Positions 1 to 41,421 of a stretch of DNA of 41,421 nt are shown here, in pieces. The stretch is from positions 1 through 41,421 of the forward strand of contig CALQFT020000011.1 of assembly GCA_943329925.2 (NCBI GenBank), written 5' to 3'. Position 1 is the first letter of the stretch, and every line of letters starts with the position of its first letter. The notes beneath the pieces were generated by a model, which had not been told where the DNA came from, did not search any database, and saw nothing but the letters and a program-made list of their open reading frames with translations. This DNA comes from Opitutus sp. GAS368. Its GTDB lineage: Bacteria; Verrucomicrobiota; Verrucomicrobiia; Chthoniobacterales; Chthoniobacteraceae. Made by a program: the position numbers and the translations under genes.

Positions 1-105
1 CGCAAACCGAGCCTGCCCGATGCAGAGCAGCAGCGGGTTTACGACATGTTGGGAATCGACTGGAGGCAGGCATTTGCGGCGGTGAAATCAGAACTGCCGG
101 CATGA
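1..105 (+). CDS. C-terminal fragment of an unidentified protein
   Basis: An open frame enters from the left edge and ends at a TGA at 103-105, giving the last 34 residues of a protein. The tail contains Asp-Met-Leu-Gly-Ile-Asp-Trp and ends in Leu-Pro-Ala. Nothing in it lets me name a family. The gene converges on ahcY. It could be a chance frame, because only 34 codons are visible, but reaching the window edge without a stop and ending before a clear intergenic gap fits a real 3' end. Confidence 0.45.
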   Translation, partial: RKPSLPDAEQQRVYDMLGIDWRQAFAAVKSELPA

Positions 106-234
106 GGGTTTTGTAGTGCCTTTTGGGGGAAACCGCGATTCCACAGGCCTTTCAGGGCGCTGGTAAGAAACTTGGGTTAAAAGAGAGGGTATTAGTGGGC
201 AGGAGGATGCGGCAGTTATTTTACTCATCTGTAC

Positions 235-277
235 TCCCAAAAGAAAGCGGCCGCCTCCCAGAAAGAAGGCGGCCGCT
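235..277 (-). terminator. Rho-independent terminator of the metK-ahcY operon
   Basis: A perfect 11-bp inverted repeat (arms 246-256 and 267-277, GC-rich AGCGGCCGCCT) encloses a 10-nt loop. Read on the minus strand, the stem is followed directly by the T-rich run TTTCTTTT. It lies 44 nt past the ahcY stop codon, as expected for an intrinsic terminator. Read on the plus strand no T-run follows, so it is probably not used by the gene entering from the left. Confidence 0.85.
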
Positions 278-320
278 CCAAGGCTAAAGCGGAATATGCG
301 GTGACGTACCGCAGCTGTTT

Positions 321-1745
321 TTAGTAGCGGTAATGTTCCGGTTTGTACGGACCTTCGGGGGAGACGCCGAGGTACTCTGACTGCTTGGGCGTGAGGGTGG
401 TAAGCTTCACCCCGATCTTGTCCAAGTGCAGACGTGCGACTTCTTCGTCCAACTTTTTGGGCAGCACGTACACGGCTGGCTTGTACAAATCGCGGTTCTT
501 CCAGAGGTCGATCTGCGCGAGGACCTGGTTGGAGAAACTCGCGGACATCACGAAGCTGGGGTGGCCTGTGGCGCAACCCAAGTTTACCAGACGGCCTTCC
601 GCTAGCATGAAAATCTCGTTCCCACTCGGGAACCGGTATTTGTCCACCTGTGGCTTGATGTTGATGCGCTGCACTCCGGGAGCTTCGTTGAGGAGGTCCA
701 CCTGGATTTCGTTGTCGAAATGGCCGATGTTGGCGACGATCGCCTGGTCCTTCATCGCCTTCATGTGTTCCAGAGTGATGACGTCTACGTTGCCTGTGGT
801 GGTAATGTAAATGTCACCCCGGCCCAGCGTTTCTTCGATGGTGGTGACTTCATACCCTTCCATCGCTGCCTGTAGCGCGTTGATCGGATCGACTTCCGTC
901 ACAATCACCCGCGCCCCCTGCCCGCGCAGCGACTGTGCCGAACCTTTGCCGACGTCGCCGTAGCCACAGATGACGGCTACCTTGCCGGAAATCATCACAT
1001 CGATGGCGCGGTTGAGGCCGTCCACCAGCGAGTGGCGGCAGCCGTAGAGGTTGTCGAACTTCGACTTTGTGACGGAATCGTTCACGTTGAACGCCGGAAC
1101 CAGCAGTCTGCTTTGTTCCTGCAGTTTGTAGAGACGGTGCACTCCCGTGGTGGTCTCTTCCGAAACGCCGCGCCATGCCTTGACTACTCCGTGCCAGTGC
1201 AGCGGGTTTTCGCGGTGCATGTCGATGAGCAGATCTTTGATGACCTGTTCTTCCGTGTTGGACGAGGCGCTGTGTACCCATTCATCACCGTTTTCCAACT
1301 CGTACCCTTTGTGGATGAGCAAGGTGACGTCGCCGCCGTCGTCCACGACCATTTCAGGCCCTTGACCGTTGGCGAAGGTGATCGCCTGACGCGTGCACCA
1401 CCAGTATTCTTCGAGGGATTCGCCCTTCCACGCAAAGACAGGGACGCCCGCAGCGGCAATGGCGGCGGCGGCGTGGTCTTGGGTGGAGAAAATGTTGCAG
1501 CTTGCCCAGCGCACCAGAGCGCCAAGGTCCACCAGCGTCTCAATCAAGACGGCCGTCTGGATGGTCATGTGCAAAGAACCGGTAATACGCACGCCAGCCA
1601 GGGGCTTTAGCGGTGCGTACTTTTCCCGGATGGACATGAGTCCGGGCATTTCTTTTTCTGCGATGGTGATTTCCTTGCGGCCCCATTCGGCAAGCGAGAG
1701 GTCGCGGACTTTGAAGTCAGACGTGGGTAGGTTTTGGGTCAACAT
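321..1745 (-). CDS. ahcY: Adenosylhomocysteinase (S-adenosyl-L-homocysteine hydrolase)
   Basis: This 474-residue cytosolic enzyme splits S-adenosylhomocysteine, the product of SAM-dependent methylation, into adenosine and homocysteine. The N-terminal substrate domain contains [16 protein letters not shown] (about 56-71) and [14 protein letters not shown] (82-95). The NAD-binding motif [10 protein letters not shown] is at 261-270, and the C-terminus ends in the family's conserved KPEHYRY, whose lysine and tyrosine contact NAD. Length is normal for the bacterial form. It lies 37 nt downstream of metK on the same strand, so production and removal of SAM products are probably co-transcribed. An operator-like palindrome covers its ATG, which suggests separate local control. 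No good Shine-Dalgarno is visible before the ATG. Confidence 0.98.
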
Positions 1746-1760
1746 AATGGTTATATGATG
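1743..1760. promoter_or_regulatory. Candidate SahR-type operator over the ahcY start codon
   Basis: The plus strand reads CATAAT, six bases, ATGATG. Both half-site spacing and sequence match the palindrome at 3030-3047 (CATCAT, six bases, ATGATG), with one difference in the twelve arm bases. It lies in the 37-nt metK-ahcY gap and includes the ahcY start triplet. The match between two sites flanking one methyl-cycle operon is direct observation. That the neighbouring ArsR-type protein binds both is inference. Confidence 0.55.
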
Positions 1761-1782
1761 GTGGCTGAAGTTGAAGTTGAGA

Positions 1783-2952
1783 TTAGATGGCGGCTTTAAG
1801 CGCCTCGATGCGGTCGGTGCGTTCCCAAGTGATATCGGGATCGTCCTTGCCGAAATGGCCGTAATTAGTAGTTTTCGAGTAGATGGGTCGCAGCAGGTTG
1901 AGTTGACGGACGATTTCCGCCGGTCTGAAGGAGAACACCTCGGAAACCGCGCGTTCGATGCGCTCTTCGTCCACGTGGTTGGTGCCGAAGGTGCTCACGT
2001 GGATGCTTACCGGTTCTGGATGGCCGATGGCGTACGCAAACTGTACTTCGCAGCGGTCCGCCAAGCCGGCCGCCACCACGTTCTTAGCCACGTAACGACC
2101 CATGTACGCCGCCGAGCGGTCCACTTTCGATGGGTCCTTGCCCGAAAACGCGCCGCCGCCATGCCGGCCCATGCCGCCGTAAGAATCGACGATGATTTTG
2201 CGGCCGGTTAACCCCGTGTCGCCCTGAGGCCCGCCGACCACGAAGCGGCCCGTTGGGTTGATCAGAAATTGCGTTTCTGGGCGCAACAGTTCGGCTGGAA
2301 TTTCTTTGCGGATGACTTCTTCGATCAAAAAGGAGCGGATGGTTTCGTGGGAAACCGATTCGGCGTGCTGAGTCGAGATGACCACGTTGGAGATGCCAAT
2401 GATTTTGTGGCCTTCGTAAATGACAGACACCTGCGTTTTGGCGTCGGGCCGTAGCCAATCCACGGCGCGGCTCTTACGCTTGTGGGTCAAGGCGCGACCG
2501 AGGCGGTGGGCAAACATGACGGGTGCTGGCATGAGCTCGGGGGTCTCGTTGCAGGCGAAGCCAAACATGAGCCCCTGATCGCCAGCGCCCTGTTCCGCGG
2601 TATCCTTGCCGTCAGCAGCGCGCGCGTCGACGCCTTGCGCGATATCTGGGGACTGGGCGGTGATGATGTTCATCACGAAAACTTTGTCGGCGTGGAACAC
2701 GTCGTCATCGTGGGTGTAGCCGATTTCGCGGATGCTCTCACGCACCAAGGAGGTGTAGTCGGGCTTTGCCGAGGTCGTGATTTCGCCGCCGACAACCACC
2801 ACATTGCTCTTGGCGTAGACTTCGCAAGCCACACGACTGTTGGGATCCACCGCTAGGCAGGCGTCGAGAATGGCGTCAGAAATGGTATCGCAAACTTTGT
2901 CGGGATGACCTTCGCCGACGGATTCGGAAGAAAAGATGTAAGAGCGAGACAT
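1783..2952 (-). CDS. metK: S-adenosylmethionine synthetase (methionine adenosyltransferase)
   Basis: This 389-residue enzyme makes SAM from methionine and ATP. It has the family signatures: [14 protein letters not shown] near the N-terminus, the hexapeptide-type motif [12 protein letters not shown] near 122-133, and the phosphate-binding [16 protein letters not shown] in the C-terminal half. Length and order match bacterial MetK. It is the first gene of a metK-ahcY operon and is divergent from a SahR-like regulator across a 108-bp gap. That gap is too short and unstructured for a SAM or SAH riboswitch and I see neither. A TTGACC at 3014-3009 on the minus strand could be its -35 element, but the -10 box is not clear. 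Confidence 0.98.
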
Positions 2953-3023
2953 GGGTTAAATGGGTTGCTGAAGCTAGTGCAAATATTTGGCAATGGGCGG
3001 TTTTTGGGTCAACACAGGATACA

Positions 3024-3053
3024 TTGACGCATCATGATGGGATGATGTATAAA
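3024..3053 (+). promoter_or_regulatory. Promoter of the SahR-like gene, apparently leaderless
   Basis: TTGACG (3024-3029) and TATAAA (3048-3053, preceded by TG) form a good sigma-70 type -35/-10 pair with an 18-bp spacer. Transcription would start about 7 nt after the -10 box, essentially at the ATG at 3061-3063. No Shine-Dalgarno precedes that ATG, so the mRNA is probably leaderless. The spacer is filled by the 3030-3047 palindrome, a position where a bound repressor would block RNA polymerase. Confidence 0.6.
3030..3047. promoter_or_regulatory. Candidate SahR-type operator in the metK/sahR divergent region
   Basis: CATCAT, six bases, ATGATG is a perfect 6-6-6 inverted repeat that exactly fills the space between the -35 and -10 boxes of the regulator's promoter. 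ArsR-family dimers typically bind such short palindromes and repress their own genes. The site lies roughly 55-70 bp upstream of where metK transcription might begin, so its effect on metK is less certain than its effect on the regulator. Confidence 0.6.
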
Positions 3054-3060
3054 TCGGGGC

Positions 3061-3990
3061 ATGGCGTCAATCCTCAAATCGCTCCGACTGCTCGCCGACG
3101 ATACCCGCCTGCGCCTTCTCCTCTTGTTGCAACAGGAGGAACTCTCCGTGGCTGAGCTCCAAGAAATCCTCGGGTTGGGGCAGTCCCGTATTTCCTCTCA
3201 TCTGGCTCAGTTGCGGGCGGCGCAGCTGGTTTCAGACCGGCGTGCTGGGAAGAACATTTATTATACTATCAACGCGGAAGGATTCGCTGTGGAAGTCGGA
3301 ACGGTGCTGACGGCGGCTGCCGCAGAGGTAGTCGAGGTGAAGGCCGATACGCGGGGGCTTGAGGTGTTGCGCCGCAAAAGGGCGGATCTTAGCCGGGAAT
3401 ATTTCAATCGTATGGCGGGGCGCTTTGGCCGGACGTACTGCCCCGGGCGCACGTGGCAAGGCGTGGCGCGGATGTTGTTTACGTTGGTGCCTCCGATGGT
3501 GATTGCGGACTTGGGTGCAGGGGAGGGGCATTTGTCCCAGTTGATGGCGGGCAAAGCGCTCCGGGTCATTGCGGTGGATAATTCCGAGAAGATGGTGGAA
3601 TACGGCTCGAGTCTGGCTAAGGAGAACGGGATCACGAATTTGGAATACCGGCTTGGAGACTTAGAAGCCCCTCCGATTGAACCGGGAAGCGTGGACTTGG
3701 CGATGTTGTCACAAGCGCTGCATCATGCAGGGAGTCCGGTGCGGGCGCTGCGGGGAGCGTGCGGGATTTTGCGCCCGGGCGGGCAGGTGGTGATCCTGGA
3801 TTTGTTGGCGCACCAGTTCGAACAGGCGAGGGAGTTGTACGCGGATATTTGGTTGGGTTTTACGGAGGCGGAATTGGTGGGGATGCTGGAGGAGGCAGGC
3901 TTCGAGGAAGCGCGTGCGGAAGTGGTTTCCCGCGACGACCAGAATCCGTTGTTCCAAACGGTGTTGGCCACAGGCCGCAAGCGGAGTTGA
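3061..3990 (+). CDS. ArsR-type HTH regulator fused to a SAM-dependent methyltransferase domain (SahR-like)
   Basis: The 309-residue protein has an ArsR-type winged helix at about 1-75, with the recognition segment ELQEILGLGQSRISSHLAQL at 32-51. It lacks the paired cysteines that metal-sensing ArsR proteins carry in this helix. A class I methyltransferase fold follows: motif I VIADLGAGEG at 147-156, an acidic AVDNS at about 171-175, and LRPGGQVVILDLL near 237-249. SahR proteins of Proteobacteria are ArsR-family regulators of methionine-cycle genes that respond to S-adenosylhomocysteine. Position next to metK-ahcY and the paired palindromes suggest the same role here, with the second domain sensing SAH or SAM. 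That role is inference; an ArsR-methyltransferase with a catalytic job is the alternative. Confidence 0.85.
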   Translation: MASILKSLRLLADDTRLRLLLLLQQEELSVAELQEILGLGQSRISSHLAQLRAAQLVSDRRAGKNIYYTINAEGFAVEVGTVLTAAAAEVVEVKADTRGLEVLRRKRADLSREYFNRMAGRFGRTYCPGRTWQGVARMLFTLVPPMVIADLGAGEGHLSQLMAGKALRVIAVDNSEKMVEYGSSLAKENGITNLEYRLGDLEAPPIEPGSVDLAMLSQALHHAGSPVRALRGACGILRPGGQVVILDLLAHQFEQARELYADIWLGFTEAELVGMLEEAGFEEARAEVVSRDDQNPLFQTVLATGRKRS

Positions 3991-4012
3991 GGCAGCGACC
4001 TCCGCAGGGGCT

Positions 4013-4771
4013 TTAGCGCTGTTGCGCTGGGGAGATGCGCTCCAAACTTTGCATGGGAATCCAGCCGGTTTCGCCAGCGGCGATCTTGACCCGGCTCCAG
4101 CCGCCGCTGGCGTCGAGAATGCAAACCCGGCTTCCAAGGGGAAGGGTGTCAAGGGTGCGGGCGGGATCTGCCGGAGCGGAGCGCAGGGCCACGGAGCGGT
4201 CTCGTATTAGGGCGACGTTTGTTTCTTGAAGGGCGCGCCAAAGCCAGGCCCCGCTCCAGCATGTGGCGAGGACTGCGAGAAGAGCCACCCCTGTGGAGAA
4301 GTGGCGGGATCGCGGTTGGAATAGGGCGGCGAAACTGGCGAAGGCCGCGGTCCAAGCGCAAAGTGCGAGCAGCCAGCGTTCCCGGTTGCGGGTGAAAGCG
4401 GGTTGCAGCCTCAGCCACCAGGGTATCGCCTCAACTTTGGAGCCGAAATTGTTTCTGGCTATTTGAAGGGCTTCTTGGGCTGGACTGTGGCTGGGGTCCA
4501 AACGCAGCGCCCTTTCCCATTCCAACATGGCGCCCGCAGGATCAGCGAGGGCTTCGCGTACTTTGCCGAGATTGTGATGGGTTGCAGCCGAATCGCCGTC
4601 CTTGGCCAAGGAGCGGTTGTAGGCCCGTTCGGCGTCCGCAAATTTGCCTTCATGGAACAAACGGTTGGCATCCTCAAATTCGGAGGCGCCGGCGCCGGCT
4701 GTCCCGAGCAGGCACACCAGAAGCAGTGCGAGAATTTCACGCATGAAATGCCGTGGGGAAAAGGGGCTCAT
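4013..4771 (-). CDS. BatE-like membrane protein with TPR and SH3-like domains
   Basis: This 252-residue protein is the last gene of the Bat operon. It starts with a signal peptide or signal anchor (about 8-28) and two TPR repeats (about 29-105, including a motif starting FEDANRLFHEGKFADAERAY). Two hydrophobic segments follow (about 132-152 and 160-180), then a C-terminal SH3-like segment (about 185-245) containing TLPLGSRVCILDASGGWSRV. The ATG overlaps the batD stop in an ATGA junction, which fixes the start; an ATG nine codons in would shorten the N-terminus. BatE proteins are thought to work with the other Bat proteins at the cytoplasmic membrane, but the biochemical role is unknown. It ends 22 bp from the convergent regulator gene. 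Confidence 0.8.
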   Translation of the reverse strand: MSPFSPRHFMREILALLLVCLLGTAGAGASEFEDANRLFHEGKFADAERAYNRSLAKDGDSAATHHNLGKVREALADPAGAMLEWERALRLDPSHSPAQEALQIARNNFGSKVEAIPWWLRLQPAFTRNRERWLLALCAWTAAFASFAALFQPRSRHFSTGVALLAVLATCWSGAWLWRALQETNVALIRDRSVALRSAPADPARTLDTLPLGSRVCILDASGGWSRVKIAAGETGWIPMQSLERISPAQQR

Positions 4772-6600
4772 GCGAGGAATTTCAAAGTCTCTTGTACCCG
4801 GAGGCGGTCGTTCTCCTTTATGGGGTTTGTGGAGTGTGTACCACTGAAACGGGCAGCGGCGTCCGCTTCAAACAGCCAGCGGACCTCGTCGGCTTGGGCT
4901 GCCGAAAGCAAGAGCGCCTTGATGACGTCCTCTGCGTCAATGGCGGCTTCCGGCTGTCCGGCCCGAGCTGCCGCCTGCAACTGGGCGATGCGAACGGCCT
5001 GTTGGAGAAAAGGTGCCTTGTCCGTTTGACGCGCGAGTTCGTCTTGGAGCTTGCGCGCGAGCTGCTGAAGTGCCCGGCCCGGCCCCTGCTTTGCCCTAAC
5101 ACTGCGTACATACAAAGCGGTGGCCCCGCTCAAAAGCGAGAGGGCTAGCATGCCTTGGAGACCCCAAAACCATGCGGGCGAACGCCAGAACGGGGGCTCT
5201 TGTTTTGTGGGCGAAAAGTCTTCTGAAAGCACCGGTTTTTCCACCGGCTTGGGGGCGGGTTTGGGCGGAGGCGGGGCGGGCTTGGGTTCCGGTACTTTTT
5301 CTGGCTCAGGGCGTTTCCCCCCTTCGACCAGCAGCGGGTTCGCGACGCTGGTTTGCACCTGGTACTTGCCTGTTTCCGGATCGAAAGACGCAAACTCAAA
5401 CTTGGGCGTTTCAGTCTGAGCCTGCTCCGAAACCATGGCGATTCGGAACGTTTTCGTGCCCCGAAAGCCTGATTCCTCGCTTTTAACAAAACTCACCTCT
5501 GCGGGATACACCCGCCAGCCGTCAGCCTGCAGCATGGGAGGGTCCTCGATTCGGCCGAAGTTGCCCTCACCTTCAATCTGGAGGGTCAGGGTTAATGGCT
5601 CGCCGGCTTTGACCTTGGATTGGCTGGGGGTGACATTAAAATGAAAGCGCCCGACGGCCCCTCGGAAAGAGGCGGGCTTGCCCTCGGGTGGAAGCTCTCG
5701 GATATCAACTCGCTGCTCGGCGAGCACGACGCTGCGCTGCTGGAAGGCGGCGGGTTGATTGTCGAAGGGGAAGCCATCGAGAATCGCCCCCAAGGGATTT
5801 GCCGCATTATTATTGCGCTTCTTCGGGGCGGCCATCTGGATGTTGAACGTCAGGGGGCCGAGGGGGACTTTGCCGCTTTTGATGGCCGTCATTACCGTGC
5901 GGAAACTGCAAACGTCGAAGTCGCGGCCCTGTCGGTTTTCTTGGCGCTGCTGGGGTTGCTGGAAGGCCGTTTTGGTGAAGGCGTCGGTTTCAAACTCGGG
6001 CATCCGTTCGATGCGCCACCGGGTATCGGAGGGCACGCCGAGGCGCACATCCACCGGCACGGCTTCTCCCACGTAGGCAAAGTGTCTGGGCAGTTGGATT
6101 TCCGCAAACGGCATTGCTTGGGGCGCAGCTCCGGGTTCCTGTCCAGCATCCAGCACCTTCAACTTCACAGGTTCGGTCTGGTACTTACGCCCGTCCACGG
6201 TGACCTCCACCGACGGCACCTCCAATTCACCCACGCGACCGGGACTCACCAGATACCGATGAGTCAGGGACACGGAAAGCTCCGTGTTCACCAAGCGCAT
6301 CTGTGTGGCTTGGCCGATATATTGCACTTGAGCGCCCTCGATGCGCACCGAGGGAATCTCGGCCACCCGCTGAGAGCCGTTGATGGTGACATGCAGCTGG
6401 ACGGGTTCACCGACGTTCGTCGTTGCCGGTTGCAACGAGGCGCTCACCGAAATTTCGGCGCTCCACAAGCTGTGGCGCGGGTAAACGAGCAGCAACAGGA
6501 GTATGGCCGTGAGCCAACACGCCGACCAGCCCGTGCCGCTTTTGGCCAAAGGGGAAAACCCGGCGGGAAAATTAACTGGCGGCCAGCCTTTTGTTACCAT
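4768..6600 (-). CDS. batD: BatD family protein (oxygen-tolerance/aerotolerance type)
   Basis: The predicted 610-residue protein carries a hydrophobic export segment near 26-40, a long extracytoplasmic region of beta-rich repeats typical of BatD, a Pro/Lys-rich linker (about 445-475), one membrane span (WFWGLQGMLALSLLSGATA) and a cytoplasmic tail of about 100 residues. I start it at the ATG at 6600, which overlaps the end of the preceding gene by 7 nt and has AGGGAG about 12 nt upstream. A GTG at 6651 would add 17 residues. BatD is named after the Bacteroides aerotolerance locus. Context suggests a membrane partner for the VWA proteins BatA and BatB. Confidence 0.88.
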   Translation of the reverse strand: MVTKGWPPVNFPAGFSPLAKSGTGWSACWLTAILLLLLVYPRHSLWSAEISVSASLQPATTNVGEPVQLHVTINGSQRVAEIPSVRIEGAQVQYIGQATQMRLVNTELSVSLTHRYLVSPGRVGELEVPSVEVTVDGRKYQTEPVKLKVLDAGQEPGAAPQAMPFAEIQLPRHFAYVGEAVPVDVRLGVPSDTRWRIERMPEFETDAFTKTAFQQPQQRQENRQGRDFDVCSFRTVMTAIKSGKVPLGPLTFNIQMAAPKKRNNNAANPLGAILDGFPFDNQPAAFQQRSVVLAEQRVDIRELPPEGKPASFRGAVGRFHFNVTPSQSKVKAGEPLTLTLQIEGEGNFGRIEDPPMLQADGWRVYPAEVSFVKSEESGFRGTKTFRIAMVSEQAQTETPKFEFASFDPETGKYQVQTSVANPLLVEGGKRPEPEKVPEPKPAPPPPKPAPKPVEKPVLSEDFSPTKQEPPFWRSPAWFWGLQGMLALSLLSGATALYVRSVRAKQGPGRALQQLARKLQDELARQTDKAPFLQQAVRIAQLQAAARAGQPEAAIDAEDVIKALLLSAAQADEVRWLFEADAAARFSGTHSTNPIKENDRLRVQETLKFLA

Positions 6601-8540
6601 GTTTTTGCCGCGCTCCCTTCCTTTTTCTGTTCCGACTTGTTGGGAGCCCACACCTGTACTCGCCGGTCTTCGCTACGCAACGATTCAACCAAAGCAGCCG
6701 CTTGCTCGCGGGTCATTGCGGCGTTTCCGGCCTGTAATGCCGCGGCCTCGGGGTCGAGCTTCTCTGGTTTGTCCGGTTTATCCACGGTGGGAGAGTCCTT
6801 GAGTTCGCCGCGATCTTTCTGCTCCCCGGGTTTTTCTTCCACGGGTTGTGGCGTTTTTCCGTTTTGGGCGGTTTCCTGTCCGTCTTTTTCAGGCTTCTTG
6901 CCCTGCTCACCTTTCTCTGACTGCTTGGATTGTTCGCCGGATTTACCGTCCTTGCCCTCCTCTCCGTCCTGCTTTTCGCCATCCTTGTCGCCATCTTTTT
7001 CGCCTTTTTCCGGAGAACCCCCGTCCTGCTTATCCTTTTGGTCGCCTTCCTTTTTCTCCTTCTTATCTTTGCCGTCTTTGTCGTTTTTCTGTTTCTGTTC
7101 CGGGGGCTTTTCCTCCAGCAGCCGTTTGACAAAGTCGTGGTTGAACTGGGCGTCCTCAAACTTGCCGTCGCGTTTGAGCGCCTCGTCGTAATGGGCCATA
7201 GCCTGTTCCAGCGTTTTATTGTCCTGCCCGCGGCGTCCTTGGCGGGCCTGCTGCACCAGCGTATTCGCCAAGTTGTACTCCGCACGTTTGCGGAGTTCGG
7301 CGTTTTTCGTGTTTAAAGCCCTGCCGAAAGCTTCAATAGCCTCGGGCCACTTTTTGTTTTTGTAAGCTGCCGTGCCGAGATTGAAGGCGCGTTCTGGTGA
7401 GTTCGGGGCGGAGCCTAATTCCTGAGTAAACGCCTGCTGCGCTCCCGGAAAATTACCTGCATCGTAAAGGTGTCGACCTTCCGTTGTCGCTCGCGCTGTC
7501 GGCTCGCTTCCCTGCCAAATTAACAAAAGCGCCAGCGCAGCGCCCACCCGGCGCCGGGACCTTTCGCCCCAAACCACTCCCAGCGCCAAACACATAAGCG
7601 CGCCGCCCAACGGCCACTGAAAGCGCTCCAGCGCGTGGGTGCGTACTTCCACGGATACTTCGTGCTCCTCCATTACCCCGATTCCTTCCTCCGCAATGTG
7701 GCGCACTTCTGCCGGACCAGCCATCAGGCGCGAGTAAAATCCGCCCCCGGCACTTGCGATTTCCTCCAACCGAGATTCGTCTAATTTCGATAAAACTGGG
7801 TTCCCGTTTCCGTCACGAATGTATTCCATGCCGCCCTTTGGAGAGGGAATCATCAAGATGGAGCCTTCCGGGCTGCCGACGCCGAGGGTGAAAATGCGCA
7901 TTTTTGCGGACAACTCCTTCGCCAAAGCCACCGCGTCGGCTTCCAATTCCTCGCCGTCACTGATGAGCACCAAGGCCCGTTGGCCGCCTTCGGTGCGATC
8001 AAATGCTTCGTCCGCGCACTGGAGAGCCGCGCAAATGTTAGTGCCGGGTTGCGGGATGATTTCCGGATCCAGTTCCTGAATAGCGGTGAGTACAGCGGCG
8101 TGGTCAGCGGTGATGGGAGCTTGGAGGAAGGCGGTGCCGGCAAAAGCAATTATGCCGATGCGATCGCCGCCCAGTTGGCGGACGAGATCCTCGGCGGCGA
8201 GTTTGGCGCGCTGGAGGCGGGAAGGGGGTAGATCATTGGCGAGCATCGATTTTGAAACATCCACCAGGATGAGCACATCCCGTCCGCGCCCCTTGGTCTC
8301 GGAGGTAACTTCACCCCACTGCGGACGGGCGAGGGCTGCGACGCCCAAGGCCAATCCGGCAAGCAGCAGCAGCAGCCGTGGCAGTCGGGCGGCGGGGGCG
8401 TCCACGAGCAATGGTTGCAGGCGCGCTGCCACGAGTTGTTGTACAAGATTTCGCGCACGGCGGCCGGCGGCCATCCAGAGTGCACCCAAAGCGGGCACCA
8501 GCAGCAGGGCCCAAAGCGCGTTTATATTTCCAAATTTCAT
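6594..8540 (-). CDS. BatB-BatC fusion: membrane VWA protein with TPR domain and charged tail
   Basis: The 648-residue protein begins at the ATG that overlaps the batA stop (ATGA at 8537-8540). Two membrane segments (about 8-24 and 55-71) precede a von Willebrand A domain with a complete metal site: DVSKS at 94-98, a PGTN motif, and LISDGEE. A third membrane segment follows the VWA region. The second half has TPR repeats (about 365-460) as in BatC, then a long tail of Lys, Glu, Asp, Gln and Gly (about 465-600). In many genomes BatB and BatC are separate genes, so this is a natural fusion. VWA domains suggest metal-dependent protein contacts, perhaps with the MoxR ATPase encoded upstream. Confidence 0.88.
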   Translation of the reverse strand: MKFGNINALWALLLVPALGALWMAAGRRARNLVQQLVAARLQPLLVDAPAARLPRLLLLLAGLALGVAALARPQWGEVTSETKGRGRDVLILVDVSKSMLANDLPPSRLQRAKLAAEDLVRQLGGDRIGIIAFAGTAFLQAPITADHAAVLTAIQELDPEIIPQPGTNICAALQCADEAFDRTEGGQRALVLISDGEELEADAVALAKELSAKMRIFTLGVGSPEGSILMIPSPKGGMEYIRDGNGNPVLSKLDESRLEEIASAGGGFYSRLMAGPAEVRHIAEEGIGVMEEHEVSVEVRTHALERFQWPLGGALMCLALGVVWGERSRRRVGAALALLLIWQGSEPTARATTEGRHLYDAGNFPGAQQAFTQELGSAPNSPERAFNLGTAAYKNKKWPEAIEAFGRALNTKNAELRKRAEYNLANTLVQQARQGRRGQDNKTLEQAMAHYDEALKRDGKFEDAQFNHDFVKRLLEEKPPEQKQKNDKDGKDKKEKKEGDQKDKQDGGSPEKGEKDGDKDGEKQDGEEGKDGKSGEQSKQSEKGEQGKKPEKDGQETAQNGKTPQPVEEKPGEQKDRGELKDSPTVDKPDKPEKLDPEAAALQAGNAAMTREQAAALVESLRSEDRRVQVWAPNKSEQKKEGSAAKTW

Positions 8541-9550
8541 GGCAGTTTCCTCCCCAAAGTGAAGGCCCACAAAAGTGCGCTCGCGACGCAGGCGATGCCG
8601 AAACTGAGCGGCCACAGGAACAATTCGCGCAACTGCCTCGAACGCTGCGCTTCCACCGGCACTTTTTCCAACTTGTCAATGTCCTCAAAAATACTCTTCA
8701 GCGCCGAGGAATCCGTAGCGCGGTAGAACTTGCCGCCGCCGATTTCAGCGACGCGCTTGCTCTGGTTTTCGTCCACGCTCACAAGGACCTGCTGGTAGAC
8801 AGTGTTGCCGAACATGTCTTTTACCGGAATTGGCACGTAGCCTTGAGTGCCCGCGCAAATGGCGTAGATTTTGATTCCCAACGCCTTGGCGGCCTCCGCC
8901 GCGGTGTTGGGCGAGATTTGTCCGGCGTTGTTGTCGCCGTCGGTGAGCAGTACAATGATGCGGGTGTGCGCATCGGATTTGTCGCCCAAGCGCCGGGTGG
9001 CAGAGGCCAGAGCCGAGCCGATGGCCGTGCCGTCCTCGACCATGCCAATGCGGATGCGTTTGAGGTTTTCCTTCAACCAATCGTGGTTCAGCGTCAGCGG
9101 ACTCACCAAGTAGGGCCGCCCGGCAAAGGCGATGATACCGATGCGGTCGTTGGGACGTCCTTCCAAAAACTGCTCGGTGACCTGCTTGACTGCGTCGATG
9201 CGACTCGCTCGCTGGCCGCCGATAGTGAAGTCCTCTGCGAGCATGGAGCGGGACACATCCAAGCAGATCAGGATGTCGATGCCGCTGGCCTTGACGATTT
9301 CCAAATCCTTCGCCAGTTGCGGCCGTGCCAGCGCGACCACCAGCGCCGTCCAACCCAATAAAAGCAGCGCCGCCCGGAACCGCCCGGAAGCCGCGCGCAC
9401 CGGTTGGCCGATCTGGCGCAGCAGCGACACACCGGGAAAGCGCACGGTGGCCACTGCGCCGGTACCGCCCAAGCGCCACGCGAGCAGCGGCAGTAGTCCG
9501 AGCAGTCCAAAGGCCAACGGTGCCTCCCAAACTAGTTTGCCCACCGTCAT
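8537..9550 (-). CDS. batA: BatA-type membrane VWA protein
   Basis: This 337-residue protein has two N-terminal membrane spans (about 10-26 and 58-76), a VWA domain with DVSRS at 98-102, a GTAIG threonine motif and LLTDGDNN, and a C-terminal membrane span near 312-332. Both ends overlap neighbours by 4 nt (ATGA), indicating translational coupling. The conserved metal-binding residues are all present, so the VWA fold should be able to bind Mg2+. BatA is known from the aerotolerance locus. The substrate or partner cannot be read from the sequence. Confidence 0.92.
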   Translation of the reverse strand: MTVGKLVWEAPLAFGLLGLLPLLAWRLGGTGAVATVRFPGVSLLRQIGQPVRAASGRFRAALLLLGWTALVVALARPQLAKDLEIVKASGIDILICLDVSRSMLAEDFTIGGQRASRIDAVKQVTEQFLEGRPNDRIGIIAFAGRPYLVSPLTLNHDWLKENLKRIRIGMVEDGTAIGSALASATRRLGDKSDAHTRIIVLLTDGDNNAGQISPNTAAEAAKALGIKIYAICAGTQGYVPIPVKDMFGNTVYQQVLVSVDENQSKRVAEIGGGKFYRATDSSALKSIFEDIDKLEKVPVEAQRSRQLRELFLWPLSFGIACVASALLWAFTLGRKLP

Positions 9551-10170
9551 GCCAAGTCCTCCTTCACCAGTTTGACAGTCTCAAAAACCAGACCATTGCG
9601 CACCTCCGCATCAGCATGAACCGCCGCAAACTTCACCGCGTCGCAACGCCCCAGAAACCGGCGCAACTGCTCTTGCACGACTACGGTAAACTGATTGGAA
9701 CGCTCTAAATTGTCCAAAAATTCTTCGGTGGTCTGGCGCGAGGCGGGCATTTCGTGTCTTGCTTCGAGGAAGCGCCGCAGGATTTCGGCCACCGCCACCA
9801 CGAATTCTAAGGGGCTGAGCGCTTCGCCCTCGGCTCCGGAAAGACGTTGCAGCGCTTCCAATGCAACCCGCCGTGGATCTGGAGGCGGCGGGAGGGGCCG
9901 GACGCGCTTGTGCCAGCGCCAAGCGGCAAAAGCGATAACGGCGATCACCAAAATTGAAATGCAGACGGCCAGCGTAATGTTCGCCGGAGTCCAAAAGGGC
10001 ACGTCCATCGGCGGTATAATGTCGCGCAACTCCTGCCCGCCACCGGGCAAAGCACCGGGCAAAGCACCGGGCAAAGCACCGGGCAGCGCCCCGGCAGGCG
10101 GCGCACCTAAGGCTGGGGCAGTCGTGGCAGGCATTTGAGCAAAGGGAAAAAGGAGGGGCACCCGTATCAT
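9547..10170 (-). CDS. DUF4381 family membrane protein of the Bat operon
   Basis: This 207-residue protein has a short N-terminal region containing four Ala-Leu-Pro-Gly repeats (about 28-43), one membrane span near 66-86 (ITLAVCISILVIAVIAFAAW), a proline-rich stretch, and a helical cytoplasmic domain of about 110 residues. DUF4381 proteins regularly sit between the DUF58 and BatA genes, exactly as here. Both junctions are 4-nt overlaps. No catalytic motif is visible. It is probably a small membrane adaptor for the VWA proteins, which is inference from position. Confidence 0.78.
   Translation of the reverse strand: MIRVPLLFPFAQMPATTAPALGAPPAGALPGALPGALPGALPGGGQELRDIIPPMDVPFWTPANITLAVCISILVIAVIAFAAWRWHKRVRPLPPPPDPRRVALEALQRLSGAEGEALSPLEFVVAVAEILRRFLEARHEMPASRQTTEEFLDNLERSNQFTVVVQEQLRRFLGRCDAVKFAAVHADAEVRNGLVFETVKLVKEDLA
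10041..10088. repeat. 12-bp in-frame tandem repeat encoding Ala-Leu-Pro-Gly
   Basis: Three exact copies of CACCGGGCAAAG (10041-10076) and a fourth copy with differences at its end (10077-10088) lie inside the DUF4381 gene. The unit is a multiple of three, so copy-number change would lengthen or shorten the extracytoplasmic linker without breaking the frame. Confidence 0.9.
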
Positions 10171-11069
10171 AGCGCAATTCCAGCGCGGCGCTCCCGGGAT
10201 TTGAAAAAGTTCTGCAAGGCCGGCAACCAGTCACGATCCGTGTGCAAGCTCACCCGATCCACTCCCGCCTTGCGCAATTCCGTGGACAGGGCCTCGCCCC
10301 TCGCTTTCACCGCCGCTTCAAATGCGTTGCGTACGCCGCGATCTCCTGTGGCCACTTCCAGCACTTCTCCGGTTTCGGGATCCTCCAAGCGCACCGTGCC
10401 GATGTCCGGCAGGGTCTCTTCGCGCGGATCGCTCAACGGCATTGCCACCAAATCATGCCGCCTCGCTGTAATGCCCAACTCCTTGCTAAAAGCGGGCGTC
10501 TGAAAGTCGCTGAAGAGAAATACCACGCTGCGCCGGTGTAGCAGCCGGTTAATCCGCTCCAGCGCTCCGGCCACATGCGTTCCTTTCCCCTTTGCCTCGA
10601 AAAACAGAATCTCCCGCACCGCCCGCAGCGCATGCCGCCGTCCCCTCTGGGGCGGTAAGTAGAACTCGACGTGATCTGAAAAAAGCAGCAGTCCGACGCG
10701 GTCGTTGTTGCGAATCGCACTAAACGCGAGCACGCATGCGACCTCCGCTGCAAGCTCCCGCTTGCTGCGCTGGATACTGCCAAAATCCCCCGAACGGCTG
10801 ATGTCCACCATCAGCATCACGGATAATTCACGTTCCTCGGTGAATTTCTTTACATACGCCTCGCCTCGAACTTCCCCCAAGCGCGCGGTCACGTTCCATT
10901 CAATCGAGCGCACTTCATCACCGGGTTGATACTCGCGAACTTCCTCGAAGTTCATCCCGCGGCCTTTGAACACGCTGCGGTAATGGCCCGAAAAGGCGGC
11001 CTCCACGCGCGCTCTCGTGCGGAGTTCCAAGCGGCGTATCTTGCGCAGTATTTCTTTGGTGTCTTCCAT
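10167..11069 (-). CDS. DUF58 domain protein (VWA-like, MoxR-associated)
   Basis: The 300-residue soluble protein contains the DUF58 signature around EYQPGDEVRSIEWNVTARLG (about 46-65) and a VWA-like segment MLMVDISRSGDFGS (about 85-98) with a DxSxS metal motif. DUF58 genes almost always follow a MoxR-type ATPase gene and precede VWA membrane proteins. Here moxR ends 30 nt upstream and the DUF4381 gene starts within its stop codon. A role as adaptor between the MoxR ATPase and the membrane VWA proteins is the common proposal. There are no membrane segments. Confidence 0.92.
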   Translation of the reverse strand: MEDTKEILRKIRRLELRTRARVEAAFSGHYRSVFKGRGMNFEEVREYQPGDEVRSIEWNVTARLGEVRGEAYVKKFTEERELSVMLMVDISRSGDFGSIQRSKRELAAEVACVLAFSAIRNNDRVGLLLFSDHVEFYLPPQRGRRHALRAVREILFFEAKGKGTHVAGALERINRLLHRRSVVFLFSDFQTPAFSKELGITARRHDLVAMPLSDPREETLPDIGTVRLEDPETGEVLEVATGDRGVRNAFEAAVKARGEALSTELRKAGVDRVSLHTDRDWLPALQNFFKSRERRAGIAL

Positions 11070-11099
11070 GACCAGTGCGGAGCAGAGGCTTAGGAGCCG

Positions 11100-12089
11100 T
11101 TAGGGCACGGGAAGATGCTGCAGCAGTTTGGCTACGATTGTTTCGCTGGTGATCTCTTCGGCCTCGGCCTCGTAGCTGATGAGCAATCGATGCCGCAGCA
11201 CGTCTGAGGCCACGGATTTAACGTCATGCGGCGTCACAAAGCCGCGTCCGGCGAGAAAGGCGCGCGCTTTGGCGGCCAGGGTGAGGGCAATGGTCGCGCG
11301 CGGGGAGGCGCCATAGCGCAACATGCCGTCGAGGCCCTTGATGCCGTAACTGTTGGGTTCACGCGTGGCGAACACGAGGTTAACGATGTAATCCTTCACT
11401 CGATCATCGACGAATACGAGGTTTACCAGAGTGCGCGCGTGCAAAATATCTTTGGGATCCAGGATGCGCTGCACTTCCATATTGGGGTTGGAGGTGCCCA
11501 TCAAATCCAGAATTTGGCGTTCCTCAACCCGGGAAGGATACCCCACTTTCAGTTTGAGCATGAAACGGTCCAGCTGCGCTTCTGGCAGGGAGTAGGTGCC
11601 TTCTTGTTCGAGGGGGTTCTGGGTGGCCAGTACTAGAAACGGGTCGGCGAGCTTGTAAGTCTGGTCGCCGATGGTGACCTGTCGCTCTTGCATGGCCTCC
11701 AGCAATGCACTTTGCACCTTGGCGGGAGCGCGGTTGATTTCGTCGGCCAAAATCAGGTTGGAGAAAAGCGGCCCCTGCTTGGTGGTAAACTCCCCTGTGC
11801 GCGGGTTGTAGATCAGCGTGCCGATAAGGTCGGCGGGGAGCAGGTCGGGGGTGAACTGGATGCGCTGGAAGCCAGTATGAATTGCCTGCGCTAAGGTTTT
11901 AACGGTCAGTGTCTTTGCCAGCCCTGGAACGCCTTCTAAAAGAATGTGCCCGTTGGTAAGCAGGCCGACTAAGAGGCCCTCAATCAAGCTCTTCTGGCCG
12001 ACGACCACGCGTGCAATTTCGTTCTGCAGAGGCCCAACCCAATGACTGGCGAGGCTAATTTGTTCGGTGAGTTCCTGTGGTGACGACAT
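11100..12089 (-). CDS. MoxR family AAA+ ATPase
   Basis: This cytosolic AAA+ ATPase of 329 residues has Walker A GVPGLAKT, Walker B LILADEINRAPAKVQSALLE, and a sensor region containing VLATQNPLEQEGTYSLPEAQ, all typical of MoxR chaperone-like ATPases. I choose the ATG at 12089, giving MSSPQELTEQ; this matches the usual family length, while an upstream GTG at 12236 would add a 49-residue extension of non-conserved sequence. It heads the seven-gene Bat operon. MoxR proteins are believed to remodel or activate VWA-containing complexes. A palindrome 44 nt upstream may regulate the operon. Confidence 0.95.
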   Translation of the reverse strand: MSSPQELTEQISLASHWVGPLQNEIARVVVGQKSLIEGLLVGLLTNGHILLEGVPGLAKTLTVKTLAQAIHTGFQRIQFTPDLLPADLIGTLIYNPRTGEFTTKQGPLFSNLILADEINRAPAKVQSALLEAMQERQVTIGDQTYKLADPFLVLATQNPLEQEGTYSLPEAQLDRFMLKLKVGYPSRVEERQILDLMGTSNPNMEVQRILDPKDILHARTLVNLVFVDDRVKDYIVNLVFATREPNSYGIKGLDGMLRYGASPRATIALTLAAKARAFLAGRGFVTPHDVKSVASDVLRHRLLISYEAEAEEITSETIVAKLLQHLPVP

Positions 12090-12132
12090 GCGGGAGTGGA
12101 TCGGGTGAAAGCGAAGGAAAGCGGATGAGACT

Positions 12133-12148
12133 AACTTTCGAGAAAGTT
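12133..12148. promoter_or_regulatory. Palindrome upstream of the moxR/Bat operon
   Basis: AACTTTC and GAAAGTT form perfect 7-bp arms separated by GA, ending 44 nt before the moxR start codon. The compact 7-2-7 form fits an operator for a dimeric regulator. As RNA it would be a hairpin with an impossibly small loop, so a DNA binding site is more likely than a terminator. The regulator is unknown. Confidence 0.4.
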
Positions 12149-12295
12149 GAGCAGCAAAATGGAATCTATCAAGTGAGACATCCGAGTCTGACGAATGTTC
12201 GAAATTCAAAGTAGGCAAATCTTCCACCATGCCCACGCTAAATTACATTAGAAGTGAGATTGTTTGCATTCCTCGAAGTGTCCAAGGAGGCCCTC

Positions 12296-12361
12296 ATGCC
12301 GGCGCCGCTCAAAGGCAAAAGCGTTGGACTGCTCACCAGCGCGACGTATTGTCAGAGTTGA
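12296..12361 (+). CDS. Candidate 21-residue peptide or remnant with strong ribosome binding site
   Basis: AAGGAGG at 12284-12290 lies 5 nt before an ATG, one of the best Shine-Dalgarno sequences in the window. The frame encodes MPAPLKGKSVGLLTSATYCQ plus one serine, then TGA. The segment LKGKSVGLLT resembles the N-terminus of NamZ/DUF1343 muramidase-like proteins, which begin with similar motifs, so it may be the 5' stub of a lost gene. A leader peptide is the alternative. No continuation of a DUF1343 protein is visible in the next 140 bp. Confidence 0.3.
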   Translation: MPAPLKGKSVGLLTSATYCQS

Positions 12362-12506
12362 GCGAAATACTGACATTTCCTTTTGTTCCATCGCTGTTAG
12401 CAAACGGTGTGTCTCATAGAGGAGTTTTCACAAATCCCGCCGCACTCACTGGACCGAAGTAATAGCCTTTCTTAGCGCTCGCCTTCCTTCCCCACCTGCC
12501 GCCCAG

Positions 12507-13271
12507 ATGTCAAAAAAGCAGTCTCCCTTGTTCCGCAGTCCCGCGAGCTTACTTCAAACCGGTCTTGCTGCACTCGGTTTCTTACTGTTTGTGCTCGCAA
12601 TCCAAGCTGAAGAAATCAAAGAAACAGAGCGCCCGCCGGCTATGGTGAAAATCAGCCCAGGGGTCTACCAGTTGGGCAAAATGCGCTTGGACAAAGGCGC
12701 CCGCAGCCTCTCATTTCCGGCCACGGTCAACATGGATGATGGCCAAGTCGAATACCTGCTGGTGGCGCCGCATGGATCTGCCCATGAGAGTCTTCTGTGC
12801 ACGGACGTTCATGCGAGCGACATCCATTTCGCCATGCTTTTGCTTGGAGCCAAAGGAGCTCCCAGAACAACCTCACCGACGGGGCGACCGCCTGTCCCAG
12901 CTCATATTGATGCGGAATCCCTCAAAAATGCACCCACCCCACGGGGGGATCTTATTCAAATCACCGTTAAATGGCGCCAGGCCGACCAAGAAAACACCGC
13001 TCACATCGAAGACTGGTTGTTTAATTCGGATACCCATAAGGCCATGGAACGCGGCCCATGGATCTACTCAGGCTCCATGCTTGTTGGCTCCACGTTTCTA
13101 GCCCAAGCCGAGGGCAATCTGGCCGCCGTAGTCCTCAATTCCTCCGCGCTAATCAATAATCCTCGAAGCGGAAACACCAATGATAAGGTGTGGTTCGTCC
13201 GCAAAGAAGCGGTTGCCCAGAAAGGTAGTATTGTCGAACTCACCATATCCCTCTCCAGTCCCAGCCCGTAA
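12507..13271 (+). CDS. YdjY-like secreted protein
   Basis: The 254-residue protein has an N-terminal signal peptide or anchor (about 13-34) followed by the YdjY-type domain: VEYLLVAPHGSAHESLLCTD with a downstream ASDIHFAMLLLGAK (about 77-114), then a second part containing ITVKWRQ and HIEDWLF. YdjY-like domains occur often in Planctomycetes and Verrucomicrobia as exported proteins of unknown function. The stop is 7 bp before the start of a repeat protein gene, so the two are very probably one operon. No good Shine-Dalgarno precedes the ATG. Function is unknown. Confidence 0.75.
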   Translation: MSKKQSPLFRSPASLLQTGLAALGFLLFVLAIQAEEIKETERPPAMVKISPGVYQLGKMRLDKGARSLSFPATVNMDDGQVEYLLVAPHGSAHESLLCTDVHASDIHFAMLLLGAKGAPRTTSPTGRPPVPAHIDAESLKNAPTPRGDLIQITVKWRQADQENTAHIEDWLFNSDTHKAMERGPWIYSGSMLVGSTFLAQAEGNLAAVVLNSSALINNPRSGNTNDKVWFVRKEAVAQKGSIVELTISLSSPSP

Positions 13272-13278
13272 AATAGAC

Positions 13279-14424
13279 ATGAAAATATCCTCTCTACTTC
13301 TGGCCGTTGGAGCACTCTGCTCAACGCCCATTGTTTCCGCGCAAAGTGTGCCGGCGCGCACCGAAAACATCTCCTTTCAAAACGAGGTACAGTTAGGCAT
13401 CACCCGGGGGCTGGCGTACCTCAAAGCCCAACAGAAACCTGAAGGGCACTGGTCCAACGATGAGCACCCCGCCCTCACGGCCCTCCCCTTGATGGCCTTT
13501 CACCAAGATCCACAGGGCGCGTATCGGGCGGGCAAACAGGAATTCCTCCAGCGCGGATACAACTTTATTCGCTCCAACGCTCAGGCCGACGGCGGCATCT
13601 ATGTACGTGGCCTTTCCAACTACAACACCGCGCTCTCGCTTGTGGCGTTGCTCTACGCGGGCCTTCCCCAAGACGAAGCGCTTGTGACAAAAGCCCGCGC
13701 ATTCATCATTGGCCAACAAGCCAAGGGAATGCTCAACGAATCGCTCAATGGTGGAATCGGCTACGGTCCCAATGGAGTCAGTCCGAAGCGTCAACACCCC
13801 GACCTCGATAACACCCTTGTTTCACTGGAGGCGCTGCGCACTTATCAAGCGGCGCATCCCACCGCCGAGGCCATCGCAAAAGATGATCTGGATTGGAGCG
13901 CAGCCATTGAGTTCATCAGCCGGACCCAAAATCTTCCCGCCACCAATCCCAAGTCCAGTGCGACCGAGGCGGACAAAGGTGGCTTTGTTTATTACCCAGG
14001 CTTTAGCAACGCGGATCCTTCCGAGGGGCCGCGAGCCCTGCGCAGCTATGGCAGTATGAGCTATGCTGGACTGCTGAGCTTTATTTTTGCCGACCTCAAA
14101 AAAGACGATTCCAGAGTCGTCGCGGCCGTGGAATGGCTCACCAAAAGCTATACCGTCGAAGAAAACCCCGGCTTGGGGCAGGCCGGTCTCTACTATTATT
14201 ACCACCTAATGAGTAAGGGCCTCAGTGCGGCCGGCATCTCCCAACTGCAACTCGCCGACGGGAAAAAAGTGGCGTGGGCCCCGGTCCTTGCCAGGAAAAT
14301 TCTCGATCTCCAAAAGGGCGATGGTTCCTGGGCCAACGAAACTGGCCGCTGGATGGAAAAGGATCCCGTGCTGGCCACTTGCTATTGTGTGCTCTCGCTG
14401 GAAATCCTAGCCAATCAACATTGA
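13279..14424 (+). CDS. Secreted prenyltransferase/squalene-oxidase-repeat protein
   Basis: This 381-residue protein begins with a clear signal peptide ending near Ala-Gln-Ser (about residue 23). The rest is an alpha/alpha-toroid type repeat: GLAYLKAQQKPEGHWSN, then FIRSNAQADGGIYV, then GGIGYGPNG and a last repeat ILDLQKGDGSWANE. These are QW-like motifs as in squalene-hopene cyclases and prenyltransferase beta subunits. The cyclase acid motif DxDD is not present and the protein is far shorter than a cyclase, so it is probably a binding or structural protein rather than a terpene cyclase. I choose the ATG at 13279 because it gives the signal peptide. It follows the YdjY-like gene by 7 bp. Confidence 0.8.
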   Translation: MKISSLLLAVGALCSTPIVSAQSVPARTENISFQNEVQLGITRGLAYLKAQQKPEGHWSNDEHPALTALPLMAFHQDPQGAYRAGKQEFLQRGYNFIRSNAQADGGIYVRGLSNYNTALSLVALLYAGLPQDEALVTKARAFIIGQQAKGMLNESLNGGIGYGPNGVSPKRQHPDLDNTLVSLEALRTYQAAHPTAEAIAKDDLDWSAAIEFISRTQNLPATNPKSSATEADKGGFVYYPGFSNADPSEGPRALRSYGSMSYAGLLSFIFADLKKDDSRVVAAVEWLTKSYTVEENPGLGQAGLYYYYHLMSKGLSAAGISQLQLADGKKVAWAPVLARKILDLQKGDGSWANETGRWMEKDPVLATCYCVLSLEILANQH

Positions 14425-14523
14425 ACCCGTGCCGAGCACAAACAACTTACAAAATCTCACGCGCGGGCGCGGAGTAATTTTTAGGACACTTTTGGGCACA
14501 AGCTCCAGCGTTTAGAAATCGGC

Positions 14524-16182
14524 TCAGGGCGCATCGACGTCGAAGTCGGAGAACAACACGCACCAATTCCACAACGGATATGGCTGGCCGACACGTGTGC
14601 CGTAGCTGGCGTCTGTGAAGGTGTAAACGGATCGCTCGGGATCCGAGTCGCGCACATTCCCGTAGCTAAAGGGCCGCTGCGCGACCACGGACTGCCCCAC
14701 CTCGAAGCGAGTACCGTTACGCAACTCGCGCGGATCGTAGCCCAGCACGGTGACGCCGTTTTGCTCGCTCACGGCCCGCACGGGAACTCGCGTGTTGGCT
14801 CCAGTGATGTTCGTGACGAAGAACGCACCTTCATTGCTGAGCGGTTTGAGTGGATCGGCAAACCGAGCCGCCAAAACAATCTCCTCTGTTTTCTCCGGTC
14901 CGCTGCGTAACTCAGCAATATTGCCGAGCGCGGCAGCAAATGGATGACCGTAGTTCACGCGGCATTTTTCACCCATAGGCAATGGTTTGCCAAAACGGAT
15001 GCGCAGCTGCGTCGGTGCGATGACCTCGACAGCGGTGAGCGAGAGAGTCCTTCCATCGTTACCGCGTACTTGGAAGCCAGCGAGCGAGGTGAAGCCGCCT
15101 TCGGTGGCGATCTCCTGTCGTGCAAGGGAGCTTGTATCGATCGACAGCGGTGGACATGGCACGGTGAATTCAATCACGACACCATCTCTCCCAGCATCGA
15201 GCTTTGCATGACGCGGTCGCAGCGGCTGCCATGCCTGATGCAGATGCAGAACGCGATGCATCACTTTGCCCACCTGCTCGCCCCACCAGCGCTCGCCATC
15301 GGCGGCGAGATGGATCGCATCGCCGTGGCGCTCGGCAGTGACGCGGCTGTTGATCGCACTCGGCACCGCATAGTGCGGCCCTACAAGATAGATGCACGAA
15401 TCCGCGTTTGCTGCCATGAGTTGTGCAGCGCCGGCGGGACCGAGCGATTGATAGGTGAACATCGGCAACTCGCCGCGCTGGCCCGTGATCGCGCAAAGAT
15501 CAGCCGACCACTGCTTGCGATACGCCATGAGTTGATCGCGATACCACGCGAGTCCTTCCGCACGTGGCAGCTCCGCATCCCAACGCGCAGGGACGATACC
15601 TCCCCTCGCTCCACCGTTTCCCTCGCCCTGCATCCAATAGAGCGCCTCGATGCGAAAGCCCGCACGCATCGCGCGGCGCGCGTCATCCAGGCTTGTGCGG
15701 TAATAACCGCCGCCATTGCGACGCGACGCTGGCGTGCGTTCATCAGTTGAAAGATCCGCACTCGAGAGTTCTTGAATCTGGCGACCGCCTTGGCCGGCAC
15801 AAGCAACGAGAAAACGCGGCCCGTCCTGCGCCGCGCGAACTTTGTCGAAATCGACGAGCGCCGCCTTGAGATGATCCGCCAAACCATTCGCCACCGTCTC
15901 GCCCAGCCCGCCATTCACCTGAGCCCTCAATGGCACCAGTGTGAACAACTCCGCCGCTCGCTTCTCCGGTGTTGATGCGTTTTCGTTTGGAAGCCAGGTG
16001 CGAACCCCGCGCATGAAGCTGTAGTTGCCCCAACCGGTGTCCGCTGTGGTGACAACGGGAAGCGACTCCGAGCCATCACACAAAGATTGCCCCATCAGCC
16101 AGATGCCTGAAATAGTGGGCTTGGTTTCCTGCGCGAAGGAGTGAGCGAGCAGCAAGGCCGTGACGACAAAGCAGCGCTTCAT
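14524..16182 (-). CDS. Secreted SASA-type (sialate O-acetylesterase-like) carbohydrate esterase
   Basis: The 552-residue protein has a signal peptide (about 1-18). The SGNH-like SASA/DUF303 domain begins with WLMGQSLCDGSES, where Ser33 in GQSL takes the place of the usual GQSN nucleophile block. A second conserved block is YWMQGEGNGG, and a late DAIHLAADGERWW holds the expected Asp/His pair. The C-terminal 200 residues look like a beta-rich accessory region. Such enzymes remove acetyl groups from sugars in complex glycans. The gene follows an orphan DUF1501 gene on the same strand after 182 bp, so co-transcription is possible but not certain. Substrate is unknown. Confidence 0.8.
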   Translation of the reverse strand: MKRCFVVTALLLAHSFAQETKPTISGIWLMGQSLCDGSESLPVVTTADTGWGNYSFMRGVRTWLPNENASTPEKRAAELFTLVPLRAQVNGGLGETVANGLADHLKAALVDFDKVRAAQDGPRFLVACAGQGGRQIQELSSADLSTDERTPASRRNGGGYYRTSLDDARRAMRAGFRIEALYWMQGEGNGGARGGIVPARWDAELPRAEGLAWYRDQLMAYRKQWSADLCAITGQRGELPMFTYQSLGPAGAAQLMAANADSCIYLVGPHYAVPSAINSRVTAERHGDAIHLAADGERWWGEQVGKVMHRVLHLHQAWQPLRPRHAKLDAGRDGVVIEFTVPCPPLSIDTSSLARQEIATEGGFTSLAGFQVRGNDGRTLSLTAVEVIAPTQLRIRFGKPLPMGEKCRVNYGHPFAAALGNIAELRSGPEKTEEIVLAARFADPLKPLSNEGAFFVTNITGANTRVPVRAVSEQNGVTVLGYDPRELRNGTRFEVGQSVVAQRPFSYGNVRDSDPERSVYTFTDASYGTRVGQPYPLWNWCVLFSDFDVDAP

Positions 16183-16364
16183 GGTTGGCCTACTTTCAAA
16201 TGGAGAAGAATCTCTTGCATGGTTGCCGCCGGGCTCCCGTCGAACGGATGATGCACGTCCCCTTTCACAGGTGGTCTAACGTTGATTTGTGTTGGGCGTC
16301 GCACTGGCTCTGTTGGCGGCAACGCGAGGATTGCGAGGAAAATGCTCAGGGCCTGCGAGACGAA

Positions 16365-17786
16365 TTAAATAAAGAGGTCGCTGAGGGTGCGCCCTTCCTC
16401 GAGTAGATTATAGGGCCTGCCGAGTAGATCAACGGCATTCAAATCATCGATCCCCATCGCATGGTACACGGACTTGGTGATGTCCTCGGGACCAACCGGC
16501 TTTTCCGCCGGATACGCCGCGTGCTTATCCGTGCGCCCGTGGGTGCGACCGCCTTGCACTCCTCCACCGGCCATCAACACACTCATGCACGAGGTCCAGT
16601 GATCTCGCCCCGCGCCGGAACGACCTCCCGAGCGCGGATCGCCAACCTGGGGTTTGCGCCCCATCTCGCTGGTCACCAGCACAAGGGTTTCCTCCAGCAA
16701 GCCGCGTTGGTGAAGATCCTCGAGTAAAGCGGAAAGACTGCGATCGAATTCGGGCAGCAAATACTCCCGCAAGCAGGCGAAGTTTGAGCCGTGGGTATCC
16801 CAACCACCGGCACTTTTGCAACGGGAGGCAATCGCCTCGTTTTCCTTCCAAAAAACAGTAATGAAAGGCACTCCCGCCTCCACCAATCTTCTGGCCATCA
16901 GCAGGCTTGTTCCATTCACGGTGCCCCCGTATCTCGCTAAGGTGCTGGCAGATTCAGTTTTAATATCAAAAGCGCCAGCCGTTCCACTCGCAGAAAGCAA
17001 CTGAAACGCGCGCTGCTGTTGGCGAGAATAGTTGCGTACATTCTCGTCGTGATCCAATTCGCGACGCATATTGGAAAGCGTCTCCAGCAGTGCTCGCCGC
17101 TCATGCACGCGCTCAGGGCTGGACCCGGCGCTCAGCGTGAGCGTGGGCGCATTGAAGTCCAAGGGTTGTTCCACGCTGCCATTGAGGAAAAAGGGATCAA
17201 ATTCCATTCCGATGCGCCCCGCAAACTGGCCTGGGCGGGTGAAGGGCAATTTGCTGGGCTTGTGTGGCAGCGAAATCACATCTGGCAACTTGCCATTGCC
17301 CTGGCGCTTGGTCCCCACCACACACCCCATGTGTGGCCAGTCTGTGGGAAGTGGACGCCGGTCATTGCCCTGCGTGCGGAAAGTGTCGTCGGGTGGGTGT
17401 CCTGTGAGATTGTAATAATAACCCGCATGATGATCCCCCGTGGCGCGGCCGTAGTCGGTCACTCCGTGCACCATCGAAAAGTGATGTGCCTGTTTGGCAA
17501 GCATCGGTAAATGCTCACAAATCTGAATATCCGGTGAGGAAGTTGCTATGGGCGAAAACTCGCCTCTGAACTCAATTGGGGCGTCGGGCTTCATGTCCCA
17601 CATGTCTATGTGGGATGCCCCTCCACATAGGAAAAAGAGGATTGTCGACTTGGCGGGCTTGCGCCGTGCCGGCTCAGATTGAGCTCCAAAGGCAGCCTTT
17701 CCAAAAGGCAACCCGAAACAAGCCGTGGTTGAGGCGGTGATAAAAGAGCGCCGGCTCAGTGCGGAAGAGAATAATGGCGTACTCAC
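16365..17786 (-). CDS. DUF1501 family exported protein, without a PSD1 partner
   Basis: This 473-residue protein starts with a probable Tat signal (SRRSFITASTTACFGLPFG). The sulfatase-like DUF1501 fold follows, with the early motif FFLCGGASHIDMWDMKP containing His and Asp residues, a central VTSEMGRKPQVGD, and GRDHW. These conserved acidic and histidine residues suggest a metal site. DUF1501 genes in PVC bacteria usually follow a large PSD1/DUF1553 cytochrome-like gene; here none is adjacent and the neighbour downstream is a SASA esterase. It differs clearly from the second DUF1501 protein in the window (36050-37480). Enzymatic activity is unproven. Confidence 0.9.
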   Translation of the reverse strand: MSTPLFSSALSRRSFITASTTACFGLPFGKAAFGAQSEPARRKPAKSTILFFLCGGASHIDMWDMKPDAPIEFRGEFSPIATSSPDIQICEHLPMLAKQAHHFSMVHGVTDYGRATGDHHAGYYYNLTGHPPDDTFRTQGNDRRPLPTDWPHMGCVVGTKRQGNGKLPDVISLPHKPSKLPFTRPGQFAGRIGMEFDPFFLNGSVEQPLDFNAPTLTLSAGSSPERVHERRALLETLSNMRRELDHDENVRNYSRQQQRAFQLLSASGTAGAFDIKTESASTLARYGGTVNGTSLLMARRLVEAGVPFITVFWKENEAIASRCKSAGGWDTHGSNFACLREYLLPEFDRSLSALLEDLHQRGLLEETLVLVTSEMGRKPQVGDPRSGGRSGAGRDHWTSCMSVLMAGGGVQGGRTHGRTDKHAAYPAEKPVGPEDITKSVYHAMGIDDLNAVDLLGRPYNLLEEGRTLSDLFI

Positions 17787-17901
17787 AGCGGGGGGGATTC
17801 GCTTCAGGCCACCCGCTGGCGTTGAACGGAAAACAACGCACCAACCAGTGGCTTTTTAGGGATCACAATCTGCTATCCATCCGAGGACATTGCAAGTGCG
17901 C

Positions 17902-17939
17902 AAGTTCATACCTCCTGACCCCGCCGGAGGCATGAACTT
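17902..17939 (-). other. Long hairpin between the DUF4912 and DUF1501 genes
   Basis: Two 14-nt arms (17902-17915 and 17926-17939) pair perfectly except one position, with a 10-nt loop. The mismatch is A-C on the plus strand but a U-G wobble on the minus-strand RNA, so the structure favours minus-strand transcripts. It lies 138 nt past the DUF4912 stop and 115 nt before the DUF1501 start. No T-run follows, so it is either a structured leader or a processing or terminator element of another type. Confidence 0.55.
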
Positions 17940-18076
17940 CATTAATGCGTTTGGGACTATGAAGCCGACGACTATTTGAACTGCGGAACTTAGGTTAAAA
18001 TCCCAGAATCTTGCGCAAGCCGACAACCTTCTCTCCCTGTTATCTATCCACTTAAGCCCAGGCAGAAGGGTGATAA

Positions 18077-19405
18077 CTACGCCAGGCGCCGTCCCATTAA
18101 CGGCTCCAAATGAACTGGTTGAGCCGTGGCGTCCACCACTCCTACGTGTTGTGTTTGCCGGCGGAAACTCAGCGTCCCAGAGCGCTCCTCCTTGCCGTCG
18201 GGTGAAACGGCGACCACGGGGATCTCAAATTCGCCATCCGGCAGCGTAAAGTGATACTGAAAGGAGCCGTCCGGTTGGAGTTTAATGGGATTGCCGTTGA
18301 CGCTCACAGAGGCCTCAGGGTGGGTGCCGCCATAGAAGATAATCTCGGCGTTGAGATGCATGAAGAAGCCGCGCTGTTGGGATACACCGAAGGGCTGGGC
18401 ACTCCAACTGGCGCCCATCGGGCTGAACAAACTGGAACTGGCCGGCCCAAAGGCGGCCGCGAGTCGGGCGGTCAGGCCGCTTGCCGCTTCACTGTGAAGC
18501 TTCTCTTGTAAAGCTCGGCGCAAAAGACGGTCAATTTCCTCAGAACCCAGACCGACGACATCTATGAGGGATTCTCCTAAAAGCATTGCCAGCAAGCGCT
18601 TTTGTTCCTCTGTCCAGGAAGGCTGAGACCCTGCGCGCAGATGAATGTGGCCCTCGCCGGTGATGCGCGCGATGGCCTCCAAAAGCGATTCTCCACCTTC
18701 CATGTGTTGCTGCACAAGCGCTTGGAGCCGCTCAAAGGTAAGTGTCTGGGGCACGGTGGCGAAAACCTCGTTGGTCGATTCCGCAGCCAGCGCATCCGCA
18801 GGAGTTCGCGCTTCGCCGGAACGCACTAGGGAGCGCCATGCCCCACGCCGGCCAAAGTGGCCCAATTCCGCAACGTAAGATGTATTGCCGTCTCGCACAG
18901 GAACATACCAATTTCTCGCTCCCGGATGAATTTCCACCAACGTTTCCACTTCTCCTGATAACCGCAATACGCGCAAATAGTAAGCCCGCCGCCCGTCCCG
19001 CATTTCAGACTCCGCCACCCGCGACCAATTGAAATCCCAATAAGAAAACAACCAGCGAGGATCGCGGGCGGTTAAAAATAGGGTGTCTTCGTGATAAGTG
19101 GCAGGCAGGGCACCGAAGTTTTCGTGATAGGCAGGCGACTGCTCGGCCACGGCAAGGTGGTCTGAGGGGCGGCGGCTGCCGGAGAAGGAAGCCCCCGCGG
19201 CCGAAGAAGCCTTTTCCACAACCCGATTGGAATGAGCGCCATCGGAATGTCCATCAGCGACATGCCCATCAGTGCCCTGAACCAGTACGGCTTCCAGCAC
19301 AGGTTGCTGGGATACCTTGAATTTACCGACCTTACGGACGGATTTTTTAGCGGAGGTTGATGAAGGAGTCGGAACGTTTGCGAGTGGATTGCCCATAAGT
19401 TTCAA
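18077..19405 (-). CDS. DUF4912 domain protein
   Basis: The 442-residue protein has a low-complexity N-terminal 90 residues rich in Ser, Ala and Lys, followed by the DUF4912 signature around TLFLTARDPRWLFSYWDFNW (about 107-126) and a continuing YYLRVLRLSGEVETLVEIHP. The C-terminal part holds a beta-sandwich-like segment (about 350-420) with ISVNG- and PDGEFEIPV-like turns. DUF4912 genes are commonly found beside GH57 alpha-glucan genes, and a GH57 gene starts about 1 kb away on the other strand. There is no signal peptide. The role is unknown; carbohydrate binding or glucan organisation is a reasonable guess from context. Confidence 0.85.
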   Translation of the reverse strand: MKLMGNPLANVPTPSSTSAKKSVRKVGKFKVSQQPVLEAVLVQGTDGHVADGHSDGAHSNRVVEKASSAAGASFSGSRRPSDHLAVAEQSPAYHENFGALPATYHEDTLFLTARDPRWLFSYWDFNWSRVAESEMRDGRRAYYLRVLRLSGEVETLVEIHPGARNWYVPVRDGNTSYVAELGHFGRRGAWRSLVRSGEARTPADALAAESTNEVFATVPQTLTFERLQALVQQHMEGGESLLEAIARITGEGHIHLRAGSQPSWTEEQKRLLAMLLGESLIDVVGLGSEEIDRLLRRALQEKLHSEAASGLTARLAAAFGPASSSLFSPMGASWSAQPFGVSQQRGFFMHLNAEIIFYGGTHPEASVSVNGNPIKLQPDGSFQYHFTLPDGEFEIPVVAVSPDGKEERSGTLSFRRQTQHVGVVDATAQPVHLEPLMGRRLA

Positions 19406-19589
19406 TATCCGTCTTCGTTTGGGGAGTAAGCATTGGCCCTACTCGAACTAAGGTTTCAGTGAGGAATTACGTTTTGGCCCTGAAATGGGGGGACAAAAGC
19501 AACGAAACTGGGAAAAAGGGGCTGAAAACCATATCTTAACCGAATTTCCTCCCCAAGGTGGCCCTTCGCCCCTCATTTTCCAAGCATTC

Positions 19590-20381
19590 ATGCTCACCAA
19601 GCGCGTTATTCCCTGTCTCGACGTCCATGACGGCAAAGTTACCCGAGGCGTGCAGTTCGGCCGCGCTGAAGAAGGCGGGCTACGCAACGTCGGCGATCCG
19701 GTGGAACTCGCTTTGCGTTACAACGCCCAAGGCGCTGACGAAATGGTATTTTTCGACATCACAGCCAGCGCCCACGGCCGGGACTCCATGATTGATGTAA
19801 TTGAACGCACGGCGGCGCAATGCTTTATGCCGCTAACCGTGGGCGGCGGAATCCGCGCCGTGGAGGACATGCGCACCATGCTTCAAGCCGGGGCCGACAA
19901 AATCAGCATCAACTCCAGCGCACTTTCTAATCCAGAGCTTATCTCCCTCGGCGCCGAGCGGTTCGGCTCCCAATGCATCGTGGTGTCCATCGACGCGAAA
20001 AAAACGCGCCCTGATTTTTGGGAAGTGCATTCCCACGGAGGCCGCAAGGCAACCGGCTGGGACGCAGTGGCGTGGGCCGTCCGTGCCTGGGAACTTGGAG
20101 CGGGGGAAATCGTGCTTAACTCGATAGACGCAGACGGCACCAAGGCGGGCTTCGACTGCGAGATTACCCGGCGCATCAGCGAATCCGTGGGGGTTCCCGT
20201 GGTGGCCAGTGGCGGGGCGGGCAAGCTGGAGCACCTTGCCGAAGTCCTGCTTGTGGGGAAGGCGGACGCCGTGCTGGCTGCTAGCATTTTTCACTTTGGA
20301 GAACACACTGTCGGCGAGGCCAAACGCCACCTTGCAAGCTGCGGCATCGCCGTGCGCCCCGAGCAGACCGTGTTACAGTAA
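19590..20381 (+). CDS. hisF: Imidazole glycerol phosphate synthase, cyclase subunit
   Basis: The 263-residue TIM-barrel protein catalyses the cyclase step of histidine synthesis with HisH, forming imidazole glycerol phosphate and AICAR. The start [20 protein letters not shown] has the catalytic Asp of CLDV, the second barrel half has [17 protein letters not shown] with the second catalytic Asp, and [13 protein letters not shown] is the phosphate-binding loop. Length fits the family with the ATG at 19590; an upstream ATG would add 35 unsupported residues. No other his genes are nearby, so the pathway is scattered. It is followed 45 nt later by the GH57 gene on the same strand. Confidence 0.97.
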
Positions 20382-20426
20382 ACAACTCTGCCAAAAATTT
20401 TTGCGCCGCATCCCTTCCTCTCCCGC

Positions 20427-22010
20427 ATGGCCCCCAACGGTTATCTAGCGCTGGTTTTACACGCGCACCTGCCCTATGTGCGGCACCCGGAGCATCCTCG
20501 GTTTTTGGAGGAAGACTGGCTTTATGAGGCAATTACAGAAACCTATATTCCGCTACTGAGTCTGCTTGACGGCCTTGTGAGAGACTCCGTCCCCGCGTGC
20601 TTCAGTCTCACTCTAACCCCAACCCTCTGCCACATGCTGAGGGATCCCCTGCTGATCCAGCGCTACAGCGCCCACCTCGACCGCTTGGTGGATCTTACCC
20701 GCCGTGAAGTCGAACGCACCCCACACCACGGCCAGCTCAACCAGATCGCCCGCTTTTACCTCGCCCGTTTGGAACACGCTCAGGACGACTGGAACAACCG
20801 CTGGAAGCAGGATCTCGTCTCTGCCTTTAACTCCTTTGCCCAACGCGGGATTCTGGAAATAATCACCTGCGCCGCGACGCACGGTTTTCTGCCCCTGATG
20901 GAAGTCTGCCCCGAAGCGATGCGGGCGCAGGTGCTCATCGGCCGCGACCATTATCAGGAGACCTTCGGCCGCGCCCCCGCCGGCATATGGCTGCCCGAAT
21001 GCGCCTATGTTCCAGCGCTGGATCCTATTCTACAAGAGGCAAATCTGCGCTGGTTCGTCATCGACTCCCACGGTCTGATGTTTGGTAGCCCCCGACCCAG
21101 ATACGCCATTTATTCGCCATGTTTCACTCCCTCGGGTCCGGCGGCATTCGGCAGGGATAGGGATTCGAGCCGACAGGTGTGGAGTGCCGAGGAAGGTTAT
21201 CCGGGGGATCCGGCGTACCGGGATTTTTACAGGGACATTGGTTACGATTTGCCCATCGAATATCTGACCCCATTTTTGGGAGATCAACAGCGCCGCTTTA
21301 CCGGACTGAAGTACCACCGGATCACGGGCAACACCAGCGACAAAGACCTCTACCACAGGGATTGGGCACTGGGTGCGGCGGATCATCACGCGGGACACTT
21401 TCTGGAAGCCCGCCGTTCGCAAATCGCCCAGTTGCGTAAACACATGAACACGGCCCCGGTTGTGGTCAGTCCGTTTGATGCGGAACTATTTGGACATTGG
21501 TGGTTTGAAGGACCTGAGTGGCTGAATAGTTTTCTACGCAAAGCGGCCTACGACCAGACAGATTTCCAGCTCACCACGCCATCGCGCTATCTTGCGGAAA
21601 ATGCGACACACCAAATGGTGGCGCCAGCGGCCTCCAGTTGGGGGCACAAAGGCTACTGGGAAGTCTGGCTGGAAGAATCCAATGCGTGGATCTACCCCCA
21701 CCTTCACGCCGCGGCACGCCGCATGACGGAGATTGCTCGCAAACACATTTCGACGGACTCCCCACTCCTCCTGCGCGCCCTTGCCCAAGCCGCACGCGAA
21801 CTCCTCCTCGCCCAGTCCAGCGATTGGGCCTTCCTTATGAAAACCGGCACCGCGCGCGAATACGCCACTTCTCGCTCGGAAACTCACCTGCACCGCTTCA
21901 CTCGGTTATACGAGCAAATCTCTGGTGACGCGATTGAGGAGCCCTTCCTGGCGCATTGCGAATTCAGGGACAATATTTTCCAGAATCTAAACTGGCGCTA
22001 TTACGCTTAA
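20427..22010 (+). CDS. GH57 family glycoside hydrolase, probable 1,4-alpha-glucan branching enzyme
   Basis: This 527-residue protein starts with the GH57 motif YLALVLHAHLPYVRHPEHPR. The catalytic nucleophile is predicted as Glu191 in GIWLPECAY and the acid/base as Asp351 in VVSPFDAELFGHWWFEGPEW. Both fit the branching-enzyme subgroup (GH57/DUF1957 type), which is about this size and has no signal peptide. It would add alpha-1,6 branches to alpha-1,4-glucan in the cytoplasm. Nearby DUF4912 and GT4 genes support an alpha-glucan or surface-sugar context. Amylopullulanase or 4-alpha-glucanotransferase activity cannot be excluded by eye. Confidence 0.9.
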   Translation: MAPNGYLALVLHAHLPYVRHPEHPRFLEEDWLYEAITETYIPLLSLLDGLVRDSVPACFSLTLTPTLCHMLRDPLLIQRYSAHLDRLVDLTRREVERTPHHGQLNQIARFYLARLEHAQDDWNNRWKQDLVSAFNSFAQRGILEIITCAATHGFLPLMEVCPEAMRAQVLIGRDHYQETFGRAPAGIWLPECAYVPALDPILQEANLRWFVIDSHGLMFGSPRPRYAIYSPCFTPSGPAAFGRDRDSSRQVWSAEEGYPGDPAYRDFYRDIGYDLPIEYLTPFLGDQQRRFTGLKYHRITGNTSDKDLYHRDWALGAADHHAGHFLEARRSQIAQLRKHMNTAPVVVSPFDAELFGHWWFEGPEWLNSFLRKAAYDQTDFQLTTPSRYLAENATHQMVAPAASSWGHKGYWEVWLEESNAWIYPHLHAAARRMTEIARKHISTDSPLLLRALAQAARELLLAQSSDWAFLMKTGTAREYATSRSETHLHRFTRLYEQISGDAIEEPFLAHCEFRDNIFQNLNWRYYA

Positions 22011-22031
22011 TCCTTAATTTCCAGTGGGATG

Positions 22032-22463
22032 CTACGCCTGCAGGCGCTCCACTAACAAGTTGCGCAACGCCTCTGGAATCGGCATCGCCGCCAGTCGCCC
22101 CACAGACGGATCCAACGCAGCATGAACGGCGACGGCTTCGCCCGTGGCCACGACTTCCCGCGATTCCCCCCGGCGAAACTCAAAGCCATACCGCACTGAG
22201 CGCGTCCGCACCTCCCGCACCATCAGGACAACATCTACTAACTCCTCAAAGCGCAACGGCTTCTGATACTCACACCCAACCTTCAGCCTTGGCCACCCCG
22301 TTGCCTGCCCCTCGGCCGCAGTGTGTACAGAAAATCCAAGCGTGCGCAAAAACGCGTGTTCGGCGGATTCCATCCAACGAAAAAAGTTGGCGAAGTGAAC
22401 GATCCCGGCCATGTCGGTTTCGGCAAATTCGACGCGCCGCTGCTGCACAAATTCAAAGCTCAT
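22032..22463 (-). CDS. YbgC/4-hydroxybenzoyl-CoA thioesterase family hot-dog protein
   Basis: The 143-residue protein is a single hot-dog domain. The N-terminal motif VEFAETDMAGIVHFANFFRW carries the catalytic Asp17 of the DHNA-CoA/4HBA-CoA type thioesterases, followed by a conserved helix ending FLRTLGF. It would hydrolyse acyl-CoA thioesters in the cytoplasm; the acyl group is unknown. It is the last of three minus-strand genes (mazG, GT4, this one) with 30-35 nt gaps. No Tol-Pal genes are nearby, so the ybgC name is not applied as a symbol. Confidence 0.9.
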   Translation of the reverse strand: MSFEFVQQRRVEFAETDMAGIVHFANFFRWMESAEHAFLRTLGFSVHTAAEGQATGWPRLKVGCEYQKPLRFEELVDVVLMVREVRTRSVRYGFEFRRGESREVVATGEAVAVHAALDPSVGRLAAMPIPEALRNLLVERLQA

Positions 22464-22493
22464 ATACGGATCAACTCCAGTCAGGGATGGGCG

Positions 22494-23789
22494 TCAAACT
22501 TGTTTATGCAGCGAACGTTGAGAAACCTTCACAAAACGCCCCGCCATTCGCTCCATAGAAAACTCTTCTTGGACTTTGCGCATCCCGGTGAGACCCAGCG
22601 CACGCGCACGCTGCGGTTCTAAAAGTAGCGCCTCCCACGCCAGCGCCAGCGCCGATGCCGAGCCCGGTTCGACCAAAATGCCCCCGCCAGTAGCCTCGAC
22701 AATCTCTGGAAACGCAGCCACCCGAGGCTGTACTACCGGAACGCCGCATGCCAGCGCCTCCAGCAAGTACAGTCCGAATGCCTCCCCGTATGTCGCGGGG
22801 ACCGACAGCAGGCTCAGCCCCCGCAGAAAGCGCTCCTTTTCTTCGCGACTGATATTCGCCGAAAACTCCGCCGCCCCCGCCAACCCCGCCACCGCCAGAC
22901 GCGCCTTCTGTTCCTCCACGAACGCCGCGTCACTCTCGATCATCGTCCCCGCGCAATGCAGGCGCGCCTTCGGTACCCGCCCGCGACGGTGTAGTTCGAT
23001 AAAGGCCTCCACTACCAAGCCAAGCCCCTTGCCTGGAATCAGCCGCGCCAAAAAACCAACCGTCGGATGCTCAGGCGCTTCTGTAGCAACCGCAAACCCC
23101 TGCAACCCCACCCCGTTGGGAATGACTTCCACACGACCGCCCGGCAAACCAAGGCGGCGTTCCATCAACTCACCAAAAAAACGACTCGGCGCCGTGACCC
23201 CATCCAACTCCGCGAGCCGCGCTCCCATCTCCTTCCAAGAAAGCGTGCTCCACGGCTCCGGCAACCCGTCTAAAAAACTATCTTCTCCCTGCAGCGAAGC
23301 GTACACCGGCACCCCTGTTTCCCCCCGGATGCGCCGTGCCACTCCAGCGAGCAACCCCGTGGATAGCCAGATGACATCCGGGCGCTCGATGTGGCGGATC
23401 CATTCGATCAACTTATCGAGTTCGCGATTTTGCGCTCCCTGCTCGCCTTGAAGCATCGAAAGCGTGATCTGGCCAGTATCGGCGCCCTGAGTCATGCCGG
23501 AAAAACGACCGAGCCATTTCAAGATGGCAGGATGATCCAACCACCGGTCCAGCCAACGCGGGGCGTGCCGAAACCAAGAGAGCTTCTGCTGCAGGTACAC
23601 ATTGAGTCCGCCAAAAAAAACGGGCGCCTCCGGAGAAGCCGCGCTTTCGTCCAAAGTCAGCGGGAGATAAAGCGGCAGTAAAACGGCATCGTGCCCCATG
23701 GCGCAGAGCTGTTTGGCAAGCGCATTGTCGCGCATACAAACCCCACAGTAGTAACTTCCTGTACCTGGGGTAAGAAAGAGCAGTTTCAT
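22494..23789 (-). CDS. GT4 family glycosyltransferase
   Basis: The 431-residue protein has two Rossmann-like halves of a GT-B enzyme. The N-terminus reads FLTPGTGSYYCGVCMRDNAL, with two cysteines spaced CxxC that are unusual for GT4 and might bind metal. The C-terminal donor domain has VGFLARLIPGKGL and the E-x7-E block GEAFGLYLLEALACGVPVV, then GGILVEPGSASAL. It transfers a sugar from a nucleotide donor; the donor and acceptor cannot be deduced. It lies 35 nt after mazG and 30 nt before the thioesterase gene. The closeness to GH57 suggests but does not prove a link with glucan synthesis. Confidence 0.88.
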   Translation of the reverse strand: MKLLFLTPGTGSYYCGVCMRDNALAKQLCAMGHDAVLLPLYLPLTLDESAASPEAPVFFGGLNVYLQQKLSWFRHAPRWLDRWLDHPAILKWLGRFSGMTQGADTGQITLSMLQGEQGAQNRELDKLIEWIRHIERPDVIWLSTGLLAGVARRIRGETGVPVYASLQGEDSFLDGLPEPWSTLSWKEMGARLAELDGVTAPSRFFGELMERRLGLPGGRVEVIPNGVGLQGFAVATEAPEHPTVGFLARLIPGKGLGLVVEAFIELHRRGRVPKARLHCAGTMIESDAAFVEEQKARLAVAGLAGAAEFSANISREEKERFLRGLSLLSVPATYGEAFGLYLLEALACGVPVVQPRVAAFPEIVEATGGGILVEPGSASALALAWEALLLEPQRARALGLTGMRKVQEEFSMERMAGRFVKVSQRSLHKQV

Positions 23790-23824
23790 TAGGGGGATCG
23801 TGTTTTTAAAAAACGCAAAGTGGC

Positions 23825-24646
23825 CTAAACTTTACCGGCACGCTCCAGCGCCTTGACCTCGTCCCACAGCTGATCCAACGCCTCCAACGACATCCCGCCA
23901 CTGCGCAGCTCCCGCGTGCGCATCAGCTCCTCAACCCCCCGAAAACGCCTCGCAAACTTCCGCGTCGCTCCACTTAGCGCCACTTCGGGATCCAATTGGA
24001 GTTTGCGCGTCAAATTGACCACCGAAAACAGCAGGTCGCCCAACTCCTCCTCCAACCGGACTTCCCCCTCGTGCATCGCTCCCTCCACCTCCAAAAGTTC
24101 CTCCCGAATCTTCGCCAGCACCGGCGCCGCTTCCTCCCAGTCGAACCCTATCTTCGCCGCCCGTTTCTGCACCTTCGCAGCGTACTGCAACGCGGGCATG
24201 CCTTCCGAAATCCCATCCAGAGCCGATTCCGTTGGCAATGCACCTTTTTCTTGCCGCTTAATTTCCTCCCAGCGCACCAGTACCGCTGCGGAATCCTCCG
24301 CATTCTCTGTTCCAAAAACATGGGGATGCCGGCGCACGAGTTTCTCCGCAATCCCGAGCGCGATTTGATCAAAATTAAAACGGCCCTCCTCCGTGGCAAT
24401 CTGGCCATGAAAAACAACCTGGAGCAACAAATCGCCAAGTTCTTCGCACAGGTTGACGTCATCCGAAGCGTCGATTGCGGCGACCACTTCGTAGGCCTCT
24501 TCCAGCAGACCGCCCCGGAGCGTGGCGTGGCTTTGCTCGCGATCCCACGGGCAGCCGTCCGGCGCACGAAGCGCGGCGACCACGGTGCGGAGTTGTTCGA
24601 TGGCGGGCAGAGTCGGGTCAGGCGGGAGCTGAGCGGGCATAGACAT
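23825..24646 (-). CDS. mazG: Nucleoside triphosphate pyrophosphohydrolase MazG
   Basis: The 273-residue protein has tandem MazG domains. The first contains CPWDREQSHATLRGGLLEEA and the metal-binding EELGDLLLQVVFH (about 67-79). The second contains ELLEVEGAMHEGEVRLEEEL with EELGDLLFSVVNL. Both E-x-x-D type acidic sets appear intact. The enzyme hydrolyses NTPs to NMP and pyrophosphate and helps clean the nucleotide pool. Length matches the two-domain bacterial MazG. It heads the minus-strand operon with GT4 and thioesterase, and is divergent from the SMP-30-like gene. Confidence 0.95.
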   Translation of the reverse strand: MSMPAQLPPDPTLPAIEQLRTVVAALRAPDGCPWDREQSHATLRGGLLEEAYEVVAAIDASDDVNLCEELGDLLLQVVFHGQIATEEGRFNFDQIALGIAEKLVRRHPHVFGTENAEDSAAVLVRWEEIKRQEKGALPTESALDGISEGMPALQYAAKVQKRAAKIGFDWEEAAPVLAKIREELLEVEGAMHEGEVRLEEELGDLLFSVVNLTRKLQLDPEVALSGATRKFARRFRGVEELMRTRELRSGGMSLEALDQLWDEVKALERAGKV

Positions 24647-24733
24647 TCAGCTTATAGCGAAGTTCCCGCATTTTTGGATAATTAGTTGAATCGTTGTGGT
24701 CACAATGCTCAGAAGCAGACGGGCCTCACTACT

Positions 24734-24809
24734 TTGCCCGTGTGTCTGCCGATTCTCAAAACGGGCAAGCGCCACCTGCTTTTTGCCGTGCCACAGCAGG
24801 GCAAAAAGC
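24734..24809 (+). other. Two adjacent inverted repeats upstream of the SMP-30-like gene
   Basis: The first has perfect 8-bp arms TTGCCCGT/ACGGGCAA (24734-24741 and 24761-24768) with a 19-nt loop. The second has perfect 10-bp arms GCTTTTTGCC/GGCAAAAAGC (24778-24787 and 24800-24809) with a 12-nt loop, ending 17 nt before the ATG. In a transcript of the SMP-30-like gene they would form two consecutive hairpins in the leader. The second could hold a translation or attenuation switch. I recognise no known riboswitch class. Confidence 0.5.
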
Positions 24810-24826
24810 TTATCCAAAGACACCCC

Positions 24827-25834
24827 ATGAACTTTTCCATTTCCCGACTCATTTGCGCTGCGTCTCTCTCGCTTTTTGCCGTTGGCTGCGCCTCGTATCC
24901 GGGCTCCCCGATTACCCCCGGCACTAAGCCGCAGCTTGTGGCCACAGCCAAACACGCAGGAGAAGGGCCGGCATGGAATGCGGCAACCCACACCCTTTAT
25001 TACGTCGGCGACGACCGCATCTCAAAGATAGTCGACGGCCATGCATCGCAGGACTTTCGCAATCCGGTGACCGGAGCAAACGGACTTTTGATTGACCGCA
25101 AGGGACGGCTGCTTGCGTGCGAAGCCGGCAATCGGCGGGTCACACGAACGGACCAGAACGGCTCGGTGACCATCCTCGCTAACCGCTTGGAAGGAAAAAG
25201 GTTCAATTCCCCAAACGACCTGAGCCTCGACTCGCAGGATCGCATTTACTTCACCGACCCACGTTACGGCCCACGGGATACCATGGAGATGCGCGACGCC
25301 AAAGGTGAACTCGTCGAAGGTGTTTACCGGATTGATACATCTGGTAAAATTGAGCGTATATTGGGCCGCGATTCCGTGGACCGTCCCAACGGTCTATTGG
25401 TCTCCCCAGACGACAAGTTTCTCTTTGTCGCGGATAATAACAACACCGTGGGCGGAGCCCGAAAATTGTGGCGCTTCGATTTGCGTCCAGACGGTTCCGT
25501 GGACGCTGGGAGCCGCAAACTGATTTTCAATTGGAAGACCAGTCGCGGGCCTGACGGGCTCAAAATAGACGCACAAAACCGGTTGTTTGTCGCCGCCGGA
25601 AGGAGCGTGGCCAGCCTTCCAAATGAGACGGCAAAACCCTATACTGGGGGGGTGTATGTGCTGTCTTCCGGGGGAAGTCTTCTCGACTTCATTCCCATTC
25701 CCAACGATGAGGTGACCAACTGCGCCTTCGGTGGCGAAGATCTCAAAACCCTCTACATTACGGCTGGTGGCACTCTCTGGACGATCCCAGTCAACACACC
25801 CGGTCGAGTGACCTACGACCCGAAAAAGCGATAA
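24827..25834 (+). CDS. SMP-30/gluconolactonase-like lipoprotein
   Basis: The 335-residue protein has a lipoprotein signal with lipobox LFAVGC and Cys21 as the lipidation site; this fixes the ATG at 24827. The six-bladed beta-propeller of the SMP-30/gluconolactonase/LRE family follows: HAGEGPAWNAATHTLYYVGD carries the first metal-binding Glu47, RFNSPNDLSLDSQDRIYFTD and SVDRPNGLLVSPDDKFLFVA give the conserved Asn residues, and a late ADNNN holds the Asp. It would hydrolyse sugar lactones or related esters with a divalent metal, anchored to a membrane facing the periplasm. It stands alone, divergent from mazG. Confidence 0.9.
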   Translation: MNFSISRLICAASLSLFAVGCASYPGSPITPGTKPQLVATAKHAGEGPAWNAATHTLYYVGDDRISKIVDGHASQDFRNPVTGANGLLIDRKGRLLACEAGNRRVTRTDQNGSVTILANRLEGKRFNSPNDLSLDSQDRIYFTDPRYGPRDTMEMRDAKGELVEGVYRIDTSGKIERILGRDSVDRPNGLLVSPDDKFLFVADNNNTVGGARKLWRFDLRPDGSVDAGSRKLIFNWKTSRGPDGLKIDAQNRLFVAAGRSVASLPNETAKPYTGGVYVLSSGGSLLDFIPIPNDEVTNCAFGGEDLKTLYITAGGTLWTIPVNTPGRVTYDPKKR

Positions 25835-26022
25835 CAGCGCAACTCCAAAAGCGGGACCTCTCGATTTCCAAAACCGCTGCGTTTGACGTGGAGCACGACT
25901 CAAAGTGCGTCCATTTCCAATTTCGACTTAGCGGGGTTCATACTCCGCGTTAACGAAAGCCTTAAAGCCTGCGCAGCGCGGCGCGGTTTTGAATCAAGGA
26001 CAGCACAAAGGAGGCGACCATT

Positions 26023-26118
26023 GTGGAGTTCATTGTGGAGTTGTTAGGTTGGTTTTGCCCTGCCGAAACCTCTCGGTGTGAGAGGTTCGGACAGGACGAG
26101 AGCTGTGGATTAGTTTAG
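26023..26118 (+). CDS. Candidate 31-residue cysteine-containing peptide
   Basis: AAAGGAGG at 26007-26014 lies 8 nt before a GTG, the second very strong Shine-Dalgarno in an intergenic region. The frame begins MEFIVELLGWFCPAETSRCE and ends at TAG at 26116-26118; it has cysteines at positions 12, 19 and 28. The hydrophobic start could be a short membrane helix. The hairpin at 26067-26087 lies inside it, which argues for a structured RNA instead. No homologue is recognised, and coding status is uncertain. Confidence 0.3.
   Translation: MEFIVELLGWFCPAETSRCERFGQDESCGLV
26061..26094 (-). terminator. Imperfect hairpin between SMP-30-like and Ala/Pro lipoprotein genes
   Basis: Arms 26067-26074 and 26080-26087 (AACCTCTC/GAGAGGTT) pair perfectly around a 5-nt loop. 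The outer bases CCTG/CAGG continue the stem beyond a small internal loop. It lies about 30 nt past the stop of the minus-strand lipoprotein gene, where a terminator would be expected, but no T-run follows on either strand. Confidence 0.4.
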
Positions 26119-26121
26119 CAC

Positions 26122-26355
26122 TTACTTGGCAGCTGGAGCTGGAGCAGGTGCAGCAGCGGGTGCGGCGGCGGGGGCAGGAGCAGGTGCTGCTGCAGGAGCT
26201 GCGGCGGGCGCGGGTGCATGTGCAGCGGCTGGTGCAGCGGCTGGTGCAGCGGCGGGTGCGGGTGCGGCGGCGGGGGCCGAAGCAGCAGGTTTTTGGGGCT
26301 CGCAGCTCATAAGAAGTGAGGATGCAAGAAGGGGAAGAATGAGGAGTTTTTTCAT
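26122..26355 (-). CDS. Small Ala/Pro-repeat lipoprotein
   Basis: This 77-residue protein has a short, clear lipoprotein signal: MKKLLILPLLASSLLMSC with lipobox LLMSC and Cys18. After a few residues, the mature part is almost only Ala and Pro in AAAP and AP units, with one His, ending in Lys. Such Ala/Pro rods can span the periplasm or pass through peptidoglycan, but the function here is unknown. The repeat DNA (26130-26290) also leaves the opposite strand open, which I regard as a side effect. The coding strand is chosen from the lipoprotein signal. Confidence 0.7.
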   Translation of the reverse strand: MKKLLILPLLASSLLMSCEPQKPAASAPAAAPAPAAAPAAAPAAAHAPAPAAAPAAAPAPAPAAAPAAAPAPAPAAK

Positions 26356-26720
26356 AGATTTAAGCTAACTGGCACAACCGATGATCGGAAGCGCAGCTCG
26401 GGCCATATATATTAACCAGAGAATTAGCAAACATTAGGTGTCTTTATTGACCGGCGGCTCAACGTTTTTTAATGTCGCACCCTGTCCAAACCAAACGGGG
26501 CCGCTTCGCGTGTGAAATCCGCAAATTGACCACCCGCTTGCGCCGCATCGGTTTATCTCGGGCCAATTTTGGCCTGAACGAAAGAGTTTGCCTATTTTCT
26601 CTTCATAGATATTTGCAAAGCCAATCTACGGAGCCCTCAAAGCTGAGACATTCTGAACCACTCGCTTTTTTCTAGGTGTAGCAGGGAGAACTCCTGTCCG
26701 CGCCAAGCACCCAATCCAGT
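26356..26720. other. Intergenic region upstream of the Ala/Pro lipoprotein gene
   Basis: These 365 bp lie between the lipoprotein start and the end of the SWIM gene. An AT-rich TATATATATTAA at about 26404-26415 may be part of the lipoprotein promoter on the minus strand. A frame of 67 codons on plus (26472-26675) has no ribosome binding site and no recognisable motif, so I do not call it a gene. I see nothing else. Confidence 0.5.
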
Positions 26721-27602
26721 TCACCTCGCTTTTTGCGAGGAAGTGCCACCCTTCTTAGGGACCTTGGGTTTGGACTTCACCGCAGCTTTTGGCTTCGCTT
26801 TGATGGCGGGCTTCTTCTTTTTCTTGGGACTGACGAGCGTTTGAATCTCTTTGATCGGCCGCGACGGCGCTTGCTCTTGCGGCACCGCCGCCGCTTCTTC
26901 CCCGGCAAGTTCGATGCCGAAAAGCGCGCTCAAATCCTCACCCGAAAGCCCATCCCCCGCGCCCTCACTACTTGAAAGTAGCTCCTGGGCACCCGCCGCC
27001 AGAAGGTCCGCCGGATCCACCTGCCTCAAACGGAAAAACAGCGCGCCGTCGGTGTCGAACTTTACGCCCACCCCGTACATCACCGCCGCCACATGCTTGC
27101 ACATGTCCGCCCAATCCGGGCAGGTGCACGACATCTTGATCTCCTTGGGTGCTGGAAAAATGCCCTTGTCCCGATCGCAAATCACCTCCATCACCCCCGC
27201 CCCCAAATTGCCGCTGAGCAAGTCCAGCAGACTGCCCACCTGGCCCGCGCACGCCGCCTGCATTCCCGCCCAAGCCTCCGCTGGAAGGGGCGCGATCTGG
27301 ACGCTCACCTCGTACATGGACGAACCCAGCACCTGCGCGGTGACCAACCCAGCCTCCACGCTTAAGTTGTAAACCAACCCCTGCCTCAAATAGGAACGCC
27401 CCCTCGGCAGGCGATATTCATAATCCTTATACTTCTCCAGATGTTGGCACCACGCCTTGCCCCAAAACGTCGAAACCAGCTTCCGGCTGCCCTGCGGCAC
27501 CACCAATGACACTAACTCCTCTCCCTGCTTGCAGCGCCGCGCCAAATCTTGTTGCCCGCGCGCCTTGCGCTCATTGCTACTTTCGTATTGGTACCACGAC
27601 AT
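26721..27602 (-). CDS. SWIM zinc-finger protein
   Basis: The 293-residue protein has a SWIM zinc finger of the form C-x-C-x6-C-x-H (Cys159, Cys161, Cys168, His170), within MSCTCPDWADMCKHVAAVMY. The N-terminal 150 residues are a conserved region starting MSWYQYESS. The C-terminal 50 residues are a basic Lys/Pro/Ala-rich tail that may bind nucleic acid. It starts 9 nt after the SNF2 helicase gene, so the two are co-transcribed. Pairs of SWIM and SNF2 genes occur in many bacteria (B. subtilis ywqA-ywqB is one case); their function remains unclear. A role with the helicase on DNA or RNA is inference. Confidence 0.88.
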   Translation of the reverse strand: MSWYQYESSNERKARGQQDLARRCKQGEELVSLVVPQGSRKLVSTFWGKAWCQHLEKYKDYEYRLPRGRSYLRQGLVYNLSVEAGLVTAQVLGSSMYEVSVQIAPLPAEAWAGMQAACAGQVGSLLDLLSGNLGAGVMEVICDRDKGIFPAPKEIKMSCTCPDWADMCKHVAAVMYGVGVKFDTDGALFFRLRQVDPADLLAAGAQELLSSSEGAGDGLSGEDLSALFGIELAGEEAAAVPQEQAPSRPIKEIQTLVSPKKKKKPAIKAKPKAAVKSKPKVPKKGGTSSQKAR

Positions 27603-27611
27603 ATTCTTCTC

Positions 27612-30275
27612 TTACAAAATCGCAGACTGAATGTCCAACTTCACAAAATCCAGCAGCTCCGCATTGCTCATTTCGGTAAGCGCCTTTTGTGCACCATCTT
27701 CGCCCCCAATGAGACTCTCCACCAGAAGCCCTTTTTGCTGCAATAAAGCGTCTACTTTCTCCTCAATCGTACCGGGGCTGACGAATTTATGCACCAACAC
27801 GTTGCGCTTTTGTCCGATGCGAAACGCTCGATCCGTGGCCTGATTTTCCACCGCCGGATTCCACCAGCGATCAAAGTGGATCACGTGATTGGCCGCCGTC
27901 AGCGTCAACCCAGTGCCCCCAGCCTTGACGCTCAGCACGAAAAACGGCGGCCCGCCGGCCCGCTGGAAGGTCTCGACCATCGCCTGGCGCTGTTTTACTG
28001 GCGTCCCCCCATGCAGCACCAAACCCGGCCGCCCAAAAATCCCAGCCAAGTGTGCCGCAAGCGGTTCTGTCATTTCGCGAAACTGAGTGAAAATCAAACA
28101 GCGCTCCTGACGCTCTGCCAATTCAGCCGCAATTTCGCCCAGTCGCAAAAACTTCCCGCTGTCTTCGGCCGCGTACTTGCCATCCCCGCTCCAATGACTG
28201 GGGTGATTGCAGACCTGCTTGAACTTCATGAGATACGCCAGAACCAACCCGCGACGCTGGTTGGGATCAAGGTCCTCGCTTGCGAGATCCGCCGCGAGTT
28301 GCGCCACGAGCTTGCCATACAGCACGGCCTGCTTTTTCACCAAGTTGCACCGCGCCTGCATCTCAATCTTCTCGGGCAAATCCGCGATAATGCGCCGATC
28401 CGTCTTTAACCGGCGCAACAAATAAGGCCCCATGAGCCGGCGCAATGGCGCGTAACCACCGCCAGCAGACATCTGCTTGGACGCCTCGGTAAACTCCCGC
28501 GCCTTCCCCAAGAGTCCGGGATTAAGGAAATCAAACAGACTCCAAAGATCCCCCAGCCGGTTCTCCACCGGCGTCCCTGTCAGCGCAACGCGCGCATGCG
28601 CATGCAATTTCTTCACACTGCGCGCCTGGGCCGTACCTGGATTTTTGATGGCCTGCGCTTCGTCTAAAACAGCTAAATCCCAAGTCATTTCCTGCAAAGA
28701 AGTGGCCCGCTGCAACATTCCGTAGGTCGTGAGCAGGGCGTCGTAGCCACGCAACGCAGCGACAGGATCTGCCGCCAACGCATCCAATGTTTCGCGACCG
28801 CTCAGAGACGGATGCCCCGGCAAGAAGCGCAATTTGGGCGCAAACTGCCGGACTTCGCGCATCCAGTTCCCCATGAGGGACGCCGGCACCACCAACAAGC
28901 TGGGCGCCTTTACTCCCTCTGCCTGTCGCAAACACAAAAGCCCGATCACTTGAACCGTCTTGCCCAAGCCCATGTCGTCCGCCAAGCACGCCCCAAGCCC
29001 CAGTCGCGCGCAAAAATGTAGCCAGTCCACCCCTCGCTTCTGGTACGGCCGCAGCGTCGCCGTCAGCCCAGGAATAGACTCCATTTCCAACGGCTCCCGC
29101 AGCCGGCAAAGCAACTCCTCCAGCTTTTTTCCCGCCACCACCTCACTCCACTCGCGGCCTGAATTGAAGTCGTCCTCACCTTCGTTCGCGGATTGCGGGC
29201 CTTCGGAAAAACCTGCCAACCAACGCATCCCCTCGTGAAATGATAACAAGCCCGAGCTGTGCGCATCCTGCACCTTCCCCCAGTGCTCCAGCGCCTGCTT
29301 CAGCTTCTCCTGATCCACCTCCACCCATTGCCCCCGCAAGTTTACCAACCCCGATGCCGAGGCGTGGATCTGCTGCATCTCCTCCGCGCTCAACTGCACC
29401 CCTCCGAGGGCAACCCCCATCTTGAAAGACAACATTGCCCCCAGCCCCACGCCGCCATCCTCCTGCGCATCCACAGCCACAGCAACCACCACCCGCGCAG
29501 GCCGCCGACTCTTCCACCAATCCGGCAGCTTCACCACCAACCCACTTTCTTCCAGTTGCGGGATTTGGCGCAAAAAGGCGTACGCCTCCTGCGGCGTCCA
29601 CGCGAGCGCTTGAAAAAGCTGTTTGCTTTCGAGTAACTCGCGCACCAAAGCACTGCGTTGCGCCGCCTCGCGCACCGGCTGCAAAAGCGCGTCCAAGACC
29701 GGCTGGTTTTTCTGATGCGCAATCAGAGCCCGCCCCAAAGGGGTATGTTGCACACGGCCGTCTGCGGAGAGTTGGTCGGCGTATGTCGCCAAAAACGCGA
29801 AAGGCTGCGCGGCGTTGCGCTTGTTCTCCGCAAGATGAAACGTCACCCGCCCCACCAAGTGCCACAGGGACCCCGACGCCCCCAACCAGCCGCCTAAACC
29901 ACCTTCATGCCTCGCAGCTTCCGCTCTGACAGCCCCCCTCAAATCCTCCCACAGCCGCAAAAGCAGCGCTTCACTCAAATACTCCGCCCCGCGCATCGGC
30001 GGAGCAGCAGCCAACATCTCCCGCACAGCCCCCTCCTCAGGTGCGGGCACCGTCCCAGCATCCCGTGTCTGACAAAGATGCGTAAAAAACCGCTTCCCCC
30101 ATTCCCTCGCCCAGCTTAGCGGCGCGCCAAATTCCTGCTTCAAAGCAACCGTCGAAAGAAACAGCACCCCCACGGCATCACTCGCCTCAAACGCTGCAGC
30201 CACGGCCGGTGCCGCCGCTTCCCCCGCTAGTAAGCGCGGTTCGGGTGAACAAAAGAACTCTTCCTCGGGATCCAT
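27612..30275 (-). CDS. SNF2-family DEAD/DEAH-box helicase
   Basis: This 887-residue ATPase has an N-terminal region of about 400 residues with a SNF2-associated part near 250-345 (PDWWKSRRPARVVVAVAVDA). The SNF2 motor follows: Walker A ADDMGLGKT at 432-440, DEAQ at 538-541 in place of DEAH, and LTGTPVENRL. The helicase C-terminal half ends with TDRAFRIGQKRNVLVHKFVS. All motor motifs look intact. It would use ATP to move along or remodel DNA or protein-DNA complexes. The SWIM gene follows by 9 nt. RapA/HepA is a relative, but the SWIM partner and N-terminal region point to the ywqA-like subgroup. Confidence 0.93.
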   Translation of the reverse strand: MDPEEEFFCSPEPRLLAGEAAAPAVAAAFEASDAVGVLFLSTVALKQEFGAPLSWAREWGKRFFTHLCQTRDAGTVPAPEEGAVREMLAAAPPMRGAEYLSEALLLRLWEDLRGAVRAEAARHEGGLGGWLGASGSLWHLVGRVTFHLAENKRNAAQPFAFLATYADQLSADGRVQHTPLGRALIAHQKNQPVLDALLQPVREAAQRSALVRELLESKQLFQALAWTPQEAYAFLRQIPQLEESGLVVKLPDWWKSRRPARVVVAVAVDAQEDGGVGLGAMLSFKMGVALGGVQLSAEEMQQIHASASGLVNLRGQWVEVDQEKLKQALEHWGKVQDAHSSGLLSFHEGMRWLAGFSEGPQSANEGEDDFNSGREWSEVVAGKKLEELLCRLREPLEMESIPGLTATLRPYQKRGVDWLHFCARLGLGACLADDMGLGKTVQVIGLLCLRQAEGVKAPSLLVVPASLMGNWMREVRQFAPKLRFLPGHPSLSGRETLDALAADPVAALRGYDALLTTYGMLQRATSLQEMTWDLAVLDEAQAIKNPGTAQARSVKKLHAHARVALTGTPVENRLGDLWSLFDFLNPGLLGKAREFTEASKQMSAGGGYAPLRRLMGPYLLRRLKTDRRIIADLPEKIEMQARCNLVKKQAVLYGKLVAQLAADLASEDLDPNQRRGLVLAYLMKFKQVCNHPSHWSGDGKYAAEDSGKFLRLGEIAAELAERQERCLIFTQFREMTEPLAAHLAGIFGRPGLVLHGGTPVKQRQAMVETFQRAGGPPFFVLSVKAGGTGLTLTAANHVIHFDRWWNPAVENQATDRAFRIGQKRNVLVHKFVSPGTIEEKVDALLQQKGLLVESLIGGEDGAQKALTEMSNAELLDFVKLDIQSAIL

Positions 30276-30322
30276 CTCAAAAGGTTGTCAAAAGCAAGAT
30301 CCCATGCCGCGTATCCACCGCA

Positions 30323-30946
30323 ATGTTTTTCTCATTTGCACGCCCTCTTCATTCCGCTTTTTTTCTTTCTGTGCTTCTCGCCTTCCATAAGCCCTACGGC
30401 ATCCTTTCTCAATTCACTCCAGAAAAGGGCTCGCACTGGGCCACTCTGGCGGACTTTGGATTCCCGCCCCAAGTTTATCCCATCGGCCGCCTCGACGCCG
30501 ACAGTGAAGGCCTGCTTCTGCTCAGCGACGAACCTGAATGGAACGCCCGCCTCCTCCACCCCAGCAAAGGCCATGTGCGCACTTACTGGGCGCTAGTAGA
30601 ACGCCTCCCTTCTCCAGACTCGCTTCTAACCCTCCAAAAGGGCATCCAACTCGGCGACCAACGCACCCTTCCCTGCAAGGCCTGCCTTCTTGACCCCCAA
30701 CCAGAAGTCGCCCCCCGCCAACCCCCAGTGCGTATCCGCAAAACCGTTCAGGACTTCTGGCTTGCCCTCGATTTAATAGAAGGAAAATACCATCAAGTCC
30801 GCCGCATGACCGCCGCCATCGGACATCCCACCCTGCGATTGTTGCGGATCAAAATTGGCGGCCTGGAGTTAGGCGCCCAAGCACCCGGAGTTTGGCGCGA
30901 GCTTGGAGGACCGGAGCGAAAATTGGTTCTGCAGCAAGGTCCGTAA
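30323..30946 (+). CDS. RluE-like 23S rRNA pseudouridine synthase
   Basis: The 207-residue enzyme belongs to the RsuA/RluB/E/F branch but has no S4 domain, as in E. coli RluE. LLAFHKPYGILSQFT is close to the RluE start, and the catalytic Asp58 lies in PIGRLDADSEGLLLL. EGKYHQVRRMTAAIGHPTLR and WRELGGPE complete the family motifs. RluE modifies U2457 of 23S rRNA; the same target is likely but unproven. The ATG at 30323 is preferred, giving an N-terminus of about 17 extra, hydrophobic residues before the conserved part. It is divergent from the SNF2 gene with a 47-bp gap. Confidence 0.9.
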   Translation: MFFSFARPLHSAFFLSVLLAFHKPYGILSQFTPEKGSHWATLADFGFPPQVYPIGRLDADSEGLLLLSDEPEWNARLLHPSKGHVRTYWALVERLPSPDSLLTLQKGIQLGDQRTLPCKACLLDPQPEVAPRQPPVRIRKTVQDFWLALDLIEGKYHQVRRMTAAIGHPTLRLLRIKIGGLELGAQAPGVWRELGGPERKLVLQQGP

Positions 30947-31023
30947 TCGTCCGCTCCTAGAGCCCGACGTCTAATCCGCTTCTTCCGACGCCACCGCAAC
31001 GGAGCCCGCTGCCCGTGGACTTG

Positions 31024-31040
31024 GGAATGGAGAGCATTCC
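31024..31040. promoter_or_regulatory. Short inverted repeat upstream of the IclR-type gene
   Basis: GGAATG and CATTCC form perfect 6-bp arms with a 5-nt spacer, 62 nt before the IclR start codon. No T-run follows on plus. It may be a second operator for the regulator or a weak end of the RluE transcript. Evidence is limited to the symmetry. Confidence 0.3.
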
Positions 31041-31083
31041 GAAAAAATCTAAGAAATGAACATGCTCGGCGCTTTATCCACAT

Positions 31084-31099
31084 GTGAAAGCTCTTTCAC
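31084..31099. promoter_or_regulatory. Palindrome directly upstream of the IclR-type gene
   Basis: GTGAAAG and CTTTCAC are perfect 7-bp arms with a 2-nt centre, ending 2 nt before the ATG at 31102. IclR regulators bind short palindromes and often control their own gene, so this is a good candidate autoregulatory operator. The first base triplet is a possible GTG start in frame, but I prefer ATG 31102, which leaves the site outside the coding region. Confidence 0.5.
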
Positions 31100-31101
31100 C
31101 C

Positions 31102-31869
31102 ATGAAAACTGCCCGCTCCCAGCACGCCCCGGCCCTTCAGCGCGGACTCGCTCTGCTTCAAACCCTCGCCACCCGCCCCAACGGAGCTTCCCAAACCGAG
31201 CTCGCCACCCTTCTTAACCTTCCCCAAACCGCCGTGCACCGCATCGCGGCGGCACTCGAACAACTCGGTTACGTCCAAAAACACCCCGCCACCCGCACCT
31301 TGCGCGTCACCCAAAAACTACTCCTTCTGGGGCAGCCACACTCTGGAAGTCGTACCCTGATCGAAGCCTGTCTCCCCTATTTGCGCGAAGTCTCGCAGCT
31401 CACCAATGAGACAACCCAGCTGTGTGTTCTGGCCGGCGCTGAGTGCATCATTCTAGAGCAAATCCCTTCCCGGCATCCGTTCAAGTACGTCGTCGACCTC
31501 GGTTCTCGCGTCCCCGCCCAGTGTTGCGCCCCGGGCAAGGCTATCCTCGCCTTTCTGCCCGAACCCGAACTCTCCGAAACACTGCAATCCATTTCATTCC
31601 AGCGTTTCACCCAAAACTCTATCCTCTCCTGTGAAGCGCTACGCTCCGAATTAAAATACGTCCAGGACCGCGGCTACGCGCTGGACCAAGGCGAGCATTT
31701 CGACGGCATCCACTGCATCGCAGCCCCCCTTTTGGACGCCCATGGCCACTGCTTTGCCGCCATCACCATAGCCGGCCCCTCCTCTCGAATTCCGGAAACC
31801 ATGTTCGAAACCTGGGGAAGGGCCATCAACGAAGCCGCTTCTGAAGCTGCGCTGCAATTTCTGCTTTAA
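31102..31869 (+). CDS. IclR family transcriptional regulator
   Basis: The 255-residue protein has an N-terminal winged helix (about 8-68; PALQRGLALLQTLATRPNGA then TELATLLNLPQTAVHRIAAA), followed by the IclR effector-binding domain (about 75-250) with VDLGSRVPAQCCAPGKAILA and a C-terminal HCIAAPLLDAHGHCFAAITI. These match IclR order and length. The stop is 37 nt before a PSD1-type cytochrome gene on the same strand, so the regulator probably controls, and may be co-transcribed with, that two-gene unit. IclR proteins usually sense small carbon compounds; the ligand here is unknown. Confidence 0.93.
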   Translation: MKTARSQHAPALQRGLALLQTLATRPNGASQTELATLLNLPQTAVHRIAAALEQLGYVQKHPATRTLRVTQKLLLLGQPHSGSRTLIEACLPYLREVSQLTNETTQLCVLAGAECIILEQIPSRHPFKYVVDLGSRVPAQCCAPGKAILAFLPEPELSETLQSISFQRFTQNSILSCEALRSELKYVQDRGYALDQGEHFDGIHCIAAPLLDAHGHCFAAITIAGPSSRIPETMFETWGRAINEAASEAALQFLL

Positions 31870-31906
31870 CCGCGCGCCAAACACATTCCCTCCACCTGCC
31901 TATTTT

Positions 31907-34900
31907 ATGCGCGCTACTTTTCTTTCCCTGCTCCTTCTCGCGTTCGCAGGCACTCTCCCGGGGCAAACAGCCCATGCAGCGGCGTCCAATCAAATTTCTG
32001 AAGCAGACACAGTTTTTTTTGAAACTTTTATACGACCCACTCTCGTAGCGGATTGTATGGAGTGTCACGGTTCAGAAAAACAAAAAGGCGGCCTGCGCTT
32101 GGACTCACGTCCCGGCTGGCAAAAAGGCGGTGATTCTGGTGCCGCCATCCTTCCGCATAATCCGGAAGGCAGCCTCCTGCTACGCTCCATCCGGCATTTG
32201 GAGCCTGACCTCAAAATGCCCAACAAGGCCCCAAAATTGGACGACAAGGTCCTCCAAAACTTCGCCCTTTGGATCCAACGCGGCGCCCCAGACCCCCGCG
32301 ATACACCGCCCACAACCTTGGCCACCAAACCCACCTGGCCGGACTTGCTCGCCTCTCGCCGCTCTTGGTGGTCCCTTCAACCCATCTCCCACCCACAGCC
32401 TCCCCCAAATCATCCACCCTCAGAGCAAACGCCATCGTCCACTCCCAGTACTCAAAGCATCAGTCAAAGCCTCGCTCATCCAGTCGACCGCTTCCTTAAT
32501 GACGCCCTATCCAAGGTCGCCCTCCCTCCAGCCGATGCCGCCACGTCCGAAATCCTCGTACGCAGGCTGCATTTCCTGCTCACCGGCCTTCCCCCAAAGC
32601 CAGAAGACGTCCGTTCCTTCTGCGCCGCCCACGCTCAAAACCCAAAACAAGCCCTACTCGAACGCACGCAGAGGCTTCTCGAGTCCCCAGCTTTTGGCGA
32701 GCACTGGGCCAGACACTGGATGGACCTTGTTCGCTACGCCGAATCCCACGGCAGCGAAGGCGACCCCGAAATCCCCGGTGCTTTCCAGTACCGCGACTAT
32801 CTCATTCGCGCCTTCAATGCCGATGTCCCCTTAGACCAACTCATCCGGGAACACCTCGCCGGCGACCTGCTGCCCAACCCCCGCCTTTCCCCCAAAGGCA
32901 TCAACGAGTCGCGCATCGGTCCAGCCCATCTGCGCATGGCCGAACACGGCTACCAACCCGTAGACACCCTGGATGACCAGATAAAGGCCGTGGACAACCA
33001 GATCGACGTCGTCACCAAGGCCTTCCAAGGACTAACCGTCTCCTGCGCACGCTGCCATGACCACAAATTTGACGCCATCAGCCAACGCGATTACACCGCC
33101 CTTTACGGCATCTTCTCCAGCGTCCGTCCCGCCCAACTGCCCATCGACTCAGACTTACGCCTTCAACTTCCCAAAAAGGCCGACCTCGCCTCCCTCAAGG
33201 GAACCATCCGCCAAGAATTAGCCGCCCATTGGCTTTCTCAACTCACTCACCTCCCAGAGACACTTGCCAAAGCCGCAAATCCAAAGCCCGACGCTTCCAC
33301 GACTGAACTCCAAACAAAACTCCGCTCCGTTGAACGCTCCCTAGCTGAAATGCAGTGGGAAAAAATCAGCTCGGGCCGGCTTCGTCACTCTCCGGCTCCC
33401 TACGCGTTATGGGCGTTCGCCCTCGGCGAGGGCGATCAATTCGGCAAAGTACGTTCTGAGCTCCTCGGCGGCGCAAAAGTGCAAGACGGCAGCCTTATTT
33501 TGGCCGGAAGCGGAGCTTTCCTCCAATCATCGCCCCTGCCCGTGACGATTGCCGAACGCACTTATGAAGTCTGGCTCACTACACAGAATCTCACTCAACA
33601 CGGCGGCGGAATTGTCGGCCTCGAGCAAGTCGCCACACACGCCTTTGACTCTCTGGTTTACGGCGAAAAAAAGGCCCGCAAGTGGCTTGCGGGAAGCAAC
33701 AACCATAGACGTTCTGAACAGACCGACGGCGCGGATGAAAACGCCGGACCCGAAGAGAAAGTACACCTCGCCATTACTTACGCTGCCGACGGCACAATTT
33801 CTCTTTTCCGAAACGGCCTGCCCTACGGCCAACCCTACCGCAAAGATGCCCTCAATGTGTTTCCCGCCACAGACACTAGGTTGCTTCTAGGCCTGCGCCA
33901 TACCGGCGCTGGAAACGGTTTTTTCGAAGGCAAAATCCAAGAAGTCCGCCTCTTCACCCGCACTCTCTCACCAGAGGAAATCGCTGCCTCCTTTGCCGAA
34001 GGCCCCCTCGCCGGCACCCGCACCACGCCAGTACAATCCAACCAAGCAAAGCTAGGGCAGGATTCCTCCCAAAGTGCGCAGGATGCCCTCAAAGCCGAGG
34101 CTACAGCGCTTCAAGCGGAGATCACGCGCCTAACTCCTGCAAACTCCGGCGACACATTCGCCAAGCTCACCACTCCACAAGAACATCCGCTGCATCTGGC
34201 CGCCAAGGCGGTAACGCTTCCGCCTGAAAATTTTGCCAAGCTCCTACCCGAATACCGATCCAAACTGCGCGCAAAAATCGCCGACGCCAAGACATTCAAT
34301 GCCTCCAACTTCAAAGTAGCTTGGGATCTTTCCGGACCAGATGCAGCACAATGGTTCAACAGCGGACCGGATGCCACGCGCATTCCCTGCGGTGACTTCC
34401 GGGTCTCGCTGGAGGGCGATACCCTTTTTGACAGTCTACTTCCCGCAGGCATCGCAGCCTCTACCCTCGTGCCGCAATTCGGTGGCGTGTCGATGTCTCC
34501 AGACTTTCGCATTACGTCTGAGAGCGTCAGCATTCGTTTTGCTGCGCTCAACGGTGCCATGCTGCGGATCATTCCCGACAACTATCCACTGGGCAGCAAC
34601 CCCATCTTTCCGCGCGCAATTGTCCAACGCAAGGCCTCTGCTTGGACTAGGCTGGACACCAGTTACAGAGTCAACTCCAACTCTTACATGGAGTTCAGCA
34701 CTCCTGGCCACCAGACTCGGCGGGCCGAACCGCCCAAGGGCGCCGCTCCTTTTACGGGCAGTGATGCTTTTTTCGTTGTGGAAAAAGTGATCTTCCACAC
34801 CGGCAAAGACGCCCCAAAGGAAGTCCATCCAGCGCTGGAAATGCTGCTGAAGCGCCCCACAACCGACACTCCAGTTGCCTATCTCGCGGAACTGAGCAAC

Positions 34901-36001
34901 TGCCTTCGGGAATCCATTAAAGCTTGGAATGAAGGTGCCCTCTCCGAGGCCCAGCGAGACCTACTGGACGCCTGCCTCCAAAGCAGGATCCTCGTAGCCA
35001 ACAGCGACGCCACCCCTGCTTTAAGCGAGGTAAACCAACGCTTCAAAAGCATCACCAAGGCGTTGCCCACCCCTACATTCACTCCGGGCGTCTTGGAGCA
35101 CAAAGGCAAAGACGCCGCTCTTCTGTCCCGCGGCGACCACAAAAATCCCGGCGACCTCGTCCCTCGTGGCTTTCTGGAAGTCCTCAACCCGCACCCGATT
35201 CTCTCCGAGCACAGCGGCAGAATGGAACTCGCCGAGAGCGTTCTGGCCAAAGACAACCCGCTAACAGCGAGAGTGATGGCCAACCGAATTTGGCTGTGGA
35301 CCTTCGGTGCTGGAATTGTTCCCACCCCAGACAACTTCGGGCGCATGGGGGAAAAGCCGACGAACCCCGAGTTGCTTGATTTTCTGGCCGCTCAACTTCA
35401 GGAGGGCGGATGGTCGCTTAAAAAAACGCTAGCCTCCTTGGTGAGCACGGAAGCCTTCCAACGTTCCTCCCGCCCCTCCGAGTTGGCCACGCAAAAGGAT
35501 CCGTCTAATACGCTGCTTTCCCACGCCCACATCAGACGCCTAGAGGCGGAATCCATCCGCGACGCGCTTCTGAGTATTTCCGGCGCTCTGGATCCTTTGC
35601 AACTGGGAGCTTCAGTCGCCCAGACCGTTCCTCGCCGAAGCGTTTATTTACAACAGCGACGCAACAGCCTGCCCACTTTACTAACCACTTTCGACGCGCC
35701 AAAACCTTTTACCACTCTGGGCCGACGAGATTCCACCACAGTTCCCGCCCAATCCCTCACACTCCTCAACGACCCAGCCCTCCTCCAACTGGCCAAACGC
35801 TGGAGCAATACCATGTGGGCTAAAACACCATCCGCGGAGGCAAACATCCGCGCGATGTTCGAGGCCGCCCTTGGTCACCCACCGACGCCACGGGAAACCG
35901 CTCAAGCGCTCGCCTTGCTGGCCGACTCCGGGCACCCCAATGATCTCACGCCACTCGCCCACGCGATCTTTAATCTGAAGGAATTCATCTACCTGAGATA
36001 G
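31907..36001 (+). CDS. PSD1-type secreted protein: cytochrome c-like, DUF1549, LamG-like and DUF1553 domains
   Basis: The 1364-residue protein has a signal peptide (about 1-25). A planctomycete-type cytochrome domain (PSCyt1) holds a heme c motif CMECH at 50-54. DUF1549 (PSCyt2) follows from about 190 with SHGSEGDPEIPGAFQYRDYL and a second CxxCH motif, CARCH, at 380-384. A LamG/concanavalin-like segment lies at about 520-700 (YEVWLTTQNLTQHGGGIVG). DUF1553 (PSD1) occupies the C-terminal third (AESVLAKDNPLTARVMANRI). Order agrees with the PVC PSD1 family. It is followed by a DUF1501 gene after 48 bp. The pair is thought to act in the periplasm, perhaps on polysaccharides, but no activity is established. 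Confidence 0.93.
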   Translation: MRATFLSLLLLAFAGTLPGQTAHAAASNQISEADTVFFETFIRPTLVADCMECHGSEKQKGGLRLDSRPGWQKGGDSGAAILPHNPEGSLLLRSIRHLEPDLKMPNKAPKLDDKVLQNFALWIQRGAPDPRDTPPTTLATKPTWPDLLASRRSWWSLQPISHPQPPPNHPPSEQTPSSTPSTQSISQSLAHPVDRFLNDALSKVALPPADAATSEILVRRLHFLLTGLPPKPEDVRSFCAAHAQNPKQALLERTQRLLESPAFGEHWARHWMDLVRYAESHGSEGDPEIPGAFQYRDYLIRAFNADVPLDQLIREHLAGDLLPNPRLSPKGINESRIGPAHLRMAEHGYQPVDTLDDQIKAVDNQIDVVTKAFQGLTVSCARCHDHKFDAISQRDYTALYGIFSSVRPAQLPIDSDLRLQLPKKADLASLKGTIRQELAAHWLSQLTHLPETLAKAANPKPDASTTELQTKLRSVERSLAEMQWEKISSGRLRHSPAPYALWAFALGEGDQFGKVRSELLGGAKVQDGSLILAGSGAFLQSSPLPVTIAERTYEVWLTTQNLTQHGGGIVGLEQVATHAFDSLVYGEKKARKWLAGSNNHRRSEQTDGADENAGPEEKVHLAITYAADGTISLFRNGLPYGQPYRKDALNVFPATDTRLLLGLRHTGAGNGFFEGKIQEVRLFTRTLSPEEIAASFAEGPLAGTRTTPVQSNQAKLGQDSSQSAQDALKAEATALQAEITRLTPANSGDTFAKLTTPQEHPLHLAAKAVTLPPENFAKLLPEYRSKLRAKIADAKTFNASNFKVAWDLSGPDAAQWFNSGPDATRIPCGDFRVSLEGDTLFDSLLPAGIAASTLVPQFGGVSMSPDFRITSESVSIRFAALNGAMLRIIPDNYPLGSNPIFPRAIVQRKASAWTRLDTSYRVNSNSYMEFSTPGHQTRRAEPPKGAAPFTGSDAFFVVEKVIFHTGKDAPKEVHPALEMLLKRPTTDTPVAYLAELSNCLRESIKAWNEGALSEAQRDLLDACLQSRILVANSDATPALSEVNQRFKSITKALPTPTFTPGVLEHKGKDAALLSRGDHKNPGDLVPRGFLEVLNPHPILSEHSGRMELAESVLAKDNPLTARVMANRIWLWTFGAGIVPTPDNFGRMGEKPTNPELLDFLAAQLQEGGWSLKKTLASLVSTEAFQRSSRPSELATQKDPSNTLLSHAHIRRLEAESIRDALLSISGALDPLQLGASVAQTVPRRSVYLQQRRNSLPTLLTTFDAPKPFTTLGRRDSTTVPAQSLTLLNDPALLQLAKRWSNTMWAKTPSAEANIRAMFEAALGHPPTPRETAQALALLADSGHPNDLTPLAHAIFNLKEFIYLR

Positions 36002-36049
36002 CCGCCAAGTCTCCCATTCCAGCCCTAACGACCCATTCCATTTCGTCCT

Positions 36050-37480
36050 ATGAATCACGCCCCGCTTTCCCGACGCTCAATGCTGGCTCGATGCTCTCTT
36101 GGTTTCGGCTCGCTCGCCCTAGGCGATCTCTTCGCAAACGCCGCAAAAACCGCCAAAAATGATGCCGGCGCTCACGCACCGGCCGCCACCAGACGGAACG
36201 CCAAAGTCGACTCCGTTATTTTCTGCTACATGAGCGGCGGATTTTCCCATGTCGATTCCTTCGACCCCAAGCCCGAATTAGCGACGCGCCATGGCCAGCC
36301 CATGCCCGTCCCAGTGCTGCCTACCATGTTCAACAACAATGGCAACATCATGGCCAGTCCTTGGAAGGCGGCTCCGCGGGGACAATCCGGTCTCATCCTT
36401 ACCGATTTATTCCCCCAAATCGCAGCGTGCGCCGATGATCTCACCATCATCCGCTCCATGACGACCAAAGTGAATGAGCACGCCCAAGGCAACTACGCCT
36501 TCCACACGGGTTTCCCGTTCATGGGCCACCCCAGCGCCGGGGCTTGGATCAGCTACGGGATGGGTTCTGGCAACCGCGACCTTCCGTCCTTCGTCGTACT
36601 TCAAAGCGGCGAAGCCACCACCCCGCACGGCGGCGTGGGCGTCTTCAGTTCAGGCTACCTTCCTGCCCAACATCAAGCCTCTATCCTTAAGGCCGATGCA
36701 GGCGCTCCCCTAGCCTTCATCACCCCAGCAGAGGGCGACCAACGCCAGCGGGCCAGCCTCGGATTCATCAACGCCCTTGATACCGAATTTTTGCGAGATG
36801 CCCCAGACGCTCGCGTCGCGGCGGCCATCGCCAACTATGAAACCGCTTACCGCATGCAAACTTCCGTCCCTGAATTGTGCGAGCTCAAGGGCGAACCGGA
36901 TTCCATCAAGAAGCTCTACGGCTTGGATTCTCCAGACAAATTCACCGCCGCCTACGCCCGCCAAGCGCTAACGGCCCGCCGTCTGGTGGAACGCGGGGTT
37001 CGCTTTGTGGAACTGAGTTGTTTGTCGGTTGGCATCGGAGCGGGCGGCGCTTCCAATCCGTGGGATCAGCACGGAAAACTTCAAGAAGGCCACGGCCTGA
37101 TGGCACACCAAGTCGATCAACCCGTCGCTGCACTCATTCAGGATCTCAAACAGCGCGGCCTTTTTGAGCGCACCCTGCTTGTCTTTGCAGGCGAATTTGG
37201 ACGCACTCCGTTCTCTCAGGGAAGCGATGGGCGCGACCACAACCCCATGGGGTTTAGCGTGATGATGGCTGGAGGAGGACTTAAGCGCGGAGTCGCCTAC
37301 GGTGCCACCGACGAACTCGGCTACTACGCTGTCGAAAACCAATGCACAGTCCAGGACCTCTGGGCCACCGTACTGGAATTGCTTGGCATGGATCCCGAAA
37401 AACTAACCTACCGCTTCGGTGGCAGAGACTTTCGCCTCAGTGACGTCCACGGAAAACCAATCTCGAGCATACTGGCTTGA
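36050..37480 (+). CDS. DUF1501 family exported protein, partner of the PSD1-type protein
   Basis: This 476-residue protein begins with a twin-arginine-like signal ([19 protein letters not shown]). The DUF1501 body has [20 protein letters not shown], with the His and Asp expected at the metal site, a central [31 protein letters not shown], and [17 protein letters not shown]. The Tat signal suggests export in a folded state, perhaps with metal bound. It follows the PSD1-type gene by 48 bp, the usual arrangement in Planctomycetes and Verrucomicrobia. It belongs to a different subgroup from the orphan DUF1501 protein at 16365-17786. A probable terminator follows. Confidence 0.93.
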
Positions 37481-37523
37481 AGTCCCGCTTTCTCCTGTCT
37501 CATACCAAATCTTGAAGAAAACT

Positions 37524-37553
37524 GGTCCTTCTCTCCCAGGACCTCGGTCTTTT
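37524..37553 (+). terminator. Candidate terminator after the DUF1501 gene
   Basis: GGTCCT (37524-37529) and AGGACC (37538-37543) form a perfect 6-bp stem with an 8-nt loop, 43 nt past the stop codon. A TCTTTT run follows after a few bases (37548-37553). The stem is short and the T-run slightly offset, so strength is moderate. Confidence 0.5.
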
Positions 37554-37732
37554 AATCATCCATAAACCTAAAATGGTATCACCCCCGAGCCTGAAGCCGG
37601 CAAGACGGCCAAGGATACCGAACAGAGAGCTTCTTTTGAAGAACCACTCGGGCTGCTCTTCAGCGTGAGTCGGCGTTGCTGTATCACGCGGCACCCAGAT
37701 TGGAAATATGCCGCCGCAAAAGGAAATTGACT

Positions 37733-38821
37733 ATGGAAGCGTCAAACGAAGATCTAGAAGTACTGCGCCAAAGTGAGGAACGGTTTCGCCTCCTGTGCCG
37801 CGCATCTCGCGATATCGCATTGGATTGGGATCTGAAAACCAGTGAGATTTGGTGGTCCGATCGATTTTTCTGCGACACTCAGTATGGCAGAGACGAGGTA
37901 AGATGGGACACGGACTCCTGGATGCTGCGAATTCATCCGGAAGACCGGGATCGTATCCAACAGGGGTTCAAAACGTTCCTCAGTTCCGGTGAAGATACCT
38001 GGGCAGATACGTATCGTTTTTTGCGAAAAAATGGAACCTACATGGAAATGGGGAGCCACGGTTATTTACAGCGAAACCGTTTGGGAGAACCCATCCGAAT
38101 CGTTGGCACAATTCGGACGTGTTCCGAGTCGCTTGCCGCAACTGTACAGGATGAGTTGAAAACTTCTTTTAACGCCCTTGCCCACGATTTGAGAGCCCCA
38201 TTAAGACATATCACGGGATTTTTAAATCTGCTGGAGCAAACAAATCGTGAAAAAATAGACGATTCTGGAAGGCGTTATGTGGAACTGATTAAGATTGCCA
38301 CGAATAACTTGGCAGGGCTGCTCGAAGGATTTTTATCCTTTTTAAGTCTGGGGTTCGCCCCGATGCGGCCGGTGCAGACTGATTTAAATGCGCTCTTGGC
38401 GGAAGTTTGCCTCGAACTCGGAAAAAATTGTGAGGATCGCGTTTTACACTGGAATACGACTCCCCTGCCAACGATCCACGGGGATCCAACCCTGTTGAGG
38501 CAGGTATTTTTAAAGCTGCTGGCGAACGCCTTGGAATCCACAAAGAAACGTCCGGTAACTGAAATTGAAATCGGATGCCGCAAAGATCCGGGTGAATCCG
38601 TTTTTTTTGTCAAGGACAACGGAATTGGTTTTGAAATGCAGTACGGTGCAAAACTGTTTCATCTCTTACAAAAACTTCACAACAAAAGTGATTTTGAAGG
38701 ACCTGGTATCGGCTTGGCCTGCGTTAAAGCGATCATCGAACGCCATGAGGGGCGCGTTTGGGCTGAATCCACTCCAGATATAGGTTCGACTTTTTACTTT
38801 TCGCTACCCAACAGGCCCTAA
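37733..38821 (+). CDS. Soluble PAS-domain sensor histidine kinase
   Basis: The 362-residue kinase has one PAS domain (about 10-130; FRLLCRASRDIALDWDLKTS then WMLRIHPEDRDRI), a HisKA dimerisation segment with the phosphoacceptor His151 in ALAHDLRAPLRHITGF, and a HATPase domain with LLANALEST, KDNGIGFEM and GPGIGLACVKAIIERHEG. No membrane segment is seen, so it senses something in the cytoplasm. I chose the ATG at 37733 because AAAGGAA lies just upstream and the domain begins there. A receiver-phosphatase gene follows after 253 bp and is the likely partner. Ligand or cofactor of the PAS domain is unknown. Confidence 0.9.
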   Translation: MEASNEDLEVLRQSEERFRLLCRASRDIALDWDLKTSEIWWSDRFFCDTQYGRDEVRWDTDSWMLRIHPEDRDRIQQGFKTFLSSGEDTWADTYRFLRKNGTYMEMGSHGYLQRNRLGEPIRIVGTIRTCSESLAATVQDELKTSFNALAHDLRAPLRHITGFLNLLEQTNREKIDDSGRRYVELIKIATNNLAGLLEGFLSFLSLGFAPMRPVQTDLNALLAEVCLELGKNCEDRVLHWNTTPLPTIHGDPTLLRQVFLKLLANALESTKKRPVTEIEIGCRKDPGESVFFVKDNGIGFEMQYGAKLFHLLQKLHNKSDFEGPGIGLACVKAIIERHEGRVWAESTPDIGSTFYFSLPNRP

Positions 38822-39017
38822 GCCAAAACGTCTCCGATGAAGTAAAAAGCCTCCCCCAGAGTGACGACTTTAAGAAATTGCCGGTACATGCTCCATCGCA
38901 GCTTGTTGCGGCCTGCTTCTGCTCTTCTAAAACTCCGCGCTTTACGCCCAATTATTTCTCCAATGGCGATGGTGCCCGCCAAAAAGCGCCTCAATAGACG
39001 AGCAAAACTCTCGGCCG

Positions 39018-39052
39018 GAGAAAAAGATTCCTCTGAATTTTTGCTTTTTCTC
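39018..39052 (+). other. Inverted repeat before the receiver-PP2C gene
   Basis: GAGAAAAAG (39018-39026) and CTTTTTCTC (39044-39052) are perfect 9-bp arms with a 17-nt loop, ending 22 nt before the ATG. The AT-rich stem is weak. It might act as a leader hairpin or as the end of the kinase transcript. The whole 253-bp gap holds no supported gene. Confidence 0.35.
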
Positions 39053-39074
39053 AGCAGGGTCTGAAAATCGACTT

Positions 39075-40373
39075 ATGTTACACACCGCTATGTGTGTGCC
39101 GCTTCCCGTAGTTCGCATCCTTCTTTTGGAAGACTCCGATCTGGACGCTCTCCTCATCGAGGAGGAACTGCACCGCGCCGGAGTAAACTATACGCTCAGA
39201 CGCGCCCAAACCCGAGCAGAGTTCGAAGCCGCACTTCGTGAGTTTCATCCTGAAATTATCTTAGCAGACTACATGCTCCCCACTTTCGATGGAGCCGCGG
39301 CCCTCGCCCTAATGCAAAGTGATTATCCGGAACTACCCGTCATTATCATCTCAGGGGCGGTGGGGGAGGAAACAGCCGTGGAACTGCTCAAGGCGGGGGC
39401 CACGGATTTTGTGCTCAAAAGCAGGCTCTTCAGGCTGGAACCGGCATTGAGAAGAGCACTTCGAGAGGTGGCGGAGCACACGGCCCTAGCGGAGGCTCAA
39501 GCCGCACTTTCCTCGTGCAATATGGCCCTGGAGCAGCGTGTCCGCGATAGGACACTCGAACTGAGCCAAAAAAACGCGATCATGGAGGATGACCTTAAAA
39601 TGGCGCACGAGTTGCAGGTGGCACTACTTCCCTCACGTTTTCCCACCATCCCTAGGGGTTGTTCTTTGGAAGAAAGCGCCGTTCGCATCTGCAGCCATTA
39701 CCGTTCCACGCACCTAGTGGGTGGAGATTGCTTCAATGTGCTGCAAGTTTCTGATTCGGCCCTAAGTGTGTTGATTTCCGATGTGATGGGCCACGGCGTC
39801 CGGGCGGCACTTGTCACCGCCATGCTCAGAGCCCTTGAAGAACAGTTGGGAGAAAAAGCAGCGGATCCCGCCTTGCTGCTAACCGAAATGAACCGCGCAC
39901 TTTGCCATATCTTCAAAGGCACAGATACCTTGGTCTTTGCCTCCGCGTGTTGTCTGACTGTGGATGTGGGTCGAGGAACCGTGACATTTGCCAACGCAGG
40001 ACACCCCTCGCCTATCATGGTGCACCGTGCACTAAACAGCGTGGAACCGCTGCGTTCACTAGACAACGATCGTGGGCCGGCGCTGGGGATTTTTGAAGAG
40101 GCCACCTACACCAACCACACCCAAGCGCTAGCGACAGACGACTTGATTTTACTATTCACTGACGGCTTATTTGAGGTGGAAAATGATAAGGAGGAACTAT
40201 TTAATGAATCCCTCCTTCTGGATACGGTCGCCCACCATGCCGAGTTGGGGCCCGAGCGTCTCCTGCACGCCGTGGTGGAAGATGTCGAACACTTTATCGG
40301 TGGCAGCGCCTTTTCAGACGATGTCTGTGTGGTCGGAGTCCACATCGCACACTTACCCCGCCACGCCGCGTAG
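39075..40373 (+). CDS. Response regulator with PP2C (SpoIIE/RsbU-type) phosphatase output
   Basis: The 432-residue protein has an N-terminal receiver domain (about 12-130): acidic pair Glu19-Asp20, phosphoacceptor Asp65 in IILADYMLPTFDG, and a conserved Lys in FVLKSRL. A coiled-coil linker (about 133-175, LEQRVRDRTLELSQKNAIME) leads to a SpoIIE/PP2C domain with the metal-binding blocks VGGDCFNVLQ, ISDVMGHG, LFTDGLFEV and SDDVCVVGV. Such proteins dephosphorylate an anti-sigma-factor antagonist and so switch sigma factors or other partner-switch modules. No antagonist or anti-sigma gene lies in the window. The kinase upstream is the likely input. Confidence 0.93.
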   Translation: MLHTAMCVPLPVVRILLLEDSDLDALLIEEELHRAGVNYTLRRAQTRAEFEAALREFHPEIILADYMLPTFDGAAALALMQSDYPELPVIIISGAVGEETAVELLKAGATDFVLKSRLFRLEPALRRALREVAEHTALAEAQAALSSCNMALEQRVRDRTLELSQKNAIMEDDLKMAHELQVALLPSRFPTIPRGCSLEESAVRICSHYRSTHLVGGDCFNVLQVSDSALSVLISDVMGHGVRAALVTAMLRALEEQLGEKAADPALLLTEMNRALCHIFKGTDTLVFASACCLTVDVGRGTVTFANAGHPSPIMVHRALNSVEPLRSLDNDRGPALGIFEEATYTNHTQALATDDLILLFTDGLFEVENDKEELFNESLLLDTVAHHAELGPERLLHAVVEDVEHFIGGSAFSDDVCVVGVHIAHLPRHAA

Positions 40374-40621
40374 GGTCACTTGCTGAGGCGCATTGCGCAG
40401 AAAAACCGAAACCGCCCCGCTCAGTACGCGCAGACTGAAAACGTCGCCCCAGAGGGAAGGTCGTCGTAAATAACTTCAGATTCCTCAAACCTTTTCGCCC
40501 TGATTTCCGTAGCGAAGGGGGGAGGGATGCGATGCGATGCACAACACTTTCAGGTTGGGTCGGAATTTGCGGCAGATGGTTTGAGCGGCTTTTTGAGCGC
40601 CTAGGCGGCGAGAAAAATGCT

Positions 40622-41421
40622 ATGCCATTTTTAAGGCGAATCCTTAGTTGGGTCTGCCTTGTTGGAGGACCGCGAACTCGGTTTTTCAGAATCAGGAACC
40701 CTGTTGCCCCCTCCCTTGCCCTCTCCCTTGCCCCCTTGAAGGCGGGCCTTGCACACCCATTGGGTCTTACACCCCCAACTAGCGGCAAACGCGGCAAAAA
40801 CAGGGCGCTACCCTGCCACTTGGCGAAAGTGCGCTTCCTCAATGTGCCTCGGCTTGGACTGTTCACTGCAGCCCTGCTGGGCACCTCGCCTTGCGGCCTT
40901 TGGGCAGGTGGTGGCGCGACGAATGCCCCCCATCCTTCGTCTGGCATGGAGGCGTTCCGCAAACCTCTAGAGGAGGACGCCCTCATTCCGCCGTGGCCCT
41001 GCGCATCGCCCTGCAATCCGCCCGTCTACCACACCCAAACGCAAGCCCAAGTAGGCTCAGGCACCTCCGAAGCACCAACAAATAAACCGCCCTCGCCATC
41101 CGATACGCTGCCCCTAGCGTCTCCTGTCCATCGTCACAGCAGTCCCGTTATTGATGGAGCATCGCCGACTCGTAGCCCAGCGAGATCGCCCCTGACGCTG
41201 CGCCGCCCAAAACCGGGCACGCTTTGGCTCGAACCCTTGGATACATGGTGCGGTCCCGGCGCTTCTCGTGGACGACATGCGCATACGGTTGGCAGCTATG
41301 AGCCATGGCCGGTGGCGGCCCGCCATTTCGTTCGAACCGCTTGCACACCCAGCTGTCTTTTCGGCGCTGCAGAGTCCGAAAGCGGATGTGGTATACCGCT
41401 AGGTTGGGGTACCGTAATTTA
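40622..41421 (+). CDS. Unidentified Pro/Ser-rich protein, 3' end beyond the window
   Basis: Plus-strand frame is free of stops from 40439 to the right edge (about 327 codons), much longer than expected by chance at this base composition. Possible starts are ATG 40532, ATG 40622 and GTG 40844; the last would give a signal-peptide-like start (PRLGLFTAALLGTSPCGLWA). A Pro/Ser/Thr-rich region (about 41020-41200) follows and then a Cys-containing part. I recognise no family. The opposite strand is also open for 240 codons (40294-41016), so strand assignment is not certain. Base use looks unlike the neighbouring kinase and phosphatase genes. Confidence 0.35.
   Translation, partial: MPFLRRILSWVCLVGGPRTRFFRIRNPVAPSLALSLAPLKAGLAHPLGLTPPTSGKRGKNRALPCHLAKVRFLNVPRLGLFTAALLGTSPCGLWAGGGATNAPHPSSGMEAFRKPLEEDALIPPWPCASPCNPPVYHTQTQAQVGSGTSEAPTNKPPSPSDTLPLASPVHRHSSPVIDGASPTRSPARSPLTLRRPKPGTLWLEPLDTWCGPGASRGRHAHTVGSYEPWPVAARHFVRTACTPSCLFGAAESESGCGIPLGWGTVI
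40711..40734. repeat. Two-copy 12-bp tandem repeat
   Basis: CTCCCTTGCCCT (40711-40722) is followed by CTCCCTTGCCCC (40723-40734), two units with one difference. They lie inside the open frame at the right edge and, if translated, encode a Leu-Ala-rich stretch in the plus frame. Confidence 0.6.

What the first reader, a model, noticed from the sequence alone, without database searches (positions are those of the whole stretch)
1743..3990. SahR-like methyl-cycle circuit with two matching operators
The 18-bp sites at 1743-1760 and 3030-3047 share the same 6-6-6 geometry and 11 of 12 arm bases, and flank metK. One covers the ahcY start and the other sits in the divergent promoter of an ArsR-HTH + methyltransferase regulator. 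A chance match of this quality in a 37-nt gap is unlikely (roughly 1 in 10,000 by a simple base model). SahR control of the methionine cycle is described in Proteobacteria; I know of no description in Verrucomicrobia.
Basis: partly seen in the sequence, partly recalled or inferred. Interest (0 to 1): 0.75.

Follow-up and report, generated by a model that had tools for sequence, protein, structure and literature searches.

The report
SahR-type methyl-cycle regulator in Verrucomicrobia
A bacterial gene switch sits beside the genes that make and recycle the cell's methyl donor, and the same DNA docking site turns up in front of those genes in many related bacteria, so the switch very probably controls the methyl cycle; this extends a control system described in Proteobacteria to other phyla.

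Summary
The finding is half right. The regulator (3061-3990, ArsR HTH plus SAM-methyltransferase domain) and the site at 3030-3047 are real and conserved. The second 'operator' at the ahcY start (1743-1760) is in the sequence, but of 73 metK-ahcY rows only the window matches at <=2 mismatches. It precedes the regulator in 24 of 33 family genomes with an orthologue. Away from the regulator, all 7 sites of a strict genome-wide pattern lie before metK, ahcY or metH. ahcY away from metK has its own copy (16 of 16); directly behind metK, as here, it has none (0 of 9). Unlinked metK carries it in 18 of 20 regulator-bearing genomes examined and 0 of 4 without regulator. The own genome has a second copy, before metH. 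Best reading: a SahR-type, SAH-responsive repressor of itself, metK-ahcY and metH, with an operator layout and regulon (no metF) unlike those described in Proteobacteria. Effector and repression are untested.

The parts
3061..3990 (+). SahR-like regulator: N-terminal ArsR winged helix (about residues 7-75) plus C-terminal class I SAM-methyltransferase domain (about 141-290), motif I DLGAGEG
   Evidence: Pfam HTH_5 and Methyltransf_31/11/25; NCBIfam HTH_metalloreg; in 31 rows DLGAGEG invariant, in 26 rows invariant but for L151; AlphaFold2 mean pLDDT 84.3
3023..3046 (.). operator: ATTGACGC ATCA|TGAT GGGATGAT, dyad axis between 3034 and 3035; contains ATC-N10-GAT (3031-3046)
   Evidence: 24 of 33 family regulator loci; PWM score 42.6 (itself a training site), null 99.9th percentile 6.9; same element before metK, ahcY, metH elsewhere
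3024..3029 (+). -35-like hexamer TTGACG, part of the operator's left arm
   Evidence: TTGAC in 25 of 25 family regulator sites, by construction of the search, but in only 21 of 77 distinct regulator sites of the wider set; promoter role inferred
3048..3053 (+). -10-like hexamer TATAAA, 18 nt after the -35-like hexamer and 7 nt before the ATG (regulator mRNA perhaps leaderless)
   Evidence: read from the sequence; inference; not reported by the consensus scan
1783..2952 (-). metK, methionine adenosyltransferase; first gene of the divergent metK-ahcY unit
   Evidence: TIGR01034; operator before metK in 70 of 73 metK-ahcY rows, many of these sites being training sites of the PWM
321..1745 (-). 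ahcY, adenosylhomocysteinase, 37 nt behind metK; probable operon partner
   Evidence: TIGR00936; operator dichotomy 16 of 16 against 0 of 9 in relatives
   Evidence: 1 of 73 rows matches, the window itself

Best explanation
The gene at 3061-3990 encodes a SahR-type transcription factor. It binds one dyad operator (3023-3046) in the gap between itself and metK, and a second copy before metH elsewhere in the genome. Bound there it covers the spacer between the -35-like and -10-like hexamers of its own promoter and lies about 70-95 nt before metK, so it represses itself and the metK-ahcY unit. When S-adenosylhomocysteine builds up, SAH (or a change in the SAM/SAH ratio) fills the methyltransferase-like pocket, the protein leaves the DNA, and MetK, AhcY and MetH are made to remove SAH and remake methionine and SAM. 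Shown here by comparison: gene identities, conserved operator, its presence before regulator, metK, ahcY and metH, and its absence from metK and metH in most of the few genomes that lack the regulator. Inferred: binding by this protein, repression rather than activation, SAH as the signal, the promoter hexamers, metK-ahcY cotranscription.
For: Strict pattern in 40 family genomes: 30 hits (28 distinct sites) in 26 genomes, 0 for the reversed control; 21 sites at the regulator and 7 elsewhere, before metK (2), ahcY (1) or metH (4). A PWM not trained on them finds the element before unlinked metK in 18 of 20 regulator-bearing genomes examined against 0 of 4 lacking it (Fisher p 0.0014), and before ahcY away from metK in 16 of 16 against 0 of 9 ahcY directly behind metK. 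metH: 26 of 26 loci from genomes with regulator, 1 of 4 without. Own genome: only two sites at <=1 mismatch of a 24-base pattern, this one and metH. metF, as an internal negative, 1 of 25. Homologues of 27-32% identity in Sinorhizobium and Rhizobium (before metF) and Leptospira (before ahcY and metH). SAM-motif residues conserved. No Rfam match in 1-5000.
Against: No binding or expression data. 9 of 33 family regulators lack the strict element in 160 nt upstream, and 22 of 109 loci of the wider set have no site above PWM 9 within 300 nt. G031 and G032 have the regulator but no metK site. G024 and G029 have an ahcY site, and G011 a metH site, without a regulator found (completeness 86, 93 and 82%). 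The four regulator-less genomes of the metK test are one genus, so not independent; the eight Verrucomicrobiales genomes of that test were picked among stand-alone regulators that have the element (L216 and L225, without it, were not tested). metH of two regulator-bearing genomes (G022, G036) gave no locus and was not examined. PWM2 was trained partly on metH sites, so its metH scores are circular; PWM1 scores are not. The TTGAC of the promoter reading is kept in only 21 of 77 wider regulator sites. metF, a core SahR target in Proteobacteria, is not a target here. SAH binding is not testable here.
Confidence: 0.82

Rival explanations
1. Same regulon, but the signal is SAM (SamR-like corepression) or the SAM/SAH ratio, not SAH alone.
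For: metK is a target in 70 of 73 metK-ahcY rows. PMC4239095 (passages) suggests SAM for the related SamR of Xanthomonadales, whose effector it calls undetermined. The pocket has an intact SAM motif.
Against: ahcY is the most faithful partner: ahcY away from metK carries its own operator in 16 of 16; nine Acidobacteria-labelled loci and 16 distant Verrucomicrobiota loci have ahcY as the gene next to the regulator (one of the nine, L207, has a metK-like match behind ahcY). The paper ties SAH-responsive regulons to ahcY.
Confidence: 0.2
2. An ArsR-methyltransferase fusion for arsenic: an arsenite-methylating regulator as claimed for ArsRM of Brevundimonas.
For: Same domain order; PMC10190100 (abstract and passages) reports arsenite methylation and own-promoter binding by an ArsR-methyltransferase fusion in a met operon. 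Weak hit to the arsenite methyltransferase model (56 bits, cut-off 263).
Against: The only common cysteine column has Cys in 23 of 26 rows (A1) but 12 of 31 (A2). The sites found are before regulator, metK, ahcY and metH; arsenic genes were not searched for.
Confidence: 0.03
3. The site at 1743-1760 is a genuine, lineage-specific second operator giving ahcY extra control.
For: 11 of 12 arm bases match; 4 of 20000 shuffles do as well.
Against: Found in none of the other 72 rows examined, including the nearest relative; lacks the inner ATC-NN-GAT core; PWM -7.6; covers the start codon rather than a promoter.
Confidence: 0.04
4. The conserved element is only a promoter (-35/-10) of the regulator, not an operator.
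For: TTGAC and TAT-like hexamers frame it in the family.
Against: At unlinked metK, metH and separate ahcY the TTGAC is kept in only 2 of 15, 5 of 25 and 1 of 15 distinct sites, and in 21 of 77 wider regulator sites, while the ATC-NN-GAT core stays in most; the element goes with the presence of the regulator.
Confidence: 0.03

Closest known systems
SahR (SAH-responsive ArsR-family regulator, alpha-, delta- and some gamma-Proteobacteria)
   Same: Homologues beside methyl-cycle genes; core targets sahR, ahcY, metK, metH (PMC4239095, passages); an ATC-N10-GAT unit inside the operator in most sites. Homologous loci fetched here: Sinorhizobium and Rhizobium regulator-metF, Novosphingobium regulator-metF-homocysteine methyltransferase-metH.
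   Different: About 30% identity. Operator spans 24 bp around an ATC-NN-GAT core, against a 20-bp palindrome in print; the three rhizobial sites seen here read ACATAAAnATATCTTTATrT. metF is not a target (1 of 25). Divergent metK-ahcY arrangement. The Desulfovibrio protein was not compared.
SamR (Xanthomonadales)
   Same: SahR homologue with a 24-bp palindrome sharing ATC-N10-GAT (PMC4239095, passages); metK a target.
   Different: SAM-cycle genes other than metK are reported absent from the SamR regulon; here ahcY is central. Sequence not compared here.
ArsR-methyltransferase of Leptospira interrogans (L242)
   Same: Regulator followed by ahcY and, one small gene later, metH; palindrome ATATCAAGAT|ATCTTGATAT.
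   Different: 27.5% identity; same-strand arrangement; 20-bp palindrome with other spacing.
ArsRM of Brevundimonas sp. M20 (PMC10190100)
   Same: ArsR plus methyltransferase, in a met operon, binds its own promoter (abstract and passages).
   Different: Palindrome CTTTATATAAAG; authors assign arsenite methylation; not compared by sequence here.

Membership tests
SahR | ArsR HTH fused to a SAM-methyltransferase-like domain | tested here: met
   Pfam HTH_5 and Methyltransf_31/11/25; similarity to rhizobial homologues over residues 35-281 or so. That SahR has this architecture is read from those homologues and from memory; the Desulfovibrio protein was not compared.
SahR | Core regulon sahR, ahcY, metK, metH | tested here: met
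   Sites before regulator, metK, separate ahcY and metH; comparative evidence only
SahR | metF in the core regulon (as in Proteobacteria) | tested here: not met
   1 of 25 metF loci has a site (three of the 25 are from genomes without regulator); no metF hit in the window's genome
SahR | 20-bp palindromic operator, ATC-N10-GAT shared with SamR | tested here: inconclusive
   An ATC-N10-GAT unit is present in 139 of 155 distinct sites, summed over the five groups, but inside a wider 24-bp dyad with its own inner core
SahR | Autoregulation | tested here: met
   Element within 60 nt of the regulator start in 24 of 33 family loci, also where the regulator is away from metK (L049, L051, L052, L055); comparative evidence only
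SahR | SAH releases the protein from DNA | not testable with these tools
   needs purified protein; SAM/SAH motif residues are conserved
SahR | Orthology: one clade with proteobacterial SahR against other ArsR-methyltransferases | tested here: inconclusive
   Midpoint-rooted tree of 65 rows, six alphaproteobacterial, no Desulfovibrio and no outgroup; Leptospira and Novosphingobium rows have long branches
Metal-sensing ArsR/SmtB | conserved metal-binding cysteines | tested here: not met
   no invariant Cys; best column 23 of 26 (A1) and 12 of 31 (A2); other metal ligands not examined
SAM/SAH riboswitch control | Rfam match at the locus | tested here: not met
   0 gathering matches in window 1-5000

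The most novel reading that the evidence does not exclude
The operator is a composite of two overlapping SahR-type ATC-N10-GAT units offset by 8 bp around one dyad, so that two regulator dimers bind different faces of the DNA cooperatively. In the family the regulator's own site has a weakened left unit (ATT in 23 of 23 distinct sites, fitting a -35), while 11 of 15 separate ahcY sites keep both units, which would give graded responses to SAH along the cycle. The same spacing is seen in 9 of 16 loci of a deeply diverged Verrucomicrobiota branch (36-42% identity), so the layout may be older than, or independent of, the proteobacterial 20-bp form.
Probability: 0.3. Interest if true: 0.55.

Novelty: new variant of a known kind. 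Interest (0 to 1): 0.42.

Why it matters
Methyl-cycle control by SahR is described for Proteobacteria (PMC4239095, passages). The same logic, with a predicted regulon of regulator, metK, ahcY and metH, is found here in the class of the window, and regulator-ahcY pairs in a second deep Verrucomicrobiota branch and in loci labelled Acidobacteria. That gives a testable function to proteins that NCBIfam names only 'metalloregulator ArsR/SmtB family transcription factor', and an operator that can be read from sequence alone. A regulator that stays with ahcY while operons are rearranged makes the SAH-sensing hypothesis directly testable outside Proteobacteria.

Tried and rejected
Second operator at 1743-1760: rejected for lack of conservation. 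Riboswitch: none in 1-5000. Metal or arsenic sensing: no invariant cysteine. metF as a target: not in this family (1 of 25). Covariation of paired columns as proof of an axis: excess over independent columns is at most 0.021 at any axis when all sites are pooled, so the axis choice rests on pairing fraction alone and both axes stay possible. A sigma-70 promoter of the regulator is not reported by the consensus scan, because TATAAA lacks the final T that the scan requires. The null was contaminated with real promoters (its 99th percentile is 33.4), so a cleaner null, 2000 stretches downstream of regulators, was used from then on. A strict regular expression for the operator layout in the distant set hit 9 of 20 loci, 0.01 expected by a letter shuffle; all 9 are among the 16 loci of the distant branch, and the 11 misses include the four nearer loci L256, L257, L261 and L262. 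Whether the 20-bp proteobacterial motif is homologous is not settled; the figure with the published motifs is a supplement that I could not read.
Full report
1. What is in the window. ahcY (321-1745, -), metK (1783-2952, -) and an ArsR-HTH plus class I methyltransferase protein (3061-3990, +) are confirmed by Pfam and NCBIfam. metK and ahcY share a strand with 37 nt between them; the regulator is divergent from metK across 108 nt. No Rfam family reaches its gathering score in 1-5000. The window is contig C11 of a 3.8-Mb genome.

2. Conservation splits the two sites. A full-length orthologue of the regulator is found in 33 of 40 family genomes; the seven without are G005, G011, G024, G028, G029, G030 and G033. 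In 21 of the 33, metK lies divergent within 400 nt. ATTGAC-n2-ATC is found within 160 nt upstream of the regulator in 24 of 33 (25 sites), starting 38 nt before the regulator's ATG in the window; it includes cases where the regulator is not beside metK (L049, L051, L052, L055). In the wider set (L126-L234, some of them the same genomes as in the family set) 87 of 109 loci have a site above PWM 9 within 300 nt upstream. The ahcY-start site is missing even from L033, whose AhcY is 97% identical. Over 73 metK-ahcY rows (11 duplicated between collections), only the window has <=2 mismatches to CATCATN6ATGATG near the ahcY start; one row (L134) has a PWM score above 7 there; 70 rows have a score above 7 before metK, many of those sites being training sites. 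The three misses are L134 and one genome counted twice (L050, L170), where the locus is cut inside metK; the full metK upstream of that genome has the site (L263).

3. The operator. There is next to no covariation beyond column composition at any axis. The inner ATC-NN-GAT is found in most sites of every group. A right-hand ATC-N10-GAT unit is present in 20/23, 70/77, 18/25, 14/15 and 13/15 distinct sites (regulator in the family, regulator in the wider set, metH, unlinked metK, separate ahcY); a left-hand unit in 0/23, 17/77, 7/25, 2/15 and 12/15. ATC-N10-GAT is the consensus printed as common to SahR and SamR (PMC4239095, passages). In the window TTGACG (3024-3029) and TATAAA (3048-3053), 18 nt apart, frame the core, and the ATG follows 7 nt after the second; a leaderless message is inferred. 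TTGAC is kept in only 21 of 77 wider regulator sites, and the consensus scan does not list this promoter.

4. The regulon. (a) The strict 25-base pattern over the 40 family genomes gives 30 hits, 28 distinct sites, in 26 genomes; the reversed pattern gives none. 21 sites are at the regulator. The other seven lie before metK (G017, G022), ahcY (G017) and metH (G004, G025, G026, G027). (b) A PWM from 126 sites, not trained on unlinked metK or separate ahcY, was scored against 2000 control stretches (median -18.9, 99.9th percentile 6.9, largest 30.6). Of 12 family genomes with regulator but unlinked metK, 10 have the site (not G031, G032). Eight Verrucomicrobiales genomes, picked from the named set among stand-alone regulators with the element, have it at metK in 8 of 8. 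Of 4 genomes without regulator, 0 have it (18 of 20 against 0 of 4, Fisher p 0.0014; the four are one genus). Second metK copies in G034 and G036 and three distant paralogues have none. (c) ahcY: 28 loci, 3 at contig edges, 25 scored. All 16 ahcY that lie on another contig than metK or kilobases from it have their own site; none of the 9 directly behind metK does. Two of the 16 (G024, G029) are in genomes where no regulator was found, which counts against. (d) metH: 32 of 40 genomes have a hit and 30 loci were given (G022 and G036 not); 26 of 26 from genomes with regulator have the site; of 4 without, G011 has it and G028, G029 and G033 do not. PWM2 had metH sites in training; the PWM from regulator sites alone gives the same split. 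(e) metF: 1 of 25 loci from 24 genomes. (f) In 12 genomes of the window's genus a 24-base pattern with <=1 mismatch finds regulator and metH sites only; the control finds 0. G000 shows three places, two of which are the overlapping ends (149 identical bases) of contigs C16 and C138 before metH. The G005 place gave no tblastn hit for metH; I call it metH by eye, because the contig end resembles the metH start of G000.

5. Breadth. In 387 genomes drawn from the phylum, 136 have the regulator at E <= 1e-60. Nine of the 80, labelled Acidobacteria or Bryobacterales, carry the regulator divergent from ahcY at 68-106 nt (9 of 9); they nest inside the Verrucomicrobiota set in the tree, which suggests transfer, though MAG labels may err. 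Sixteen loci of a distant Verrucomicrobiota branch (36-42% identity) have the regulator directly before ahcY on the same strand, several with sites such as ATCCTTTTATCCGGAAATTCGGAT, the same ATC/ATC/GA/GAT spacing; the strict expression hits 9 of these 16, 0 of 4 nearer loci, 0.01 expected in all.

6. Relation to SahR. Homologues in the plasmid and chromid collection sit in regulator-metF (Sinorhizobium 32%, Rhizobium 29%), regulator-metF-metH with one gene between (Novosphingobium, 34% over 45% of the query) and regulator-ahcY-metH with one small gene between (Leptospira, 27.5%). Their upstream palindromes, ACATAAAnATATCTTTATrT in three rhizobial loci and ATATCAAGATATCTTGATAT in Leptospira, are 20 bp without the wider layout seen here; for Methylobacterium no such palindrome was found because the gene start was not settled. 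[quoted passage not shown] I saw nothing of that Desulfovibrio paper itself. The tree cannot settle orthology: no outgroup, no Desulfovibrio, long branches.

7. The sensor domain. DLGAGEG is invariant in 31 rows and, but for one near-invariant position, in 26 rows; D173 is invariant in both. The AlphaFold2 model (mean pLDDT 84.3, pTM 0.75) has the helices and strands expected of a winged helix and a Rossmann methyltransferase. The best Foldseek matches are Rv2258c structures, among them an SAH complex (TM-score 0.46, so not a whole-chain match), and YcgJ. By sequence, 56 PDB sequences match, each over one of the two domains. SAH as ligand is inferred from family knowledge and target choice.

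8. Verdict. One conserved operator, not two; a predicted regulon of regulator, metK-ahcY and metH; SahR-type logic with its own operator layout and without metF. No paper describing SahR control in Verrucomicrobia was seen in the searches (20 of 1,934 papers listed; 25 of 59; 20 of 73; 4; 2; 0; 15 of 17; 0); the library is open-access PMC only, and listings are not readings.

Noticed in passing
window 3048-3061: The -10-like hexamer ends 7 nt before the regulator's ATG and no clear Shine-Dalgarno is seen, also in several relatives; the regulator message may be leaderless.
   Followed up: partly
G000, G006, G007, G008, G012: No metF (methylenetetrahydrofolate reductase) hit at E <= 1e-10 in the window's genome and four genus mates, although metH is present; three other genus mates searched (G010, G013, G015) have one.
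   Followed up: no
L193, L196, L207, L210, L218, L224, L229, L230, L232: Nine loci labelled Acidobacteria/Bryobacterales have the regulator divergent from ahcY, most with weaker related sites, and fall inside the Verrucomicrobiota tree: possible transfer.
   Followed up: partly
L243-L255, L258-L260: A deep Verrucomicrobiota branch of the regulator lies directly before ahcY on the same strand, with a differently worded site of the same spacing in 9 of 16.
   Followed up: partly
L297 (G029), L316 (G024), L102 (G011): Operator-like sites before ahcY or metH in genomes where no regulator was found: assembly gaps or relic sites.
   Followed up: no
L134 (G352): Operator-like site near the ahcY start (PWM 20.0) with only a weak one before metK (7.0): the site may have moved within the operon.
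   Followed up: no
L267/L287 (G034), L268/L288 (G036): Two close metK copies per genome, of which only one carries the operator.
   Followed up: no
L053 (G038): Two operator copies in one regulator-metK gap, one near each gene.
   Followed up: no
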